Positions 1 to 64,000 of a stretch of 64,000 bases of DNA are shown here, in pieces (the stretch's first letter is position 1; each line of letters begins with the position of its first letter). The translations under genes were made by a program, and so were the position numbers. The stretch lies in the NCBI RefSeq assembly GCF_017355915.2, contig NZ_JAFEUV020000003.1:194858-258857 (forward strand). The letters are read 5' to 3'. The notes below the pieces were generated by a model that made no database searches, was not told where the DNA came from, and saw only the letters and a program-made list of their open reading frames with translations. This stretch comes from Telluribacter roseus (GTDB taxonomy: Bacteria; Bacteroidota; Bacteroidia; Cytophagales; Spirosomataceae).

Positions 1-2136
1 GGGGACGGCTTTGGTGATGCGACCAAAACTGTGATAGCTTGTGCTGCTCCGGCTGGTCATGTCACCCAGGCTGGTGACTGCAACGACAGCGACAACACTG
101 TCTATCCAGGTGCTCCTGAACTACCTGATGGAAAGGATAATGATTGTGACGGCAACACCGATGAAGATACCCCTGCTACCCAGCAGCTGGTGAGCTTCAC
201 GCTGATCAATGCCGATAATGAGCAGCCCATCCGGGATATAGCCCCTAATGATGTGCTGGATCTGAACAGCCTGCCTACGCGTAACCTGAACATCCGGGCC
301 AACACGGCTCCTTCTTTGGTGGGTAGCGTCAAGTTTGTCCTGAGCGGTAAGCAGAGCAGGACTCAGACCGAGACAGGCTTCCCTTACGCCCTTTTTGGAG
401 ATCAGAACGGCAACTACCGCAACTGGACACCGGCTCTGGGTACGTATACCTTACTGGCTACTCCTTATTCGGAAGCGAATGCCGCAGGCTTAGCAGGGAC
501 TGCTCTTACACTTAGCTTTACCGTAGTAGAGCAGGCTGCTCCTGCCAATCAGAATCCTACGGCTGATGCGGGCGCAGACCAGACCATCACCCTGCCTGTT
601 AACACAGTAACGCTGGCTGGTTCCGGTAATGATCCTGACGGCAGCATCGCCTCACACCAGTGGACCCAGCGGAGCGGACCTGGCACCGCTACTCTAACCA
701 ATGCAGGTACTGCTGCCCTGACTGCTAGTAATCTGGTGGCGGGCACCTATGTCTTCCGCCTGACGGTCACCGATAACCAGGGAGCCACTGCCTACGATGA
801 AGCTTCCGTCTTAGTGAGTCCGGCTCCTTCAACTACTCAACAGGTGGTAAGCTTCACTCTCATTAACGCTGATAACGAACAGCCTATCCGGGATATAGCC
901 CCCAATGATGTGCTGGATCTGAACAGCCTGCCCACGCGCAACCTAAGCATCCGGGCTAACACGGCTCCTGACCGGGTGGGTAGCGTGAAGTTTGTTCTGA
1001 GTGGCAAGCGGAGCCATACTCAAACTGAAACAGGCTTCCCCTACGCCTTGTTCGGCGATAACAGCGGCAACTATAATGGCTGGACACCGGCTGTGGGTGA
1101 CTATACGCTGGCAGGTACTCCTTATACTCAGGCAGGCGCGAAAGGGACGGCCGGTACTACGTTGACCATCAACTTCTCCGTTGTGGAGCAGGATGCTCCT
1201 GCCAATCAGGATCCTACGGCTGATGCGGGCGCAGACCAGACCATCACGCTGCCTACTAACAGCGTTTCTCTGTCTGGCTCGGCCAACGATCCGGATGGCA
1301 GCATCGCCTCCCACCAGTGGACCCAGCGGAGCGGACCCGGTACGGCCTCTTTGGTTAATACCAGCACCCCTACATTGACAGCGAATAATCTGGTAGCCGG
1401 TACCTATGTCTTCCGATTAACAGTAACGGACAATCAAGGGGCTACCGCATTTGATGAAGCTTCTGTCACAGTCAATCCCGCACCCTCAACTACTCAACAG
1501 GTGGTGAGCTTCACGCTGATAAATGCGGATAATGAGCAACCCATCCGGGATATAGCCCCCAATGAAGTCATTGATCTGGCTGCATTACCGACTCGTAACC
1601 TGAACATCCGGGCTAACACCAATCCTTCTCCGGTGGGCAGCGTGAAGTTTGTCCTGAGTGGCAAGCAGAACCGTACCCAGACGGAGACCGGCTTCCCCTA
1701 CGCTCTCTTTGGAGATGACAATGGCAACTACCGCAACTGGACACCCGCTTTGGGAAGTTACACCTTAAAGGCTACTCCCTATACTCAAGCAGGGGCCACG
1801 GGTACTGCCGGAACCATGCTAAGTATTAACTTCACGGTAGTGGATCAGTCCATGGCTCGCTTGGCTGTGGAAGAAAAAGTGGAAACAGAAGCCTTACAGG
1901 TCCTGTACTTTCCTAATCCGTTCACTGAATCCTTCGCTCTTAAGGTACAGGGAAAAGGGCAGGGGAAGCTACCTGTTGTAGTGTATGATGTTCAGGGACG
2001 ACCCGTATTACAGCTGGAAGATATACAGCCTGAGCAGACTCTTAGTCTGGGCTGGGAAGCAAAGCCGGGAGTTTACTTCCTGCAGGTCGGCACGGGACGT
2101 AAAGCTAAACACTACAAGTTGATCAAAGTACAGTAG
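1..2136 (+). CDS. T9SS-exported multidomain repeat protein, 5'-truncated by window edge
   Basis: The frame is open from base 1, so the true start lies outside the window. The first ~50 codons form a MopE-type putative metal-binding segment (GDGFGD, Cys, GDCNDSD, PGAPE, DNDCDGNTDE). Three ~115-residue modules starting TQQ-VSFTLINADNEQPI and containing TETGFPYALFGD follow, separated by two PKD/REJ-like modules (ADAGADQTITLP, NDPDGSIASHQWTQRSGPG, VFRLTVTDNQGAT). The C-terminus (YFPNPF, then GVYFLQVGTGRKAKHYKLIKV) is a typical type A sorting domain of the type IX (Por) secretion system, so the product should be exported to or beyond the outer membrane. Its modules and sorting domain are near copies of those in the gene at 3565. 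Ligand or adhesive target is unknown; an adhesin or cell-surface carbohydrate-related role is only an inference. Confidence 0.85.
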   Translation, partial: GDGFGDATKTVIACAAPAGHVTQAGDCNDSDNTVYPGAPELPDGKDNDCDGNTDEDTPATQQLVSFTLINADNEQPIRDIAPNDVLDLNSLPTRNLNIRANTAPSLVGSVKFVLSGKQSRTQTETGFPYALFGDQNGNYRNWTPALGTYTLLATPYSEANAAGLAGTALTLSFTVVEQAAPANQNPTADAGADQTITLPVNTVTLAGSGNDPDGSIASHQWTQRSGPGTATLTNAGTAALTASNLVAGTYVFRLTVTDNQGATAYDEASVLVSPAPSTTQQVVSFTLINADNEQPIRDIAPNDVLDLNSLPTRNLSIRANTAPDRVGSVKFVLSGKRSHTQTETGFPYALFGDNSGNYNGWTPAVGDYTLAGTPYTQAGAKGTAGTTLTINFSVVEQDAPANQDPTADAGADQTITLPTNSVSLSGSANDPDGSIASHQWTQRSGPGTASLVNTSTPTLTANNLVAGTYVFRLTVTDNQGATAFDEASVTVNPAPSTTQQVVSFTLINADNEQPIRDIAPNEVIDLAALPTRNLNIRANTNPSPVGSVKFVLSGKQNRTQTETGFPYALFGDDNGNYRNWTPALGSYTLKATPYTQAGATGTAGTMLSINFTVVDQSMARLAVEEKVETEALQVLYFPNPFTESFALKVQGKGQGKLPVVVYDVQGRPVLQLEDIQPEQTLSLGWEAKPGVYFLQVGTGRKAKHYKLIKVQ
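181..1860 (+). repeat. Three ~657-bp tandem coding repeats
   Basis: The DNA encoding the TQQ-VSFTLI modules begins near 181, 838 and 1494, a period of about 657 bp covering one VSFTLI module plus one PKD-like module. Similarity is visible at nucleotide level, and the same units recur in the neighbouring gene near 4660, 5320 and 5977. They are large enough to support unequal recombination within and between the two genes. Confidence 0.85.
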
Positions 2137-2159
2137 CTAGAAGTTTACAGAAAATAGAG

Positions 2160-2204
2160 GATCACAAAAAGAGCCTGCTGCACCAGCAGGCTCTTTTTGT
2201 GATC
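2160..2204 (+). terminator. Intrinsic terminator after the first T9SS gene
   Basis: A perfect 21-bp stem (2160-2180 pairing with 2184-2204) with a 3-nt CAC loop and CTCTTTTTG in the 3' arm. It lies 24 bp after the stop codon. A near-identical element follows the paralogous gene at 6641-6681. The A-run/T-run symmetry would let it work in both directions. Confidence 0.9.
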
Positions 2205-2224
2205 TATGTAGCTGATTTAAGTTC

Positions 2225-2254
2225 TTTGTACCTCTTGTTGGTTCTACTTCCGAT
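2225..2254 (-). repeat. Short dispersed repeat, copy 1
   Basis: A 30-bp segment (plus strand TTTGTACCTCTTGTTGG...) shared with 6704-6733 and 7249-7278. On the minus strand all three can be read as SEVEP(T/I)xG(T/I)K, which suggests relics of the same gene end. Confidence 0.6.
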
Positions 2255-2380
2255 GAATTCCTTCTATGTAAACTAAGCAGCAATTGCCTTACGGGTGGGT
2301 ATAACTGTATCTTAATGAGCTTATAATATTCTGTATTTAAGTAGCTTATACAGCAAAAGGTCACAAGCATAGTAGCATAG

Positions 2381-2785
2381 ATGAAAAAAGGTTTAGCCAC
2401 ACGAACCGTGCCCCTATGGAAAGCAGCGGCCCTCATGCTTCTGGTCCTGCACCTTCTTACTCAGATGAAATCTAGCATTCCTGAGTCAGGTACTCCCTCT
2501 CTATCATCTATCAGAGAAAGTACTATCAACAGGAGTACATCCTTTATGCTCAGAATGAGTAGTTCGATAGCCAGGAACTATATCTATCGGCAGCTACAGG
2601 CCTCCCACCACTACCGGGAGCTCTCTCATAATTCATACTACGTGATCGGTACAGACAATAAGCGATACTACCACATCAGTATCCGGTATAGGATCAAGCA
2701 TTCGAGTGGGGAAGATGTGATTAATACCCACTGTTTTAACTTCACTGAATCAGGAACGCTTATAGAAACCTTTTCCTGTGACTGA
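2381..2785 (+). CDS. Hypothetical small protein with N-terminal hydrophobic segment
   Basis: A 134-residue ORF of no recognised family. Residues ~10-28 (WKAAALMLLVLHLLTQM) form a hydrophobic stretch after basic residues, which could be a signal anchor. The C-terminal half (residues ~70-134) looks like a folded domain rich in Tyr and polar residues (YYHISIRYRIKHSSGEDV, CFNFTESG) and ends TFSCD. It stands alone between the terminator of the first T9SS gene and a ~500-bp gene-free stretch, with no operon partners. The ATG is the only plausible start. Real coding status is likely but unproven. Confidence 0.5.
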   Translation: MKKGLATRTVPLWKAAALMLLVLHLLTQMKSSIPESGTPSLSSIRESTINRSTSFMLRMSSSIARNYIYRQLQASHHYRELSHNSYYVIGTDNKRYYHISIRYRIKHSSGEDVINTHCFNFTESGTLIETFSCD

Positions 2786-3289
2786 TGGCAAGTTTTGAAA
2801 GCATACCACCTCTCTGCTTTTATCAATTGCTAGTAGCGTAGCGATCCAGCCGGAGTACAATTTCCATAAGTTGGTGGTGAGTCATCTCAAACAGTAGTCA
2901 GGTAGCTTTATTCTTCTATTGTAAAAGAATAGATAATGGCTGTTCAACAGCATACGAGCTGTCGTCGAAAGTCCTGGAGTCAACACATGTATACTTTCAA
3001 AAGTAGCAGGTAGTTTACTTCACAGATCCGAATCAGTAGCGATAGAGAGTTTACTGTTTTTCAGATTGGTGCTGATTTGCTATTCTTTATAACCACCTAC
3101 TAGCATAGAGATAAAAATACCCTAAAACAGGTATTGACAAGAGCTGCCCTATTCCTATATTTTTACTGATGGTTAAGGATATTGGATTGACATCCATACG
3201 CTTACTACCATCTGTCTCAGAGAAGTTCCTTAACTATATTGTCCACACATTTATATCTTCTAGCTGAACTATGGAGCAATACTACCTCC
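2786..3289. other. Intergenic stretch, nothing recognised
   Basis: AT-rich, with stops in all frames at short intervals. I see no RNA gene, clear terminator or repeat here. Confidence 0.5.
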
Positions 3290-3490
3290 CTACTCTGCTG
3301 ATCTAATCAGCCACTTTCTCATCTTTTGTTCTACTACTTCTAGTTGCGCCGCACAGTTTATATAGTAGTAGTGCTCTGCTTCGTCCCCAGCTACCAGGCT
3401 AAATCCATTAAGCTGCTTTTCTTTAATCTTAGCATGGTTGTAAAAGGGAGTTTGTTTGTATTCGTACAGGTATAAAATGTCTATGCCCAT
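3290..3490 (-). CDS. Possible small hypothetical protein
   Basis: A 66-residue ORF on the minus strand, starting MGIDILYLYEYKQ and ending WLIRSAE. Its composition (charged C-terminal half, KIKEKQ, QLEVVEQKMRKW) is compatible with a real cytosolic protein or the tail of a decayed gene, but no family is recognised. It lies divergent from the second T9SS gene, 75 bp away. No promoter or ribosome-binding site supports it, and it may be a chance ORF. Confidence 0.3.
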   Translation of the reverse strand: MGIDILYLYEYKQTPFYNHAKIKEKQLNGFSLVAGDEAEHYYYINCAAQLEVVEQKMRKWLIRSAE

Positions 3491-3564
3491 TTTGCGGAGA
3501 CTTTACATCATATATAGTTCACTTATACATTTCAGTTTTATTTACCACAACCGCACCCTATTTT

Positions 3565-6500
3565 ATGTCTGAACATTTATTCTCCCTCGTTATCAAGCAC
3601 TGCCTATGTTTGCTGGTCATGCTCGCAAGTTTTTCCTTTAATACCAGCGCTCAGTACACTATCAACACTTACACCGGTACTGGAATTAATGGATACAGCG
3701 GTGATGGGGAAGCTGCTACGGCAGCTATGATAAATAACGTTCATGGAGTAGCCATAGATGGAGCCGGTAATCTCTACCTTGCTGATCAAGGGAACCACCG
3801 CATCCGCAAAGTGAGTACCAGTGGCATCATCACCACAGTAGCCGGTACTGGAACTTCAGGCTACAGTGGTGATGGGGGACCTGCTACCGAAGCTATGATA
3901 AGTCAGCCTGGGGGAATAGCGGTAGATGGAGCCGGTAACCTCTACTTTGCTGATGGTGCTACTCGCATCCGTAAGGTAAGTACCAGTGGCATCATCACCA
4001 CGGTAGCCGGTAATGGATTTAATGGCTGCAGCGTTGATGGAACAAATCCTACGGAAGCCATGCTGAACCCTAATAGTGTAGCGGTAGATGGAGCCGGTAA
4101 CCTTTACATTGCTAGTTATGGTTGTAGTCGAATTAGTAAGATAAGTACGAGTGGCATCATCACAACAGTAGCAGGTACAGGAACTCGTGGCTACAGCGGT
4201 GATGGGGGACCTGCTACGGAAGCTATGATTGGTATTGTTCAACATTTAGCTGTAGATGGAGCCGGTAACCTCTATATTACTGATTATAGTAATGCTCGCA
4301 TCCGCAAGGTAAGTACGAGTGGCATCATCACCACAGTAGCCGGTACTGGAACTTCGGGCTACAGCGGTGATGGGGGACCTGCTACGGAAGCTATGATTGG
4401 TTATGCTTTGGGAGTAGCGGTTGATGGAGCGGGTAACCTTTACATTTCTGATCAAGGTGTTTATCGCATCCGCAAGGTAAGTACGAGTGGCATCATCACC
4501 ACAGTAGCCGGTACAGGAACTCAAGGCTACAGCGGTGATGGGGGACCTGCTAAGGAAGCTATGATTGGTGAGTCTGAGGGAATAGCGGTAGATGGAGCCG
4601 GTAACCTCTACATTTCTGATGCTAGTAATCGGCGAATTCGCAAACTAATTCCTACCACCCAGCAAGTAGTAAGCTTTACGTTGATGAATGCCGATACTGA
4701 GCAGCCCATACGTGATATAGCCCCTAATGAGGTACTGGATCTGGCAAGCCTGCCCACGCGCAACCTGAACATCCGCGCCAACACCAACCCTTCACGCGTA
4801 GGCAGCGTCAGGTTCGTCATGAGTGGCACGCTCAGCCGCACGCAGACGGAGACGGGCTTCCCCTACGCCTTGTTCGGAGACAATGCAGGTAACTACAACG
4901 CGTGGATACCTGCTGTGGGCAGTTACAGCCTGACGTGTACGCCTTACACAGGCTCCGGAGCAACGGGGACGGCGGGTGCACCTCTGACTGTTAGCTTTAC
5001 CGTAGTAGAGCAGACCGCTCCTACTAACCAGCCGCCCACGGTCAATGCAGGAGAAGATAAGACCATCACGCTGCCTACCAACAGCGTTACCCTTACCGGT
5101 TCAGCCCATGATCCGGATGGCAGCATCAGCAGCTATGGCTGGACCCAGCAGAGCGGACCTGGCACCGCTACTCTAACCAATGCAGGTACTGCTGCCCTGA
5201 CTGCTAGCGGACTGGTAGCAGGTACCTATGTCTTTCGCCTGACGGTGACGGATAATCAGGGAGCTACTGCCTATGATGAAGCTTCCGTCTTAGTGAATCC
5301 AGCACCTTCTACTACTCAGCAGGTAGTGAGCTTTACGCTGATGAATGCGGATACGGAGCAGCCCATACGTGATATAGCCCCCAATGATGTATTGAATCTG
5401 GCTACACTACCCACCCGCAACCTGAACATCCGGGCCAACACCAACCCGGGCCGGGTGGGCAGCGTCAAGTTCGTTATGAGTGGTAAGCTCAGCCGCACGC
5501 AGACGGAGACGGGCTTCCCCTATGCCTTGTTCGGAGACAATGGGGGAAACTACAACGCCTGGACACCTGCTGTGGGTAGTTACAGCCTGACGTGTACGCC
5601 TTACACAGGATCCGGAGCAACGGGTACGGCAGGTGCACCTCTGACTGTTAGCTTTACCGTTGTAGAGCAGACTGCTCCTGCTAATCAACCTCCTACGGTC
5701 AATGCAGGAGAAGATAAGACTATCACGCTGCCTACCAACAGCGTTACCCTTACCAGTTCAGCCAATGATCCGGATGGTAGCATCAGCTCCCATGGCTGGA
5801 CCCAGCAGAGTGGTCCTAATACAGCTACACTGGTCAATGCTAACGGCGCTACCCTGACTGCTAGCGGACTGGTGGCGGGTACCTACGTCTTCCGCCTGAC
5901 GGTGACGGATAACCAGGGAGCTACTGCCTATGATGAAGCTTCTGTTATTGTCAATCCGGCTCCTTCAACTACCCAGCAGGTGGTGAGCTTCACGCTGATG
6001 AATGCGGATACAGAGCAACCTATACGGAATCTGACAGCTGGTGATGTACTGGATCTGAACAGCCTGCCGACGCGTAACCTGAACATCCGGGCCAACACCA
6101 ACCCTTCACGTGTAGGCAGCGTCAAGTTTGTCATGAGTGGTAAGCTCAGCCGGACGCAGACGGAGACGGGCTTCCCCTATGCCTTGTTCGGAGATAACGG
6201 AGGCAACTACAACGCCTGGACACCTGCTGTGGGCAGTTACAGCCTGACGTGTACACCCTATACCGGCTCTGGAGCAACGGGGACGGCAGGTACACCTCTG
6301 ACGGTTAGCTTTACCGTAGTGGATAATTCCATGGCTCGTCTAGCGGTGGAAGAAAAGGTAGAAAGGGAAGACATGCAGGTGCAGTACTTTCCTAATCCGT
6401 TTGTTGACTCATTTACGATACAGGTGGGGGATAGAGGGCAGGGTAAGCTACCTGTTGCAGTCTTCGATATTCTAGGTCGCCCAGTACTCCAGCTGGAAGA

Positions 6501-6615
6501 TGTACAGCCCGAGCAGAGCATCAGCCTGGGTAAGGAAGCAAATCCCGGAATGTACTTCCTGCAGGTCGGCACGGGACGTAAAGCCAAACACTATAAGTTG
6601 ATCAAAGTACAATAA
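3565..6615 (+). CDS. NHL-repeat / PKD-like T9SS-exported giant protein
   Basis: 1016 residues. Signal peptide at ~1-30 (CLCLLVMLASFSFNTSAQ). Residues ~31-360 hold six ~56-residue NHL-type beta-propeller repeats (GIITTVAGTGTSGYSGDGGPA, then VAVDGAGNLYIAD-like and RIRKVS). Three VSFTLMNADTEQPI modules follow, alternating with two PKD/REJ-like modules, then a type A Por sorting domain (YFPNPF ... HYKLIKV) nearly identical to that of the upstream gene. The propeller replaces the MopE-like N-terminus of the paralogue, so the two proteins look like shuffled heads on a shared body. Predicted cell-surface or secreted; the ligand is unknown. It is transcribed alone and followed by its own copy of the perfect terminator. 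Confidence 0.88.
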   Translation: MSEHLFSLVIKHCLCLLVMLASFSFNTSAQYTINTYTGTGINGYSGDGEAATAAMINNVHGVAIDGAGNLYLADQGNHRIRKVSTSGIITTVAGTGTSGYSGDGGPATEAMISQPGGIAVDGAGNLYFADGATRIRKVSTSGIITTVAGNGFNGCSVDGTNPTEAMLNPNSVAVDGAGNLYIASYGCSRISKISTSGIITTVAGTGTRGYSGDGGPATEAMIGIVQHLAVDGAGNLYITDYSNARIRKVSTSGIITTVAGTGTSGYSGDGGPATEAMIGYALGVAVDGAGNLYISDQGVYRIRKVSTSGIITTVAGTGTQGYSGDGGPAKEAMIGESEGIAVDGAGNLYISDASNRRIRKLIPTTQQVVSFTLMNADTEQPIRDIAPNEVLDLASLPTRNLNIRANTNPSRVGSVRFVMSGTLSRTQTETGFPYALFGDNAGNYNAWIPAVGSYSLTCTPYTGSGATGTAGAPLTVSFTVVEQTAPTNQPPTVNAGEDKTITLPTNSVTLTGSAHDPDGSISSYGWTQQSGPGTATLTNAGTAALTASGLVAGTYVFRLTVTDNQGATAYDEASVLVNPAPSTTQQVVSFTLMNADTEQPIRDIAPNDVLNLATLPTRNLNIRANTNPGRVGSVKFVMSGKLSRTQTETGFPYALFGDNGGNYNAWTPAVGSYSLTCTPYTGSGATGTAGAPLTVSFTVVEQTAPANQPPTVNAGEDKTITLPTNSVTLTSSANDPDGSISSHGWTQQSGPNTATLVNANGATLTASGLVAGTYVFRLTVTDNQGATAYDEASVIVNPAPSTTQQVVSFTLMNADTEQPIRNLTAGDVLDLNSLPTRNLNIRANTNPSRVGSVKFVMSGKLSRTQTETGFPYALFGDNGGNYNAWTPAVGSYSLTCTPYTGSGATGTAGTPLTVSFTVVDNSMARLAVEEKVEREDMQVQYFPNPFVDSFTIQVGDRGQGKLPVAVFDILGRPVLQLEDVQPEQSISLGKEANPGMYFLQVGTGRKAKHYKLIKVQ
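3680..4645 (+). repeat. Six ~168-bp tandem NHL coding repeats
   Basis: The TACAGCGGTGATGGG-type core recurs near 3694, 3863, 4029, 4193, 4361 and 4529, a spacing of 164-169 bp (about 56 codons). The third unit is the most diverged at the core (TGCAGCGTTGATGG). The count suits a six-bladed propeller. Confidence 0.85.
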
Positions 6616-6640
6616 GTAGAAGTTTACAGAAAATAGAGGA

Positions 6641-6681
6641 TCACAAAAAGAGCCTGCTGGTGCAGCAGGCTCTTTTTGTGA
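6641..6681 (+). terminator. Intrinsic terminator after the second T9SS gene
   Basis: A 19-bp perfect stem (6641-6659 with 6663-6681) with a GTG loop. It is the near-identical counterpart of the element at 2160-2204, and the 3' flanks (AGAAGTTTACAGAAAATAGAGG) are also conserved, so gene end and terminator were duplicated together. Confidence 0.9.
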
Positions 6682-6703
6682 CCTATCTGGCTGGTTTATG
6701 TTT

Positions 6704-6733
6704 TTTGTACCTATTGTTGGTTCTACTTCCGAT
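6704..6733 (-). repeat. Short dispersed repeat, copy 2
   Basis: Differs from copy 1 by a single base over the 30-bp core. Its minus-strand reading continues GTKNINQ like copy 1 (GTKNLNQ), so copies 1 and 2 are closer to each other than to copy 3 at 7249-7278. Confidence 0.6.
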
Positions 6734-7220
6734 CAAATGGTCCTATCAGTAGCAATTAGCATCATATAGCGGTGTTTCATCAGTAGCCTGTTGCGTCAAT
6801 TAAGCTGTGTACTGAAGGAGTAGGTTTTCTGCACATTTTTAAACTGCGGATCAGTAGGAATTATGGCTTTAAGCTTGAAGGAAAGGTCCACCTACAACTA
6901 CTCTTAGCGTTGGAAGACCCAGATTACTTGACGCGTGTAGAATAAGTGGTGCTTGTCCCTGTAAAAAAGGACTAATGATTAAGTTAGACTTAACCAGAGC
7001 CAGGCTGTACTCTGGCTAGCTGCTTAGTAGTACACAAAATATACTGTAAATCTGGTATTGCTCCTTGATACACCTTTCTCTACATTTGACTGCTGAATTC
7101 CAGCATATTATCCACACCATGAATAAGGATATTAGGCAAAAGCCTGGTATCCTTTCTTTTTAGAGAGTCCATTATCTCTAATTGGCAAAAGAGTCTTGTC
7201 CTATTATTGATTTATATCTT

Positions 7221-7445
7221 TTATAAAAAGAAATTTACTTCTAGCTTCTTTATACCTCTTATTGGTTCTACTTCCGATAAATCCATTTTATCAGCATCAA
7301 CTCTTCTGAAAGAGCCGACGTAGGGATAGCTGTCAAAGGTGGCTTTCCGAAGTGATATTGGCCCGATCTTGCGAACATCTTTAAGGCTATATAGTGGTAA
7401 GAATCCTTCCAGCGGTTTCGAACTGATAAGGGTTTTTAACAGGTG
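7221..7445 (-). pseudogene. C-terminal fragment of an unidentified gene
   Basis: On the minus strand a 74-codon open frame without a plausible start runs from a TAG at 7446-7448 to a TAA at 7221-7223. It reads like genuine protein (KPLEGFLPLYSLKDVRKIGP, then SYPYVGSFRRVDADKMDL and SEVEPIRGIKKLEVNF). The SEVEP-RG-K segment is matched by two shorter decayed copies at 2225-2254 and 6704-6733. I do not recognise the family; a transposon- or integrase-related tail is possible but unproven. Confidence 0.45.
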
Positions 7446-7728
7446 CTACTATTCATATTTGATGATAGGCTATTAACGTAGCATCTAAAGAATGTGCAAT
7501 CCAAACAAGGTTAGTAAAACTAATTTTTTACGTATAAACCACCTACTTCTCGAGCTTTACTTTAATACTATAGTACTTTAATATTTATGTATAGAATCAA
7601 AAACTCTATTAATCTATGTTAAGTACAAAATGGCTCTTGTCTGGATATGTTTTCAGAATAGTATCATTGAAGTTGATAACATGAAAGGCGTAGGCCGAGA
7701 GTGCCTCATTAAGCCTTCACTGAATCCT

Positions 7729-9171
7729 TTACTTTAAAAACTCACTCACTTCGTACTCCCTACTGAACCCCAGGCATGGGTAATGTTCAAGAATACCAAA
7801 ATGGGTGTAACCTCCTTTTCTGAACCGCTCCCGGATGAAGTCTCGCCTTTCCGCGGCTGATAGCATGCCTAAATAGGTATGGCCCAGTCTATGGAAGTAC
7901 TCTTTCAATGTATCGGCCGTAACAGTGGCGGGAAGCGTATCTTTATTGTGGAGCAGAATCAACTCCCAGCTTTTGCCTCTGTCAAGGTCTGCTATCAGAC
8001 TATCAAGTATGGCTTGCTCCTGGGTAGGAGTATCAAACATGGATGGTTCACCTACATCTAACTCCCCATCAGTGATAGTAGATTTCTCGTCTGAAATAGG
8101 TCTTGTGCCCTCTGGAAGGGAGGCAGGTGAGTGAGCCGTTTCCTGACGACTTCCCGCATGGCTGGAAGTAAGACAAGCCGAAGAGCCCTGTATCCGCTTG
8201 TGCCGGTACTTTCTGTAATCTACCCTCAGAAGATAATCGGCCAGATCAAGGCCCTGTTCCCTTTCTGGCTGAGTAGCTTTTTGCTCCAGAAAGTCCGACA
8301 CCACAAAGCTGGCCAAATCAGCATTTCTTTTGGTCTTTTCTACCCAGTCCCTGAAAGCTTTGCCATCTTTGGACAGATCAGGAAATAAGATCACCTTTCG
8401 GCCCCTTAGGGCTTGCAGTCGTTCATCGTTGAAGCCTTTCCCTCCGGTAGCCAGCCAGAGGTATCCGGGGAGGTAGATACTGGCGATGATGGCTGTTTTT
8501 TCACTCTCCACCAGGGCCACCACTTTTTCAGGTTCCTGCTCAAGCAGGTGCTCCCCATACAGGCATTGGCTGAGGTGATACTCCCTGCTGTCTTGTAGTC
8601 TGCTGTGAGCAAAGGTGATATGATCATAGGGTTCTTTCACTCTTTTGCCAGTGAGCCGGTTGTACAGCATGATCTTGCCTGTTCTAATCCTCCCTGCCTT
8701 GTCTTGCTGCCAGAAAATAGTAGCTCCCGGCCAGACATCAGAGGTGCCTATACCATAGAGCTCCTTCACTCCTTTGACTGCTTCCTCATCAAATCGGGCG
8801 AGGAGGAACTGGATGAACTGGTTGTCTTGCTCGCATTCGAGGCTCTTCTGGAAGACTTCGGAAGGGATATAGGAAACGGGTCTGGGCGGTGTTAGGGTTG
8901 GCTGGTGGGCTCGGCATCCGAAGCCCCACTCCTTATCCTTTTCATAGATCAGCCGGGAGTACCCAACTTTGTACGGGCTCAGGTGATAGCCACAACTGAC
9001 TTCGCGGTCGCAGCGGCCGTACTGTTCAGGCAGAAGCTCTTCGGTATGGGTATCGATGTATCTCACGAATTTACGCCTGGCTCCACAACTGGGGCAGGTT
9101 TCTTTATCACCTGGTATCTTATAAGGTTTAAGAATAAATCTGTACTGATTACTTGACATACCTAGGAACAT
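7729..9171 (-). CDS. DUF6371-type primase-like protein with zinc finger and Toprim-like core
   Basis: 480 residues. An N-terminal zinc-ribbon-like motif uses Cys26, Cys29, Cys54 and Cys60 (CPSCGARRKF ... CDREVSCGYH), as in the CHC2-type fingers of primase-related proteins. Residues ~215-275 carry a Toprim-like core: VALVESEKTAI, then ATGGKGF, then ILFPDLSKDG. The rest of the middle matches what I recall of DUF6371 proteins from Bacteroidota mobile elements. The likely role is priming or initiating replication of the element, together with the ATPase encoded upstream. Residues ~330-400 look like a low-complexity linker before a helical C-terminus. A second ATG at 9159 is equally plausible as start. 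The iteron cluster sits directly upstream. Confidence 0.7.
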   Translation of the reverse strand: MFLGMSSNQYRFILKPYKIPGDKETCPSCGARRKFVRYIDTHTEELLPEQYGRCDREVSCGYHLSPYKVGYSRLIYEKDKEWGFGCRAHQPTLTPPRPVSYIPSEVFQKSLECEQDNQFIQFLLARFDEEAVKGVKELYGIGTSDVWPGATIFWQQDKAGRIRTGKIMLYNRLTGKRVKEPYDHITFAHSRLQDSREYHLSQCLYGEHLLEQEPEKVVALVESEKTAIIASIYLPGYLWLATGGKGFNDERLQALRGRKVILFPDLSKDGKAFRDWVEKTKRNADLASFVVSDFLEQKATQPEREQGLDLADYLLRVDYRKYRHKRIQGSSACLTSSHAGSRQETAHSPASLPEGTRPISDEKSTITDGELDVGEPSMFDTPTQEQAILDSLIADLDRGKSWELILLHNKDTLPATVTADTLKEYFHRLGHTYLGMLSAAERRDFIRERFRKGGYTHFGILEHYPCLGFSREYEVSEFLK

Positions 9172-9216
9172 TTATGAGTAAATGCTCTACAGAATTGGAC
9201 ATTAAGTGGTGAAGTA

Positions 9217-9333
9217 AACGTTGGAACGTTGGAAAAAACGTTGGAAAAAGTAGATTTCCAACGTAATGGAAGGGCTGGAAGAACGTTGGAAGTTGGAAAT
9301 TGCCTATATAGGGCTTTTCCAGTTTCCAACGTT
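9217..9333. repeat. Iteron cluster (AACGTTGGA), candidate replication origin or operator
   Basis: Direct copies of AACGTTGGA start at 9217, 9225, 9237 and 9282. An inverted copy ends the block (TCCAACGTT, 9325-9333), another inverted partial copy lies at 9257-9264 (TCCAACGT), and a half copy (GTTGGAA) follows 9291. The cluster fills the gap between the stop of the ATPase gene and the start of the primase-like gene. Such arrays are typical of Rep-bound origins or autoregulatory sites; which applies here is an inference. Confidence 0.75.
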
Positions 9334-9341
9334 ATTAGGGG

Positions 9342-10616
9342 CTATGAACCTGCCGGCCTGTAAGGATTGATTGCCTGGAGCCGATACACAACTTCTTTGC
9401 CCGCCTTCGCCTTGATCAAGCTGCAGGCCTGGCCATGCTCATTGTGCAAGGTGGTCTCTTCTTCTATGATCGTACTAAGGCGCTCACTAATGGTTCTTGC
9501 GGAGGACTGGAAATCCTCGCAAAGCTTTTTCATCAGTTCAGACTTAGGTAGGGGCTGTCCATCCCCCAGGTAAGCTTCCAGGAGCTCTACCAGGTCTTCC
9601 ACCTCAGCCTTATGCCTGCGCTTGTTTACTAGTTCGGACATGTCGGATGCATCTGCCAGTACAAGTCCCTTTGCCTCCTGGGAATATTTGATGTGGAAGG
9701 GATCCAGACGCTTTGTGCTGCGGCACTTCAGAAACTTTACCCGGATCAGGTCCGTATCGTTCTGACTAGCATCCTTTTCAAAACCTACCTGAATAACCGT
9801 AGAGGCCTTGTTCATGATCTCGGTTCCCAGGTGCCCCCGGGCCTTTTCACCTCCCGGATTTTCATGAATGAGAGCCAGGAAAGTAACATCATACTGGTTG
9901 ATGTAGAGATTCATCAGGTCTAGCAGCTGCATGCTGTCTTCGGTACGGTTGAAATCCCGGATGCAGTCCGTAATGACATCCAGTACTATGAAGATGTGCC
10001 TGTCGGGATGCTGCTCACGTGTAAAGTCCAGATACTCCTGCAAAGCATAAAAGCGCTGTCTCCGTTCAATATCCAGCAAGGAGATAAAGTCGAACTGTTC
10101 GGGCTGTTCTTCGATACTATACCCGGCTTTAAGCTGGATAGACTGCAAAGCATAGGGTAATTGTTCTTTCAGGTTACGCTCGGTATCCACGTACAGCACC
10201 CGGAAGTCTCTGGTGAAGTTCTTGGCAAAGCCCAGTAATTGGGTCTCATCCCCGGTCAGAGGATCTCTCAGCAGGAAGCAGGAACTGAGTACCTCAGCGA
10301 GCCGTGACTTATGAACACCCGCCTTGCCCTGGATGACATTAATCGTGTTGGGGAAGATCACTGGATCCGCACCACGCCTTATGATCGGCTTGGTAAACTC
10401 GATCCTGCGGGTTTTTGCCACTTTCAGCAGCAGCTGACTGTCCAGGATCTTTTGCAGGTTCTTACTGATCTTAGACTCTGCGGAGTTCTCATCCCTTATG
10501 GCCGGATCACTGAGAGTAGCTGTCCTTTCTTCTATATGGCTTTCTAATTCATTAAGTACAGTTAAATCAGCTTCCGAGCCAGAGTCGGTGTTTAGATTTT
10601 TATGTATATTTATCAT
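9342..10616 (-). CDS. RepA-like AAA ATPase / replicative helicase of the mobile element
   Basis: 424 residues. Walker A is GKAGVHKS at residues 97-104, with His in place of the usual second Gly, as in AAA_25/RepA-type ATPases. Walker B is HIFIVLDVITD (~200-210), followed by ALIHENPGGEKARGHLGTEI (~250-270), a typical sensor segment of hexameric RepA/DnaB-like ATPases. The C-terminal ~90 residues (VEDLVELLEAYLGDGQPLPK, SSARTISERLSTI) look like a winged-helix module. It probably loads or unwinds at the element's origin. It is read leftward from the leader-controlled promoter near 11050, behind a small ORF, and ahead of the iterons and the primase-like gene. I see no frameshift. Confidence 0.75.
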   Translation of the reverse strand: MINIHKNLNTDSGSEADLTVLNELESHIEERTATLSDPAIRDENSAESKISKNLQKILDSQLLLKVAKTRRIEFTKPIIRRGADPVIFPNTINVIQGKAGVHKSRLAEVLSSCFLLRDPLTGDETQLLGFAKNFTRDFRVLYVDTERNLKEQLPYALQSIQLKAGYSIEEQPEQFDFISLLDIERRQRFYALQEYLDFTREQHPDRHIFIVLDVITDCIRDFNRTEDSMQLLDLMNLYINQYDVTFLALIHENPGGEKARGHLGTEIMNKASTVIQVGFEKDASQNDTDLIRVKFLKCRSTKRLDPFHIKYSQEAKGLVLADASDMSELVNKRRHKAEVEDLVELLEAYLGDGQPLPKSELMKKLCEDFQSSARTISERLSTIIEEETTLHNEHGQACSLIKAKAGKEVVYRLQAINPYRPAGS

Positions 10617-10652
10617 TAGAAAAAAAATTAAGCATTACATCATTCCTGTTGT

Positions 10653-10680
10653 AAAGAGCGGCTTCCTATGGTCGCTCTTT
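10653..10680 (-). other. Hairpin between the small ORF and the ATPase gene
   Basis: AAAGAGCG at 10653-10660 pairs with CGCTCTTT at 10673-10680. It lies in the 69-bp gap between the 58-residue ORF and the ATPase start. It could be a weak terminator, an RNA processing site or a translation control element; it lacks a long U-run. Confidence 0.4.
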
Positions 10681-10685
10681 ATTGT

Positions 10686-10862
10686 TTATAGGCCCTCACT
10701 ACCTATCTGCTCTACGATTTGCCTATTGATAGGTATACTGCCATTCCTGCCTACTGATGCGTCTGAACTAGTTGAGCCTTTCCGGGCCTTGTCCTGTTGA
10801 GAGAAAGGCCTCACTCTTACCTTCTCCATGGAGCTGGTAGATGTTAGGACTTCTGATCTCAT
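10686..10862 (-). CDS. Small basic protein of the element's replication operon (58 aa)
   Basis: An ATG at 10862-10860 opens a 58-residue frame ending TAA at 10688-10686. It reads MRSEVLTSTSSMEKVRVRPF... and ends IPINRQIVEQIGSEGL. It is Ser/Arg-rich without a recognised domain. The ORF starts 29 nt after the intrinsic terminator of the leader and is followed by the ATPase gene in the same direction. Small accessory or excisionase-like proteins are common at this position in integrative elements, but nothing in the sequence proves that role. No ribosome-binding site is evident. Confidence 0.4.
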   Translation of the reverse strand: MRSEVLTSTSSMEKVRVRPFSQQDKARKGSTSSDASVGRNGSIPINRQIVEQIGSEGL

Positions 10863-10890
10863 GGTACTGACTGGTTTTGGAATAGTTTAG

Positions 10891-10930
10891 AAAAAGAAAA
10901 GGCCCGCATAGGTGGGATGAACTATACGGG
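10891..10930 (-). terminator. Intrinsic terminator inside the leader of the replication operon
   Basis: Minus-strand stem CCCGTAT...ATGCGGG (10930-10924 with 10909-10903, one G-U pair) followed directly by CCTTTTCTTTTT (10902-10891). Its place 29 nt upstream of the first ORF suggests conditional termination. Confidence 0.65.
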
Positions 10931-11040
10931 CGTGGCTGCCATCGAGGGCAACCAGTATCTTCGGCAATACATCGCGCTACATCCCATGACTGCGATGTAT
11001 TGCTATTCTCAATGATCGAATAAGTGGCTTCTCTTTCGAT
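10891..11040 (-). ncRNA. Candidate structured leader RNA / sRNA with four stem-loops
   Basis: Transcribed leftward from the -7 box at 11053-11046, the first ~150 nt can form four successive hairpins. (1) ATCGAA 11035-11040 with 11015-11020. (2) A perfect 12-bp stem GCAATACATCGC at 10992-11003 with 10964-10975. (3) GGTTGCC 10947-10953 with GGCAGCC 10934-10940 (one G-U). (4) A stem at 10924-10930/10903-10909 followed by the U-rich run CCUUUUCUUUUU. No ORF of note lies inside. It could be an attenuator for the replication operon or a free sRNA, analogous to small regulatory RNAs of other integrative elements. Confidence 0.55.
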
Positions 11041-11045
11041 AGAGG

Positions 11046-11064
11046 CAAATATAAGTGCACTTAT
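11046..11064 (-). promoter_or_regulatory. Leftward promoter with overlapping 14-bp palindromic operator
   Basis: TATATTTG on the minus strand (11053-11046) matches the Bacteroidota -7 consensus TAnnTTTG exactly. The perfect palindrome ATAAGTGCACTTAT (11051-11064) overlaps its upstream edge, where a bound repressor would block polymerase. The obvious candidate is the divergently encoded two-HTH regulator at 11271. The -33 element is weak (ATTTC-like). Confidence 0.5.
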
Positions 11065-11191
11065 CAGAAATTAACATACATGTAGGCAAAAATTATGTAT
11101 TTTCCATGATAGGAGTATATTACTGTCTGCTGCTGTCAGTGTTATATTATGGTAACATTTGCTGTATTAATAGCCAGTAATACGCCTCAGA

Positions 11192-11223
11192 TTTGACTAT
11201 TTTGTTATCTTTCGTTAACATTG
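11192..11223 (+). promoter_or_regulatory. Rightward promoter of regulator-integrase pair
   Basis: TTTG at 11192-11195, a 20-bp spacer, then TAACATTG at 11216-11223 (7 of 8 matches to TAnnTTTG). Initiation would fall near 11230, about 40 nt before the GTG start. Confidence 0.5.
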
Positions 11224-11270
11224 TAGCAGTATTTGTACTCCATGTTGTTACAATTTAGCAGGGACAAAAG

Positions 11271-12128
11271 GTGACAGATAAAAGCATTGCTGATAGCAGA
11301 CTGATCAGGGCTACTAAGATTAAAGTGTACATAGAGCAGTACACGGAAGGAAAACATAAAGCCTTCGCGGAACTGGTGGGTATCCTGCCTTCTAATTTAT
11401 CGCAGATGATCTCCGGCAGGCGTCCCATCTCCGATCGTATATGGCACCGGATCCACAGCCGCCTGGGGATAAAAGAAGTAGCAGCGCCCAGGGATGTACA
11501 GGGGGGGGGCAGCAGTCAATCAGCCGCTACGAATCACGAGGGAGAGCAGCTCAGAAAGTGGCTTATTGAACAGGGCATTGCTCAGAAGGAGCTGGCTGAA
11601 AAGCTTGGCGTTAGTACAGTAGCTGTCCACAACTACCTGAAGACAGAACACTTTCGGGCTGATACACTCAGAAGTATAACGGATGTCTTCGGTGTTTCTG
11701 AAAACGAGATTTTGGGACAAAGGAAAGATCAGCGGATACGGGAGGGCTATTTGCCGTTAGTAAAGGTTGGGCAGCGTAGAAATACGAAGTGGAAAGAACT
11801 AAGCTACTTATATGTAGGGGATAATTATAAAGAGGGGGGAGTGGTATTTGAACTTGGGCACGATGGATTGCAGTCCCCCTTTGCTCCGGGCTGGCAAGTC
11901 ATAGGTGTAGAGGTTGCTTCTGAACGCTACAAGTTCACAACGGGATTGGTAGCGGTGCAGTTTGATGATACGATCCAGATCCGCCGGATTCGTAGGAATG
12001 ACATTGTATCACATGGCTACCTGGTGCTGGAGTCTGATGATCCCAAAGGAGATATAATCACCGTATTGAAAGAGGATATTCAAAAACTGTGGACAATTAA
12101 TAGTATAATCAAAGGTACTTTGCAATAG
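11271..12128 (+). CDS. Element repressor: two HTH domains plus S24-like C-terminus
   Basis: 285 residues, GTG start. The first XRE-type HTH is at ~20-60 (FAELVGILPSNLSQMISGR), the second at ~95-150 (IAQKELAEKLGVSTVAVHNY). The C-terminal ~130 residues resemble the S24/LexA-CI fold (LVLESDDPKGDIITVLKEDI), but I see no convincing Ser-Lys autocleavage dyad, so SOS-type self-cleavage is doubtful. It probably keeps the element quiescent by binding the palindrome at 11051-11064. A run of nine G's (11501-11509) lies in the linker between the HTH domains and could make expression slip-prone. The integrase starts 2 bp after its stop, so the two are cotranscribed. Confidence 0.75.
   Translation: MTDKSIADSRLIRATKIKVYIEQYTEGKHKAFAELVGILPSNLSQMISGRRPISDRIWHRIHSRLGIKEVAAPRDVQGGGSSQSAATNHEGEQLRKWLIEQGIAQKELAEKLGVSTVAVHNYLKTEHFRADTLRSITDVFGVSENEILGQRKDQRIREGYLPLVKVGQRRNTKWKELSYLYVGDNYKEGGVVFELGHDGLQSPFAPGWQVIGVEVASERYKFTTGLVAVQFDDTIQIRRIRRNDIVSHGYLVLESDDPKGDIITVLKEDIQKLWTINSIIKGTLQ
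11501..11509 (+). repeat. G9 homopolymer inside the repressor gene
   Basis: Nine consecutive G's encode the GGG linker between the two HTH domains. A one-base slip would cut the protein after the first HTH. Direct evidence of length variation is not available from one sequence. Confidence 0.8.
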
Positions 12129-12130
12129 TA

Positions 12131-13441
12131 ATGGTAGGAGGTTCATTCAAGTTTATTCTACGGGATAGACCCAATGAAGACGGTACACATACAGTTCGGC
12201 TGCGCTACGCTTACAACCAGAAGGATTACAAAAGAAATACGAACGTACGTGTAAAACCTAGAGAGTTCTATCCCAAAGGGACGCTGAGTAAGGCTAACTG
12301 GATAAGGCCCAGCAACTCGAATTATGCTATTCATAACGCTACATTGAAGGCCATTTTTGAAAGTGCATTAAAGGCATATAATAAGCTTCTGGAGCTAGAA
12401 ATAGAGCCTACAGTAGAGAATGTAAAGAATGCGCTGAAGGGATCATTGGATGCACTTGAGCCAGAAGAGGTACAGGAAGGGTGTTACCTGGAGTATTTTC
12501 AAAATGCTATTGAGCTGATGCGCCAGGAGCCGCAGCATCGGCGTACGGCCATGAACTATGAGGCGATCTACAATAAGTTTAAGGAGTTTGTCGGTAAAGA
12601 TCGACTACCTTTCTCCCAGCTCACTCCAAAGCTGATAAGAGACTATGAACTGTGGGAGTTACAGCGCAATGGACGTACCACCGTTAGTAAATCGCTGCAA
12701 CGTATGAACAAGATTTTTAAGGATGCTGCCAAAGAAGAATTACCCGGTACCGAAAAGAATCCATTCCGCAACATCAAGCTGTCCTTTGAATCAAGGGAGA
12801 AGGAAAAGCTCGAGCTGGAAGACTTTTACAAGCTGGGGGAATTGGAGCTTGATCCAGGTAAGAAGGAGTACCACGTCAGAAATCTATTCATGTTCCTCTT
12901 CTATGCACATGGAATGCGGATTGGAGATGCCTTGACGTTGAAGGGGCAGGACATTAGGGAAAGTAACGGTATATATACTATTTACTACAAGATGGAGAAG
13001 ACTAATAATAGGGTAGAAGTAGAAATACCCTTTCCAGCTTTAAGTTTCATAGGGGAATACTTACAGTCGAAGAAGTATAACAAGTTCCTGTTTCCATTTC
13101 TCAATAATAGCCTCGATTTTTCCGATCACTGTTTCCGATCCCGGCAGATAGAAGCGAAAACAGCCTATATAAATAAAGTTTTAAAGCAATTAGCTAAGAA
13201 GGCAGGGTTAATCAAGGGATATAACGATGCAGGTGAGCCTGAATTTAAAAATCTTAGCTGTCACGTAGCCAGGCATAGTTTTGCAGACCTGGCAAGGAGG
13301 AAGGGAATTGACCTCTATGTGATCAGCAAGGCCCTGCGACATAGCAGCGTTAAGATTACGGAGCAATACCTCTCATCGTTTGATGCAAAGGCCGTCAATT
13401 CAATCAATCATATCTATGAAGATGGTCCTAAAAAGGCTTGA
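12131..13441 (+). CDS. int: Tyrosine site-specific integrase
   Basis: 436 residues, usual length for Bacteroidota phage/ICE integrases. The N-terminal arm-binding domain is at ~1-60 (FILRDRPNEDGTHTVRLRY), the SAM-like core-binding domain at ~115-215. The catalytic domain carries Arg263 (HGMRIGDALTL), His378 and Arg381 (HVARHSF), His404 (LRHSSVKIT) and the nucleophile Tyr413 (EQYLSSF), so it appears active. It integrates and excises the element by recombination at att sites. It starts 2 bp after the repressor gene and is followed by a tandem 12-bp repeat and, 180 bp on, a terminator. Confidence 0.92.
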   Translation: MVGGSFKFILRDRPNEDGTHTVRLRYAYNQKDYKRNTNVRVKPREFYPKGTLSKANWIRPSNSNYAIHNATLKAIFESALKAYNKLLELEIEPTVENVKNALKGSLDALEPEEVQEGCYLEYFQNAIELMRQEPQHRRTAMNYEAIYNKFKEFVGKDRLPFSQLTPKLIRDYELWELQRNGRTTVSKSLQRMNKIFKDAAKEELPGTEKNPFRNIKLSFESREKEKLELEDFYKLGELELDPGKKEYHVRNLFMFLFYAHGMRIGDALTLKGQDIRESNGIYTIYYKMEKTNNRVEVEIPFPALSFIGEYLQSKKYNKFLFPFLNNSLDFSDHCFRSRQIEAKTAYINKVLKQLAKKAGLIKGYNDAGEPEFKNLSCHVARHSFADLARRKGIDLYVISKALRHSSVKITEQYLSSFDAKAVNSINHIYEDGPKKA

Positions 13442-13445
13442 AAAG

Positions 13446-13469
13446 TGGGGCCATAAATGGGGCCATAAA
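13446..13469 (+). repeat. Tandem 12-bp repeat after the integrase
   Basis: TGGGGCCATAAA occurs twice head to tail (13446-13457, 13458-13469), five bases after the integrase stop codon. Short direct repeats here often serve as integrase arm sites near an attachment end. No second copy was found near the presumed left end. Confidence 0.6.
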
Positions 13470-13620
13470 TTTTTATCTTCCTGTTATAGATATTGTAACA
13501 TGAAAGGCCCTAAATGAGCTAAAAACGAGGATTTGTGAAATAAGCCTTTACACAAGTTATCACAGTTATAACTCCGTCGGGGTCACATTTTGAACATGAG
13601 GTACTATGAGGTACCACAGA

Positions 13621-13654
13621 AAAACCGCCTGATTTTTACAGTCAGGCGGTTTTT
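13621..13654 (+). terminator. Intrinsic terminator
   Basis: AAAACCGCCTGA (13621-13632) pairs with TCAGGCGGTTTT (13642-13653) and a T-run follows. It probably ends the regulator-integrase transcript or a neighbouring chromosomal transcript, and could act bidirectionally. Confidence 0.8.
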
Positions 13655-13868
13655 TGTTTACTATAAGTGTCAGTAATAGGAGGAAATATTCAGCAAAGTT
13701 CCGTAAGCCTGTATTGCTTAGAGGCTACTGTATGGTGCCTTTGAAATATTATTATGTATCTGGTGATCAGTTTTGTATAGTATGTGATGGGTGTTTACAA
13801 CTATCTATATAGCCCGAGGGTCTATTTAGATAATTAATAGTTTAGTATACATCCCTATTCTGTCTGTG

Positions 13869-14153
13869 ATGAAAGATAAATCAATGGCTGACCTGTTGGA
13901 CATGGCATTCTCTATGAAAGCCTTAAAACTTTGCGGCAAGATCGTCGCTGTTACTATTATTACGCTCTGTACGGTAGGAGCTTTGCCAGCTATCCTTGCC
14001 GGTATGGTAGGTCTGGGCATAGCAGCTCTGGCGGTTCAGGTCTGCCTGATCTGGCTGATTATGGGGGCTCCCAGGTTTTGGCAAAAGCATCAGTTCAATA
14101 GCCTTCCAGCATCTGCCACTCTGGAACAACAACTGGAACAACAAATTGTATAG
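13869..14153 (+). CDS. Small membrane protein of unknown function
   Basis: 94 residues from the ATG at 13869 (an in-frame GTG precedes it). Residues ~22-66 contain one long or two short hydrophobic segments (IVAVTIITLCTVGALPAIL, GLGIAALAVQVCLIWLIM), followed by PRFWQKH and a polar tail ending EQQLEQQIV. A decayed paralogue with the same VQV-LI...PRFW core lies at 34577-34895. Monocistronic, with its own terminator at 14182-14211. No function can be assigned. Confidence 0.6.
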   Translation: MKDKSMADLLDMAFSMKALKLCGKIVAVTIITLCTVGALPAILAGMVGLGIAALAVQVCLIWLIMGAPRFWQKHQFNSLPASATLEQQLEQQIV

Positions 14154-14181
14154 TAACCCTTCCTTGATGTTTATTTGGCTG

Positions 14182-14211
14182 AGCCAGGCTATAGTAGGCC
14201 TGGCTTTTTTT
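14182..14211 (+). terminator. Intrinsic terminator
   Basis: AGCCAGGC (14182-14189) pairs with GCCTGGCT (14198-14205) and a T7-8 run follows. It closes the small membrane protein gene. Confidence 0.85.
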
Positions 14212-14352
14212 GTCCTCAGCCTTAGGGCCAGGGTTACCCCATCGGGCGTACCTGGGGTACTACAGGATTGTCGCTGCTTCACAATAGAAAAACAGGGCCC
14301 GAAGGACCGAAAGGGTGGGGAGCTGGATTAGAGAGATACCTACTACTTAAAC

Positions 14353-14385
14353 AAAAAGGCCGCCTATGCACGGGCGACCTTTTTA
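14353..14385 (-). terminator. Terminator of the DUF808 gene
   Basis: AAAAAGGCCGCC / GGGCGACCTTTTT hairpin with flanking A and T runs on both sides, 20 bp past the minus-strand stop at 14406. Confidence 0.7.
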
Positions 14386-14405
14386 CTTTATATCAATCCA
14401 GACTA

Positions 14406-15350
14406 TTAATGCGCGGTCTTTGCTTCTGAACGCTTGAATAGTTTGCTGCCCAGGGTTACAAATTGTGCTATCACCGCTCCCAGTAGTACACCGCCCAGCG
14501 CTAGTACCAGTACCTTTACCAGCCACGCTACCACGGGCACACTAGCCAGGGAGTGCTCTAGTGCCTCCAGCGGGTGGTGCAGAAATGGCAGACCGTGCGC
14601 AATGATTTCGGCTCCTACCCACAGCATGGCCGCCGTACCTACATAACCCAATATGGTCAGGAACTTTGGCATCGACTTCACCAGGCCGCGCCCGATCTTC
14701 TGGGTGGTCGGGCTGAATCTTTCCTGCGCCATGTGCACGCCAATGTCATCTGCTTTGACGATCAGGGCCACAAACCCATATACCGCAACGGTAATAAAGA
14801 TGGCAACCGTCAGCAGCACCACGATCTGGGTGACCAGGGGGCTATCGGTAACCGTGGCATAGGCAATGGCCATGATCTCGGCCGAAAGGATCAAGTCGGT
14901 TCGTACGGCGCTGGTGACCCGCTCTTTCTCCAGCTCCTGCGGAGTTATTACTTTCATATCTTCGGTGGGCTCATCATCCGGTGCGTGGTGAGATTTGCTG
15001 AAAATGGAATGCACCTTTTCGTAGCCCTCAAAGCACAGAAACGCACCACCTATCATAAGTATGTAAGGTATAATGGCCGGAGCAAAGTACCCGAGCAGCA
15101 GGGCTGCCGGCCCTAGTATAAGCACCTTGTTGATGAGCGACTTTTTAGCGATCTGGTAAATGATGGAGAGCTCGCGCTTTGGATCGAGACCCACCACATA
15201 CTTAGGCGTTACGGCTGTATCGTCGATCACGATGCCGGAAACTTTGCCCGTTGTTTTAGCCACCTGCGTCGGAACGTCATCGAGGCTTGCCGCACTGACT
15301 TTGACCAGTGCCGCCACATCATCTAAAAGTGCGAGAAGACCTGTCGCCAT
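14406..15350 (-). CDS. DUF808 family inner-membrane protein (YedI-like)
   Basis: 314 residues, family-typical length. The N-terminus MATGLLALLDDVAALVKVSA with TGKVSGIVIDDTAVTPKYVVG is the hallmark of the DUF808/YedI family. About six or seven hydrophobic segments follow (ILGPAALLLGYFAPAIIPYI, LILSAEIMAIAYATV, IFITVAVYGFVALI, FLTILGYVGTAAMLWVG, VLVLALGGVLLGAVIAQF). A polar loop at ~125-150 contains HHAPDDEP. The biochemical role of the family is unknown. Monocistronic and leftward, with its own terminator. Confidence 0.9.
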   Translation of the reverse strand: MATGLLALLDDVAALVKVSAASLDDVPTQVAKTTGKVSGIVIDDTAVTPKYVVGLDPKRELSIIYQIAKKSLINKVLILGPAALLLGYFAPAIIPYILMIGGAFLCFEGYEKVHSIFSKSHHAPDDEPTEDMKVITPQELEKERVTSAVRTDLILSAEIMAIAYATVTDSPLVTQIVVLLTVAIFITVAVYGFVALIVKADDIGVHMAQERFSPTTQKIGRGLVKSMPKFLTILGYVGTAAMLWVGAEIIAHGLPFLHHPLEALEHSLASVPVVAWLVKVLVLALGGVLLGAVIAQFVTLGSKLFKRSEAKTAH

Positions 15351-15656
15351 TATATAGAGTTTAGTTTAAGTTTGAATTAGGCTCATGCTGACTCATACTA
15401 CTGAATAACTGTGCCAGCACTTTTTTCCACGATCCGAATGTAAGCGAAAGACGTGGGATTGCAATTGCAGGGGAATCGTAATGTAGAAAAATTTAGATGA
15501 GGTGGTGTGGGCGGAGGGGCTTTTACCCGAAAGTAGACCTGTATCTTCGGGTTGTATACGTGCAGGAAACGCTACGTCATTGTACTAAGCAATCACCAAA
15601 AATGCAGCCAGCAGGGGATGATCCTGTGGCTGCATTCAGTGGTAGGAGAAATGTCC
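15351..15656. other. Intergenic stretch between DUF808 and AhpD-like genes
   Basis: Presumably holds the promoter of the DUF808 gene; no consensus promoter, repeat or RNA could be recognised. Confidence 0.4.
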
Positions 15657-16097
15657 CTACTGTGGTATCTCCAGCCGGGTACTTACCGCTATTCTGTTCC
15701 AGGCATTGATAATAACTACTGCCATGATTACCTGGGCTATGTACCCTTCGTCAAAGATGGCCCTGGCCCTGCTATACGTCTCCTCCGACAACCCATGCTG
15801 GTGGATCAGCGTGACTTCTTCTGTGATGGCCAAAAGTACCTTCTCTTCCGGCGAAAACAGGTTGGTTTCCCGCCAGGCGTTCAGAAGAAAAATGCGCTGA
15901 CTGGATTCCCCGTTCCTGAGGGCATCTTTGGTGTGCATATCAAGGCAGAAGGCACACCCGTTTATCTGAGAGGCCCTGATCTTGATCAGCTCCTTGTGTG
16001 CTTTGGGTAGTTGCGTAGAGGCCAGGTACCCTTCCAGTCCATACATGGCTTTGGCTGCCTGCGCCTGTGTTTCCATTATGTTTATGCGCTTTTCCAT
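15657..16097 (-). CDS. Carboxymuconolactone decarboxylase / AhpD-like protein
   Basis: 146 residues from the ATG at 16097 (MEKRINIMETQAQ); an upstream in-frame start would read through the C9 tract and is unlikely. The CAFCLDMH motif gives the CxxCxxxH site of AhpD-like alkylhydroperoxidases, which reduce peroxides or partner proteins through a thiol relay. The family context (LPKAHKELIKIRASQINGC) is typical. It lies 75 bp downstream of a Crp/Fnr-type regulator in the same direction, so the pair is probably a redox-response unit. Confidence 0.88.
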   Translation of the reverse strand: MEKRINIMETQAQAAKAMYGLEGYLASTQLPKAHKELIKIRASQINGCAFCLDMHTKDALRNGESSQRIFLLNAWRETNLFSPEEKVLLAITEEVTLIHQHGLSEETYSRARAIFDEGYIAQVIMAVVIINAWNRIAVSTRLEIPQ

Positions 16098-16139
16098 TTG
16101 CTGTGTTATTTGTTTAATGATCAATGACACAACAAAGGT

Positions 16140-16148
16140 GGGGGGGGG
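16140..16148 (-). repeat. G9/C9 homopolymer upstream of the AhpD-like gene
   Basis: Nine G's on the plus strand (C9 on the coding strand), about 43 bp before the start codon and 25 bp after the upstream regulator's stop. Length change could alter spacing in the intercistronic region. Confidence 0.7.
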
Positions 16149-16172
16149 AGCGACCAATCTTCTTAAACTGGT

Positions 16173-16748
16173 TTAAGAACGTCTTTTGCTCCTGATCTCA
16201 CTGAGGTATTCCGGCGTGAACCCCAGGAAGGAGGCAAGCAGGTACTGCGGTATGCGCTGCACAAACTCCGGGTAGTGATCGTGGAAGTGGTAGTAGAGGT
16301 CTTCGCGGGAGTAATCGTACAGGTACTTTATGCGCATCTGCGAAGCAGCATAGGCCCGTTGGTATACAAACCTGAAATACCGCTCCATCGCAGGTACATT
16401 CCGGAGCAGGGCTTCCTGGGCATCATGGCTGATCACCAGTACCTCGGAAGGCTCCACCGCCTGTATAAAGAACCCGGTGGACTGCTGTCTCTCGTAGGCC
16501 ATGTTATCGGTGATCCACCAGTTCTCAATGGCGAACTCGGTGGTCTGCTCCACGCCTTTATCATTGATAAAGAATTTTCTCAGGCACCCGCTCAACACAA
16601 AGAAATGCGATCGGCAGATCTGGCCCTCCTCTAACAGGTTCTCTTTCTTCCGCACCGAAGCCTGCGTAAAGTAGGTACTTATCTCTGCGTATTCGTCGTC
16701 ATTAATCTCGATAAACTTCTCCAGATGGTTTCTGAATGTTGCTGGCAT
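16173..16748 (-). CDS. Crp/Fnr family transcriptional regulator
   Basis: 191 residues. The cyclic-nucleotide-binding-type beta roll is at ~10-120 (ENLLEEGQICRSHFFVLSGCLRKFF, TTEFAIENWWITD). The C-terminal HTH region is short (QYLLASFLGFTPEYLSEIRSK) as in many Bacteroidota family members. It lacks the N-terminal Cys cluster of true Fnr, so oxygen sensing by an Fe-S cluster is not expected. It probably controls the AhpD-like gene downstream. Ligand unknown. Confidence 0.88.
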   Translation of the reverse strand: MPATFRNHLEKFIEINDDEYAEISTYFTQASVRKKENLLEEGQICRSHFFVLSGCLRKFFINDKGVEQTTEFAIENWWITDNMAYERQQSTGFFIQAVEPSEVLVISHDAQEALLRNVPAMERYFRFVYQRAYAASQMRIKYLYDYSREDLYYHFHDHYPEFVQRIPQYLLASFLGFTPEYLSEIRSKRRS

Positions 16749-16901
16749 AGGTACTTAGGGTAGTAGTGATTGATTATGAAAGATAGTTAATTACTGCTCA
16801 GAGTAGAGGAAGGTATTATATCAGATGCAAGGCAGTACTTCAGGAGAGTATTAAAGTACATAAGCCTACTCTTACAGGTACGCTCTGCAAAAAACAGCAA
16901 T

Positions 16902-18437
16902 ATGAACTTACTTTATCTGCTTATTCCACTGCTACTTCTCAGTTTTTCCAATGATCGCAAGGAAGGTGATTTCCGTGAAAAACAGGTACAGGATAGCACC
17001 CAGCGCAAAGAAAACCCCGTGATTCCCGGCGACTTTGCCGATCCCTCGGTGATTCGGGTGGGCAACACCTACTATGCCGTAGGCACATCATCTGAGTGGG
17101 CGCCGCATTTCCCCATCTTTCAGTCCACCGATCTGCTGCACTGGCAGCCCATGGGTTATGTATTCCCAAAGACACCCTCCTGGGCGGCAGCCTCGTTCTG
17201 GGCGCCTGAGCTCTTCTACCGCAATGGTACCTACTATGCCTACTACGTGGCCCGTAAAAGGAGTGACGGTATATCCTGCATCGGAGTAGCCACGTCCAGT
17301 GATCCGGCCAAAGGTTTTACTGATCGGGGGATCCTTCTGGAATATGGCAAAGAAGCCATTGATCCGTTTGTGGTGGAAGATGAGGGGCAGTTGTATATGA
17401 CCTGGAAAGCGTACGGCCTGGACCAGCGGCCGATTGAAATTCTGGGTGCCCGGTTGTCGGATGACGGCCTGAAGGTAGTAGGAGAGCCATTTATGCTGCT
17501 GCGTGATGACGCGAAGGTGGGGCTGGAAGGGCAATGCCTGGTGAAGCGGGGTGGCTACTACTACCTGTTTTATTCGCCGGGTAACTGTTGCGGCCGGGGG
17601 TGCAGTTACAAGGTGGAGGTAGCCCGGTCGGCCACGTTGCAGGGCCCTTATACCCGGTACCCGGGCAACCCTATCCTCTCTGAAACCAGGGACTGGAAAT
17701 GTACCGGCCACGGTACCCTTGTCACCTCTGCCGATGGGAAGGACTACTACCTCTACCATGCCTATAGCAAAGAGGCGGATGTCTATACTGGCCGGCAGGC
17801 CCTGCTCGGTGAGGTAGTCTGGAATAGTCCGGACGGGTGGCCTGATCTAAAACCGCTGGGAGAGAAAGCCGGTGTTATCAATAATTTTCGGGACGATTTT
17901 GCCAGGGCTCCCTTAGCCGGTGCCTGGCAGTGGGACTTCCGACATGCCCAGCCGGAATGGAAGGTAGAGAAGGGGGCTTTGTATCTGACCGGACAACCGA
18001 CCGCCGACAACCTGACCGGCACCGTCCTGACCGTTCGTCCCCTGGCCGGTGAATATGAAATGACAACGGAAGTCGTCAACCCTAATGCTTCTCTCAAAGG
18101 ATTGGTACTATACGGCGATGCGGGACAATCGGTAGGTATAGGAGTTGCCGAAAATACAGTACAGGTATGGGAGGTCAGGAAAGCTAAGCGGTCTGTCCTG
18201 AAGGAAGAAAAGCTAAGCGGCAAGGGGCCGGTACAGCTAAAAATGAAGGCGAAAGAAGGGTACCAACTTCGGTTTTACTGGAGCCAGGATGGAAAAGACT
18301 GGAAAGAACTGGAAACGGGCAGTACGTATTACAACGGCGATTTCCTGCCGCCCTGGGATCGTAGCCCCCGTCCCGGCCTGATGCAGAGCGGAACACTACC
18401 AGCGGCATTTAACTACTTCGAGATCAGGTACCAGTAA
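16902..18437 (+). CDS. Glycoside hydrolase family 43 protein (beta-xylosidase/arabinanase type), secreted
   Basis: 511 residues with an N-terminal hydrophobic leader (LLYLLIPLLLLSFS). The five-bladed GH43 domain spans ~40-320: base Asp in GDFADPSVIRVGNTYYAVG, the pKa-modulating Asp in EAIDPFVVEDEG, the acid Glu in VGLEGQCLVKRGG. A second domain at ~325-510 (FRDDFARAPLAGAWQWDFRH ... NYFEIRY) is a DUF1349/laminin-G-like beta sandwich typical of GH43 C-termini. It should cleave alpha-L-arabinofuranosyl or beta-xylosyl linkages in the periplasm or at the surface. It is not within a SusCD locus. A hairpin at 18454-18480 separates it from the convergent gene. Confidence 0.9.
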   Translation: MNLLYLLIPLLLLSFSNDRKEGDFREKQVQDSTQRKENPVIPGDFADPSVIRVGNTYYAVGTSSEWAPHFPIFQSTDLLHWQPMGYVFPKTPSWAAASFWAPELFYRNGTYYAYYVARKRSDGISCIGVATSSDPAKGFTDRGILLEYGKEAIDPFVVEDEGQLYMTWKAYGLDQRPIEILGARLSDDGLKVVGEPFMLLRDDAKVGLEGQCLVKRGGYYYLFYSPGNCCGRGCSYKVEVARSATLQGPYTRYPGNPILSETRDWKCTGHGTLVTSADGKDYYLYHAYSKEADVYTGRQALLGEVVWNSPDGWPDLKPLGEKAGVINNFRDDFARAPLAGAWQWDFRHAQPEWKVEKGALYLTGQPTADNLTGTVLTVRPLAGEYEMTTEVVNPNASLKGLVLYGDAGQSVGIGVAENTVQVWEVRKAKRSVLKEEKLSGKGPVQLKMKAKEGYQLRFYWSQDGKDWKELETGSTYYNGDFLPPWDRSPRPGLMQSGTLPAAFNYFEIRYQ

Positions 18438-18453
18438 GGTATCAAGTTATAAA

Positions 18454-18480
18454 GTGCACAGCCCGTTGGAGGCTGTGCAC
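18454..18480. terminator. Hairpin between convergent genes
   Basis: GTGCACAGCC (18454-18463) pairs perfectly with GGCTGTGCAC (18471-18480). It has no U-run but sits between two converging stop codons. Confidence 0.55.
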
Positions 18481-18496
18481 AGAAGTATCGGTTGGC

Positions 18497-20323
18497 CTAC
18501 GCATACAGGCTCTGGATGATTGACTGGTATCTTTCCAGCAGTACTTTGCGCTTTAGCTTCAGGGTAGGGGTCAGTTCCCCGCTTTCAACGGTCCATTCTT
18601 TGGGTAGTAAAGCAAAGTTCTTGATTTGCTCTACATGGTTGAAGTACTCGTTGTACTGCTTTATGGCTTCTGAAATAAGAGCCCGGACCCGTTCATCCGT
18701 AGCGGCTGCCAGATGCCCCGGATACGTCAGACTCTGACCGTCGTACCATTCTTTAACGGCCTGAAAGGCCGGTACAATGAGTGCTCCTACATACTTCTGC
18801 GACTCACCTACTACCATGATCTGCTCGATCCAGCGGCTCTCCACCATTTTGTTCTCAATGGGTTGCGGTGCCACGTATTTGCCGCCGCTGGTCTTGAAGA
18901 GTTCCTTTTTCCGATCCGTGATCTTCAGGAACTTCCCGTTTATCATAGTACCTATATCGCCGGTGTGTAGCCAGCCATCCCTGATGACTTCCGCGGTGAG
19001 GTCCGGACGTTTGTAGTAGCCCATCATCACGTTGGGGCCTTTGCAGAGGATCTCTCCGTCTTCAGCAATTTTTACTTCCACCCCTTTCAGCAGGGGGCCG
19101 ACAGTACCAAACATCCGGTTGGTTTCGGGATAGCGGTTGCCGCTGATTATGGGAGAGGCTTCCGTCAGTCCGTATCCTTCCTGTATGATGATATTGGCGG
19201 CAGTGAATACTTTCAGGAGTCGTACCTGGCAGGCCGCCGCACCGGTAATAATGGACTTTACTTCACCTCCCAGGGCCTCACGCCACTTGCTAAATATCAG
19301 CTTATTGGCAAGCGCCAGCTGTACTTTATAACCCAGCGGAAGGGGCGTGTTGATCTCATAGCGCTCGGCTAGTCGCAGGGCCCAGTCAAAGAGGCTCTTC
19401 TTGATGCCGGTTAGCTCGCTTCCTTTCCTGATAATGGCTTCGTATACCTTTTCCAGGAGCCGGGGAACCGTAGTAAAAATAGTAGGCTTGACCTCCCGCA
19501 GGTTTTCACTGATCTTCTCCATGCTTTCGGCGTAGTAGATTGCAACGCCCGAGTAGATAAAGCAATAAGTAGCCATCCGCTCAAAGGCGTGATTGAGCGG
19601 CAGAAAACTAATGGCTCTTTTGCCCCGTACCCCCACCTTAGCTATGATCAGGCTACTGCTATACATGTTGCTCATGATGTTCCGGTGCGAAAGCATTACT
19701 CCTTTGGGGGTACCCGTAGTGCCCGATGTATAGAGAATTGAGGCTAAATCCTCCGGATGTACCCTAGCTTTGCTTTGGGCCAGTCTCCTTTCCAGCTCCG
19801 GCGAGACATCAAAAAGCAGTTCTTTCCAGTGGCGTACATTGGTGATCGGGTTGAAAGAGAAAATAATATCCAGCTCAGGCAACTCGTTGCTGATACCGCT
19901 CACTTTGTCGTAGAGGTTCTGGTCTTCTACAAATACTGCTTTTACAGAGGCATTCTGCAGAATAAATTTCAACTCATGTACATTGATGGTAGGGTAGATC
20001 GGAACAGAAATAGCCCCTATCTGCTGGATAGCCAAGTCTACCATGATCCACTCCGGGCGGTTGGCACTGATGATGGCTATTTTATCACGTCCTTCGATGG
20101 AGCCGTTGCCGGAGGAGAGCCCCTGAGCGAGTAAACCGACACTCAATTGATTAACCATGTCGGTCACCTCCCGGGTAGAGTACTTACGCCACTGGTTGTT
20201 TTCCTTGGCGCAGAGCATGTCCTCCAAAGGCGTATGCTCTAACTGATACGCCACACAATCAAATAGTCGGGTTGGCTCTGAAGAGCCTTTTGTGTTATGC
20301 AACACGTCTGCCTGCAATCTCAT
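18497..20323 (-). CDS. Long-chain acyl-CoA synthetase (AMP-forming)
   Basis: 608 residues, as usual for FadD15-type ligases of Bacteroidota. The AMP-binding P-loop ILYTSGTTGTPKGVMLSHRN lies at ~195-215, the adenylation motif EGYGLTEASP at ~390, TGDIG and ITDRKKELFKTSGGKYVAPQ near ~480-505. It activates fatty acids to acyl-CoA via acyl-adenylate, probably at the inner face of the membrane. Monocistronic. A ~440-bp gene-free stretch precedes the next gene. Substrate chain length cannot be told from the sequence. Confidence 0.93.
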   Translation of the reverse strand: MRLQADVLHNTKGSSEPTRLFDCVAYQLEHTPLEDMLCAKENNQWRKYSTREVTDMVNQLSVGLLAQGLSSGNGSIEGRDKIAIISANRPEWIMVDLAIQQIGAISVPIYPTINVHELKFILQNASVKAVFVEDQNLYDKVSGISNELPELDIIFSFNPITNVRHWKELLFDVSPELERRLAQSKARVHPEDLASILYTSGTTGTPKGVMLSHRNIMSNMYSSSLIIAKVGVRGKRAISFLPLNHAFERMATYCFIYSGVAIYYAESMEKISENLREVKPTIFTTVPRLLEKVYEAIIRKGSELTGIKKSLFDWALRLAERYEINTPLPLGYKVQLALANKLIFSKWREALGGEVKSIITGAAACQVRLLKVFTAANIIIQEGYGLTEASPIISGNRYPETNRMFGTVGPLLKGVEVKIAEDGEILCKGPNVMMGYYKRPDLTAEVIRDGWLHTGDIGTMINGKFLKITDRKKELFKTSGGKYVAPQPIENKMVESRWIEQIMVVGESQKYVGALIVPAFQAVKEWYDGQSLTYPGHLAAATDERVRALISEAIKQYNEYFNHVEQIKNFALLPKEWTVESGELTPTLKLKRKVLLERYQSIIQSLYA

Positions 20324-20766
20324 TTTCAGTAATTGCTTCTTCTCTTATCAGAATAAATAAAAGTACTGCTATGTACGGGTGTAAGATAAGAGGGGAGTAA
20401 ACGGGATACAGCTATGGTCGTAGGCTGTGTTTGAATAACGGGAATAGGTAGCTTAATGTTGGTACCGGTATGCATTTATGCCGCTGGCCCGCAGCGAGCA
20501 GGCAGGTAGACTACCATCAGGAATAGCCAGTGTACCTCGGTGTGAGATGCAGGTGTTGTGGGTAGTATAGATTTAAGGGAAAAAACTGAAAAATAATACG
20601 TTTATTTTTCAAGGAATACAACAAAATTACAAGAAGGCCGTTATATAGCTGTTACGCTTCTTCAACCCTGGTACATCCCACCAGGGTATTTTTTTGTCCG
20701 TACTGGCTGCTAATCTATCTTCTACTTATCCTTAGTTAAAGAATCACTCGGTAGTACACTGGACCT
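20324..20766. other. Intergenic stretch with orphan terminator
   Basis: No ORF or RNA family recognised. It contains a rightward terminator (20665-20695) without any obvious rightward gene in front. Confidence 0.5.
20665..20695 (+). terminator. Orphan rightward intrinsic terminator
   Basis: ACCCTGGT (20665-20672) pairs with ACCAGGGT (20680-20687), followed by ATTTTTTTG. The only genes on either side run leftward, so a short rightward RNA may end here. Confidence 0.7.
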
Positions 20767-21792
20767 CTACTTTACAAATGGCGCCCTGGCTACGTACTCG
20801 TAGGACTTCCTGACGGCCTCTATCTGGGGAAGCGAGGTACTGGTAGCGGGGTTAGGATATTCAAGCTCGACATAGTACCTCTCCAGGCCGCCGGTCGAGT
20901 AGCCGACGGTAAAGATGTTTTCAAAATTCATAAATCCGGTCGAGCCCAGGATGTCGCGGTCCTTGATGTGCAGGAGGGGGAACCGTCCGGGGTAGCGTCG
21001 GAAGTAGGTAACCGGGTCGCACTGGCCCATGACCGCCCAGTACACATCCATCTCGAAGAACACCAGGCCGGGGTCGGTGTTCTTGATAAGAAAATCATAG
21101 AAGATTTCGCTGGGGTAGGTATCCTTGGTAACCTCCATCTCCGGCGACCAGTCCTCCCCCCGTTTTACTCCAATCCGTTTGAACTCCTGGCTGTGGTTGT
21201 GGTAGCCCCAGCGGATGTTGGCCTGCTTGGCCAGTTCTCCCGTCTGGTTAAATACCTCACATACCAGCTTAGCATCATCCAGGGTATTGACCACGGGCAT
21301 AATAGGCTGTACCATCACGGGTACCCCCATCTCCTGATGGTCCGCGACGGCCCGCTTCCAGTATTCAAGAACTGTCTTGGTATTCTCTTTGGTATACGAT
21401 TCGATCTGGATGCTACGCTCGCCCTTGCCGGTTCCGCCGCCATCCCCAAACTTATAGATGCTCTGCAGGGGAGGCTCCAGGTGCGCACTGGTCGGTTCTA
21501 GGCCGATGTCATCCAGCATTTTGCGATAGTCCTTTATCGTGTACCCTAGTATGGAGCCTTTCTTGTCCTGCTGCTCATACCCGTGGAGCTCCACGTGCGA
21601 AAAGCCAATGTTCTTCAGAGCTTTCAGCGAACCCACCATGTCCTGCTTTAATTGCCGGCGGATCGAGTAGGTCTGGATGCCTATTTTTTTGGATGGGGCA
21701 GCGGCCTCTACTTCCCGGGTCTGGGCGGTAGAAAGCATTCCGGTGGCCGCAAGGGCCGAGGCTTTTTTGAGGAAAGATCGTCTTTGGTTCAT
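20767..21792 (-). CDS. Tat-exported sugar phosphate isomerase/epimerase-like protein (AP endonuclease 2 fold)
   Basis: 341 residues. Tat signal MNQRRSFLKKASALAATGML at 1-25. The rest is a xylose-isomerase-like TIM barrel: IGIQTYSIRRQLKQD, FSHVELHGYEQQ, GLEPTSAHLE, IRWGYHNHSQEF, LVFFEMDVYWAVMGQCDP, FPLLHIKDRD. The HNH, EMD and HIKD strands carry the usual metal ligands. Periplasmic members of this family are common in Bacteroidota sugar catabolism, where they isomerise or epimerise unknown sugars. It stands alone here; substrate unknown. Confidence 0.87.
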   Translation of the reverse strand: MNQRRSFLKKASALAATGMLSTAQTREVEAAAPSKKIGIQTYSIRRQLKQDMVGSLKALKNIGFSHVELHGYEQQDKKGSILGYTIKDYRKMLDDIGLEPTSAHLEPPLQSIYKFGDGGGTGKGERSIQIESYTKENTKTVLEYWKRAVADHQEMGVPVMVQPIMPVVNTLDDAKLVCEVFNQTGELAKQANIRWGYHNHSQEFKRIGVKRGEDWSPEMEVTKDTYPSEIFYDFLIKNTDPGLVFFEMDVYWAVMGQCDPVTYFRRYPGRFPLLHIKDRDILGSTGFMNFENIFTVGYSTGGLERYYVELEYPNPATSTSLPQIEAVRKSYEYVARAPFVK

Positions 21793-22043
21793 ACTGGGTA
21801 GTGATTAAGGGCCTTTGGGGCTACGATATAAAGCGAGGGGAGGAGGATCATATACTAATGAGATGATCAGAAAAATGGGGTGTTATATAGAAGCCCATCC
21901 ACTCAAAGCAGGCTTCTCCTCCTTTCCATCAGACCGTTAGATAAAATAAATTGAATACTGCGGGTGTACCCTGTACCTTCTGCATTCATCCTACCGTTGA
22001 TCTGTCATAAAGACAGAGATCTTAACTCAACTATACACTGCTT

Positions 22044-23165
22044 ATGAAAATGCTCCCCCTGTTTCAGCTCTTGGCTTTACTCGTTGTAGTTTTAGCCTGT
22101 AGTAAACACCGCTCCGAAGTGGTGATCCGAGGCGATATAAAAGATCTTCCGGCCGGTGAACTGCTCCTCAGGGACTTGGGTACCTGGCGAACTATTGATT
22201 CCGTGCAGGTGGTAGATGGCACCTTTACCTTCTCCATCCCGGCCGATAGCGTTCCGCAGCCCCGGCTGGTCATGCTGAGTCATAGAGACTCGTTGGGTAT
22301 TATTACATTACTTACATTCAAGACCGGTAAGATACATAAGGGGAAGCCTACGACAGTTGATGTCTTCATGCTGGAAGATGGCCTGCAGATCAGTGGGAGT
22401 TATGCAGGTAGCTATAAGATACATGATAATGTGCATGGTATGAAGCAATATCTAACCGTTACATCGGGTAGGCAGACGATGGTAATGTATAATGACACGG
22501 CGAACTTTCCGATGGTCAAAAAGATAAGTCAGCTCAAAGAGCTGGTCAGCAGGCATCCCTACTCCTACTACTACCTCTATGAATTGGAGAGGCGGGTGGG
22601 CCGGCTGGACAATGATCAGTTCTTCACCGTTTTTAATCGTTTTGAAGAAGAGGTAAAGGAGAGTCCGACGGGGCGGGAGCTCCGGCAGTACGTAGAAAGC
22701 AGGAATAGCAAAAAGCTGGATTTCGCGACGGTGCTACCGGATATACACCAGCAACCCAAAGCAGTACTTGATAAAGACGCGGCTATCCATGTGGTGGTGC
22801 TCTGGGCCTCCTGGTGTGGGCCCTGTCGGAGAGAGATCCCTCAGCTAAAAAGGGTATATCAGGCCTACTCGGGTAATAAAGCCTTTCGGATGGTGTCTAT
22901 TTCGATAGATGAAAGTACCCAGGCCTGGGAAAAGGCCGTGGCACAGGAGCAGATGCCCTGGGACCAGTTGCTGATGACGGCGGAGGCAAAGACCTACGCG
23001 AGAGAGCTATTCAGCTTTGATAGGGCCGTTCCCGTCACCCTGTTTATTGACGGGAAGGGAAAGCTGATCAGGAAAATGGTAGGGTATGATGAGGGGAGCC
23101 AGGCCGTATACGATAGTATCATCACCAGGAGTCTTATACAACAGCCCGTTGTGAGCCTGAGGTAG
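22044..23165 (+). CDS. Lipid-anchored thioredoxin-like protein (DUF4369 + TlpA-type)
   Basis: 373 residues. Lipoprotein signal with lipobox LVVVLACSK (Cys ~19). Residues ~25-110 form a DUF4369-like beta domain (VVIRGDIKDLPAGELLLRDL, IDSVQVVDGTFTFSI). The C-terminal thioredoxin domain (~235-365) has the redox motif WASWCGPCRREIP and a cis-Pro loop (RAVPVTLFIDGKG). It probably acts as a periplasmic thiol reductase or resilience factor; such fusions are abundant in Bacteroidota and are often linked to cytochrome c maturation or oxidative stress. It precedes ric but with a 200-bp gap, so cotranscription is uncertain. Confidence 0.9.
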   Translation: MKMLPLFQLLALLVVVLACSKHRSEVVIRGDIKDLPAGELLLRDLGTWRTIDSVQVVDGTFTFSIPADSVPQPRLVMLSHRDSLGIITLLTFKTGKIHKGKPTTVDVFMLEDGLQISGSYAGSYKIHDNVHGMKQYLTVTSGRQTMVMYNDTANFPMVKKISQLKELVSRHPYSYYYLYELERRVGRLDNDQFFTVFNRFEEEVKESPTGRELRQYVESRNSKKLDFATVLPDIHQQPKAVLDKDAAIHVVVLWASWCGPCRREIPQLKRVYQAYSGNKAFRMVSISIDESTQAWEKAVAQEQMPWDQLLMTAEAKTYARELFSFDRAVPVTLFIDGKGKLIRKMVGYDEGSQAVYDSIITRSLIQQPVVSLR

Positions 23166-23366
23166 CAGTAAGGCTCAGCAGCTACTTAGTACCAGTCGAT
23201 TTGAATCCTTTCAGGGAGAGTAAGGCTGACGCAATGCTGGCAGGAGATGTATGACCAAGCTCAGGGAATGGACTGACCGTAGTCACAATTCAGGATAAGG
23301 GAGTGAGGTACCTTTACAGAAATTTGGAGAGTATCTCTTACTTAAACATTCATAGCCTTACTATAT

Positions 23367-24104
23367 ATGGAGACCATACTGGATTTTGACGCAACTGCTA
23401 TTACAGTTGGTGAGTTAGTAACGGCTGATATCCGATCAGCCGAAGTATTTAAGCGCCTGGGGATTGATTTCTGCTGCAACGGCAAACGTACTCTGGCGGA
23501 AGCCTGTGACCGGGCAGGTATTGAACTGCCGGTAGTACTGGAAAAACTGGAACGGCTTCCCGCCAGAGAGCGGCTGGCTTCCGAGCAGTTTGACCAGTGG
23601 GAGCCGGATTTTCTGGCGGACTATATCTTGAATGTACACCACCGCTACCTGTACCAGAACCTGCCGTTCATCCAGCCGCTGGTACAAAAAGTAGCTACTA
23701 AACACGGAGATCGGTATCCGGCTATGCGGGAAGTACTGCAGACCTTTGAAGAACTGAGTGAGGAGCTAGTCTCACATCTGCAGAAGGAGGAGGAAGTACT
23801 GTTCCCGACCATCAAGAGCCTGGTGGCCGCTAAGCAGGAGTACGGTGACCCTACCCGCCGGGCTTTTCTGAATGCTCCCATTACCGTGATGGAGCATGAG
23901 CACGACAATGCGGGTACGTTGTTGTTCCGGTTGAGGGAGTTGACCAATAACTATACCCCCGCGGAGGATGCCTGCAACTCGCACCGCCTCATGCTGGCTA
24001 AGCTGGCTGAGCTGGAAGCAGACCTGATGCAGCATATCCACCTGGAAAATAATATCTTATTCCCCAAGGCACTAGAGCTGGAGCAGGAGGTGGTGCTTAG
24101 CTAG
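23367..24104 (+). CDS. ric: Iron-sulfur cluster repair di-iron protein
   Basis: 245 residues, family-typical (ScdA/YtfE/Ric). The N-terminal ScdA_N domain contains RSAEVFKRLGIDFCCNGKRTL with its conserved Cys pair. The hemerythrin-like four-helix domain supplies His/Glu ligands (NVHHRYL, ATKHGDRYPAM, SHLQKEEEVLFP, VMEHEHDNAG, QHIHLENNILFPK). It restores Fe-S clusters damaged by nitric oxide or peroxide. A Crp/Fnr gene lies nearby on the opposite strand and may regulate it, as in other bacteria, but no binding site was identified. Confidence 0.93.
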   Translation: METILDFDATAITVGELVTADIRSAEVFKRLGIDFCCNGKRTLAEACDRAGIELPVVLEKLERLPARERLASEQFDQWEPDFLADYILNVHHRYLYQNLPFIQPLVQKVATKHGDRYPAMREVLQTFEELSEELVSHLQKEEEVLFPTIKSLVAAKQEYGDPTRRAFLNAPITVMEHEHDNAGTLLFRLRELTNNYTPAEDACNSHRLMLAKLAELEADLMQHIHLENNILFPKALELEQEVVLS

Positions 24105-24163
24105 TAAAGTGGTACGCAGGTGGTACTGGGTACTTGGGTCTGGTACTACCTGTATTCCTGGTC

Positions 24164-24274
24164 ATGGCCGGGCTCCCTTTCATGTCCTACTTTTACGAGA
24201 GTCATTTAGTACTATCAGCAGGCATGTGGGCGGGTGTTCTGTTTATGTGGCTCGCTCAATTTACTGGCAGGTAG
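24164..24274 (+). CDS. Possible 36-residue membrane peptide downstream of ric
   Basis: A frame starting MAGLPFMSYFYESH and ending FMWLAQFTGR reads like a membrane segment. The open frame extends upstream without an ATG (YLGLVLPVFLV), back to the ric stop. It could be a tiny membrane protein or the remnant of a larger one with a lost start. No other support. Confidence 0.25.
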   Translation: MAGLPFMSYFYESHLVLSAGMWAGVLFMWLAQFTGR

Positions 24275-24295
24275 TGGTACGGGTAATTAATTGTA

Positions 24296-24841
24296 CTACT
24301 GCCACCTGACCGGAAAAGCCAGGATCAGCTTTACTTCATAGAGCGCTAGCAGCAGGAGGAGTACCGCGTATGGGGTACCCATCAGCAGGAGAATGCAAAG
24401 GCCTGCTACCAGTAAAAAGGCGGCGAGTACCCGCTGCTTTGCATCAACCCTGAGCCAATTAACCAGCACCATGGCCGCGATGGTATAGATGGCCACAACC
24501 GCGATGGCCACCCACGCAGCCGGAAATATCCACCCTAGCAGGCAGGGCTGAATAACGTGCAGCATAATGAAAGCAGACCGTTTGGCCGGGCTTCCGGCGT
24601 AGTACTTAGTGGTGGGTTGGGTGAAGTTGGAGACTACTCCCCCGGCAAGGTCCAGCGATAGGATACCCAGCAGAATAACCCTGAGGTTGCTCAATGGGTA
24701 GTACCGGGCTTCCCAAAGTACAAGTACTGTCACCAGTAGGGCTGCCCCATAGGTGAGGAGCAACTCAAACGCCGAAGTCTCTACCCCATGTAGTTCCTGT
24801 AAAACCTTCGGTACCTTGATGGATCTGTCTAGTGCATTCAT
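24296..24841 (-). CDS. Hypothetical multi-pass membrane protein
   Basis: 181 residues with about five or six hydrophobic segments (FELLLTYGAALLVTVLVLW, VILLGILSLDLAGGVV, AFIMLHVIQPCLLGWIFPAA, IAVVAIYTIAAMVLV, VLAAFLLVAGLCILLLM, AVLLLLLALYEVKLIL). No family is recognised with confidence. It is read leftward 80 bp after a Crp/Fnr gene, so it is the likely target or partner of that regulator. Convergent with ric. Confidence 0.75.
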   Translation of the reverse strand: MNALDRSIKVPKVLQELHGVETSAFELLLTYGAALLVTVLVLWEARYYPLSNLRVILLGILSLDLAGGVVSNFTQPTTKYYAGSPAKRSAFIMLHVIQPCLLGWIFPAAWVAIAVVAIYTIAAMVLVNWLRVDAKQRVLAAFLLVAGLCILLLMGTPYAVLLLLLALYEVKLILAFPVRWQ

Positions 24842-24921
24842 AGTCTTGTTTTATAGCATCCATACAAAGATCCGTTTCAGCGGTGGCGATTCCTTTTACA
24901 TTTGTTAAAAGCCGCCGAGAC

Positions 24922-25494
24922 TCACTGCTTTTTCTGGGTACCTGCCCGGATGCGGCTCAGACTAACCTGACTAATGCCCAGGTACGAAGCGATGTGCCCC
25001 AGGGGAATTCGCTGTAGAATGTCCGGACGCGCCTCCACCAGTTCCCAGTACCGCTGGGTAGCATCCTTATTTCGCAAAGCCTCGTAGTAGTGGGTAATGC
25101 GAAGCAGCTCCCTTTGCTGAAAGCGGAGTGCCCACAGCGCCCACCGGTGCGAATGCGCATAAAGCGCCTCCAGATCTTTATGATGGATACAGATCAATCG
25201 GGTATCGGCCTCCGCTACTTTGATGATAGTCTGGCTGGGCGTCTGGCGGTAGAAGCTGTCCAGTTCCGTAAAAGACTCTCCTTCCGCTTCGTACCAAAGT
25301 ATCTGTCCGTCCGGGCGCTGTGCATACACCAGGCCCTCCTGAATAAAATACAGCCTCTGACATACCTGCCCCTGGTTCACCAGAATATCCTCACGGCTAC
25401 CTACCAGCTGCTGAAACTGGCCCTCGGCCAGCGCCCAGTCATCAGGATGCAACTGCTCCGAAAAGGGGATATGCTGAGCGACATTCATCTTCAT
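24922..25494 (-). CDS. Crp/Fnr family transcriptional regulator
   Basis: 190 residues. Cyclic-nucleotide-binding fold at ~20-120 (SREDILVNQGQVCQRLYFIQEGLVYAQR), HTH at the C-terminus (IPLGHIASYLGISQVSLSRIRA). No Fe-S-type Cys cluster. It lies just upstream of the membrane protein gene at 24296 and may act on that gene or on nearby ric. Distinct from the regulator at 16173, with which it shares only the general fold. Confidence 0.9.
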   Translation of the reverse strand: MKMNVAQHIPFSEQLHPDDWALAEGQFQQLVGSREDILVNQGQVCQRLYFIQEGLVYAQRPDGQILWYEAEGESFTELDSFYRQTPSQTIIKVAEADTRLICIHHKDLEALYAHSHRWALWALRFQQRELLRITHYYEALRNKDATQRYWELVEARPDILQRIPLGHIASYLGISQVSLSRIRAGTQKKQ

Positions 25495-25706
25495 ACATTA
25501 GCTAACACGTTTGGATCACTCTTCCTGCTCACACTGATTACAGATACTACTATATTAATCAATAATGGGATTACACCTACTATACGGACGTATCATGCCG
25601 GGCCTCTACAGGTGCTTAAGTATAGCTAAAAGCATTTTTTTGCTATTTATGCAAAGTATATGTAATCTTATGGTTACTTTGGCTTCATGTACTTCTGATA
25701 TATAGA

Positions 25707-26153
25707 ATGATAGATAGAAGGAACGGCATCTGCCTACTGATAGACGATGATGTGGAGGATCACGAGATCTTCACCATAGCTATGATTCAGGTAAATCCTT
25801 ACGTGGATTGTGTGACGCTGAGTAGTACCGCAGCGATCCGGGAGCTACGTACTAAGCCTGAGTTTGTACCTGATGTTATCTTTCTGGACCTGAATATGCC
25901 GGATATGGACGGCAAGCAGACAATCGCTGAGTTGAAGCGTATAGATCGGCTTCAACAAACTCCCATCATTATTTTCTCGACCCTGGAGACTATGGAAGAT
26001 GTGAATGAAATGAAGGAGCTAGGGTCATTCGGCTATGTGGTCAAGCCAAGCTCCATTGAGGAACTGGTCAAAACGCTCGGGAAGGTATTTAATCATTATT
26101 CCCTCGGCGAAGGGCAGTTCTTCTACCCCAGGAATCCCTTCAGAAATTTCTGA
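25707..26153 (+). CDS. Stand-alone response regulator receiver protein
   Basis: 148 residues, receiver domain only. Acidic pair in LLIDDDVED, phosphoacceptor Asp61 in IFLDLNMPDMDG, Thr/Ser switch in IIFSTLE, conserved Lys in VVKPSS. Such Rcp1-like single receivers are phosphorylated by hybrid or PAS kinases and act by protein contact. It is closely related to the degenerate receiver at 49702 (shared -TIAM-QV--YVDCV-), which has lost the phosphoacceptor. Its own promoter and a terminator at 26331-26362 suggest a single-gene unit. Confidence 0.9.
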   Translation: MIDRRNGICLLIDDDVEDHEIFTIAMIQVNPYVDCVTLSSTAAIRELRTKPEFVPDVIFLDLNMPDMDGKQTIAELKRIDRLQQTPIIIFSTLETMEDVNEMKELGSFGYVVKPSSIEELVKTLGKVFNHYSLGEGQFFYPRNPFRNF

Positions 26154-26498
26154 TCCTTGCTTCATCAAGCGGGAAGGACTAATCCAGGCTCTCATCCCAA
26201 ACTTCTATTCAGAAGCTACCGCTTCAGGTGCGACCGCTACTATCAAAGTCACCGTTACAAACAAATAGTATCACTATCGGTTACTACTGTTAGTACGGTC
26301 CTAATTCCCATACAATGATGTTCATAGTTAAATACCCCGTTGCATAGAGACAATGGGGTATTTTGTCTGCTCCACGTGACACCAAACCCTTTACTCACTT
26401 CTACTCTAGTAGAATATCCATACGGCGGAAGCTTTATGTAGAGAATATACTTTTCTTTACATACTTGTACTCAAACAACGGCTACTACCTGAAAGGCT
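26154..26498. other. Intergenic stretch with one terminator
   Basis: Apart from the hairpin at 26331-26362 nothing was recognised. Confidence 0.4.
26331..26362 (+). terminator. Intrinsic terminator
   Basis: AATACCCCGTTG (26331-26342) pairs with CAATGGGGTATT (26351-26362) with one G-U, followed by TTGTC. Confidence 0.65.
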
Positions 26499-27056
26499 AT
26501 GATCCATCCGCTGGAAACCGAAAGGCTGATTCTCCGAAACTACACGAAAGAGGATCTACCCTATGTACATAGTCTGCGAGCAGAGCCCCTGGTATGGAAG
26601 TACTCTACCATTACTACTACCAGTAGCCTCGCGGATGCCAGGGTATACCTGGAGGATGTGCTGGATAAGTATGCTCACCATGCGTGTGGATTTCAGGCCC
26701 TGTTTGATAAAAGTACCGGTCAGTACATAGGCGAAGCAGGTGTCATGGCTTTTAACACGGCTGGTAGAAAAGCCGTAATTGGCTATAACCTGCTACCTGA
26801 CTTTTGGCATAAAGGATACGCTACCGAAATAGTCAACGCCCTGGTTGTTTACCTTTTCGGGAAGATCCATGTGGAGAGAGTAGAAGCTCTGGCCGTGGAG
26901 AGTAATGTGGCATCAAGAAAAGTACTGACAAAATCGGGGTTCGTACTGGAAGGAGTACTACGAAACTACGCCTGTATTGATAGCCGGTTTGTCAACGTCT
27001 GTATGTATTCGATGATTAGAGCAGACTATGAATATGCCCTGACCAGGCAAAGCTAG
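26499..27056 (+). CDS. GNAT family N-acetyltransferase (RimJ/RimL type)
   Basis: 185 residues. Starts MIHPLETERLILRNYTKEDLP, the standard opening of Acetyltransf_3 proteins. The acetyl-CoA-binding segment is near VIGYNLLPDFWHKGYATEIVNALVVY (in the sequence as VIGYNLLPDFW then HKGYATEIV), and VESNVASRKVLTKSGFVLEG gives the final conserved turn. It transfers an acetyl group to an N-terminus or small amine; the substrate is unknown. No operon partner is clear. Confidence 0.9.
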   Translation: MIHPLETERLILRNYTKEDLPYVHSLRAEPLVWKYSTITTTSSLADARVYLEDVLDKYAHHACGFQALFDKSTGQYIGEAGVMAFNTAGRKAVIGYNLLPDFWHKGYATEIVNALVVYLFGKIHVERVEALAVESNVASRKVLTKSGFVLEGVLRNYACIDSRFVNVCMYSMIRADYEYALTRQS

Positions 27057-27119
27057 GCCATAAAGTATTTAAGGTAAAATGGCTATTATTACCTGTCAAT
27101 TCAACCTTGCTTTTTCACA

Positions 27120-28349
27120 TTGTACCCGCGCTTTTCTCTTTTCGAAGTACTGGTACTTATTGGCATCAGTCAGGGACTGGTTACGACTGTACTTATCTGG
27201 CTCAGAAAGAGGAGTACCAGCCAGTGGCTGCTGTCGCTGGTGTTGATGGTATTTAACCTGCTATGCTTCAAGATACTCCTGCATACTACGGGGCTCTGGC
27301 ACACCCGGACCTTCAGGTACTTTCCACTGGCGTTTGAGCTGGCCATCCAACCGCTCCTCTGGCTGTACATCCATTCCCTTATCCGCCCCCGCTACCGGCT
27401 ATCCACAAGGCACTTGCTGCACTTTGTACCTTTTGCACTTTCGTTTATCTACTCCCTGTTTGTGTATATCGCCGTGTATCCACATACTGACCTGGGTGCC
27501 AAGGACGCTATTGCCAATGGGTACCACTTCAACCAGGTAAAGGCCCTGGAAGATTACCTCTCCATACTTTCGGGTTTAGTATACTGGTTTTTGGGGTTAC
27601 GGCTTATCTTACGCTATAGGCGGTGGCTGTACAACACCATTTCTAACACCGACTACCCCACCTACGCCTGGCTCCGCAATGTCCTGCTCCTGATGGGGCT
27701 TCTCGTGGCCGGATTGGCCTCGGCCATCCTTCTCGATTCCGTGTTCCGGTTTGGTTCCTCCTATTTTATTCACTGGCAGGTGTTCTTCGTGTACCTGGCC
27801 CTTCTGGTGTACTATCTTGGGTACAGAGGTACTCAGGTACCCGACCGAACGCTTGCGGTTGCAGCTGATGAGTCTGGTGTACCGGTTGATTCTGATCGGG
27901 ATGACTACCCGGAGCTACCGTAGGAAAGGAACCCGGTACCCACTGCCCCGGCAGATAATGTCAATTCAGCGGATAGGGACTCCAGGGTACCCCCTGAACT
28001 AACCCAGAAGGTCCGCGAAGCTATCGTGCAGGCCCTCGAGGAGGATGAGCTATACCTTGACCCGGAGCTGAATCTCCAGAAGCTGGCCGAGAGGGTAGGT
28101 TTCAGTCCGGCAGTTGTTTCGGCGGTTATCAATAGTGCCTTTCAGAAAAGCTTTCGGAACCTCATTAATGAGTACAGGGTGGCGAAAGTAAAGCAACGGT
28201 TGCAGGACCCTGCCACCAGCTACCTTTCCATCGGTGGGATCGCCTATGAATGTGGGTTCAATTCGGAAGCGAGCTTTTACCGGATCTTCAAGGCAGCGGA
28301 GGGCGTCACTCCCAAAGAGTACCTGAAGCAGCTCCAGTCCACCCCATAG
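27120..28349 (+). pseudogene. Membrane-bound AraC-type regulator interrupted by an in-frame TAG
   Basis: Two open frames, 27120-27923 and the one containing 28026-28349, are in the same reading frame and separated only by TAG at 27921-27923. Read through, they give ~409 residues: a TTG start, about seven transmembrane segments (FEVLVLIGISQGLVTTVLIW ... FFVYLALLVYYLG), a linker, then an AraC HTH domain (LNLQKLAERVGFSPAVVSAV, IAYECGFNSEASFYRIFKA). This is the usual architecture of Bacteroidota 7TM-HTH regulators. The linker after the TAG (ERNPVPTAPADNVNSADRD) stays open and plausible, so a single nonsense change, not a frameshift, broke the gene. Alternatives are readthrough, reinitiation at GTG 28026, or a sequencing error. 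Confidence 0.75.
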
Positions 28350-28361
28350 CGGCATTTTTTA

Positions 28362-28383
28362 CTCTCAAAACAGGTTTTGAGAG
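28362..28383. other. Small hairpin between regulator and hydrolase
   Basis: CTCTCAAAAC (28362-28371) pairs with GTTTTGAGAG (28374-28383). A possible weak terminator 13 bp past the regulator stop. Confidence 0.4.
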
Positions 28384-28434
28384 CGCCCGAGGGTCCCGTT
28401 TCTCTTGCTTTGCCCAAAAACAATCAAGAGAAAC

Positions 28435-29532
28435 ATGAGACGAATCAGCTACGTAGCGGGCTTTGTACTACTGGCCTGCTTACTTATTTCGGCCTTGCCC
28501 AGAGTCTGGTACCGAGAGAGCCCCTACGGCTCTGAGCTTCCCCGGCGAGCGCTACTGCCCGCCCAGGTACAGGACCAACTCAAAGCGTACGTGCGGGATA
28601 CCTCACACTATGCGGAATCCCAGCAGGTGGTAGCTATCCATAACGAGGAAATAGTTTTTGAAGAAGGGGACGTGAAGAGGCTGATCAACTGCCACTCGGC
28701 CCGCAAGAGCATCATGAGCCTGCTGATTGGCATCGCCAGGGAGAAAGGCTTTCTGAGGCTGGATGAATCCCTCGGACAACTGGGAATTGATGAAAGTAAA
28801 ACGCCCCTGACACCTCAGGAGAAATCGGCTACCATACGCGATCTGTTGATGGCCCGCTCGGGGGTGTACCTGCCTGCCGAGGCCGAGACAGATTTTGCCA
28901 AAGCCAACCGCCCCAGGCGGGAGCAGTATAAACCGGGCGAATTCTTTTTTTACAACAACTTTGACTTTAATGTACTCGGAGCCATTCTTGAGCAGAAGAC
29001 GGGTAGGTCCATCGGGGAATTCATGGAAGAGTACCTGGCCAGGCCGCTGGAGATGCAGGATTTCTCGGCCTCCCATGTTGTGTACGGCAATCCGTGGCCG
29101 GTTCGGGATGATAAGTCGGATTACCGGGTATACTGGATGTACCTAAGCGCCCGGGACTTAGCCAGAGTGGGTGCCATGGTAGCCCAAAGGGGCCTGTGGA
29201 AAGGCAAACAGGTAGTATCGGCCGAATGGATCCGGGAAAGTACAGGAGCCTACACCACCACGCTGGACGAAAGCATGTGGCCATTTGACGGCTATGGCTA
29301 CCTGTGGTGGATGGATAAAGACAACAACACCATCTGGGCCGACGGGTACGGAGGGCAGTTTCTGCTCATTGACACCACCCGAAATCTGGCCATCGCACAG
29401 CGAAACTTTACCGGCAACTCGCTTCTCACCTCCGGCCTGTTCATGATCCGGAAAAGAAAGAGGCACGGGGGTAGGGTGCACCTGATGCATATCTATGACC
29501 TTATTAAGGGGTATGTTGATGAGGATAAGTAG
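28435..29532 (+). CDS. Serine hydrolase, beta-lactamase/class C type
   Basis: 365 residues from the ATG at 28435 (MRRISYVAGFVLLACLLIS, a signal anchor or signal peptide); an earlier in-frame start at 28405 adds ten unlikely residues. The SxxK motif is SARK in NCHSARKSIMS. The second Tyr-type motif lies near FYNNFDFNVLG. Family role: penicillin-binding-like or esterase hydrolases of the periplasm. It lies ahead of a LytS-type kinase gene and is related in fold to the hydrolase at 31223, which has a different sequence. Confidence 0.88.
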   Translation: MRRISYVAGFVLLACLLISALPRVWYRESPYGSELPRRALLPAQVQDQLKAYVRDTSHYAESQQVVAIHNEEIVFEEGDVKRLINCHSARKSIMSLLIGIAREKGFLRLDESLGQLGIDESKTPLTPQEKSATIRDLLMARSGVYLPAEAETDFAKANRPRREQYKPGEFFFYNNFDFNVLGAILEQKTGRSIGEFMEEYLARPLEMQDFSASHVVYGNPWPVRDDKSDYRVYWMYLSARDLARVGAMVAQRGLWKGKQVVSAEWIRESTGAYTTTLDESMWPFDGYGYLWWMDKDNNTIWADGYGGQFLLIDTTRNLAIAQRNFTGNSLLTSGLFMIRKRKRHGGRVHLMHIYDLIKGYVDEDK

Positions 29533-29595
29533 GCGTGTTTGCCCCTTTTTCTGAGCGGTTCACCCCATTTTCCATTATGCCTCTTTAAAAGGGAA

Positions 29596-29603
29596 TAGCT
29601 TTG
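29596..29603 (+). promoter_or_regulatory. -7 box upstream of the LytS-type kinase
   Basis: TAGCTTTG, an exact match to the Bacteroidota -7 consensus. It overlaps the alternative TTG start at 29601, which favours translation from the ATG at 29619 and a very short 5' leader. Confidence 0.5.
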
Positions 29604-29618
29604 AGAAATTTATCAGCT

Positions 29619-31160
29619 ATGCAAGACAGGATCCGAACCAGACAAATTCAGCTACTCATACTGACCGGTGCTGCCGTGGTGTATGTACTCCGGCGACTGC
29701 TGCAGGAGGCCAACACCTTCAATGGCATGATCCGGCGAGCCCAGTCCGTGGGAGTAACGAATAGCAGAATACTGGATGATCTGGCGGAATATGATCATGT
29801 ACTTAATACGAATGTGCCGGTCATCGCGGGGGCTGCTCTGGTCCTGCTTGCCCTGTATATGTACTACCGCTTTGCCCTTCCCGCATGGAAGCTCCACACA
29901 GCCGGGAGCAGGTGGGGGTATGGCCTGGTGGTACTGTTACTCCTGCTGGCGGCGGTGTTCGTCTATCACTATTTTAAGCTATACGTACGCTACCGCTTCG
30001 ATAGTCAGGAGCAGATTCTGGGCTTCAGGGTGTACTCCCTGTACAGGAAGCGTACCGTACTGGCCGATGCGCTTGGGGTAGCTATTATCCTGTACTCCTT
30101 CGACAGGCTTACTCAGCTGTATTTTTATCTGATAAAACTACTCCAAAAGGACAATGAGCGGCAGGCCCGGGTGATCAGTTACCTGATTGTGGGTAGCGTA
30201 GGTGTAGGGCTCCTGAGCCTGGCTCTGCTGGTCCCTGTGCCCCGGGTGCTCTGGAGCAGGCCACTGAATGACCTGTTGCTGTTCCTGGCTTTGATCCTGC
30301 TGATCTATCATTTGCAGAACTTCTGCCTGGCCTACATTCTTCCTTTATTAAGGCGTCCCCAATCCTCCCTCTTATTCAACCATATCGTCACGTTTCTGCT
30401 GATCGGGTTACTGGGCGCTATCGTGGTGCTTGGAGCCTATGGGTATCCGGCCTTCACCTTTTATTCCCTCAATTTAACCCTTCTATTCTTATCTATTTCC
30501 TCCTTTGTCATTGCCTACCTCCGGCAGTCAAACACATCCGAGAAAATTGGTTTGCAGACGGAGGTAACCAGCAAATCGGCTGAGCTTGATAGCTTACGGG
30601 CTCAGATCAATCCGCACTTTCTGTTCAATGCGCTCAACAGCCTGTATGCTACGGCTCTGAAGGAGAACAGCGATAAAACGGCTGACGGGATCCAGAGGCT
30701 GGGTGACATGATGCGCTTCCTGCTGGAGGAGAACAACCGCGAGCAGATCCCCCTGGCCAAAGAAGTGGAGTACCTGGAGAATTACATCGACATTCAGCGG
30801 CTACGGATTGATGAGTCGCAGGGGGTAGATATTAAGGTAAATATCCATGCGCCCGATCGGGAGCTTTACCTGGCTCCCATGCTGCTGGTACCCTTCGTAG
30901 AGAATGCCTTCAAGCACGGCGTCAGCCTGCAGCATCCGTCCTGGATCTATATCACCCTGACTACCACGTCTACCCAGCTGTTTTTCAAAGTACATAATTC
31001 GCTGCACGTGCGTCCTGTTTTGGAGGCGGAGGAGGTGCGGTCGGGGGTAGGGCTGGATAATGTACGGAAGCGCTTGGGGCTACTCTACCCGGATCGGCAC
31101 GAGCTCACTATCCAGCAGTCTGAACATGATTACTTCGTGGCCCTGGCACTTGTACTGTAA
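29619..31160 (+). CDS. LytS/YehU-type sensor histidine kinase
   Basis: 513 residues from the ATG at 29619. About seven to eight transmembrane segments fill ~1-310 (LLILTGAAVVYVLRRLL ... LTLLFLSISSFVIAYL). The cytoplasmic His-kinase domain (PF06580 type) carries the phosphorylated His in LRAQINPHFLFNALNSLYA. The ATPase half has LLVPFVENAFKHG and GVGLDNVRKRLGLLY. It should phosphorylate the LytTR regulator encoded 1.5 kb downstream. The large membrane part resembles no sensor family I can name; the signal is unknown. Confidence 0.92.
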   Translation: MQDRIRTRQIQLLILTGAAVVYVLRRLLQEANTFNGMIRRAQSVGVTNSRILDDLAEYDHVLNTNVPVIAGAALVLLALYMYYRFALPAWKLHTAGSRWGYGLVVLLLLLAAVFVYHYFKLYVRYRFDSQEQILGFRVYSLYRKRTVLADALGVAIILYSFDRLTQLYFYLIKLLQKDNERQARVISYLIVGSVGVGLLSLALLVPVPRVLWSRPLNDLLLFLALILLIYHLQNFCLAYILPLLRRPQSSLLFNHIVTFLLIGLLGAIVVLGAYGYPAFTFYSLNLTLLFLSISSFVIAYLRQSNTSEKIGLQTEVTSKSAELDSLRAQINPHFLFNALNSLYATALKENSDKTADGIQRLGDMMRFLLEENNREQIPLAKEVEYLENYIDIQRLRIDESQGVDIKVNIHAPDRELYLAPMLLVPFVENAFKHGVSLQHPSWIYITLTTTSTQLFFKVHNSLHVRPVLEAEEVRSGVGLDNVRKRLGLLYPDRHELTIQQSEHDYFVALALVL

Positions 31161-31222
31161 CGCATTATTGCCCGCTTTTCAGCCTAAGATACACTCTATG
31201 TCATACCTATAAATCCAATCCC

Positions 31223-32683
31223 ATGAAACTCTCTAACGCATTCACATTGATTGCCTTTCTGGCAGCCAGGGCCACCCTGGCCCAGACGTTCTCTCCCGAA
31301 GTAGAACAAAAGATCCGGCAGGTAGAGACCCACTTGCAGCCGCCTATACAGCTGGCGGGGCAGCCCACGGAGTACTATACCATCCAGGACCGGATGGAGC
31401 ACTACCAGGTACCGTCGGTCAGTATAGCGGTGGTAAACAACGGACGGATTGAATGGGCCAAAGCCTACGGGTACCTGGAGAGTGACAGCCTCCGGAAGGC
31501 CGATACCTCAACCCTGTTTCAGGCAGCCTCGATCAGCAAGCCTGTCACCGCCCTAGCAGCCCTCAGGTGGGTGGAGGAGGGGAGATGGCAGTTGGAAGAG
31601 GACATCAATAGTTACCTGAAGAGTTGGAAGCTGAAAAGTAATCGTTTTGCAAACCCAAAGCCTATTACCCTGCGGCAGCTCCTGTCACACACGGCGGGGG
31701 TGACTGTACACGGCTTCCGCGGGTACATACCAGGCGAGGCTGTTCCCTCCCTGACTCAGATCCTGAACGGCGAAAAGCCAGCCATTTCTCCTCCCATACT
31801 TTCGAATATAGAGCCCGGCACCCGATGGAGGTACTCGGGAGGTGGGTATACGGTGGTGCAGCAGGCCCTTCAGGATGGGGCGGGGGTGGATTTCCCTGCG
31901 CTGATGCAGCGTACCGTACTGGCACCGCTGGGCATGTCGCGCAGTACATTCATCCAGCCCTTGCCGGATGCCTACCAGGGCAATGCCAGCCGGGGACATT
32001 CTGAGGAAGGGAAGCCGGTTCCGGGCGGCTGGTTTATCTACCCCGAGGGGGCGGCTGCCGGCCTGTGGACCACCCCGAGCGATCTGGCCCGTTACCTGAT
32101 AGAGGTACAGAAATCCTTCCGGGGTGAATCCAACCGCCTCTTATCTGCGGAGATGACGAAGGCCATGCTCACCAGGCAGCAGGGCATCCACGGGCTAGGA
32201 CCAGAGGTACTGACTGCTGAGGAGGATGTAGTATTTGCCCACGGCGGTAGTAACGTAGGCTACAAGTGCTACTTCTACGGGATGGCCAAAGCCGGGAAGG
32301 GCGTCGTCATCATGACCAACGCGGACAACGGGATGAAACTGGTATTTGAACTTATGCGGAGCCTCGCCCAGACCTACGGCTGGCCTCACTACAAGCCTTT
32401 TACCCGGACATTAGCTAATGTGTCGAATCAGCAGCTCAGTAAGCTGGCGGGTCACTACCAGCTTAAGGATAATCCGAAACTAACCCTGGAAGTGGCTGCC
32501 GGGGAAGGGCATCTGCTGGTGAAGGAACTTTGGAATGGGCGCAAATTTAGTTTACTTCCGGAGTCCGAGCTGGCCTTTTTTGTAAAAGGAGAGGGAGGAA
32601 GTTTTAAATTTGCTACCTCCGCCGACGGAACTACCACGGGGCTACTGGCCTTTGGGGAGGATCAATGGGTAAAGGTTAAGTAA
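31223..32683 (+). CDS. Secreted serine hydrolase (beta-lactamase family) within a two-component operon
   Basis: 486 residues with a signal peptide (FTLIAFLAARATLAQ). The nucleophile motif SxxK is SISK in QAASISKPVTALAALR. A YSGGG-type Tyr motif (RWRYSGGGYTVVQQA) and a late HGGSN segment complete the active site. The C-terminal ~95 residues (LAGHYQLKDNPKLTLEVA ...) form a small beta domain common in such hydrolases. It is placed between a LytS-type kinase and its LytTR regulator, only 62 and 18 bp away, so it is cotranscribed with them and may belong to the same response, for example to cell-wall fragments or beta-lactams. Substrate not determined. Confidence 0.9.
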   Translation: MKLSNAFTLIAFLAARATLAQTFSPEVEQKIRQVETHLQPPIQLAGQPTEYYTIQDRMEHYQVPSVSIAVVNNGRIEWAKAYGYLESDSLRKADTSTLFQAASISKPVTALAALRWVEEGRWQLEEDINSYLKSWKLKSNRFANPKPITLRQLLSHTAGVTVHGFRGYIPGEAVPSLTQILNGEKPAISPPILSNIEPGTRWRYSGGGYTVVQQALQDGAGVDFPALMQRTVLAPLGMSRSTFIQPLPDAYQGNASRGHSEEGKPVPGGWFIYPEGAAAGLWTTPSDLARYLIEVQKSFRGESNRLLSAEMTKAMLTRQQGIHGLGPEVLTAEEDVVFAHGGSNVGYKCYFYGMAKAGKGVVIMTNADNGMKLVFELMRSLAQTYGWPHYKPFTRTLANVSNQQLSKLAGHYQLKDNPKLTLEVAAGEGHLLVKELWNGRKFSLLPESELAFFVKGEGGSFKFATSADGTTTGLLAFGEDQWVKVK

Positions 32684-32701
32684 GTTATTAATTCGTATCG
32701 T

Positions 32702-33391
32702 ATGATGTTGACGGCCATAGCCATTGATGATGAGCCCCAGGCACTGGATGTAGTAAAGCTGCTGGCTCAAAAGGTGCCTTACCTGGACCTCAAGGCTACC
32801 TTCACCAATGCCATGGAAGCCCTGGTATACCTGCAGAACAACCGGGTAGACCTGCTCTATATCGACATCAATATGCCGGACATATCGGGTATCGACGTAG
32901 TGAAGTCCCTGCCCAGGGCACCGATGGTTGTTTTTACGACCGCCTACTCTGAGTATGCGGTGCAGGGATTTGAGCTGGATGCAATAGATTACCTGCTGAA
33001 GCCATTCTCTCTCCCCCGGTTTGTGAAGGCTTGTAACAAGGCGCTGGAGAAGAAACTTTCCCAACAGACCGATGCCGTTGATTCTATTTTTGTCAAGACC
33101 GGCTACGAGGAGGAAAAGGTACTACTGAGGGACATCCTGTACATTGAGGCAGATGGAAATTATATCACCTGGGTGCTAACCAACAAGAAGCTTCTCTCAC
33201 GCCAGACACTCAATGATATCCAGACTATCCTGCCATCCAGCCAGTTTGTACGGGTACATCGCTCTTTTATCATCGCCCTTGATAAAGTAGCCAGGATAGC
33301 ACGTCATGAATTAACGGTGGGGGATATACAGGTACCCGTGGGGGCTTCCTACGAGCATGTCATGAAAACCATCCGCGAAAAACTTATTTAA
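32702..33391 (+). CDS. LytTR family response regulator
   Basis: 229 residues. Receiver at ~1-120 with acidic pair IDDEPQAL, phosphoacceptor Asp in LLYIDINMPDISG, Thr in VFTTAYSEYAVQGF and Lys in YLLKPFSLPRF. LytTR DNA-binding domain at ~135-229 (ILYIEADGNYITWVL, FVRVHRSFIIALDKV, IQVPVGASYEHVM). The cognate kinase is almost certainly the LytS-type gene at 29619. An alternate ATG at 32705 is equally possible. The operon ends at the terminator 33563-33607. Confidence 0.94.
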   Translation: MMLTAIAIDDEPQALDVVKLLAQKVPYLDLKATFTNAMEALVYLQNNRVDLLYIDINMPDISGIDVVKSLPRAPMVVFTTAYSEYAVQGFELDAIDYLLKPFSLPRFVKACNKALEKKLSQQTDAVDSIFVKTGYEEEKVLLRDILYIEADGNYITWVLTNKKLLSRQTLNDIQTILPSSQFVRVHRSFIIALDKVARIARHELTVGDIQVPVGASYEHVMKTIREKLI

Positions 33392-33769
33392 CCGACGATG
33401 TAGGCCCAGGGTACTGACTCAATCCTGTTCACCCACCCTCAGACTTCCTGACGTATACACCAGATAGTAGGTACTTGATCATTGCCTTTCCCCATCTATA
33501 TACCTGCTACTTGTATATACAGATCTGCCGTTGCGTGATTGGCTTTGCTTAGAGGGTAGTGTACCGGGCTGTTCATCCGTACAAGGATGGCAGCCCGGTT
33601 TCTTTTTATGAGCCACTATCCAGGAAATGTACAACCTGCTTTCTGTTCACCAGGTACCACGCTATTCAAAAGATATTTAATAAAATGACTGACAGTCAAA
33701 ACAATTTTCACAAAAGATGCTTCTTTATCTAGCTATATCACTTGTAGTTACATGATAATTTGGCTCATC
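33392..33769. other. Intergenic stretch with operon terminator
   Basis: Carries the terminator at 33563-33607 and presumably the promoter of the next receiver gene; nothing else recognised. Confidence 0.5.
33563..33607 (+). terminator. Terminator of the LytS-hydrolase-LytTR operon
   Basis: ACCGGGCTG (33563-33571) pairs with CAGCCCGGT (33591-33599), with an inner CATCC/GGATG stem, and TTTCTTTTT follows. Confidence 0.85.
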
Positions 33770-34186
33770 ATGATAAAAAGTTTACTCATTATTGATGATG
33801 AACATACCACAGCGAAGCTCCTGAAACTAACGGTTATCAGACATGGATTCGCCGAAAACATCATCACGTTGAATAATGGTCAGGAGGGAGTGGATTATTT
33901 TGAACAGCTGGCTTCCGGAGAAGAAGACGTAGTGCCAGACCTGGTCTTTCTGGATATCAATATGCCTATCATGAATGGCTGGGACTTCCTGGATGAGTTT
34001 TCGGCTCGGTTTGAGGAGCTATTTCCGGAAACGAAAATTTGTATGCTGACGTCCTCAGTCGATCCTCAGGATAAGCTACAGGCCTACTACTATTCGAGCG
34101 TCATTACCTTTATCAGTAAGCCACTGTTTCTGGAGGAGATCCGACAACTCAGGCATCACACCTGTCTGAAGCATTTTTTCGGGTAG
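33770..34186 (+). CDS. Stand-alone response regulator receiver protein
   Basis: 138 residues from the ATG at 33770 (MIKSLLIIDDEHTT); an in-frame ATG at 33752 adds six residues. Acidic pair IIDDE, phosphoacceptor Asp in VFLDINMPIMNGWDF, switch Thr/Ser in CMLTSSV, Lys in ISKPLFLEE. Same subfamily as the receiver at 35585 (INMPIMNGWDF versus LSMPVMNGWEF). Output partner unknown. A hairpin at 34192-34223 follows the stop directly. Confidence 0.9.
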   Translation: MIKSLLIIDDEHTTAKLLKLTVIRHGFAENIITLNNGQEGVDYFEQLASGEEDVVPDLVFLDINMPIMNGWDFLDEFSARFEELFPETKICMLTSSVDPQDKLQAYYYSSVITFISKPLFLEEIRQLRHHTCLKHFFG

Positions 34187-34191
34187 AGGAA

Positions 34192-34223
34192 GCATAAGAG
34201 TCAGGAGTCACTGACTCTTATGC
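34192..34223 (+). terminator. Hairpin after receiver gene
   Basis: GCATAAGAGTCA (34192-34203) pairs perfectly with TGACTCTTATGC (34212-34223). No U-run, so termination efficiency is uncertain. Confidence 0.5.
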
Positions 34224-34576
34224 CTGTGCAATCCCTGTTTATTACAGGAGTAATGACTACTTATTCTCGTATGTAGTCCAGCCTGGCCCCGTAGCTCTGG
34301 CACCGCCAAACTCCTGGCTTACTACCAGATGTCTTTTCTTATTTAAGTACCACGTCTATTGCGCCTGCCGGGATAGAAGTACATTACACTCCTGCCTGGG
34401 GCTTACTACGGGATAGAGTAAGTAACTGCATACTGGCTAAGGAGTAACCAGTGGTAATTTTTTTTGAGCAGGGGCTGAATTGGCAGGAAATATGTATGAC
34501 TTGTACATAACGTATATACATAGGCCGTAGTGCCTGTATATATATAAAGCATGATAATTAGTCCTCTTCTCTAGTG
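34224..34576. other. Intergenic stretch, nothing recognised
   Basis: No ORF, repeat or RNA was recognised. Confidence 0.4.
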
Positions 34577-34895
34577 ATGAAAGGCAAAGGCCGTGCTGTT
34601 CCCGCATATATCTCAATAAATACTAGTGCCTGACGTAAGGGGTTGTTGTATTAATCGCCTCGTTACGAGCGTGGTAAGCTCTGGTTTGATACTCATAACC
34701 GGTAGGGCCGGCATAGGTGTTGGAGCGCTTATAGTGCAGGTATTCCTGATTTGCAAGATCAGGAGCAGACCACGCTTCTGGAATAAGGGCAGGTTAGGGT
34801 TTACAGCCAGATCATCTGCCCCGGAGGCAGGTTTTTATAAAACAGGTGGCTCAGTACTAAGTAAAGTCCAGTGGGTGAGCAAGTTGCTTTTTTAG
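34577..34895 (+). pseudogene. Frameshifted paralogue of the small membrane protein at 13869
   Basis: It opens GTGATGAAAGG like the gene at 13869 (GTGATGAAAGA), but the frame from ATG 34577 stops after 18 codons. A second frame starting GTG 34626 contains GIGVGALIVQVFLICKI then PRFWNK, matching GLGIAALAVQVCLIWLI then PRFWQK of the intact copy. The distance from start to PRFW is 193 nt here against 201 nt in the intact gene, consistent with net loss of 8 nt. The best reading is a decayed duplicate; a short functional protein from GTG 34626 (89 residues) cannot be excluded. Confidence 0.55.
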
Positions 34896-35015
34896 GCTAA
34901 AATCGCAGATTTATTAGGCTAATAATGGTTGAAGTGGTACAAAAATTGCATAGTAACTACGTATAATTACGCATAAAACACGTAGTATTACCTGTCTGTC
35001 CCTTACTCAACGATT

Positions 35016-35360
35016 ATGAAAAACAAAATTACTGCTGGTCTTTTAGCCCTCTTTTTAGGAGGTATTGGTATTCATCGATTTTACCTGGGCCAGAACGGCC
35101 TGGGTATTCTTTGTATCCTTTTTAGCTGGACACTCATTCCATTCGTTTTAGGAGTCATTGATGCCTGCGTATTCTTTATCCAATCCGACAAAGCCTTTGG
35201 AATGAAGTATAACTACGGGGCCTTCATCGCTGGTGCATGTCCAAACAGGATATCCATTCATGAGGTGACCCGATATCAGCATGAGTACAACGCCATCAAA
35301 AACGCAACGCCCAGAAGATCAAGAATGGGTACCTGGAACTATACCCACACATTGGGATAA
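35016..35360 (+). CDS. TM2 domain-containing membrane protein
   Basis: 114 residues. The TM2 domain fills ~1-62: a first helix (ITAGLLALFLGGIGIHRFYLG), the conserved GxHRFYLG turn, and a second helix (LGILCILFSWTLIPFVLGVIDACVFF). The tail after FGMKYNYG is polar with basic patches (PRRSRMG). TM2 proteins are small membrane proteins of unknown biochemical role in bacteria. Monocistronic; two strong palindromic hairpins lie downstream. Confidence 0.88.
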   Translation: MKNKITAGLLALFLGGIGIHRFYLGQNGLGILCILFSWTLIPFVLGVIDACVFFIQSDKAFGMKYNYGAFIAGACPNRISIHEVTRYQHEYNAIKNATPRRSRMGTWNYTHTLG

Positions 35361-35401
35361 GAGTAGCTCAGTCTAATATCAAAAAAGGTAGATCAAGTAG
35401 C

Positions 35402-35431
35402 TATAAGCCGCTAATGCATTAGCGGCTTATA
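35402..35431 (+). terminator. 30-bp perfect palindrome after TM2 gene
   Basis: TATAAGCCGCTAATG / CATTAGCGGCTTATA is a complete palindrome, followed by CTTTCATT. It probably terminates the TM2 transcript. Confidence 0.6.
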
Positions 35432-35490
35432 CTTTCATTATAACTGCTACATGCTTTAACCTTTGGGTATAAACGAATGCATCATAGTGT

Positions 35491-35528
35491 CAAAAGCCGC
35501 CTGACGAGTACTCGTCAGGCGGCTTTTG
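35491..35528. terminator. 38-bp perfect palindromic bidirectional terminator
   Basis: CAAAAGCCGCCTGACGAGT at 35491-35509 is mirrored exactly to 35528, with AAAA and TTTT at the ends. It sits between the convergent TM2 and receiver genes and can stop transcription from either side. Confidence 0.85.
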
Positions 35529-35584
35529 CTTGTAAGGAGTTATCCAGGTTGTACAATCAAGCCAGGCGGCGTTCCCTATGCCGA

Positions 35585-36013
35585 CTACTTCACGGATACC
35601 TCCATGAAGTACCGCCTGAGTAGTTCGTGGTCTTTCAGCCCTTCCAGGACGTGCAGGCTAAGCGGCTTGTTGATGAAATTAATGACGCAGGGGTGTACGA
35701 TGGCTTTTACCTCTTCACTGGGATTCAGAAACGAGGTGATGCAGATTTTGGTGCTGGGGAACAGGGGCAGAAAGTGCTTGGTGAATAGCTTTACAAACTC
35801 CCAGCCATTCATCACGGGCATACTCAGATCCAGAAATATAAGCTCCGGTATTATCCCTTCCGGGTTGGAGGATACATATTCGAAATAATCCAGTGCCTTG
35901 GTGGACTTGCTCATCGAGATGATATTTTTGGCAAATCCGGTTTTGATAATCTTGTGTTTTGTAATAAACATGGAGATCTCATCGTGATCTACCACCATTA
36001 CATGATTTATCAT
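35585..36013 (-). CDS. Stand-alone response regulator receiver protein
   Basis: 142 residues. First strand HVMVVDHDEIS (acidic residues Asp-His-Asp), phosphoacceptor Asp in IFLDLSMPVMNGWEF, Thr/Ser in ICITSFL, Lys in INKPLSLH. The first acidic position pair reads DH instead of DD, a common variant in this subfamily. Related to the receiver at 33770. Partner kinase unknown; transcribed alone. Confidence 0.88.
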   Translation of the reverse strand: MINHVMVVDHDEISMFITKHKIIKTGFAKNIISMSKSTKALDYFEYVSSNPEGIIPELIFLDLSMPVMNGWEFVKLFTKHFLPLFPSTKICITSFLNPSEEVKAIVHPCVINFINKPLSLHVLEGLKDHELLRRYFMEVSVK

Positions 36014-36200
36014 TTTTTAGTCTATGTTGAGTAAAGCAAGTGAACGATGCTTGTTAGTCAACAATAATTAGGCCGAGAGTCGTTGGGAGGCGGCACCGCT
36101 TACTAAATAAATATATAACGGGCTAATAAGCCACGGAGTCTACCCGTGCGATCCGGAAGCAGCAGCGTCCTCATAAGATCAGTAGTAGCTGCACAGGATG

Positions 36201-37235
36201 TTAACTACTTTGACGAGATATGCTACGGATTGTAGATTCTCTTTGTATCAGGCGGCTTTCCAATATTACTTCCTGAGCTTCAAAGTGGCTCTTTCGTATA
36301 TGTTTAAGTAGCAACTCACAGCTTTTTAAGCCGATTTCATAGGCAGGTTCAGCGATAGTTGACAGTGTAGGTGATACAATCTCTGATATAGGATCATTAG
36401 TAAAGCCAATCACCCCAATCTCTTCGCCAACTTTTATAGCATTTCTTTTTAAAGCCAGTATGGCGCCTACGGCTTTTCTGTCGTTTACTGCAAAAATAGC
36501 ATCAGGTACACGTTCTCCTCCCAGAAGTTTAAGGGCGTCCTCCTCTCCATCTTTTTGGGAAAAGCCTGAGTGGATAACCCATTCCGGATAGCTTGCTATA
36601 CCATATTGATCTAACGCGGCATAATAACCGAGCAGCCGGTTGTCAGTTAGCTGTAATCCCTTCGGACCCGTTATATGCGCTATCTTATTGTAGCCACTTT
36701 TGATTAAGGTCTCCACAGCCATAAAAGCGCCGTTAAAATCATCCTGCATAACTTTAGAGGTGTGAATGGTAGGTACGACTCTATCAAAAAAAACTACTGG
36801 CAGACCATCATCTATCAGATCCTGGAAGTGGGTGTAGAAATTAGTTTGGGAAGATACGCAGGCCAGCAAGCCATCCAGACTACTCAAGGATAGGTTTTTT
36901 ACAATCCTGATCTCATTCTCAGGAGAGTCATTGGTAATATACAGGATTATGTTGAAGTCGTTTCTTTGCGCAACTTCCTGTATACCCGTTATAACAGTTG
37001 AAAAGTAGTAGTTGGTTATGGTAGGGATAATCACACCAATATTATGAGTGCTTTGTCGTACCAGTCCCGTTGCATTAAAGTTTGGCTTGTAATTCAGCTC
37101 AGTTGCTACATCCAAGACTTTTTTACGCGTTTCCGGCCTTACATCATAGCTGTCACGCAACGCCCTTGACACAGTTGCTACCGAAATGCCTAGTACCCGG
37201 GCGATATCTTTTATAGTCGTGTATCTTTTACGCAC
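36201..37235 (-). CDS. LacI family transcriptional regulator of the amino-sugar PUL
   Basis: 344 residues. HTH at 1-30 (TTIKDIARVLGISVATVSRAL) with the hinge LNYKPNFNATGLV, then a periplasmic-binding-protein-like effector domain (IGVIIPTITNYYFSTVITGI, VVFFDRVVP, GLQLTDNRLLGY, GVIGFTNDPISEIVSPTLST). It is divergent from the SusC gene; a LacI-type half-palindrome (TGTAAACGTT) lies between them at 37336. It probably represses or activates the SusCD-GH109-NagB genes in response to a sugar from the glycan. Effector unknown. Confidence 0.93.
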   Translation of the reverse strand: MRKRYTTIKDIARVLGISVATVSRALRDSYDVRPETRKKVLDVATELNYKPNFNATGLVRQSTHNIGVIIPTITNYYFSTVITGIQEVAQRNDFNIILYITNDSPENEIRIVKNLSLSSLDGLLACVSSQTNFYTHFQDLIDDGLPVVFFDRVVPTIHTSKVMQDDFNGAFMAVETLIKSGYNKIAHITGPKGLQLTDNRLLGYYAALDQYGIASYPEWVIHSGFSQKDGEEDALKLLGGERVPDAIFAVNDRKAVGAILALKRNAIKVGEEIGVIGFTNDPISEIVSPTLSTIAEPAYEIGLKSCELLLKHIRKSHFEAQEVILESRLIQRESTIRSISRQSS

Positions 37236-37335
37236 GGTGAAATGGTTAGTCCTGCTCGATAAACAATAAGCGTTTTAGCTCTTTGGCTTACTCCTTTACT
37301 CTTCCGGTACCCAAGCTGCTTCCTTTTGATCTACA

Positions 37336-37349
37336 TGTAAACGTTCTCG
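37336..37349. promoter_or_regulatory. Candidate LacI-family operator
   Basis: TGTAAACGTTCTCG resembles the family's central-CG operators (TGTAAACGTTTACA type): the left half fits, the right half is degenerate. It lies about 100 bp from each divergent start, between the LacI gene and SusC. Confidence 0.4.
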
Positions 37350-37457
37350 TAACTATTTTGCGGGGTTTAGGAGCAAGCCAATAAGAACAGTTGTAAATTA
37401 CTGAAAAGAGCAATTAAAGTATTGCTAAACAGCCTAACCCTAAATGATTATTTGCTT

Positions 37458-40400
37458 ATGAAGGATAATCTACCTTTTTACATGAAATCACTGCTGCTGT
37501 TTCTGGCGGTTCTACTTTCCGGGCAGGCCCAAGCTCAGGGAGGAAGAGAAGTAAAGGGAACAGTCATTGATGCTGTTACTAGTACGGCTTTACCAGGAGT
37601 TAGTATTGTCGTGAAAGGTACAACCCGCGGTACCCAAACGGACGCAGAAGGAAAGTACAGTATCCGGGTTGAATCCAACGAGGTGCTGGGGTTCTCCTTC
37701 ATTGGGTATGAAATGCAGGAATTCAACGTTCAGAATCAGAGTACACTTGACATCCAGCTGAAGCCTTCACAGACTAATCTGGATGAATTGGTAGTAGTAG
37801 GTTATGGTACTATGAAGAAAAGTGATCTGACGGGTGCCGTAGCCCGGGTAGACGCAAAAACATTTCAGAACCAACCCATGACCCAGCTAACGGATATGTT
37901 AACGGGTACGGTTGCAGGTTTTAATGCTAATCAAAGTACTTCAGCCTCCGGCGGAAGCTCAATGCAGATCAGGGGCCCCAAATCACTGAATGCATCCACG
38001 AGTCCTATGATCGTTATGGATGGGGTTATTTTCAATGGAAGCATTTTGGATATAAATCCTGCCGATATAGAAACCGTTGACATCTTAAAAGATGCCAGCT
38101 CAGCAGCAGTGTTCGGTGCCAGAGCGGCAGCAGGGGTAATTCTGATCACTACCAAAAAAGGGAAAACGGGTAAGCCTACTATAAATGTCACATCCAATGT
38201 AGGTATAACGGAGGTAACCAACGATTTTAAGCCTTTTGATGCGCAGGGGTATCTGACGTATAGAAGGGATGTGCTAAGGGCTATCAACCCTAATATGCCG
38301 GGTTTTTACTATGATAACCCTGCTATGTTACCCAGTGGAGTCACCCTGGAGGAGTGGCGAAATGCGAGCAAGAACCCTCAGGCTGATAACACGCAGGAAT
38401 GGTTAGGCCGACTCCGGTTTTTCCCAATCGAGACTGAGAACTACCTGGCCGGCAAGACCGTCGACTGGTATAACGAAGTGATTCAAAAGGGACTCCGTCA
38501 GAACTATGATGTTAGTATTGGCGGTGGATCTAAGGACGTCACCTACTATTGGTCAATCGGGTATCAGAATAATGAAGGCGTCATTCGTGGTGACAAGTTT
38601 TCGACGATTCGGTCAAGGTTAAACGTCGACTTCAGGGTGACAGACTGGCTTAATGTCGGGGTGAATACTCAATTTGCTGATCGGGACGAAAGTTCTGTTC
38701 AGGCAAACCTGTCACAAATGTTTGTAATGAGCCCCTACGGGTCCATGTTCGAGCAGAATGGTGATGTCTCTTGGTTTCCTAACGGCTTTGCTACGGCCAA
38801 TCCAATGATAGACTACTACGGGCAGGACAGGATGCGAAAGGTACATACGCTCTTCTCATCTCTTTTTGCCAAAGTTAACCTGCCATTGGGCTTTAGCTAC
38901 AAGATTTCATTTCAGCCACGTTACCGGTTTTTGAAGGATTACAATTTCTGGTCCTCCAAAACCATTATGGGAGGTGCAACCCGTTCCAACGGATATGGTA
39001 TGCGTGATGAATCTTCACAGTACGAATGGATACTCGATAATTTGGTTCACTGGAACAAGGAGATAGGCATTCACAGATTTGATCTGACTCTTCTGTATAG
39101 TTCAGAGCAAAATAGAAGCTGGGCTTCAACCCTGGCTAATCAGACATTTGTCCCGAATCAGAATCTAGGCTTTCATGGATTGCAGTACGGTACCAATCCT
39201 GCCCTGACCACCACTGATACCTTAATCACGGGTGATGCGGCCATGGCTAGAATCAATTATAGTCTGCTGGATAAGTACCTGTTTACTGCCTCGGTAAGAA
39301 GGGATGGTTATTCGGCCTTTGGAGTGAAAAATCCGAGAGCTACATTTCCCGCCGCTGCTTTTGCTTGGAAGATATCTGATGAGAAATTCTTCAATATTGA
39401 TATGATAAGTCAGATGAAGTTTCGGGTGTCATGGGGGGTGAACGGAAACCGGGATATTGGCGCTTATTCTGCACTTGCTCAACTGATATCTAATCAATAT
39501 TACGATGGGTCTAATGTCCAGGTGGGGGTATTCAATAACTCTCTAGCTAATCCAAATCTGGTTTGGGAGAAAACAGAGTCGATAAATCTGGGTCTGGACC
39601 TGAGCTTGTTGCGTAACCGCGTTGATATCAGTGCTGAGTACTATGACATGACCACTACTGATCTGCTCATGAACCGGCTCCTACCCGAGATTACTGGCTT
39701 CAAGAATATTACCTCCAATCTTGGAAAACTTGGTAATAGGGGGTTCGAGTTGACCATGAATACGGTCAATCTGGAAAGAAATAACTTCAGCTGGCGGTCT
39801 AATCTGGTGTTTTCATTTAACAGGAATAAGATTAAAAACTTATTTGGAGACTATGTAGAAGAAGAAGTAGATGGTAAGATCATAAGAAAGGAGCTACCTG
39901 ATTATACAAACGAATGGTTTCCTGGACAGGCTCTGGATGCCATCTGGAACTACAATGTAACAGGAGTGTGGCAAATGAATGAGAAAGATGCAGCTGCCGT
40001 TTACAGGCAACAGCCAGGTGACTACAAAGCCATAGATGTGGATGGAAATGGCAAGTACGAAGCCCTGATAGATAAGATGTTCATAGGTTACCTGCAGCCA
40101 AGATATCGATTCGGACTAAGGAATGAATTCACCTTCCTGAAAAACTTTACAGCATCCATATTCATCAGGAGTGAACTTGGGCACCTGGGGCAATTCCAGG
40201 AAGGCCTACGCTTTGGTGGTTCAGATACCTATGACAGGCGGAACACCCATGCCTTCCCCTACTGGACTCCTGATAATCCGATCAATGACTTTGCTAGCCT
40301 GACTAATAATTCCTACGTTTTTGGGGGCGGTATCAGGATTTATAAACCTCGCTCCTTTGTCAGAATTCAGGATGTCTCCCTAGCTTATGGGTTGCCAAGT

Positions 40401-40553
40401 TCTCTGGCTGAACGTTTGAAGCTTAACAGTATGCGGATTTTCGCATCAGTCCGTAACCTCTACAGTTTCGATAAGTGGCCCGGTTGGGACCCTGAGACAG
40501 GAAATACGCCTCTGCCCCGAAATTTCACCGTTGGATTCAATTTGTCATTGTAA
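37458..40553 (+). CDS. SusC/RagA-type TonB-linked outer membrane transporter
   Basis: 1031 residues from the ATG at 37458 (MKDNLPFYMKSLLLFLAVLL, signal peptide to QAQA); an upstream in-frame start adds 12 residues. A carboxypeptidase-D-like regulatory domain follows (VKGTVIDAVTSTALPGVSIV), then the TonB-plug opening DELVVVGYGTMKKSDLTGAV, then the beta-barrel to the C-terminal FTVGFNLSL. It imports oligosaccharides across the outer membrane together with the SusD lipoprotein encoded 14 bp downstream. Confidence 0.96.
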   Translation: MKDNLPFYMKSLLLFLAVLLSGQAQAQGGREVKGTVIDAVTSTALPGVSIVVKGTTRGTQTDAEGKYSIRVESNEVLGFSFIGYEMQEFNVQNQSTLDIQLKPSQTNLDELVVVGYGTMKKSDLTGAVARVDAKTFQNQPMTQLTDMLTGTVAGFNANQSTSASGGSSMQIRGPKSLNASTSPMIVMDGVIFNGSILDINPADIETVDILKDASSAAVFGARAAAGVILITTKKGKTGKPTINVTSNVGITEVTNDFKPFDAQGYLTYRRDVLRAINPNMPGFYYDNPAMLPSGVTLEEWRNASKNPQADNTQEWLGRLRFFPIETENYLAGKTVDWYNEVIQKGLRQNYDVSIGGGSKDVTYYWSIGYQNNEGVIRGDKFSTIRSRLNVDFRVTDWLNVGVNTQFADRDESSVQANLSQMFVMSPYGSMFEQNGDVSWFPNGFATANPMIDYYGQDRMRKVHTLFSSLFAKVNLPLGFSYKISFQPRYRFLKDYNFWSSKTIMGGATRSNGYGMRDESSQYEWILDNLVHWNKEIGIHRFDLTLLYSSEQNRSWASTLANQTFVPNQNLGFHGLQYGTNPALTTTDTLITGDAAMARINYSLLDKYLFTASVRRDGYSAFGVKNPRATFPAAAFAWKISDEKFFNIDMISQMKFRVSWGVNGNRDIGAYSALAQLISNQYYDGSNVQVGVFNNSLANPNLVWEKTESINLGLDLSLLRNRVDISAEYYDMTTTDLLMNRLLPEITGFKNITSNLGKLGNRGFELTMNTVNLERNNFSWRSNLVFSFNRNKIKNLFGDYVEEEVDGKIIRKELPDYTNEWFPGQALDAIWNYNVTGVWQMNEKDAAAVYRQQPGDYKAIDVDGNGKYEALIDKMFIGYLQPRYRFGLRNEFTFLKNFTASIFIRSELGHLGQFQEGLRFGGSDTYDRRNTHAFPYWTPDNPINDFASLTNNSYVFGGGIRIYKPRSFVRIQDVSLAYGLPSSLAERLKLNSMRIFASVRNLYSFDKWPGWDPETGNTPLPRNFTVGFNLSL

Positions 40554-40567
40554 TCAAGAAAAGGACT

Positions 40568-42319
40568 ATGAAACGCCTGAAATATATATCAATAGTAGTG
40601 GTGCTGCTGACCTTAGCATCATGTGATACCGAATGGTTAAAGCCGGAACCCCTTTCTTTTTTCAGTCCTGAAAATGTCTTTGTGGATAAAGCAGGATTTG
40701 AATCATTGCTGATCACCATGAGAAAGGACCTGAAAAACGAAAATACGGGTACCATGCCCAACCTGGTAATGGAGTTTGCCGCTTCAGATCTGGCCTCTCC
40801 CTGGTCGCAACTAGATTTCTATAACCTGACACCTAATACAGATCAGTATTATAGATTCTTATCCATGTTTACTCAAATCTATGCATCCATCAAGAATGCT
40901 AATGTTCTGATATCGCGGATCGATAATATCCAATGGGCTTCTCAACAGGAACGGAATGCCATATTAGCAGAAGCTTACTGGCACCGGGCGTACTGGTATT
41001 ATCGACTTGTCAACTCCTATGGAGACGTTCCTTTTATAAATAATGAGATTCAGGGGGCAAAGCTTGATTTTCAGTCCCATAGCCGATGGGCCGTTCTAAA
41101 AAAAATCCAGTCCGACGTGGAGTTTGCGGTAGAGTGGCTTCCGGTAGCAGCCAGGGCTGGGGCCATTTCGAAAGGTGCAGCCAACCACTTACTAACAAAA
41201 ATATACCTGGCTAATACCGAATTTGATAAAGCAATTGAAGCTGCGACACGAGTCATCAATGGGCCGTATGCACTTATGCAGCAAAGGTTTGGTATTGATG
41301 CAAATAACAAGACGCGGAATCTTATCTGGGACTTACATCGTGCCAAAAACTTCAACACAGCCCAGAATACTGAAACCATACTGGCGACTGTTGATCGCTT
41401 TGAGGCTCCTCCGGGTGCAAGATCAGCAGGGCTCTATACCATGCGTATGTATAACCCTCAGTGGTTCCAGCCTCAGGTGCTTGACAGTAAAGGTAAGCCC
41501 GGAATGGTTGCGAGCGGCCCTATGTATGACTCTCTGGGAAGAGGAAATGCTAACGTCCGCCTCACCTGGTTTTATCAGTATGGCCTCTGGAGTTACGGTG
41601 GGCACGACTGGCGTACTACACCTGACCTCCGCAGAAGTGATATAAATTGGGTAGATATACATGAGTTTAAATACAATAACCCCGCCTCTGCAGACTTCGG
41701 TAAACCTATAAATGTGGCCTACCTGGCTAATCCGGTAGATACTTTCAAACATGTGTATGCTATCCCGCACTACATCATGTACAATCCTCAGGACGATCCA
41801 AAGGCGCAGCCAATGGGGGGGAATGGCGACTGGTACGTGTACCGACTGGCTGAGACGTATCTGCTAAGAGCGGAGGCTTACTACTGGAAGAACCAGTTAG
41901 CCCAGGCCGCGGAGGATATCAATAAAGTCAGGGAGCGTGCCAAAGCCTTACCTACAACAGCCGGTGAAGTCACTATTGACTTCATCATGAATGAGCGGGC
42001 CCGTGAGCTGTTTGCCGAAGAGCCCCGACATTCCGAGTTGGTCAGGGTTTCGTACATCATGGCAAAATCAAACCTTGGTGGTTATAGCCTGAACAATTTC
42101 AGCCAGAAGAACTACTACTATGATCGGGTAATGAGGCACAACAAGACGTATGAAAAGAAAGTGCAGCTATTAGGAAATACCGCCAATATGGCGCCATTTC
42201 ATGTACTCTGGCCTATTCCCTCCAATGTTATAACGGCTAATACCAAAGGTGTTATTAACCAGAATGCGGGATATGATGGAGCCGAGAAAAACATACCTGC
42301 GCTGACTACTGTCGAGTAA
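40568..42319 (+). CDS. SusD/RagB-type glycan-binding lipoprotein
   Basis: 583 residues. Lipobox LTLASC at Cys19, mature protein starting CDTEWLKPEPLSFFSPENVF. Alpha-helical TPR-like regions typical of SusD (EAYWHRAYWYYRLVNSYGDV, NHLLTKIYLANTEFDKAIEAA, LAETYLLRAEAYYWKNQLAQ). The C-terminal segment ILWPIPSN-like (VLWPIPSNVI) matches the family. It captures the glycan on the cell surface for the SusC partner. Same operon as SusC and probably the GH109 and NagB genes. Confidence 0.95.
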   Translation: MKRLKYISIVVVLLTLASCDTEWLKPEPLSFFSPENVFVDKAGFESLLITMRKDLKNENTGTMPNLVMEFAASDLASPWSQLDFYNLTPNTDQYYRFLSMFTQIYASIKNANVLISRIDNIQWASQQERNAILAEAYWHRAYWYYRLVNSYGDVPFINNEIQGAKLDFQSHSRWAVLKKIQSDVEFAVEWLPVAARAGAISKGAANHLLTKIYLANTEFDKAIEAATRVINGPYALMQQRFGIDANNKTRNLIWDLHRAKNFNTAQNTETILATVDRFEAPPGARSAGLYTMRMYNPQWFQPQVLDSKGKPGMVASGPMYDSLGRGNANVRLTWFYQYGLWSYGGHDWRTTPDLRRSDINWVDIHEFKYNNPASADFGKPINVAYLANPVDTFKHVYAIPHYIMYNPQDDPKAQPMGGNGDWYVYRLAETYLLRAEAYYWKNQLAQAAEDINKVRERAKALPTTAGEVTIDFIMNERARELFAEEPRHSELVRVSYIMAKSNLGGYSLNNFSQKNYYYDRVMRHNKTYEKKVQLLGNTANMAPFHVLWPIPSNVITANTKGVINQNAGYDGAEKNIPALTTVE

Positions 42320-42448
42320 CACCATCTGTCGGGTTTTCAGAAGGTTTGCCGACCAGCATTAGGGTACTACCAGCTTTAGAGTAATCACTTTCACCGAAGG
42401 AGGTAAGCTCTTATAACTATTTACTGAAGTCAATCAAAAACAGGAACA

Positions 42449-43867
42449 ATGAATAAAAGAGACTTTCTTAAACTGGCAGGATTAGGTGGGGTAGGACTGG
42501 CCGGAAGTACATTAGGTCAAGGCTGTGCCTCTACTAAATCCACTACGAACTTATCCCATATCAAAAAGCAGGCTGACGGAGGGCATCGACAGACTTTTAA
42601 TATGTCTGGTTTTGCCGCGCCCAAAATAGATACCGTCCGCATCGGGTACATTGGTATGGGTAGTAGAGGGAACGGGGCCATAAAACGAATTATTCACCTT
42701 GATAATGTGGATGTAAAGGCCTTATGCGACATCCGTACCGCGAATGTTAACACGGCAAAAAAGATATTCGAAGGTACCTCCCATAATCCAGCCCTTTATT
42801 CGGGACAGGAAGATGAATGGAAAAAGGTGTGTGAGAGGGATGATGTAGATCTGATCTATATCTGTACACCCTGGAATCTGCATACGCCCATGGCTCTATA
42901 CGCGATGGAGCAGGGAAAACATGTCGCCTGCGAAATTCCAATTGCCACTACGGTTGAAGACTGCTGGAAGCTGGTAGAAACTTCGGAACGGACCAAGAAG
43001 CATTGTATGATGCTGGAGAACTGCTGTTATGATTTCTTCGAGTTACTGACGCTCAACATGGCCCGCCAAGGCTTCTTCGGGGATATTGTGCACGTGGAGG
43101 GGGGATATATCCATGATATTTACGACTCATTTTTTGATAAATCCAAGCGCTATAATATGTGGCGTTTAAGAGAAAATCAGCGAAATGGAAATCTTTATCC
43201 CACACACGGGCTAGGTCCGGTATGTCAGGTACTTAATATTAACCGAGGAGATAGAATGGACTACCTGGTTTCAACCGCAAGTGATGATTTTATGCTTGCC
43301 GAAAGAGCCCACAAGCTGGCTCAGGAGGACCCTGCTTTCAAAGAATTCGCCGGTAAGACATTTCGTGGTAACATGAATACCACTACCATTCGTACCCACA
43401 ATGGTAAAACCATCATGCTGCAGCATGATGTTACCTCACCAAGACCCTATTCGCGTATTCATCTGATCAGCGGTACCAAGGCTACTGCACTTAAATATCC
43501 GTTACCCGGACGTATCTCAAAAGGACACGAATGGATGTCAGAAGAAGAGTTTAAGACACTAGAGAAAAAGTACGAGCCTGTAATTATTAAGAGAATAGGA
43601 GAGCTAGCCAAAAAAGTTGGTGGGCACGGAGGTATGGACTTCCTGATGGATTGGCGGCTGATAGACTGTCTGCGCAACGGCTTGCCACTGGACCAGGATG
43701 TGTACGATGCAGCATCATGGAGTGTGATTTCACCACTAAGTGAATGGTCGGTAGCTAACCGTTCCAACTCAATTGACATTCCTGATTTTACATCAGGTTC
43801 GTGGAAAACTAACAAGCCGGTGGATATCTCGCTGCTTGAAGGGGGAAACACCAAGGTAAAAGCCTAA
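42449..43867 (+). CDS. GH109-type NAD-dependent glycosidase (Gfo/Idh/MocA fold), alpha-N-acetylgalactosaminidase-like
   Basis: 472 residues. N-terminal Tat/lipoprotein-like leader (MNKRDFLKLAGLGGVGLAG, then GQGCAS). The Rossmann motif is IGYIGMGSRGNGAI. The signature stretches ICTPWNLHTPMALYAMEQGK, EIPIATTVEDCW, MMLENCCYDFFELL, EGGYIHDIYDS and NGNLYPTHGLGPVCQVLNIN strongly resemble family GH109, whose characterised members cleave terminal alpha-GalNAc through NAD-bound oxidation-elimination. A general periplasmic oxidoreductase is the alternative. Sits 130 bp after SusD and before NagB, so it likely releases amino sugar for the deaminase pathway. Confidence 0.82.
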   Translation: MNKRDFLKLAGLGGVGLAGSTLGQGCASTKSTTNLSHIKKQADGGHRQTFNMSGFAAPKIDTVRIGYIGMGSRGNGAIKRIIHLDNVDVKALCDIRTANVNTAKKIFEGTSHNPALYSGQEDEWKKVCERDDVDLIYICTPWNLHTPMALYAMEQGKHVACEIPIATTVEDCWKLVETSERTKKHCMMLENCCYDFFELLTLNMARQGFFGDIVHVEGGYIHDIYDSFFDKSKRYNMWRLRENQRNGNLYPTHGLGPVCQVLNINRGDRMDYLVSTASDDFMLAERAHKLAQEDPAFKEFAGKTFRGNMNTTTIRTHNGKTIMLQHDVTSPRPYSRIHLISGTKATALKYPLPGRISKGHEWMSEEEFKTLEKKYEPVIIKRIGELAKKVGGHGGMDFLMDWRLIDCLRNGLPLDQDVYDAASWSVISPLSEWSVANRSNSIDIPDFTSGSWKTNKPVDISLLEGGNTKVKA

Positions 43868-43957
43868 AACCTATGGGTCGCCTGTAGACAACATACAATG
43901 TATGTCTTGCTGGTGGACTGACCTCTACGCCATTTCTATCTATTAATCCATACGTTG

Positions 43958-44704
43958 ATGAAAGTTACTATTACAAAAACAAACAAGGAGCTGGGCAAGG
44001 CTGCCGGCAAAGAATCAGCAAGAATAATTCGAAAGGCTATTGATGATAAAGGCTATGCTAACATCATATTAGCAACCGGTACCAGCCAGTTCGAGACAAT
44101 CGACCAGCTTTTAATTGAAGACATTGATTGGAGCAAAGTTACCATGTTTCATCTGGATGAGTACATAGGTTTGCCCATCTCACATCCTGCGAGTTTTCGT
44201 AAGTACCTGAGAGAACGTTTTCTGGAGAAAGTGGCACCCTTAAAGGCAATCTACCTCATAAATGGAGAGAATAATCCTGAAACGGAGTGTAACCAATTAA
44301 ACGATATTATAAGTCAGCACCCTATCGATTTAGCTCTTGTGGGAGTTGGTGAAAATGGTCATCTGGCCTTTAATGATCCCCCAGCTGATTTTGACATAGA
44401 GAGTCCCTATCTGATTGTCAATTTAGACGAAGCCTGCCGGAGACAACAGCTAAATGAGGGATGGTTCAACTCTATTGAAGAAGTACCTACCCAGGCCATA
44501 AGTATGTCTGTGAAACAAATAATGAAGTCGGAGTACATTATTTGTTCGGTACCTGATGCCCGCAAAGCGCAAGCCGTTAAAAACAGCCTGGAACTGGAGG
44601 TAAGTAATCTGTTCCCCGCTAGTATATTACAACTACATCCTAATTGTACTTTTTATCTGGATGAACTTTCGGCTATTTTGCTTTCCGAAGAGGTAAATTT
44701 CTAG
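43958..44704 (+). CDS. nagB: Glucosamine-6-phosphate deaminase-type enzyme (NagB/GalN6P deaminase)
   Basis: 248 residues from the ATG at 43958 (an in-frame TTG lies one codon earlier). Characteristic motifs: NIILATGTSQFETI, VTMFHLDEYIGLPISHPASF, LVGVGENGHLAFNDPPADF, and ISMSVKQIM. It should convert GlcN6P, or possibly GalN6P, to fructose- or tagatose-6-phosphate plus ammonia. Its place behind a GH109 gene leaves galactosamine-6-phosphate as a real possibility. No N-acetylglucosamine-6-phosphate deacetylase gene is in the window. The PUL ends at the terminator 44822-44858. Confidence 0.85.
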   Translation: MKVTITKTNKELGKAAGKESARIIRKAIDDKGYANIILATGTSQFETIDQLLIEDIDWSKVTMFHLDEYIGLPISHPASFRKYLRERFLEKVAPLKAIYLINGENNPETECNQLNDIISQHPIDLALVGVGENGHLAFNDPPADFDIESPYLIVNLDEACRRQQLNEGWFNSIEEVPTQAISMSVKQIMKSEYIICSVPDARKAQAVKNSLELEVSNLFPASILQLHPNCTFYLDELSAILLSEEVNF

Positions 44705-45047
44705 GAGTAGATAATTCCTGTTACAGCTACTAGTGAAGATAGAGTTAAGTTCTGAATAGTAATTAAACCTGGTCCAGGATAGACTGATAAGCCCTGTGTG
44801 CTGCTGATACTATCAGGTTACAATAAATAGGGAGCCTTTAAGAGGCTCCCTATTTATTAAGGGGCATTAGGATGAGTAAACAGTTAGCTTTTATACATGT
44901 AGCGTACATAGCTGATGGATTGGTAGTAGTGTGAATCCTACTATTGAACCAAGTTAATACCTTACCCTGGCAGTGACTTGCCTGGAGCAGATCCGTACTG
45001 CCGGTATCACCCCTGACCACTTCCTACACTTCCTAACCCGAAAGAGC
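44705..45047. other. Intergenic stretch with terminator
   Basis: After the terminator at 44822-44858 nothing recognisable is present before the next ATG. Confidence 0.5.
44822..44858 (+). terminator. Terminator of the amino-sugar PUL
   Basis: AATAAATAGGGAGCC (44822-44836) pairs perfectly with GGCTCCCTATTTATT (44844-44858). Confidence 0.8.
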
Positions 45048-46469
45048 ATGTCAAAAGACCAGTTTTCAAGACGTGAATTTATCCGGCGCAACTCCCTGAC
45101 CGGCCTGGGCGCCGTGCTGACCCCGGCCCTGCTGGCCGAGGGGGCTAAGGCTGCCCTTCCCGTAGTAGATGGGCCAGCCGTGCCAACCATAGTCAACACA
45201 TCAGGGCCGGCCGCCCTGCTGGGCGGCCAGCCGGTACGTACCCGCGAGTGGCCCCAGTGGCCGCTGTGGAAACCCGAAGCCGACGAGAAAAAGCTGCTGG
45301 AGGTAATCCGGAGTGGCGTATGGTCGCGGGGCGCTACGGTGACCGAATTTGAGAAAGAATGGGCCAAAGCCGTGGGAGCCAAGCGTAGCCTGGCGGTGGT
45401 GAATGGTACCAACGCCCTGATCGTGGCGCTGACCCAGCTGGACATCCGCGGCGGCGACGAGGTAATTGTACCTCCCTATACCTTCATCGCTACCGTGTCG
45501 GCGGTACTGGCTACGGGGGCTATGCCCGTGTTCGTAGATGTGGACCCGGAAACCTTCCAGATCGATCCGGCGAAGATCGAGGCCAAAATCACGCCGCGTA
45601 CCAAAGCCATCATACCGGTACATATCCTGGGCCTACCCGCCCATATGAAGCAGATCCTACCCATCGCCAAAAAGCATAACCTAGCGGTGATTGAGGATGC
45701 CTGTCAGGCCCACCTGGCTGAGATCAACCACCAGAAGGTAGGTACCTTTGGTCATGCGGGCTGTTTCAGTTTCCAGAACTCCAAAAACCTGCCCATTGGG
45801 GAGGGGGGAGCCATTGTCAGCAACGACGACGTATTTATGGACCGCTGCTTCTCCTTCCAGAACTTCGGCAACCCCTACGGAGCCACCATCGGGGCGGTGA
45901 GTATGGGCAGTATTATGCAGGGTACCAAACTTCGATTCACGGAGTACCAGGCCGCTATCGGGCTGGCCCAGTTGAAGCGACTGGAAGAGCAGACCGAGCG
46001 GCGCAGCCAGAATGCCGCCTACCTGAAGTCCCAGATCAAGGACATACCCGGTATAGTACCCTACCGGCTATACGATGATGTGACACGGGCCGTGTTCCAC
46101 CTGTTCCCGTTCCGGTACCGGCAGGAGGAGTTCAAGGGGCTGCCGCGGGAGGCTTTCCTGCAGGCGCTCAAAGCCGAAGGCGTACCCTGCCAGAGCGGCT
46201 ACGCAACGCTGTACAACCAGCAGTTCCTGAACGACGCGTTCCAGTCCAAGAACTACCGGAAGATGTACCCGAAGGAAATGCTGGACTTCAAAACCTATGT
46301 GGAGAAGAACCGCTGCCCCCAGAACGACCGGCTGTGCAACGAGGAGGCCGTGTGGCTGACGCAGAATATGCTGCTCGGCCCCCAATCGGACATGGATGAA
46401 ATAGCCGGCGCCATCCAGAAGGTGTACAACAACGCGGATCAGCTCAAAAAGCTGACGAAGAAAAGCTGA
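45048..46469 (+). CDS. Tat-exported DegT/DnrJ/EryC1-family PLP-dependent protein
   Basis: 473 residues from the ATG at 45048. Tat-type leader MSKDQFSRREFIRRNSLTGL with hydrophobic GLGAVLTPALLA. The fold-type I aminotransferase body follows: LAVVNGTNALIVAL, DEVIVPPYTFIATVSAVLA, VIEDACQAHLAEI, and the PLP lysine in CFSFQNSKNLPIGEGGAI. Cytosolic relatives transaminate nucleotide-linked keto sugars; an exported form must work on something periplasmic and its substrate is unknown. A ceramidase-like gene starts 7 bp downstream, so they are cotranscribed. Noticeably G+C-rich compared with the PUL before it. Confidence 0.85.
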   Translation: MSKDQFSRREFIRRNSLTGLGAVLTPALLAEGAKAALPVVDGPAVPTIVNTSGPAALLGGQPVRTREWPQWPLWKPEADEKKLLEVIRSGVWSRGATVTEFEKEWAKAVGAKRSLAVVNGTNALIVALTQLDIRGGDEVIVPPYTFIATVSAVLATGAMPVFVDVDPETFQIDPAKIEAKITPRTKAIIPVHILGLPAHMKQILPIAKKHNLAVIEDACQAHLAEINHQKVGTFGHAGCFSFQNSKNLPIGEGGAIVSNDDVFMDRCFSFQNFGNPYGATIGAVSMGSIMQGTKLRFTEYQAAIGLAQLKRLEEQTERRSQNAAYLKSQIKDIPGIVPYRLYDDVTRAVFHLFPFRYRQEEFKGLPREAFLQALKAEGVPCQSGYATLYNQQFLNDAFQSKNYRKMYPKEMLDFKTYVEKNRCPQNDRLCNEEAVWLTQNMLLGPQSDMDEIAGAIQKVYNNADQLKKLTKKS

Positions 46470-46476
46470 CACATAC

Positions 46477-47847
46477 ATGAAGAAAATCGTACTATTCCTG
46501 GCCTCTCTATGCCTGCTGGCTACCCTGGGGACCGAAGCTGGCGCCTTGGCGGCCAAGGGTTGGAAGGCGGGCGTGGCCCGCAGGGTGATTACGCCGAAGC
46601 AGCCGATGTGGATGGCCGGCTTTGCCGTGCGCAACCACCCCTCCGAAGGTACCCTGCACGACCTGTGGGCCAAAGCGCTGGTGCTGGAAGACGAGGAGGG
46701 AAAGCAGGCCGTACTGGTAACCACCGATCTGTTAGGGATTCCGAAGGGCATTTCCGACCGTATCCGTACCCGCCTGTACACCGACCATAAGCTGAGCAAG
46801 GCGCAGATCATCCTCAACAGCTCCCATACCCACTCGGGGCCGGTGTTGTCGGATGCACTTTTTGATATCTATCCGCTGGATGCCGAGCAGATCACCCGGG
46901 TCAACCAGTACTCCCGCTTTCTGGAAGATCAGATCGTGGCGCTGGTAGGGGAGGCCCTGCGCAAAACGGAGCCCGCCCGCATCTACGCCGAGAACGGCGT
47001 AACCCGCTTTCAGGTCAACCGGCGCAATAACAACGCCGCCGTGCTGCCCCGCCTGACGGAGCTACAGGGGCCCAACGACTACGCGGTACCGGTACTGAAA
47101 GTAGAGAATGAGCGGGGGGAGCTGAAAGCCGTAGCCTTTGGGTACGCCTGTCACCCTACAGTGCTTAATGGCTATCAGTGGTCCGGTGACTACGTCGGAT
47201 TTGCGCAGATTGAGCTGGAAAAAGCTCATCCGGGTGCTACGGCCTTGTTCTTCCAGGGTACCGGAGCCGATCAGAACCCGCTGCCGCGCAATACCATACC
47301 CCTGGCGCAGCAGTACGGCCGGGAACTGGCCGCGGCGGTGGATCGGGTACTCCAGGAAGAGATGCATGCCCTACCGGCCCGACTATCCACGGCTTACTCC
47401 GAGATAGAGCTACCGCTCACGGCGCACCCGGATAAGGAAGGCTACGCCAAAATAGCGAAAGAAGTTACCACCGACTACCAGAAGCGCTGGGCCAACCGCA
47501 TGGCCAGCAAGCTGCAGCAGGGCGAAGCCATGCCCAAAACCTACCCGTACCCCGTACAGGTGTGGCACCTGGGCGACCTGCCCCTGGTAACGCTGGGCGG
47601 AGAGGTGGTGGTGGAGTACGCCATCAAGCTCAAGCAGATCTTTGGCCCCAGTACCTTTGTCATGGGCTACTCCAACGATGTCATGGCCTATATCCCCTCG
47701 AGTACCATCCTGCGCGAAGGCGGCTACGAGGGCGAGTCGTCCCAGATGGTGTACGGGCTGCCCAGTACCTGGGAGTCCACCATCGAAACCATGATCCTGT
47801 ACGAAGCGGTCAGGCTGGCCCGGCAGGCCGGTGTGCCCACTCCCTAA
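46477..47847 (+). CDS. Neutral/alkaline ceramidase-like secreted protein
   Basis: 456 residues with a signal peptide (IVLFLASLCLLATLGTEAGALA). It matches the N-terminal catalytic-type domain of neutral/alkaline non-lysosomal ceramidases: AGVARRVITPKQPMWMAGF, TDLLGIPKGISDRI, ILNSSHTHSGPVLSD, and FFQGTGADQNP. Bacterial proteins of this kind are shorter than true ceramidases, and sphingolipid hydrolysis is not certain. It follows the DegT-like gene by 7 bp and precedes a beta-propeller gene by 21 bp, forming a three-gene operon. Confidence 0.85.
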   Translation: MKKIVLFLASLCLLATLGTEAGALAAKGWKAGVARRVITPKQPMWMAGFAVRNHPSEGTLHDLWAKALVLEDEEGKQAVLVTTDLLGIPKGISDRIRTRLYTDHKLSKAQIILNSSHTHSGPVLSDALFDIYPLDAEQITRVNQYSRFLEDQIVALVGEALRKTEPARIYAENGVTRFQVNRRNNNAAVLPRLTELQGPNDYAVPVLKVENERGELKAVAFGYACHPTVLNGYQWSGDYVGFAQIELEKAHPGATALFFQGTGADQNPLPRNTIPLAQQYGRELAAAVDRVLQEEMHALPARLSTAYSEIELPLTAHPDKEGYAKIAKEVTTDYQKRWANRMASKLQQGEAMPKTYPYPVQVWHLGDLPLVTLGGEVVVEYAIKLKQIFGPSTFVMGYSNDVMAYIPSSTILREGGYEGESSQMVYGLPSTWESTIETMILYEAVRLARQAGVPTP

Positions 47848-47868
47848 CCCTTACTTATTACCTACCTG

Positions 47869-49194
47869 ATGAATACCACTACCTACGACCCTGCTATCCA
47901 TACTACACACACCACTCATGCGCTGACTGCGCAGCCCTACTACTCCGGCTTTGAGCTGGCCCATGATACCTACAATGCCATCACGGTAGCCAGCGACGGC
48001 AAGGTATACTACGTACTGTCGTCGGAGGCTCACGACCGGGGAGGGCAGCTGTACGTGTACGATCCGGCTACGGACCAGATCCGCCACCTGGCCGACCTGA
48101 CCGAGCTATGCGGCGAAGCTAACGCGAAGGCCATTGTGCAGGGCAAAAGCCACGTTCGCTTCTACGAGCGGGCGGGCAAGCTCTACTTTGCTACCCACGT
48201 CGGCTACTACGAGATGATCGACGGCATGGAGCGCCTGCCCCATCATGCGCCCGAAGGGTACAGTCTCTATCCCGGCGGGCATCTGCTGTCGTATGACCTG
48301 GTTACCGGGGAGTTTGAAGACCTGGCCCTGGCTCCCGACGGCGAAGGCATCCTGACCATGACGCTCGACAAGGACCGGGGGCATATTTATGCGCTTACCT
48401 GGCCGTTGGGGTACTTCCTGCACTACGATCCGGCTACCGGCGAGCTCAGGAACCTGGGACTGACCTGCGCCCGCGGCGAGGCCGGTACGCCCGGCGACGA
48501 CTACCGCGTCATCTGTCGGTCTATGTTCGTGGACCCGCGCGAGGGAGCGGTGTACTTCTCCACCGCCGAGGGGCATGTACTTACCTACCAGCCCGGCGCT
48601 GCTGAGCTGCGCACGCTGGAAGACTTTGACCTCCGGCTCGACTACTTTGGCCGGTACGACGCCACCCGCCCCGGTAGCATGGGGTACAACTGGCGCAAGA
48701 TATTCTGGTACGCCCCCGAGGAGGTAGCCTACGGCGTCCACGGCAACTCGGGGTACCTGTTCCGCTTTGATCCGCGCGAGCCGAAGATTGAGATCGTGGA
48801 GCGCATTACCTCCGAGCCCTCCCGGCGGAGCGGTATGTTTGACCAGTTTAGCTACGGGTACCTGGGCTTCCAGCCGGGGCCGGACGGCGACACCATCTAC
48901 TACCTCACCGGTGGCCCCATCTACCTCAATGGCAAGCGCGTCAAGGGGGCGGAGGAGATAGCCAAGGGAGCCGCCAGAGGGCTAGAAAACCTGCACCTGG
49001 TGACCTTCCACATCCCCAGCCGGACCTATACCGACCACGGGCCCATCTTCTACGCCGATGGGCAGCGGCCTACTTACGTCAACTCTATTGCCATCGGGCA
49101 CGATGGTACCGTATATACGCTGGCGCGTTTTGAGCACGAAGGAAAGGAAATTCAGGACCTGGTAAAGATTCCGGGGCCCTATGCCACTATATAG
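47869..49194 (+). CDS. Beta-propeller protein of unknown function
   Basis: 441 residues with repeating short blades (YNAITVASDGKVYYVLSSEA, GGQLYVYDPATDQIRHL, GHLLSYDLVTGEFEDLAL, GHIYALTWPLGYFLHYDPATG, GAVYFSTAEGHVLTYQPGA, SGYLFRFDPREPKIEIVE, GTVYTLARFEHEGKEI), about seven propeller-like units. There is no obvious signal peptide, unlike its operon partners. It may be a lyase or binding propeller acting on the same compound; no family could be named. The hairpin at 49199-49239 follows the stop. Confidence 0.75.
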   Translation: MNTTTYDPAIHTTHTTHALTAQPYYSGFELAHDTYNAITVASDGKVYYVLSSEAHDRGGQLYVYDPATDQIRHLADLTELCGEANAKAIVQGKSHVRFYERAGKLYFATHVGYYEMIDGMERLPHHAPEGYSLYPGGHLLSYDLVTGEFEDLALAPDGEGILTMTLDKDRGHIYALTWPLGYFLHYDPATGELRNLGLTCARGEAGTPGDDYRVICRSMFVDPREGAVYFSTAEGHVLTYQPGAAELRTLEDFDLRLDYFGRYDATRPGSMGYNWRKIFWYAPEEVAYGVHGNSGYLFRFDPREPKIEIVERITSEPSRRSGMFDQFSYGYLGFQPGPDGDTIYYLTGGPIYLNGKRVKGAEEIAKGAARGLENLHLVTFHIPSRTYTDHGPIFYADGQRPTYVNSIAIGHDGTVYTLARFEHEGKEIQDLVKIPGPYATI

Positions 49195-49198
49195 CCAA

Positions 49199-49239
49199 AA
49201 TGCAGCTGATGCGGGTGATACACCCGCATCAGCTGCATT
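49199..49239. terminator. Strong hairpin between convergent genes
   Basis: AATGCAGCTGATGCGGGTG (49199-49217) pairs perfectly with 49221-49239. T-run support exists on the minus side (TTTTGG) more than on the plus side. Confidence 0.75.
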
Positions 49240-49314
49240 GTATAAAAAATAAGGAGTGCCGGCAACGTAGCCTGCGCTTGTGCGATTGTGGATCAGGAGA
49301 GGTACATGAGCTGG

Positions 49315-49545
49315 CTATTCGAGCCGTATCAGGTACCCGATCTCTTCCAGCTGGGTCAACAAATGACCCATACCGCGTATGCTTACCCGTTTTCCGTAGT
49401 ATACCTGAATACGAAGGGCCAGTACTTCCAGAAATTCCCACAAAGTCAGTTTAGAATCGTACGAAGAATCGTTTTTCAGATTTTCAAACACCTCTACTGG
49501 TGAGTCACCCTCAATAACTTTCCCCGTAGCGGTCAAAAACTTCAT
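49315..49545 (-). CDS. Hypothetical small protein
   Basis: 76 residues from the ATG at 49545 (MKFLTATGKVIEGDSPVEVF). The longer upstream frame to 49656 has an unlikely composition and was not used. The body reads like a compact helical protein (LTLWEFLEVLALRIQVYYGK, GMGHLLTQLEEIGYLIRLE). No family recognised. It lies leftward after the degenerate receiver at 49702, with a gap of ~155 bp. Confidence 0.5.
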   Translation of the reverse strand: MKFLTATGKVIEGDSPVEVFENLKNDSSYDSKLTLWEFLEVLALRIQVYYGKRVSIRGMGHLLTQLEEIGYLIRLE

Positions 49546-49701
49546 CTTCGAGTAACGTTCTTCTGGAAATGTGTACGATTTAGATTGAACAGGTACTACC
49601 TGGCTGCCGGAGAGGCAGCTACTTTCATGCCATAATGCACATAGTTTACCTGCCACTACCAGGTATAGTACTTATTCTTCACGAAAGCTTCGGTCAGGTT
49701 T

Positions 49702-50130
49702 TCAATAAAGCCCTGGAGACAAAATAACGTTTTTCCCCAAAGAAGTACTGTATAATATCTTACTTAGTAACTGGATCCATTTACTGATTGTATCGGGCTT
49801 TACCATAAAGACTGTTGCGCCTAACCCTAACCCTTCCTTCACATCCTCTTCATCCTCCGTAGCAGACATGACAATCACCGGTACCTGGCGCAGCCGCTCT
49901 ATCCGCCTTAGCTCGACCAGTGTCTGTCGGGCATCCCGCCCCGGCAAATTAAGATTTAAAAAGATATAATCAGGTGTAAAGCCCGGATCGTTCCGTAGCT
50001 TTTCGAGGGCGGCCGTACCACTCGGTACGGCTACACAGTCTACATAAGCGTCTACCTGGACCATCGCAATGGTTAAAAAACGCTGATCCTCCTCCTCATG
50101 GTCTATAATCAGACTTGTCCGGCTTCTCAT
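49702..50130 (-). CDS. Degenerate receiver protein lacking the phosphoacceptor Asp
   Basis: 142 residues, clearly homologous to the receiver at 25707 (SLIID...EDQRFLTIAMVQVDAYVDCV). The phosphorylation site, Asp61 in that paralogue, is Asn59 here (IFLNLNLPGRDA), and the second acidic residue of the metal-binding pair is His11 (IIDHEEED). The Thr/Ser switch (IVMSATE) and Lys (FMVKPD) remain. It therefore should not be phosphorylated by the usual chemistry and may act as a constitutive or decoy receiver. The frame is intact, so it is likely expressed. It lies beside two CheB-type genes. Confidence 0.8.
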   Translation of the reverse strand: MRSRTSLIIDHEEEDQRFLTIAMVQVDAYVDCVAVPSGTAALEKLRNDPGFTPDYIFLNLNLPGRDARQTLVELRRIERLRQVPVIVMSATEDEEDVKEGLGLGATVFMVKPDTISKWIQLLSKILYSTSLGKNVILSPGLY

Positions 50131-50165
50131 GCTTAGGTAATTTGACTATATAAATAAATGATAAA

Positions 50166-50273
50166 CTAGTAAATAAAAAGTCCGGGAGGAGTAAGTGCCT
50201 GCCCCCGGTGTGACCAGTCGTCTACACTTCCACAGGCCGCCAGGTACAGGAGAGGGAGCGGTAGCAGCCTCAT
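50166..50273 (-). CDS. Possible 35-residue lipoprotein
   Basis: An ATG at 50273 opens MRLLPLPLLYLAACGSVDDW..., with a lipobox-like LAAC and a short hydrophilic tail. Such micro-lipoproteins exist, but there is no other evidence here. Confidence 0.3.
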   Translation of the reverse strand: MRLLPLPLLYLAACGSVDDWSHRGQALTPPGLFIY

Positions 50274-50604
50274 TCCTTCTCCTGTACAGTACTTCGTCCT
50301 GTGGTGGTACACGTAGTACATGGTAAACTTATATATACGTAAAAAGGTATGCCAATAGCAGCAAATAGTAGTACTATTCGCTGACAGGCTGGGGAGTGAC
50401 AGGTGCAGGTACAACCGGACTTTCTTAAATCTCCTGACAGCAAGCGGGATTTATTTACAGCGGGTACTAATCAATTAGGGCTGTTCGCTGGTTACTAGGT
50501 AAATGCCTGTCTGACGGACAGGTACTGCTACCCAATTAGTTGCTTCCATTACCGGGCGCAATTCGTGTAGACTACTTCAACAGATCTTACTTAAGAAACA
50601 GAGT
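50274..50604. other. Intergenic stretch
   Basis: Contains a short hairpin CCTGTC...GACAGG (50506-50522) of doubtful meaning. Presumably the promoter of the CheB-type genes; none recognised. Confidence 0.4.
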
Positions 50605-51648
50605 ATGGTTAGACGGGACATCGTAGTAATAGGTGCTTCAGCGGGCGGCGTGACGGCCCTGAGATATCTTGTGAAGGGGTTGCCGGAAGATTTTCCGGGG
50701 TCGATTTTTATTGTGCTGCACATCCCTTCCTATACGGAGTCGCAGCTGCCCGGAATACTTACCAGCGCCGGGCTGCTGAATGCCGTGCATCCCGAAGATG
50801 GTGAAGCCATAGAGCCGGGCAAGATCTACGTCGCGCGCAGCGATCATCACCTGCTGCTGGATGACGGTAAGGTACTGGTCCGGAAGGGCCCCAAGGAAAA
50901 CCGCTTTCGCCCTTCTATTGATGCCCTGTTCCGCTCGGCGGCCTACGTATACGGGCCACGGGTGGTGGGCATTATCCTGTCGGGGGTCCTCAACGACGGC
51001 GCCTCGGGTATGTGGACCATCAAGCAGCACGGGGGCGTGGTCATGATCCAGACGCCGGCGGACGCGGAGCAGTCGCAGCTACCCATCAATGTGATGGAGT
51101 GTGTGGAGGCCGACTACATCCTGAATGCCGCCGATATGGGACCCATCGTATCGGGGCTGGTAAAGGAGCCCGCGCCGGATAAGTACAAGTTTACGCAGGA
51201 GGCCCTGAAGTTGCTCAAAATGGAGGTAATCATAGCTACCCGCGACAATGCCTTCGAAATGGGTATTATGAACATGGGAGAGCTGTCACCCTTTGTGTGC
51301 CCTGAGTGCTACGGGGCGCTCGTACGGCTGGTAGAAGGCAACATACTGCGGTTCAGGTGCCACACGGGCCACGCCTATACCGCCAGTTCGCTGCTGGCCG
51401 AAATATCCGAAAAGGTCGAGAACCAGCTATGGCAGGCCATGCGCGGCCTGGAAGAAATGAACATGCTGCTGAGAAAGATCGCTGACCAGTACGACAGGAT
51501 GAGCAACGAGCGCTCGGCGGAGCTGTTCAGGGCCAAGGCGGACGAAAGCGCCCGGCGCGCCCGCGTCATCCACGACTCGGTATTTCACCAGAGCCAGTAC
51601 AGCGAAGATATACGCCTGCACCAGGGCAAAGCTACTTTTGATAAGTAG
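50605..51648 (+). CDS. CheB-type methylesterase with C-terminal zinc-ribbon-like segment
   Basis: 347 residues without an N-terminal receiver. The catalytic triad of CheB is Ser12 (GASAGGV), His39 (IVLHIPSYTE) and Asp131 (GVLNDGASG). Residues ~230-275 carry CPEC ... CHTGH, a probable zinc-binding knuckle, followed by a helical tail (LWQAMRGLEEMNMLLRKIAD). Removal of methyl groups from receptor glutamates is the family activity, but no chemoreceptor gene is in the window, so it may demethylate another protein. A paralogue with the same layout follows at 51750. Confidence 0.88.
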   Translation: MVRRDIVVIGASAGGVTALRYLVKGLPEDFPGSIFIVLHIPSYTESQLPGILTSAGLLNAVHPEDGEAIEPGKIYVARSDHHLLLDDGKVLVRKGPKENRFRPSIDALFRSAAYVYGPRVVGIILSGVLNDGASGMWTIKQHGGVVMIQTPADAEQSQLPINVMECVEADYILNAADMGPIVSGLVKEPAPDKYKFTQEALKLLKMEVIIATRDNAFEMGIMNMGELSPFVCPECYGALVRLVEGNILRFRCHTGHAYTASSLLAEISEKVENQLWQAMRGLEEMNMLLRKIADQYDRMSNERSAELFRAKADESARRARVIHDSVFHQSQYSEDIRLHQGKATFDK

Positions 51649-51749
51649 GCAGTACTTACCCCTGTACACAGTCCGGGACGCAGATATACTGGGTCGTACT
51701 GAACAGTATGAAGTAGATCAGGTTTAGTAGTTAAATACCCGTAGTAAGC

Positions 51750-52751
51750 ATGGATGACCAACCCCAGTATGTTATTGTAGTAGGTGCCTCGGCCGGTGGG
51801 CTCAAAGCCCTGCAGGAGCTGGTAGTACAGATCCAGGAAGGTACCGAAGCGGCCATCTTTGTGGTACTGCATCTTTCCAAGAGAGGCATCGGTGAGTTGC
51901 TGACGTATCGCCTGCAGCAGCACACCCAGCTTCCCTGTCAGGTGGCCGCCGATGGGATGCCCATCCGGAAGGGGCACGTGTACGTAGCTCCCCCGGACCA
52001 TCACCTGATCGTCAAGCAGGGCATCATCCGGATCGTCAATGGCGCCGCCGAAAACCGCTGGCGGCCCTCCATCGATGTGATGTTCCGGTCAGCGGCGGTA
52101 GCCTACGGCGAGCGGGCCATTGGTATTATCCTGACGGGTATGCTTGATGACGGCACGGCCGGTATGCTGGCCATCAGCAGGTGCGGAGGTACCTGTATCG
52201 TGCAGGACCCCAACGAAGCCGAGTACCCCGATATGCCCCTTTCGGTAGTCACTAATATGGAGGTAGACTACTGCGTACCCCTGACGCAGATTGGCTTTGT
52301 GCTGTACAACGTCATGAAGACCAAAGAGATAAAAGGCATACCCATACCCCCCGACCTACGAAAAGAAGCGGAGATAGCCGAAAAGGTAGTCACGAAGATA
52401 GAGGATACAACACAACTGGGTACCCAGTCTACCTACGTATGTCCGGACTGCGGAGGGGTATTGTCCGAGTTAAAGGACGATGGATTCAGCCGGTACCGCT
52501 GCCATACGGGCCATGTTTTCACGGAGGGCGATCTGCTGACCCTGAAAACCGAAGAGATAGAGTCGACGCTGTGGGTAGCCCTGCGAATCATGGAAGAAAA
52601 ACGCAACCTGCTCGCCAAGCTGGCGGAAGAGGAAATCCGTAAAGGCCTTAATATAATCGCCATCGAACACCGCCGCAGGGCCGATGAGTTGGGCGTACAC
52701 ATCAGCAAGATCAAGGAAGTAATCTTCAGATCAGCGACCGACGACGAGTGA
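51750..52751 (+). CDS. CheB-type methylesterase with C-terminal zinc-ribbon-like segment (paralogue)
   Basis: 333 residues, same order of parts as the upstream gene: Ser14 (GASAGGL), His41 (VVLHLSKRG), Asp134 (GMLDDGTAG), then CPDC ... CHTGH and a helical tail (LWVALRIMEEKRNLLAKLAE). The shared CxxC-CHTGH segment is absent from classical CheB. It starts 101 bp after the first copy and is probably in the same transcript. It is convergent with the receiver gene at 52767. The pair looks like a tandem duplication that has diverged considerably. Confidence 0.88.
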   Translation: MDDQPQYVIVVGASAGGLKALQELVVQIQEGTEAAIFVVLHLSKRGIGELLTYRLQQHTQLPCQVAADGMPIRKGHVYVAPPDHHLIVKQGIIRIVNGAAENRWRPSIDVMFRSAAVAYGERAIGIILTGMLDDGTAGMLAISRCGGTCIVQDPNEAEYPDMPLSVVTNMEVDYCVPLTQIGFVLYNVMKTKEIKGIPIPPDLRKEAEIAEKVVTKIEDTTQLGTQSTYVCPDCGGVLSELKDDGFSRYRCHTGHVFTEGDLLTLKTEEIESTLWVALRIMEEKRNLLAKLAEEEIRKGLNIIAIEHRRRADELGVHISKIKEVIFRSATDDE

Positions 52752-52766
52752 GCTGCCCGGCAGGCA

Positions 52767-53126
52767 TTATTTGGTAATATGCCTGGCGATAACATCCAGA
52801 AGTTCGCGCGATTTGAAGGGCTTCTCCAGAAAGTCGTCCGCCCCGGCTTCGCGCGCCAGCTGGGCTATACCGGGCGTGGCTGATATCATGATCACGGGTA
52901 TAGAGCGGGTCATCTCGCGGCTCTTGAGGTACCGGCATATCTCCAGCCCGTCCGATCCGGACAGGTACCGGTCGAGTACGTAGATATCGGGGTACTCGTA
53001 GTTATCTTCAAGGAGCGGCTTTCCGTCCGTAAAGATCAGGGTGGAGTATCCGGCCCTTTCGAATATGATCTTGTACACATCCTGAATGCCGGCATCATCA
53101 TCTGTGATAAGTACTTTTTTCTTCAT
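52767..53126 (-). CDS. Stand-alone response regulator receiver protein
   Basis: 119 residues, minimal receiver. Acidic pair in VLITDDDAGIQ, phosphoacceptor Asp in IYVLDRYLSGSDGLEI, Thr/Ser in VIMISATPG, Lys in DDFLEKPFKSREL. It lies 190 bp downstream of the CheB-CheR-kinase fusion in the same orientation and is the natural phosphorylation partner of that kinase. No output domain. Confidence 0.9.
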   Translation of the reverse strand: MKKKVLITDDDAGIQDVYKIIFERAGYSTLIFTDGKPLLEDNYEYPDIYVLDRYLSGSDGLEICRYLKSREMTRSIPVIMISATPGIAQLAREAGADDFLEKPFKSRELLDVIARHITK

Positions 53127-53316
53127 GGTGTAGTGTGGTTGCAGAGAAGGCTTTCAAACGCTTTTCGACCCCTTCTTCCTGTGATACTGATCATCTACTT
53201 CTGCGACAAGTATACTACCTGTTTGTAACCTTTGTGTCTAAAGCAGAAGCATAGAGCGTACTACTTGCTACTCAATGAAAAAGCAGTTCCCTATGCTTTT
53301 GCTCCTACTAGGGTAC

Positions 53317-56300
53317 CTATACGGCCCCGTCGGGGACATTCCTGTCCGGGACACCAATCGGGATGGTAAAGTAAAATCTGGATCCTTTGTGCGGCTCGCT
53401 GTCTACCCAGGTAGTACCTCCGTGCCGCTTCACGATTTCGGAGGCAATGAATAGCCCCAGCCCGATACCGGGGAACGTCCTGTTGGCGGCTTCCTTTACG
53501 CGGTAGAACCGGTCAAACACCTTCTGCTGCGCTTCGTCCGACATACCTATACCGAAGTCCTGCACGCATACCGTTACTCTGTCCGGCTCGGCCTGGGTAG
53601 AGATGACTACCTCATTGGCGTCGGGTGAGTACTTGATCGCATTCGATATGAAGTTGATCAGTACCTGGCCTATGCGGTCGCGGTCGGCCTGCAGGAGCGG
53701 TACCGGCTGCAGCTTACTGACCAGCGTATGCTTGTCCGTGGTCCGCTGCAGGTCTTCTGCCACTTCCTGGACCAGCTCGTTAAGATCAATGGCTTCCTTC
53801 TGCAGCTGCAGCTGTCCCTCCGTAATACGGGTTACGTCCAGCAGGTCCTTGATCAGCTTGGTCAGGCGGTCGATCTGGGAGTCCATCTTCTGCACCAGGG
53901 CCGCCGTCGCCACATCATCCGCGTCCATCAGCATCTGGTACAGCAGCTCGGCGTAGGCTTTGATGCTGGTTACGGGGGTTTTGAGCTCGTGGCTGGCTAT
54001 GCCTATAAACTCATCCTTCTGCCTTTCCAGCATTTTGCGATCGCTGATATCCATGTTCACGCCCATCATCTGCTCGGGCTGTTCCTGCTGGTCGTAGCTG
54101 GTGTGGGTCTGGAACAGGATCCACCGGACGGAGTTGTCGGGGAGCAGCAGCCTGAACTCGAGCTTGAGGTCCTGCCGGTTGGTTACGGCCTTTCGGATGC
54201 TTTGCTGTACCTGAGCGCGATCATCGGGGTGTACAAAGGCCAGCCAGTCCTCGAAGGTGCCGCTGAAAGCGCCCTCGCCCAGGTCGTAGTCGGCATGGGC
54301 ATCTTTGGCCCATCTGACTTCGTTGCTCTTGATATTCCAGAGCCACACGCCTACGTTACCGGCCATCAGGGCCAGCTTGAGCTTGGCCTGGGTACCCTGC
54401 AGGGCTATTTCGGCCAGCTTCTGTCGGGTAATGTCGCGCTGGGTACCCCATATGCGTTTGAGGGTGCCATCCTCCACAAAGCCCACTATATTGTGCAGCG
54501 AGTACCTGGGCTGTCCGTAGCGGTCTATTTCGCGGGTTTCGGCGTCGCTCAGGCAGTAACCCGACCGCACAAAAGCCTCCATAAAGGCCAGGTGGCCACT
54601 GGTACGCGGGAGCAGGGTCTCCATCCGCAGGCCGATAACCTCACTGGCGCCGGCATAGCCGTGCATGGTGGCTATGGCGTCGTTGCACTCTTCCAGCGTA
54701 GCGTGTCTGAAGAGCGCATCTACCTGCTCAGGCACCGGCAGTTCCGTATCAATGGGCTTCAGGATCTCAAACCGCCAGATGCCTTCGGTACTGCGGGATA
54801 TGAAGTTCTGGTACCGCTCCTGACTCTTTTTAATTTGTTCAAGAGAATGTTTCTTCTCGGTGATATTAGTAGAGTAGATCGACAGGGTCTCCTCCGAAGG
54901 GTAGATGCGGTAGAGCAGCCACTCATTGAGCCGTTCATCGAAGTATTCAAACTCGACGGACGTTTTGGTCTGCATGGCTTCCAGAAGCCGGTCATGAAAC
55001 TCCGTACCCAGGTAGTCGGGTAAGGCTTCCCATAGGTTTTTGCCCAGCAGGTTCGGGCTGCCCTTGCCCAAAAACTCCTCCGCCCGCTTATTGATGTACA
55101 TGAGGTTCCAGTGGTTATCCACCGAAACAAATATATCATGGATGCTATTCAGAATGGTGGTATTAAGCCGGTGCGACCTCAGCAGGGCTTCTTCGGCTCT
55201 TTTGCGGTCGGTGATGTCTTCGATCACCAGCAGAATCTTGTTCTTGCGGTCACCCTCCTGGCCCATACGCATGGCGCTGATCAGCAGGGTCTTTTCGCCA
55301 ATGTGTGAAAATACGTGCGTCACTTCGAAGTCATCGAAGGATTTGTTGCGGGCTATGATCTCGGTAAGCTGCTTTCGCAGGCCGGGTATATCCCACTGCC
55401 TGTTGCCAATCTCGAAGAAGAAGTTGCCTTCTGTTTCTTTGGCACTTACCCTGAAGTCGGCGTAGAAAGCCCGGTTGGCGGTTTTGATGCGCAGATCGGA
55501 CGTCAGCACCACCAGGGGCTCCCGGATGGTCTCGACGATGGCCTCGCGGTACTCACCGGCCTCTTTCAGTTCTATATTGCGCTGGTACAGCTCCTCGTTG
55601 ATCGTGATCAGCTCTTCGTTGGTCGACTGCATCTCTTCCTTCGAGGTCTCGATCTCTTCGTTGATGCTCTGCAGCTCCTCGTTGGACGACAGTACCTCCT
55701 CGTTGGCCGACTGCAGCTCTTCGCGGGTCGCCTCAAACTCCTCACTCATGGACTTCATCTGCTCACGGGCCTCCCGCAGCTCCAGTTCCAGTATTTCGAT
55801 GCGGCGGTCTTTGGCATCCTTGCGGGTTTTTTGCCGCGCCGTGGCCGGTACCTGCACCGGCTTTATATCGTAGGTCTCCCTGAACAGGACCAGGAAGCAA
55901 GGCTCTTTGGCCGGGGCCTTGATGGGGACCACCTCCAGATTAACCTCGTGGACCTGATCATAAACGATAAACGGAATACCCTCTTTTTTGACGGTCTGTC
56001 CGTCTTTACGGGCCCGCTGGATCAGCCCCCTCAACTCCAGGATCAGCTCGTCGCGCACCATTTTCATCAGATGAAAACTGGCCTTGCCCGCTGCCGGATG
56101 GAGGTACTTATGCGTATCGCCGTGGAAGCGTATGATATGCAGGTCTTTGTTGACCAGCACACTGCCCGGTACGTAGCGTGCCAGCAGCAGCTTGTCGGCC
56201 TCTTTCTCTACATCTACCTCAGGCGGTTCCAGCGCGGGCCGGCCCCTGTCGAAGTCGATGTCAATAATACCCGGTACCGGACGTGCCGTGAAGTCGAAGT

Positions 56301-57792
56301 TGAGGGTGGTCTCAGCCTCCTTCTTTTTATAGATCTTCAGGTCCTGTTCTACCTGGGCAAACAAGTCAGTGGAGCTGCCAATGGTTTCGGACCGGCCCAG
56401 CAGCAGGAAGCCCGAAGGCTTGAGCGCGTAGTGAAACGCCTGCAGGATTTTCTTCTGAGGGTTCTGCTCAATGTAGATCAGCACGTTCTGGCAACTGATC
56501 AGGTCGATCCGCGAGAAGGGAGGGTCCTTGAGCAGGTTATGCGTGGCAAATATGCAGGTATCGCGCAGGGCTTTAATGACCTGATAGCCTCCGGCGGTGG
56601 GGGTAAAGAAGCGCTTAAGGCGCTGGGGCGATATCGACTGCAGGACATTCTTGGGGTAGATACCCGCCCGGGCCTTGTCGATGGCCTCGGCGTCCAGGTC
56701 GGTCGCAAAGATCTGAAACGGCGTAGTGATGGACTTGCTGCTCAGGTACTCAAACAGGCATATCGCAAACGAGTAGGCTTCCTCGCCGGTGGAGCAGGCC
56801 GGTATCCATATCCGGATCGGGTCCAGGGTTTTGCGGTCCTTCATAATAGCTAGGAATACCTTCTTCCCGAGGGCCTGAAATACATCGGGCTCCCGAAAAA
56901 AGCTCGTCACGTTGATCAGCAGGTCCTGGTACAGCAGTTCTACTTCAGCACTTTTTTCGAGCAGCAGCCTGGTGTAGTCGCCCAGGTGCTCAAAGCGGTT
57001 GAGCGCCATGCGGCGCAGGATACGCCGCTGGATAGTGGTCTGCTTGTAGAGCGAGAAGTCCACCCCGTATTTATTGAACAGCAGCAGCTGTATTTTCCTG
57101 AGTTCACTTTCGTGGCCCCGCAGCAGCTCCTCGGGCTTTTTGACCGCGTATGGTATCTTGATCAGGGCGGCCAGCTCCCGGGCTATCTGCCGGGGCGGCA
57201 GGATGTAGTCGACATGGCCGGAGTCGATGGCGCTCTGGGGCATACCCTGAAACCGGGCCGTGCCGTCCTGCGCGAAGGTAATACCGCCTTCGGCCTTGAT
57301 GGCCCTCAGTCCGGCGGTGCCGTCGGAGGCCGTCCCGGACAGTACTATACCGATGGCTTTGTTCTGGTAGACGGGGGCCAGCGCCGAAAAGAAAAAGTCG
57401 ATGGAATGATAGCCCCCCTGTGAGGTCTTTTCGCGCTCCGAAAGCGTCAGATGCCCATCCATAATACTCATAAAAGTATTGGGCGGAATCACGTAGACAT
57501 GGTTAGGCTCTACGCGCATCCGGTTGGTGACCTTATGCACGGGCATGGTCGTCTTGTTGGCGAGCAGCTCGGGCAGAACACTCTCGTGCGTAGGCGAGAG
57601 GTGCTGAATAATGACAAACGCGATACCGGTATCCGGGGGAAGGTGTTCCAGTAGTTCAGAGATAGCCTCCAGCCCGCCGGCCGAAGCACCGATGGCTGCC
57701 ACCGGAAATGGCCTGGGAGGAGCCACTTCTCTGTTTTGTTTTCCTTGGGCGGTACCTGCTTCCTCCGCCGATTCTTTATGTTCTTCTGACAT
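53317..57792 (-). CDS. CheB-CheR-PAS-histidine kinase fusion protein
   Basis: 1491 residues. Order: CheB methylesterase (~28-210; AIGASAGGLEAISELLEHLP, IQHLSPTHESVLPELL, GIVLSGTASDGTAGLRAI); CheR methyltransferase (~225-490; INVTSFFREPDVFQALGKK, IWIPACSTGEEAYSFAICL, LISCQNVLIYI); a long coiled coil with SNEELQSINEEIETSKEE-like heptads (~660-740); about four PAS-like modules; HisKA (IASHELKTPVTSIKAYAELL, phospho-His); HATPase (LINFISNAIKYSPDANEV, DFGIGMS, GIGLGLFIASEIVKRHGG). Such hybrids control stress or adaptation rather than flagellar chemotaxis. Both methyl-writing and -erasing halves look intact. The receiver at 52767 is its probable target. Confidence 0.94.
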   Translation of the reverse strand: MSEEHKESAEEAGTAQGKQNREVAPPRPFPVAAIGASAGGLEAISELLEHLPPDTGIAFVIIQHLSPTHESVLPELLANKTTMPVHKVTNRMRVEPNHVYVIPPNTFMSIMDGHLTLSEREKTSQGGYHSIDFFFSALAPVYQNKAIGIVLSGTASDGTAGLRAIKAEGGITFAQDGTARFQGMPQSAIDSGHVDYILPPRQIARELAALIKIPYAVKKPEELLRGHESELRKIQLLLFNKYGVDFSLYKQTTIQRRILRRMALNRFEHLGDYTRLLLEKSAEVELLYQDLLINVTSFFREPDVFQALGKKVFLAIMKDRKTLDPIRIWIPACSTGEEAYSFAICLFEYLSSKSITTPFQIFATDLDAEAIDKARAGIYPKNVLQSISPQRLKRFFTPTAGGYQVIKALRDTCIFATHNLLKDPPFSRIDLISCQNVLIYIEQNPQKKILQAFHYALKPSGFLLLGRSETIGSSTDLFAQVEQDLKIYKKKEAETTLNFDFTARPVPGIIDIDFDRGRPALEPPEVDVEKEADKLLLARYVPGSVLVNKDLHIIRFHGDTHKYLHPAAGKASFHLMKMVRDELILELRGLIQRARKDGQTVKKEGIPFIVYDQVHEVNLEVVPIKAPAKEPCFLVLFRETYDIKPVQVPATARQKTRKDAKDRRIEILELELREAREQMKSMSEEFEATREELQSANEEVLSSNEELQSINEEIETSKEEMQSTNEELITINEELYQRNIELKEAGEYREAIVETIREPLVVLTSDLRIKTANRAFYADFRVSAKETEGNFFFEIGNRQWDIPGLRKQLTEIIARNKSFDDFEVTHVFSHIGEKTLLISAMRMGQEGDRKNKILLVIEDITDRKRAEEALLRSHRLNTTILNSIHDIFVSVDNHWNLMYINKRAEEFLGKGSPNLLGKNLWEALPDYLGTEFHDRLLEAMQTKTSVEFEYFDERLNEWLLYRIYPSEETLSIYSTNITEKKHSLEQIKKSQERYQNFISRSTEGIWRFEILKPIDTELPVPEQVDALFRHATLEECNDAIATMHGYAGASEVIGLRMETLLPRTSGHLAFMEAFVRSGYCLSDAETREIDRYGQPRYSLHNIVGFVEDGTLKRIWGTQRDITRQKLAEIALQGTQAKLKLALMAGNVGVWLWNIKSNEVRWAKDAHADYDLGEGAFSGTFEDWLAFVHPDDRAQVQQSIRKAVTNRQDLKLEFRLLLPDNSVRWILFQTHTSYDQQEQPEQMMGVNMDISDRKMLERQKDEFIGIASHELKTPVTSIKAYAELLYQMLMDADDVATAALVQKMDSQIDRLTKLIKDLLDVTRITEGQLQLQKEAIDLNELVQEVAEDLQRTTDKHTLVSKLQPVPLLQADRDRIGQVLINFISNAIKYSPDANEVVISTQAEPDRVTVCVQDFGIGMSDEAQQKVFDRFYRVKEAANRTFPGIGLGLFIASEIVKRHGGTTWVDSEPHKGSRFYFTIPIGVPDRNVPDGAV

Positions 57793-58346
57793 TCAAATCT
57801 ATCTAAAGGTAACAGGCGCTTAGAGAGTAGGTCACTTAGTAATCACTGCGTGCAGGAGTGCCCTGCCGGAGAGATATTGACTAAGAGTGTAGCAGGGCCG
57901 GACAGCTTCCGGTTGGTTTCCTAAGGTCTAAGCGTATCTAATCTATATACTAAGCGCACAAAAAGAGTATAAGAGCAGATCAACTCTGCTATATACCTGA
58001 ATACTGCAATCGGAGAGAGGAGGAGGAACCTGTAAATATACTATAAAAACCAGACCTGTCAACAGAAAAAGACAGCGATTATCCGGGCGAGACCAGGGCA
58101 GAGATGTGGTAACAGGAATAGGAATAGGAATAGGAATAGGAAGTGGTAACAGGAATAGGAATAGGAATAGGAATAGGGCGCTCCCGGTCCCCCGCTGTGG
58201 TGGTACATACAGGTAATCCCGGTGTGGGGCTGTGGCAAATTGGGTATATCTGGCATCGGGTATATAAGCCTCATGTACAGGTCCAAAACCTCCGTGTGGC
58301 GAATAGAGTTAAGGGAGAGGTCAATTAACTTAAAACTAGTACTCCA
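57793..58346. other. Intergenic stretch with minisatellite
   Basis: Between the divergent fusion-kinase gene and the gene at 58347. Apart from the minisatellite at 58106-58177 nothing was recognised. Confidence 0.5.
58106..58177 (+). repeat. 37-bp tandem repeat with internal AGGAAT hexamers
   Basis: GTGGTAAC followed by four AGGAAT units is present twice, starting at 58106 and 58143. The nested hexamer array is of the kind that changes length by slippage. It lies about 170 bp upstream of the 58347 start. Confidence 0.85.
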
Positions 58347-58607
58347 ATGGCAACGATGGTTCACTTAGACGGTACTGATTTCATGATCAACCTGGATCAT
58401 GTGGTGGGTATCAAACGGATTCACAAGGACGGTAAATACGGTATACAGTTCATAACCATTGATTCCAGAAAGGACGTCTGGGAGTTCAGAACCCAGGATC
58501 TGAGGGACGAAACCTTTATCTCGCTGATCCATACTGATCAGGGACGGGTATTCAAGTCAGGCGATGAGGAGGTAGAGCCGGGCCAGCCGGTCGTGGGGCT
58601 CTCCTGA
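58347..58607 (+). CDS. Hypothetical small cytosolic protein
   Basis: 86 residues (MATMVHLDGTDFMINLDHVV ...), alternating beta-like segments (KYGIQFITIDSRKDVWEF) and no signal peptide. Family not recognised. It stands alone, 170 bp after a hexamer-based minisatellite and 190 bp before an EF-hand lipoprotein gene. A start at the internal ATG at 58356 is also possible. Confidence 0.6.
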   Translation: MATMVHLDGTDFMINLDHVVGIKRIHKDGKYGIQFITIDSRKDVWEFRTQDLRDETFISLIHTDQGRVFKSGDEEVEPGQPVVGLS

Positions 58608-58793
58608 CCCCGCCATGACTGACCCATACGGGCCGGTACCGGTACTGCCCGGAGGCTTAGGCACTATTTTTTGGTATATACTAACAGATACTTAATGGGT
58701 TAGCAGCAGCGGGGCTTAATCAAGGAGAAATCCACCATACCGGCTGCATGCAGGAACACCTGAAAATAAATGTTAGACAAAAAATGAAAGATC

Positions 58794-59405
58794 ATGAATA
58801 GGCCAGAAAAAAGTGTGTTGAGAGTGGTTGTGAACGGACTTTGCCTTTTTGGGCTGATGGGAATGTTTGCGTGTTCAAATAATAAAGGAAGCGAAGAAAG
58901 CGAGATGGCCTCGGAGGGCGCTGCTACCGCCGAATCCTGGGACAACGAACGGTTTTACAATGATTTTTCTTCGAACAACTACTTTAAGGTATGGGACCAA
59001 AACGGGGACACCTTCCTGGATGATAATGAGTACCTTCAGGGGGAATACCGAAACTACGATACCAACCGGGACAACCAGGTAGACCAGGAGGAATGGCGTA
59101 CCGCCCACGGTGTATACGGACGTGATACAGTAGGCTGGGCCGACTGGGATATTGATGCCAGCAAATTCCTGGATGACCAGGAGTACGGTGCCGGCTTCAA
59201 CCGGGCCGGTTGGGTTCGGGCCTGGGACAGCGATGGTGACGGCCGGTTGAGTGACCGGGAGTTCAGCGCTGGTATGTTCAAGCAGTTTGACCGGAATGGT
59301 GATGGTCAACTCGATGCCGAGGAGCGTCGGGCCTTCCAGAACTACCAGCAAAGATGGGGTGGATCTGCTAACGGAGGCGGTACTACTACCACACCCAGCA
59401 AGTAA
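58794..59405 (+). CDS. EF-hand calcium-binding lipoprotein
   Basis: 203 residues. Lipoprotein leader with lipobox GMFACS. Five EF-hand-type loops follow at regular spacing: DQNGDTFLDDNE, DTNRDNQVDQEE, DIDASKFLDDQE, DSDGDGRLSDRE and DRNGDGQLDAEE. The third loop has lost canonical residues (Ala/Ser/Lys where Asp/Gly is usual), the others look Ca2+-competent. The tail is Gly/Thr-rich. Probably an envelope calcium-binding protein; physiological role unknown. A GC-rich hairpin at 59439-59468 follows. Confidence 0.87.
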   Translation: MNRPEKSVLRVVVNGLCLFGLMGMFACSNNKGSEESEMASEGAATAESWDNERFYNDFSSNNYFKVWDQNGDTFLDDNEYLQGEYRNYDTNRDNQVDQEEWRTAHGVYGRDTVGWADWDIDASKFLDDQEYGAGFNRAGWVRAWDSDGDGRLSDREFSAGMFKQFDRNGDGQLDAEERRAFQNYQQRWGGSANGGGTTTTPSK

Positions 59406-59438
59406 TACCTTATACGTACCTGATTAAATACACTTCAG

Positions 59439-59468
59439 ACGCCCAGGCTCCACCGGAGTCCGGGCGTT
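59439..59468 (+). terminator. Terminator-like hairpin after EF-hand gene
   Basis: GACGCCC...GGGCGTTT stem with an inner GGCTCC/GGAGTCC pairing; short T-tract. Confidence 0.55.
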
Positions 59469-59624
59469 TGGCTTTGTACAGGAGTAAGACTACTACTAAA
59501 GGTCTCCGCCTCACCTGAGACTACGTGATTAGATAGCTGCTACAAAGTATAGTTGGGTAAAATCTGCTTTTCTTAAAAAAGTCGCCTGCCCGGTAGCAGG
59601 TACCTGGTAGCTAGTCTTGTACGT

Positions 59625-62096
59625 ATGAAAAAAATATTAGTAGGTTGTCTGTTATTGGTTTCATTTGGCCTTTTTGCCCAGAGTTATACGCTTCCCACCG
59701 CCGCCCGTACCATTCCCTTTAATAACGGCTGGCTGTTTATAAAGGACAGTACCGCGCGGGCCGAGCAGCCGGGCCACAACGACGCCCACTGGCGCCGGGT
59801 AGACCTGCCCCACGACTGGAGCATCGAAGACCTGCCCAACCAGCGGCCCGGTCAGGTCTTCGGCCCCTTTGACCGCTCTAGTATTGGCGCGCACAACACG
59901 GGATTCACCGTGGGCGGCACGGGCTGGTACCGCAAGCGATTCAGGACCGGGCCGGCCCAGCAGAACAAGCGGATTACCATCCATTTTGACGGAGTACACA
60001 TGAACTCCGACGTATGGCTCAACGGCCACCACCTGGGTTTTCACCCCTATGGCTATACGCCCTTCCACTACGACCTGACTCCCTACCTCCGGCCCGCCGG
60101 CCAGGACAATGTACTGGCGGTACGGGTACGCAATTGGGGCAAAAACTCCCGCTGGTACAGCGGCTCGGGTATCTACCGGCACGTGTGGCTTACGGCTACC
60201 GATCCGGTACACGTGGCTCCGGGGGGCGTATTCGTCACCACGCCTGAGGTATCGGAGCAGCAGGCTACGGTACAGGTGCAGGCCCAGATTACCAATCAGC
60301 AAACTACTACAAGTACCATTACCCTTACGACCACGCTGGTAGCTCCGGATGGTAAAACCGTAGGGCGGAGCCAGCGCAGCCTGACCCTTGACGCGAATGC
60401 CTCCGCTACCGATACCCAGCGCCTCACGCTCACCAACCCGGTCCTGTGGTCGGTGGATAGTCCCCGGCTGGATAGTCCCGGGCTGGATGGCCCCGGGCTG
60501 TACAAGGCCATTACCGAAGTCAGATCCGGTAGCCGCGTACTCGACCGCGTCGAGACCCCTTTCGGCGTCCGGAGCATCCGGTTCAGTAGTACGGAGGGCT
60601 TCCTGCTCAACGGCAAACGGCTCCTGCTCAAGGGCGGCTGTATCCACCACGACAACGGCCCGCTGGGCGCGGTAGCCATTGACCGGGCCGAGGAGCGCAA
60701 GATTGAAATCCTGAAAAAGAACGGCTTCAATGCCATCCGCTCCAGCCATAATCCGCCCTCGCAGGCTCTGCTCGACGCCTGCGACCGCCTGGGCATGCTG
60801 GTGATCAACGAGGCCTTTGATATGTGGCAGGTCCCCAAAAATCCGCAGGACTACCACCTGTATTTTAAAGAGTGGTGGCAGAAAGACCTCGAGGCCCTTA
60901 TCCTGCGTGACCGCAACCATCCTTCGGTCATCCTATGGAGCATCGGCAACGAGATACCCGAGCGGGTAGATAGTACCGGCCTGCGCATCACCCGCCAATT
61001 GATCGACCTGGCCCACCGGCTGGACCCGACGCGCCCGACTACCGAAGCCATCTGCGGGTTCTGGGAACCCATGAACAAGGGCAGGCAGTGGCGTGACACC
61101 GCTCCGGCCTTTGCCCTGCTGGATGTGGGAGGCTACAACTACATGTGGCAGCACTACGAGTCTGACCACCAGCAACACCCCGACCGGATCATGCTCGGGA
61201 CGGAGTCATTTGCTAAGGAAGCACTCGAAAACTGGAATAAGGTAGAGAAGCACCCGTATGTGATCGGCGATTTTGTGTGGACGGCCATGGACTACCTGGG
61301 CGAAGCCTCCATCGGGCATACCGTCCTGAGCAACCAGAAGGACAGCCCCATCCTGGGGTGGCCGTGGTTTAACGGCTGGTGCGGGGACATTGACCTCATT
61401 GGCCACAAAAAGCCGCAGTCGTACTACCGTGATGTGGTATGGCGGCAGAGTCCCATTGCCCTGGCGGTACACCAGCCCATCCCGGAGGGCCTGACGGAAG
61501 TAGTCAGCAAGTGGGGTTGGCCCGAGGAGCTACCCAGCTGGACCTGGCCCGGCGCCGAAGGCAAACCCCTGCAGGTGCGGGTATTTTCGAGGGCACCCCG
61601 GGTACGCCTGACCCTCAACGGCAAGCCTATCGGAGAGCAGGCCATCGCCGACACCAGCATTACGGCCCTCTTTGAGGTACCCTACCAGCCGGGCGTCCTG
61701 AAAGCCGTGAATGTAGTGGATGGAAAAGAAACCGAATCGGTAGTACTGACCACGGTGGGTGCCCCAAAGCAGCTGCGGCTCACGGCCGACCGCCCCACCA
61801 TCCGGGCCAGCCGCAACGACCTGTCGTACGTGACGGTGGAGGTAGTGGATGAGCAGGGGCAGGTAGTACCCGGCGCCGAGGTACCCGTGCAGTTTGCGCT
61901 GAGCGGAGCCGGTGAACTGGCCGCCGTCGGCAACGCCAATCCTACCGACGTCTCGAGCTTCCAGAAGCCGCAGAAGAATACCTTCCGGGGCAGAGCGCTG
62001 GCCATTATCCGTCCTGTCGAAAAGCCGGGCACCATTACCCTCAAAGCCACGGCACCCGGACTGGCACCAGCCACCCTTACGGTCACTACGAAGTAA
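59625..62096 (+). CDS. Glycoside hydrolase family 2 protein (beta-galactosidase type), secreted
   Basis: 823 residues. Signal peptide MKKILVGCLLLVSFGLFAQ. N-terminal sugar-binding sandwich (WRRVDLPHDWSIEDLP, FDGVHMNSDVWLNGHHLG), Ig-like domain, TIM barrel with the acid/base Glu in VILWSIGNEIPE and the nucleophile Glu in RIMLGTESFAKE, then one or two C-terminal Ig-like domains (VTVEVVDEQGQVVPGAEVPV). Likely a periplasmic exo-beta-galactosidase or related GH2 activity (beta-mannosidase and beta-glucuronidase belong to the same family). It stands alone without SusCD genes. Confidence 0.92.
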   Translation: MKKILVGCLLLVSFGLFAQSYTLPTAARTIPFNNGWLFIKDSTARAEQPGHNDAHWRRVDLPHDWSIEDLPNQRPGQVFGPFDRSSIGAHNTGFTVGGTGWYRKRFRTGPAQQNKRITIHFDGVHMNSDVWLNGHHLGFHPYGYTPFHYDLTPYLRPAGQDNVLAVRVRNWGKNSRWYSGSGIYRHVWLTATDPVHVAPGGVFVTTPEVSEQQATVQVQAQITNQQTTTSTITLTTTLVAPDGKTVGRSQRSLTLDANASATDTQRLTLTNPVLWSVDSPRLDSPGLDGPGLYKAITEVRSGSRVLDRVETPFGVRSIRFSSTEGFLLNGKRLLLKGGCIHHDNGPLGAVAIDRAEERKIEILKKNGFNAIRSSHNPPSQALLDACDRLGMLVINEAFDMWQVPKNPQDYHLYFKEWWQKDLEALILRDRNHPSVILWSIGNEIPERVDSTGLRITRQLIDLAHRLDPTRPTTEAICGFWEPMNKGRQWRDTAPAFALLDVGGYNYMWQHYESDHQQHPDRIMLGTESFAKEALENWNKVEKHPYVIGDFVWTAMDYLGEASIGHTVLSNQKDSPILGWPWFNGWCGDIDLIGHKKPQSYYRDVVWRQSPIALAVHQPIPEGLTEVVSKWGWPEELPSWTWPGAEGKPLQVRVFSRAPRVRLTLNGKPIGEQAIADTSITALFEVPYQPGVLKAVNVVDGKETESVVLTTVGAPKQLRLTADRPTIRASRNDLSYVTVEVVDEQGQVVPGAEVPVQFALSGAGELAAVGNANPTDVSSFQKPQKNTFRGRALAIIRPVEKPGTITLKATAPGLAPATLTVTTK

Positions 62097-62171
62097 GGAG
62101 CCTCCGGTGATAACACTTTGGGCCGCAAACGGATTGTATAGGTATATAGCCACCTTTAAATACATATAGCG

Positions 62172-62402
62172 ATGCAGGACCAGGATAAGCCTAAGGATAA
62201 AGAGGAGGAGCGCGTAGAGTCCACCAAAGGTCAGGAAGCCGACTCTGCCGGTACTCCTGCGAACGCCGATCAGGGAAGTAGTGTGGAGAGTGCCGATATA
62301 CTACTGTCCAGCCGCATCCAGCGCGGCATATTCGGCGCTAACGATGTGGATTACGAGGACCTGAAGCGTGAAGAAGAGGAGAACCCCGAGAAGGACGCTT
62401 AG
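62172..62402 (+). CDS. Hypothetical small acidic protein
   Basis: 76 residues, strongly hydrophilic (KPKDKEEERVESTKG, then YEDLKREEEENPEKDA), probably disordered. No family recognised. 75 bp downstream of the GH2 gene and possibly in its transcript. Confidence 0.55.
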   Translation: MQDQDKPKDKEEERVESTKGQEADSAGTPANADQGSSVESADILLSSRIQRGIFGANDVDYEDLKREEEENPEKDA

Positions 62403-62523
62403 TGGCGGTACTTTATTACAACTAAGGTACTTAGGTAGCCGCCGGATTTTACCGTACGGTAGCTACCTACCAACAGGTTTTGCTTTACTTGCCGGTACTC
62501 ATCCACCATAACACCAACTACCC

Positions 62524-62886
62524 ATGAAGCGATTGTACTATCTGCTTTGGCTGGGGCTGTTCTTCGCGGCCTCCTGTACCCGACAAGATAAAGACGTCTT
62601 TCCCCGGGACTCTACCTACTTCCTGGGCGCCTGGGAAGTAAGTAACAAAGTCAATGTAGAGAGTAGTGGCTCTTTCAGAGCAATACTTACCTTTTTAGAG
62701 AACGAAACCTTCACGACCAATCTCAATACAGATACAGGTCCCTTAACTTACAAGTGGTCGTATGACGAGTCCAACCAGGAGCTAACTCTTAAAGATGAAG
62801 CCTATCAGGTGGTCCTGATGGAGAAGAACCAATTTTCTATCAGATCCTCTTATTCGGGAAACGTTCTTAGCTATATCCGAAAGTAG
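62524..62886 (+). CDS. Lipocalin-like lipoprotein
   Basis: 120 residues. Lipobox AASC at Cys18-19 (FFAASCTRQDK). The mature part is a small beta-barrel-like domain (FLGAWEVSNKVNV, LTFLENETFTTNLN, YKWSYDESNQELTLKD) typical of lipocalin-like/DUF4923-type Bacteroidota lipoproteins. Ligand unknown. Convergent with the transposase at 62928. Confidence 0.75.
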   Translation: MKRLYYLLWLGLFFAASCTRQDKDVFPRDSTYFLGAWEVSNKVNVESSGSFRAILTFLENETFTTNLNTDTGPLTYKWSYDESNQELTLKDEAYQVVLMEKNQFSIRSSYSGNVLSYIRK

Positions 62887-62927
62887 CGCCTGATGCAAAT
62901 GGTGGTGTTGTCACCGCCAGAAGGTGT

Positions 62928-63407
62928 TTACTCCTGAGTATGGTACGGTACCAGCTCTTCAAAAAGGTACTGCGGATCGTACTGTACCCCAAATTTTTCC
63001 AATAGCCCAATGTACTCCTCCCGGAAGGTCTCCTTGCGGTGGTGTGCCTCCTGATTCTGTATGTAGCGGTACACCCGGTCGATGTGGGAGCGGCTGTACG
63101 AGAAAGCCCCGTAGCCCACCTGCCACTCGAAGCGGCTGGGGAGCAGTCTGCTTTCATTCACCCACTTGGACGACTTCGCTTTAGCCTGCTGCATTACCTC
63201 CGAAAGCGCTACGGTAGGTTTGAGGCCAAAGAAGCAGTGGACGTGGTCTTCAACGCCGTTGACGATGATGGTTTTGCAGCCCGTTTCATTGATGAGGTTG
63301 CCAATGACCGCCATCAACTGCTCCTTCCATTCCTTATGAATGATTGCCTCGCGGTACTTCACCGCAAACACCGCCTGTATGTAGAGTTGTGTGTAGCTGT
63401 TCGGCAT
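62928..63407 (-). CDS. REP-associated tyrosine transposase / IS200-like (Y1, HUH)
   Basis: 159 residues, usual for single-domain Y1 transposases. The HUH metal site is HVHCFFGLKP and the catalytic Tyr is in RYIQNQEAHHRKETF. It nicks and joins single-stranded DNA at hairpins. No IS200 ends flank it tightly; instead palindromic repeats (63484-63877) lie directly upstream, as for RAYT genes that maintain REP elements. The frame is intact from MPNSYTQLYIQAVFAVKYRE onward. Confidence 0.85.
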   Translation of the reverse strand: MPNSYTQLYIQAVFAVKYREAIIHKEWKEQLMAVIGNLINETGCKTIIVNGVEDHVHCFFGLKPTVALSEVMQQAKAKSSKWVNESRLLPSRFEWQVGYGAFSYSRSHIDRVYRYIQNQEAHHRKETFREEYIGLLEKFGVQYDPQYLFEELVPYHTQE

Positions 63408-63483
63408 AGTGCATAGTGGTGGGTAATCAATGTAGAACCTCAGAATCTACCATGAGGTTTATGCATTGGCCCCTGAATGTCCC

Positions 63484-63877
63484 AGCCTACCCCTGACTAA
63501 ACTCAGGGTGTACCACATCGGACGTTTCTACAAGATTGGTCGTGCCTCTGGCACAAGAGCGTCCAGCCTACCCCCTGACTCAACTCAGGGGGTACCACAT
63601 CGCTCGTGCCTCTGGCACTACCCGTTACCCTACATCATCCGTTTCTACAAGATTGGGCGTGCCTCTGGCACTCTGACGTGATCCACAGTGCCAGAGGCAC
63701 GAGCGATACAGCAAGCCGGGAGTTCAGTCCCGGCACGTGGCGGGGTATAGCATTACCTACCACTATCCACAGTGCCGTAGGCACGAGCGATACAGCAAGC
63801 CGGGAGTTTAGTCCCGGCACGTGGCGGAGCACGGCACGAACGATATACGCCAGACCCGGACTTCAGTCCGGGCTACC
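63484..63877. repeat. REP-like palindromic repeat cluster next to RAYT
   Basis: Rightward units: 63484-63554, 63565-63618 and 63639-63671, sharing AGCCTACCCC(C)TGACT hairpins and/or a GTGCCTCTGGCAC tail. Inverted units: 63681-63743 and 63765-63827 (63 bp each, 84-bp period), with the stem CCGGGA-TCCCGG and an inverted GTGCC...GGCAC. A sixth hairpin lies at 63847-63877 (CCCGGACTTCAGTCCGGG). Orientation switches near 63675. Confidence 0.85.
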
Positions 63878-64000
63878 TTAAATCGTCGGGTCCTGAACCG
63901 GGGCCGGGGCTAACGCCTCGAAGAAAGCCCTGGCTTCGGCAAATCCTCGCTGGCGCATCAGCTCCATGGCAGCCGGGTCAAACAGGAGGCCACCCGGTCC
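63878..64000 (-). CDS. 3' end of a leftward gene, truncated by window edge
   Basis: The minus-strand frame is open from base 64000 to the TAA at 63880-63878, 40 residues ending PAPVQDPTI. It reads GPGGLLFDPAAMELMRQRGF then AEARAFFEAL, a plausible protein C-terminus. The family cannot be told from so little. Its stop abuts the last REP-like hairpin, which may serve as its terminator. Confidence 0.6.
   Translation of the reverse strand, partial: GPGGLLFDPAAMELMRQRGFAEARAFFEALAPAPVQDPTI

Follow-up and report, generated by a model that had tools for sequence, protein, structure and literature searches.

Results and Discussion

Organization of the locus

The window considered here, that is the whole stretch of DNA analyzed (64 kb out of the 6.3-Mb genome of Telluribacter roseus, G000), carries on its minus strand a predicted structured RNA of ~150 nt (10890-11041; fold z-score about −6 on the minus and −2.3 on the plus strand), in a locus that appears to be part of a small integrated mobile element. 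As the initial annotation had it, this RNA and its terminator lie upstream of replication genes that are read leftward. These are a gene of the replication module encoding a primase/helicase-type ATPase (424 aa; 9342-10616, minus strand), which shows a weak match to phrog_239 and none in Pfam or NCBIfam, and a gene encoding a 480-aa protein (7729-9171, minus strand), for which a primase-type function is suggested by its Zn ribbon, DUF6371 and PG0870 N-terminal domain. (The matches from a literature search on the primase family names bear titles that concern other matters, which does not imply absence from print.) A 58-codon ORF (10686-10862, minus strand) is located between the terminator and the helicase-type gene, and no homologue of it was found in the 69 loci compared (best E-value of 0.67 outside the window's own copies). 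The gap between the two larger genes (9217-9336) contains AACGTTGGAAA units repeated in direct and inverted orientation, possibly iterons of a replication origin, and a 13-bp hairpin at 10651-10682, ~35 nt before the helicase-type start codon, is terminator-like on the plus strand.

Divergently from the RNA, on the plus strand, lies a gene for a phage-type repressor of 285 aa with an HTH domain (11271-12128), whose GTG start codon corresponds to the ATG in two relatives and whose product matches the phage repressor family phrog_4 over most of its length. The usual serine motif of the S24 peptidase is, as judged by eye, presumably replaced in this protein; given this apparent replacement, the repressor may not be self-cleaving. 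A tyrosine recombinase gene (436 aa; 12131-13441, plus strand) follows downstream. A Pfam scan of six proteins recognized no relaxase and no transfer gene. We rejected the repeat at 6695-6733 and 7240-7278 as a candidate pair of att sites. It recurs at 2216-2254, elsewhere in G000 and in G219, and the extra copies have no such recombinase nearby, as judged in the stretches examined of G219 and G000. This dispersed intergenic repeat (2216-2254, 6695-6733 and 7240-7278) centers around TTGGTTCTACTTCCGAT.

A stable predicted fold on the minus strand

The minus-strand fold of positions 10880-11045 has a computed energy of −58.6 kcal/mol, as compared with −37.2 kcal/mol (sd 3.35) for 200 dinucleotide shuffles (z-score of −6.4), none of which was as stable. 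The strand comparison performed on 10884-11041 (60 shuffles each) gave z-scores of −6.1 for the minus and −2.3 for the plus strand, and the much weaker plus-strand value points to an RNA that is read leftward; two G-U pairs and a U tract suit the minus strand only. In a control tiling of both strands of the window (160-nt tiles, 12 shuffles each, fixed sd of 3.4), 5 of 798 tiles fell below a z-score of −6, the RNA tile being the fifth lowest, and several of the extreme tiles proved upon refolding to be long, perfect terminator-like or palindromic hairpins. Overall, the fold is more than chance, yet not unique within the window.

The predicted fold, read in the direction of transcription, consists of three hairpins followed by a strong intrinsic terminator, all of which had been described in the initial annotation and were recovered here: H1, a weak hairpin of 5 bp (11004-11022; −1.1 kcal/mol); H2, a perfect 12-bp hairpin with a 16-nt loop (10964-11003; −17.7 kcal/mol); H3, an 8-bp hairpin with one G-U pair (10933-10954; −12.2 kcal/mol); and the terminator (10931-10902; −14.9 kcal/mol), whose 10-bp stem with six G-C pairs and one G-U pair encloses a 10-nt loop and is followed by the U-rich tail CUUUUCUUUUUC. 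A terminator scan limited to loops of 3-8 nt left this terminator out, its loop being of 10 nt. As a sequence feature, the leftward RNA with its terminator is likely real.

The window's strongest folds include the long palindromic GTGCCTCTGGCAC-type repeats clustered at 63521-63840, next to a minus-strand gene (62928-63407) whose product we take to resemble a REP-associated Y1 (IS200-like) transposase. Elsewhere, two neighboring long perfect palindromes of 30 and 38 bp (35402-35431 and 35491-35528) are perhaps bidirectional terminators.

Promoter box and candidate operator

An exact TAnnTTTG match to the Bacteroidota sigma-A −7 box, TATATTTG, is indeed present on the minus strand at 11053-11046, where it had been pointed out before. 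This motif is not rare, with 34 exact occurrences on both strands of the window versus ~30 expected from base composition, and the box taken on its own is weak evidence of a promoter. A −33 motif (TTTG/TTG) was not found, the 27 nt upstream of the box containing no TTG; according to the available part of PMC7366714, such a motif at about −33 could likewise not be identified in F. johnsoniae. In Flavobacterium psychrophilum, as described in the accessible portion of PMC9723704, the −7 box sits at −12 to −5, and the same placement here would put the transcription start at ~11041. On the minus strand between the terminator and the helicase-type gene there is no exact TAnnTTTG, and the only one-mismatch version in this gap lies 14 nt ahead of the start codon, at 10630. 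The replication operon would seem to be served by no other strong promoter.

The box was said to touch a perfect 14-bp palindrome. The palindrome, ATAAGTGCACTTAT (11051-11064), is indeed perfect over 14 bp as seen in the sequence; rather than touching the box, it overlaps it by three bases. It is the sole perfect palindrome of at least 12 bp starting within 10600-11300 and one of eight perfect palindromes of at least 14 bp in the 64 kb. To judge from its position, and from nothing else, this candidate operator would be bound by the divergently encoded repressor. No recognizable copy of the palindrome was found beside the two related repressors, the best matches having four (L036) and five (L037) mismatches, a quality equaled by 157 of 1000 and 636 of 1000 shuffles, respectively.

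Loop complementarity, pairing and a possible terminator switch

The loops of H2 and of the terminator contain perfect 7-nt complements, UGGGAUG (10986-10980, minus strand) and CAUCCCA (10919-10913, minus strand), which might form a kissing contact. Seven Watson-Crick pairs between these loops were reached by 174 of 20,000 loop shuffles (646 of 20,000 with G-U pairs allowed), and the five other loop pairs reach two or three pairs; as all six loop pairs had been looked at, the complementarity is suggestive only.

The four larger genes of the element were examined for pairing of their 5′ regions with the loops of the RNA, and this was no better than in 100 shuffles. With the whole RNA, the predicted duplex with the helicase leader has −74.6 versus −65.9 (sd 5.0) in 40 shuffles, which were mononucleotide shuffles only; this is ~1.7 sd below the shuffles, and the 5′ regions of the other three genes gave no such difference.

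Folding of nascent lengths revealed a competing pairing of 4 bp between the 5′ arm of the terminator and an upstream stretch before the 3′ arm emerges. Blocking the terminator changes the fold from −58.6 to −43.8 kcal/mol (a cost of 14.8 kcal/mol), and no antiterminator of comparable stability was found in the RNA, these 4 bp being all that competes. As modeled, the RNA by itself has no self-contained antiterminator and nothing suggesting a switchable attenuator. A 16-codon leader ORF, MYCRRYWLPSMAATPV, has its start codon inside the 12-bp stem of H2, and its stop codon coincides with the end of the terminator 5′ arm; by our estimate, an ORF of this length is readily given by chance.

Distribution of the RNA and of the flanking modules

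A DNA search of 222 genomes of the family returned the RNA in its own genome; the one further result was an exact 20-nt match in G137 (E-value of 0.008) that lies inside an ORF and was judged to be due to chance; the same kind of search in 390 genomes of the order returned its own genome alone. A covariance model, built from the single sequence entered as two identical rows and hence devoid of covariation content, recovered only the own genome among the 222 of the family and, among 395 genomes of the class, the own genome and two weak matches in one genome each (E-values of 0.0014 and 0.013). We accepted neither of these: one (L090), located at the end of an unrelated ORF, aligns mostly by the terminator end, and the alignment of the other (L091) rests mostly on scattered weak pairing. 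In all searches of more than 40 genomes stricter filters were applied, by which weak matches are lost, and the family, order and class sets overlap. In a set of 34 sources that included the window, the model matched none of the other 33, and the window's own H2 stem was also matched on the opposite strand (E-value of 0.93).

Similarly, blastn and nhmmer applied to 31 stretches upstream of helicase-type genes detected the RNA in the window's own copy alone, the other matches being four short ones in blastn (E-values of 1 to 3.6) and one in nhmmer (E-value of 0.5, L030). A DNA search of phages and plasmids with 701 bases gave none. In viral contigs there was no relative of the helicase-type, repressor, recombinase or primase-type proteins and no exact H2 hairpin; a 17-mer present in four of these contigs was set aside as near chance by estimate. 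Rfam gave no match above the gathering threshold in the 64 kb and, at E-values of up to 5, five matches within 10600-11300, all far below the gathering scores. By these comparisons the RNA is known from one genome, with no convincing homologue in the collections searched.

Of the 222 family genomes, 66 have matches to the helicase-type gene (E ≤ 1e-10) and 58 have matches to the repressor (E ≤ 1e-8); for the recombinase, 3 genomes out of 198 have matches at E ≤ 1e-60 (each count includes the own genome). The closest helicase-type relative in genome contigs comes from a Persicitalea MAG (L004, to which L006 is identical over 4242 bases; the same sequence also occurs under G050, which belongs to the window's family). 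It is 66% alike in the helicase-type and 54% in the primase-type protein, compared with only 23% in the recombinase, and has the replication genes without the RNA. The two close relatives of the repressor (50% in G219 and 49% in G174) are accompanied by the recombinase (44% and 41%, respectively), and there the RNA is not present, the divergent gene beginning ~140 bp from that of the repressor. Since relatives of the two modules are shared separately, and each without the RNA, the RNA is located where two separately traveling modules meet.

Terminator-like sites (unbroken stems of at least 7 bp) were present in 8 of the 31 helicase-upstream stretches including the window's own, i.e. in 7 of the other 30 (29 distinct, L006 being part of L004), after L001 and L002, which are the window again, had been dropped. 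Within 300 nt of the match start only two others have such a site, L020 (at 187 nt, 7 bp) and L024 (at 78 nt, 10 bp), distances being counted from the start of the tblastn match rather than from the start codon. On this sequence evidence, a terminated leader of this kind is not a general feature of related replication modules.

Interpretation

The reading that we prefer, if only tentatively and with somewhat less than even confidence, is that a promoter under repressor control gives rise to a leader RNA, most of which is terminated, and that this leader throttles the replication genes. The minus-strand promoter at ~11053-11046 would be blocked when the neighboring repressor occupies the palindrome (11051-11064). 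Otherwise, a transcript would start at ~11041, fold into stable hairpins and in most cases end at the intrinsic terminator near 10890 (a degree of termination that we infer for the site at 10902-10931), with only the read-through fraction continuing into the 58-codon ORF and the helicase-type and primase-type genes. Acting in series with the repressor, the leader would throttle the replication module to a fixed degree and would yield a stable RNA of ~150 nt. This reading is supported by the minus-strand-specific stability of the fold and a terminator with its U tract on that strand only; by the exact −7 box and its overlap with a palindrome that is the region's only perfect one of at least 12 bp; by the phage-type repressor encoded divergently and the replication-type genes downstream; and by the lack of an exact TAnnTTTG between the terminator and the helicase-type gene and of a comparable antiterminator. 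On the other hand, the RNA was not found in relatives and the two related repressors have no recognizable copy of the palindrome next to them. The elaborate fold is also left unexplained, as a fixed throttle needs neither the 12-bp stem of H2 nor the loop complement. Even so, we consider this the most economical working model. From the original proposal of an attenuator or sRNA that limits replication on top of repressor control, it retains the leftward RNA, the terminator and the repressor gene next to the palindrome; it drops regulated attenuation, for want of a comparable antiterminator, and the support for repressor control comes from position, no recognizable palindrome lying beside the two related repressors.

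The main rival, which we regard as possible but rather unlikely, is an independent gene for a trans-acting sRNA that pairs with another transcript of the element or the host, the promoter of the replication operon being further downstream. A stable multi-hairpin fold with its own terminator and the large single-stranded loop of H2 would suit such an RNA, and sRNAs of mobile elements are known, going by the parts available of the reports on RteR (PMC7366714) and sgm-sRNA (PMC9299015). It is disfavored by the loops, which do not pair with the 5′ regions of the four larger genes any better than shuffles do, by the whole-RNA duplexes, where only the helicase leader departs from shuffles, and by the lack of a good promoter downstream of the terminator. 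If the choice between termination and read-through were instead made by a factor, or by translation of the 16-codon ORF, the RNA would be a regulated attenuator. The positive evidence for this amounts to the position, the 4-bp competing pairing favored before the 3′ arm emerges, and a chance-sized ORF ending inside the terminator stem; with the start codon of that ORF buried in the 12-bp stem and a cost of ~15 kcal/mol for blocking the terminator, we find it improbable.

The perfect complement in the two big loops would be accounted for if the loops of H2 and the terminator paired over 7 bp, intramolecularly or between two RNAs, as a concentration sensor that changes termination or makes dimers. 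The significance of this complement is modest, and weaker still given the six loop pairs examined, and there are no relatives of the RNA in which to look for its conservation; such a kissing RNA seems to us very unlikely. We would give a little more credit, albeit still as a long shot, to a specific version in which the contact serves an immunity or copy-control RNA particular to this Bacteroidota element: it would be repressor-controlled, would fold with H2 and the terminator in kissing contact, and would act in trans on the leader of incoming or induced copies, forcing termination ahead of the replication genes, in functional parallel to the P4 CI RNA. Equally remote, in our estimation, as a kissing RNA of the general kind is a fold that has no further role, its terminator merely separating joined modules, or else DNA hairpins that form a single-strand initiation site. 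The RNA does have on one side a repressor-recombinase module that G219 and G174 share and on the other a replication module like that of the Persicitalea MAG (66% and 54%); the terminator, however, points into the replication genes and not out of them, and the strong minus-strand bias speaks against a role at the DNA level.

Returning to the throttling leader, if it does gate the helicase-primase genes, it would add an RNA layer beside the usual repressor in a small and testable system. To our knowledge, there are few descriptions of replication being controlled by RNA in integrated elements of Bacteroidota. According to PMC7366714, the sRNAs known in Bacteroides before that study numbered just two. 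For now, the ~150-nt RNA counts as a plausible candidate sRNA, of which there are many.

Comparison with known systems

A literature search on attenuated leaders in integrative elements gave nothing close among the matches listed, which does not imply absence from print. In the P4 satellite, an integrated element, a structured leader, or CI RNA, and termination come first in the replication operon, and the CI-type immunity RNA has boxes complementary to the downstream leader. This is possibly the nearest functional parallel, which we take as a lead only: in both cases a short structured RNA and termination precede the replication operon. Here no clear complementary boxes were found in the downstream leader, with which the whole RNA pairs ~1.7 sd better than shuffles and the loops alone no better, and a gene for a protein repressor is also present.

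Closer in taxonomy, RteR of CTnDOT is, according to the available section of PMC7366714, an RNA of 90 nt that acts in trans on the tra operon. It is likewise a small RNA of a Bacteroidota mobile element, the analogy being one of general role; the RNA described here precedes replication-type genes, and no transfer gene was recognized among the six proteins scanned. For sgm-sRNA of SGI1, the accessible part of PMC9299015 describes an active RNA, required for mobilization, that is generated from the 3′ end of a longer transcript, in contrast to the present RNA, which would end at the terminator. Finally, in pMV158, as outlined in the portion available of PMC4485353, CopG acts together with the antisense RNAII, which blocks repB translation. 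There, as would be the case here, a replication gene is held by a protein repressor and an RNA; RNAII is antisense, whereas the RNA upstream of the helicase-type and primase-type genes runs in sense with them.
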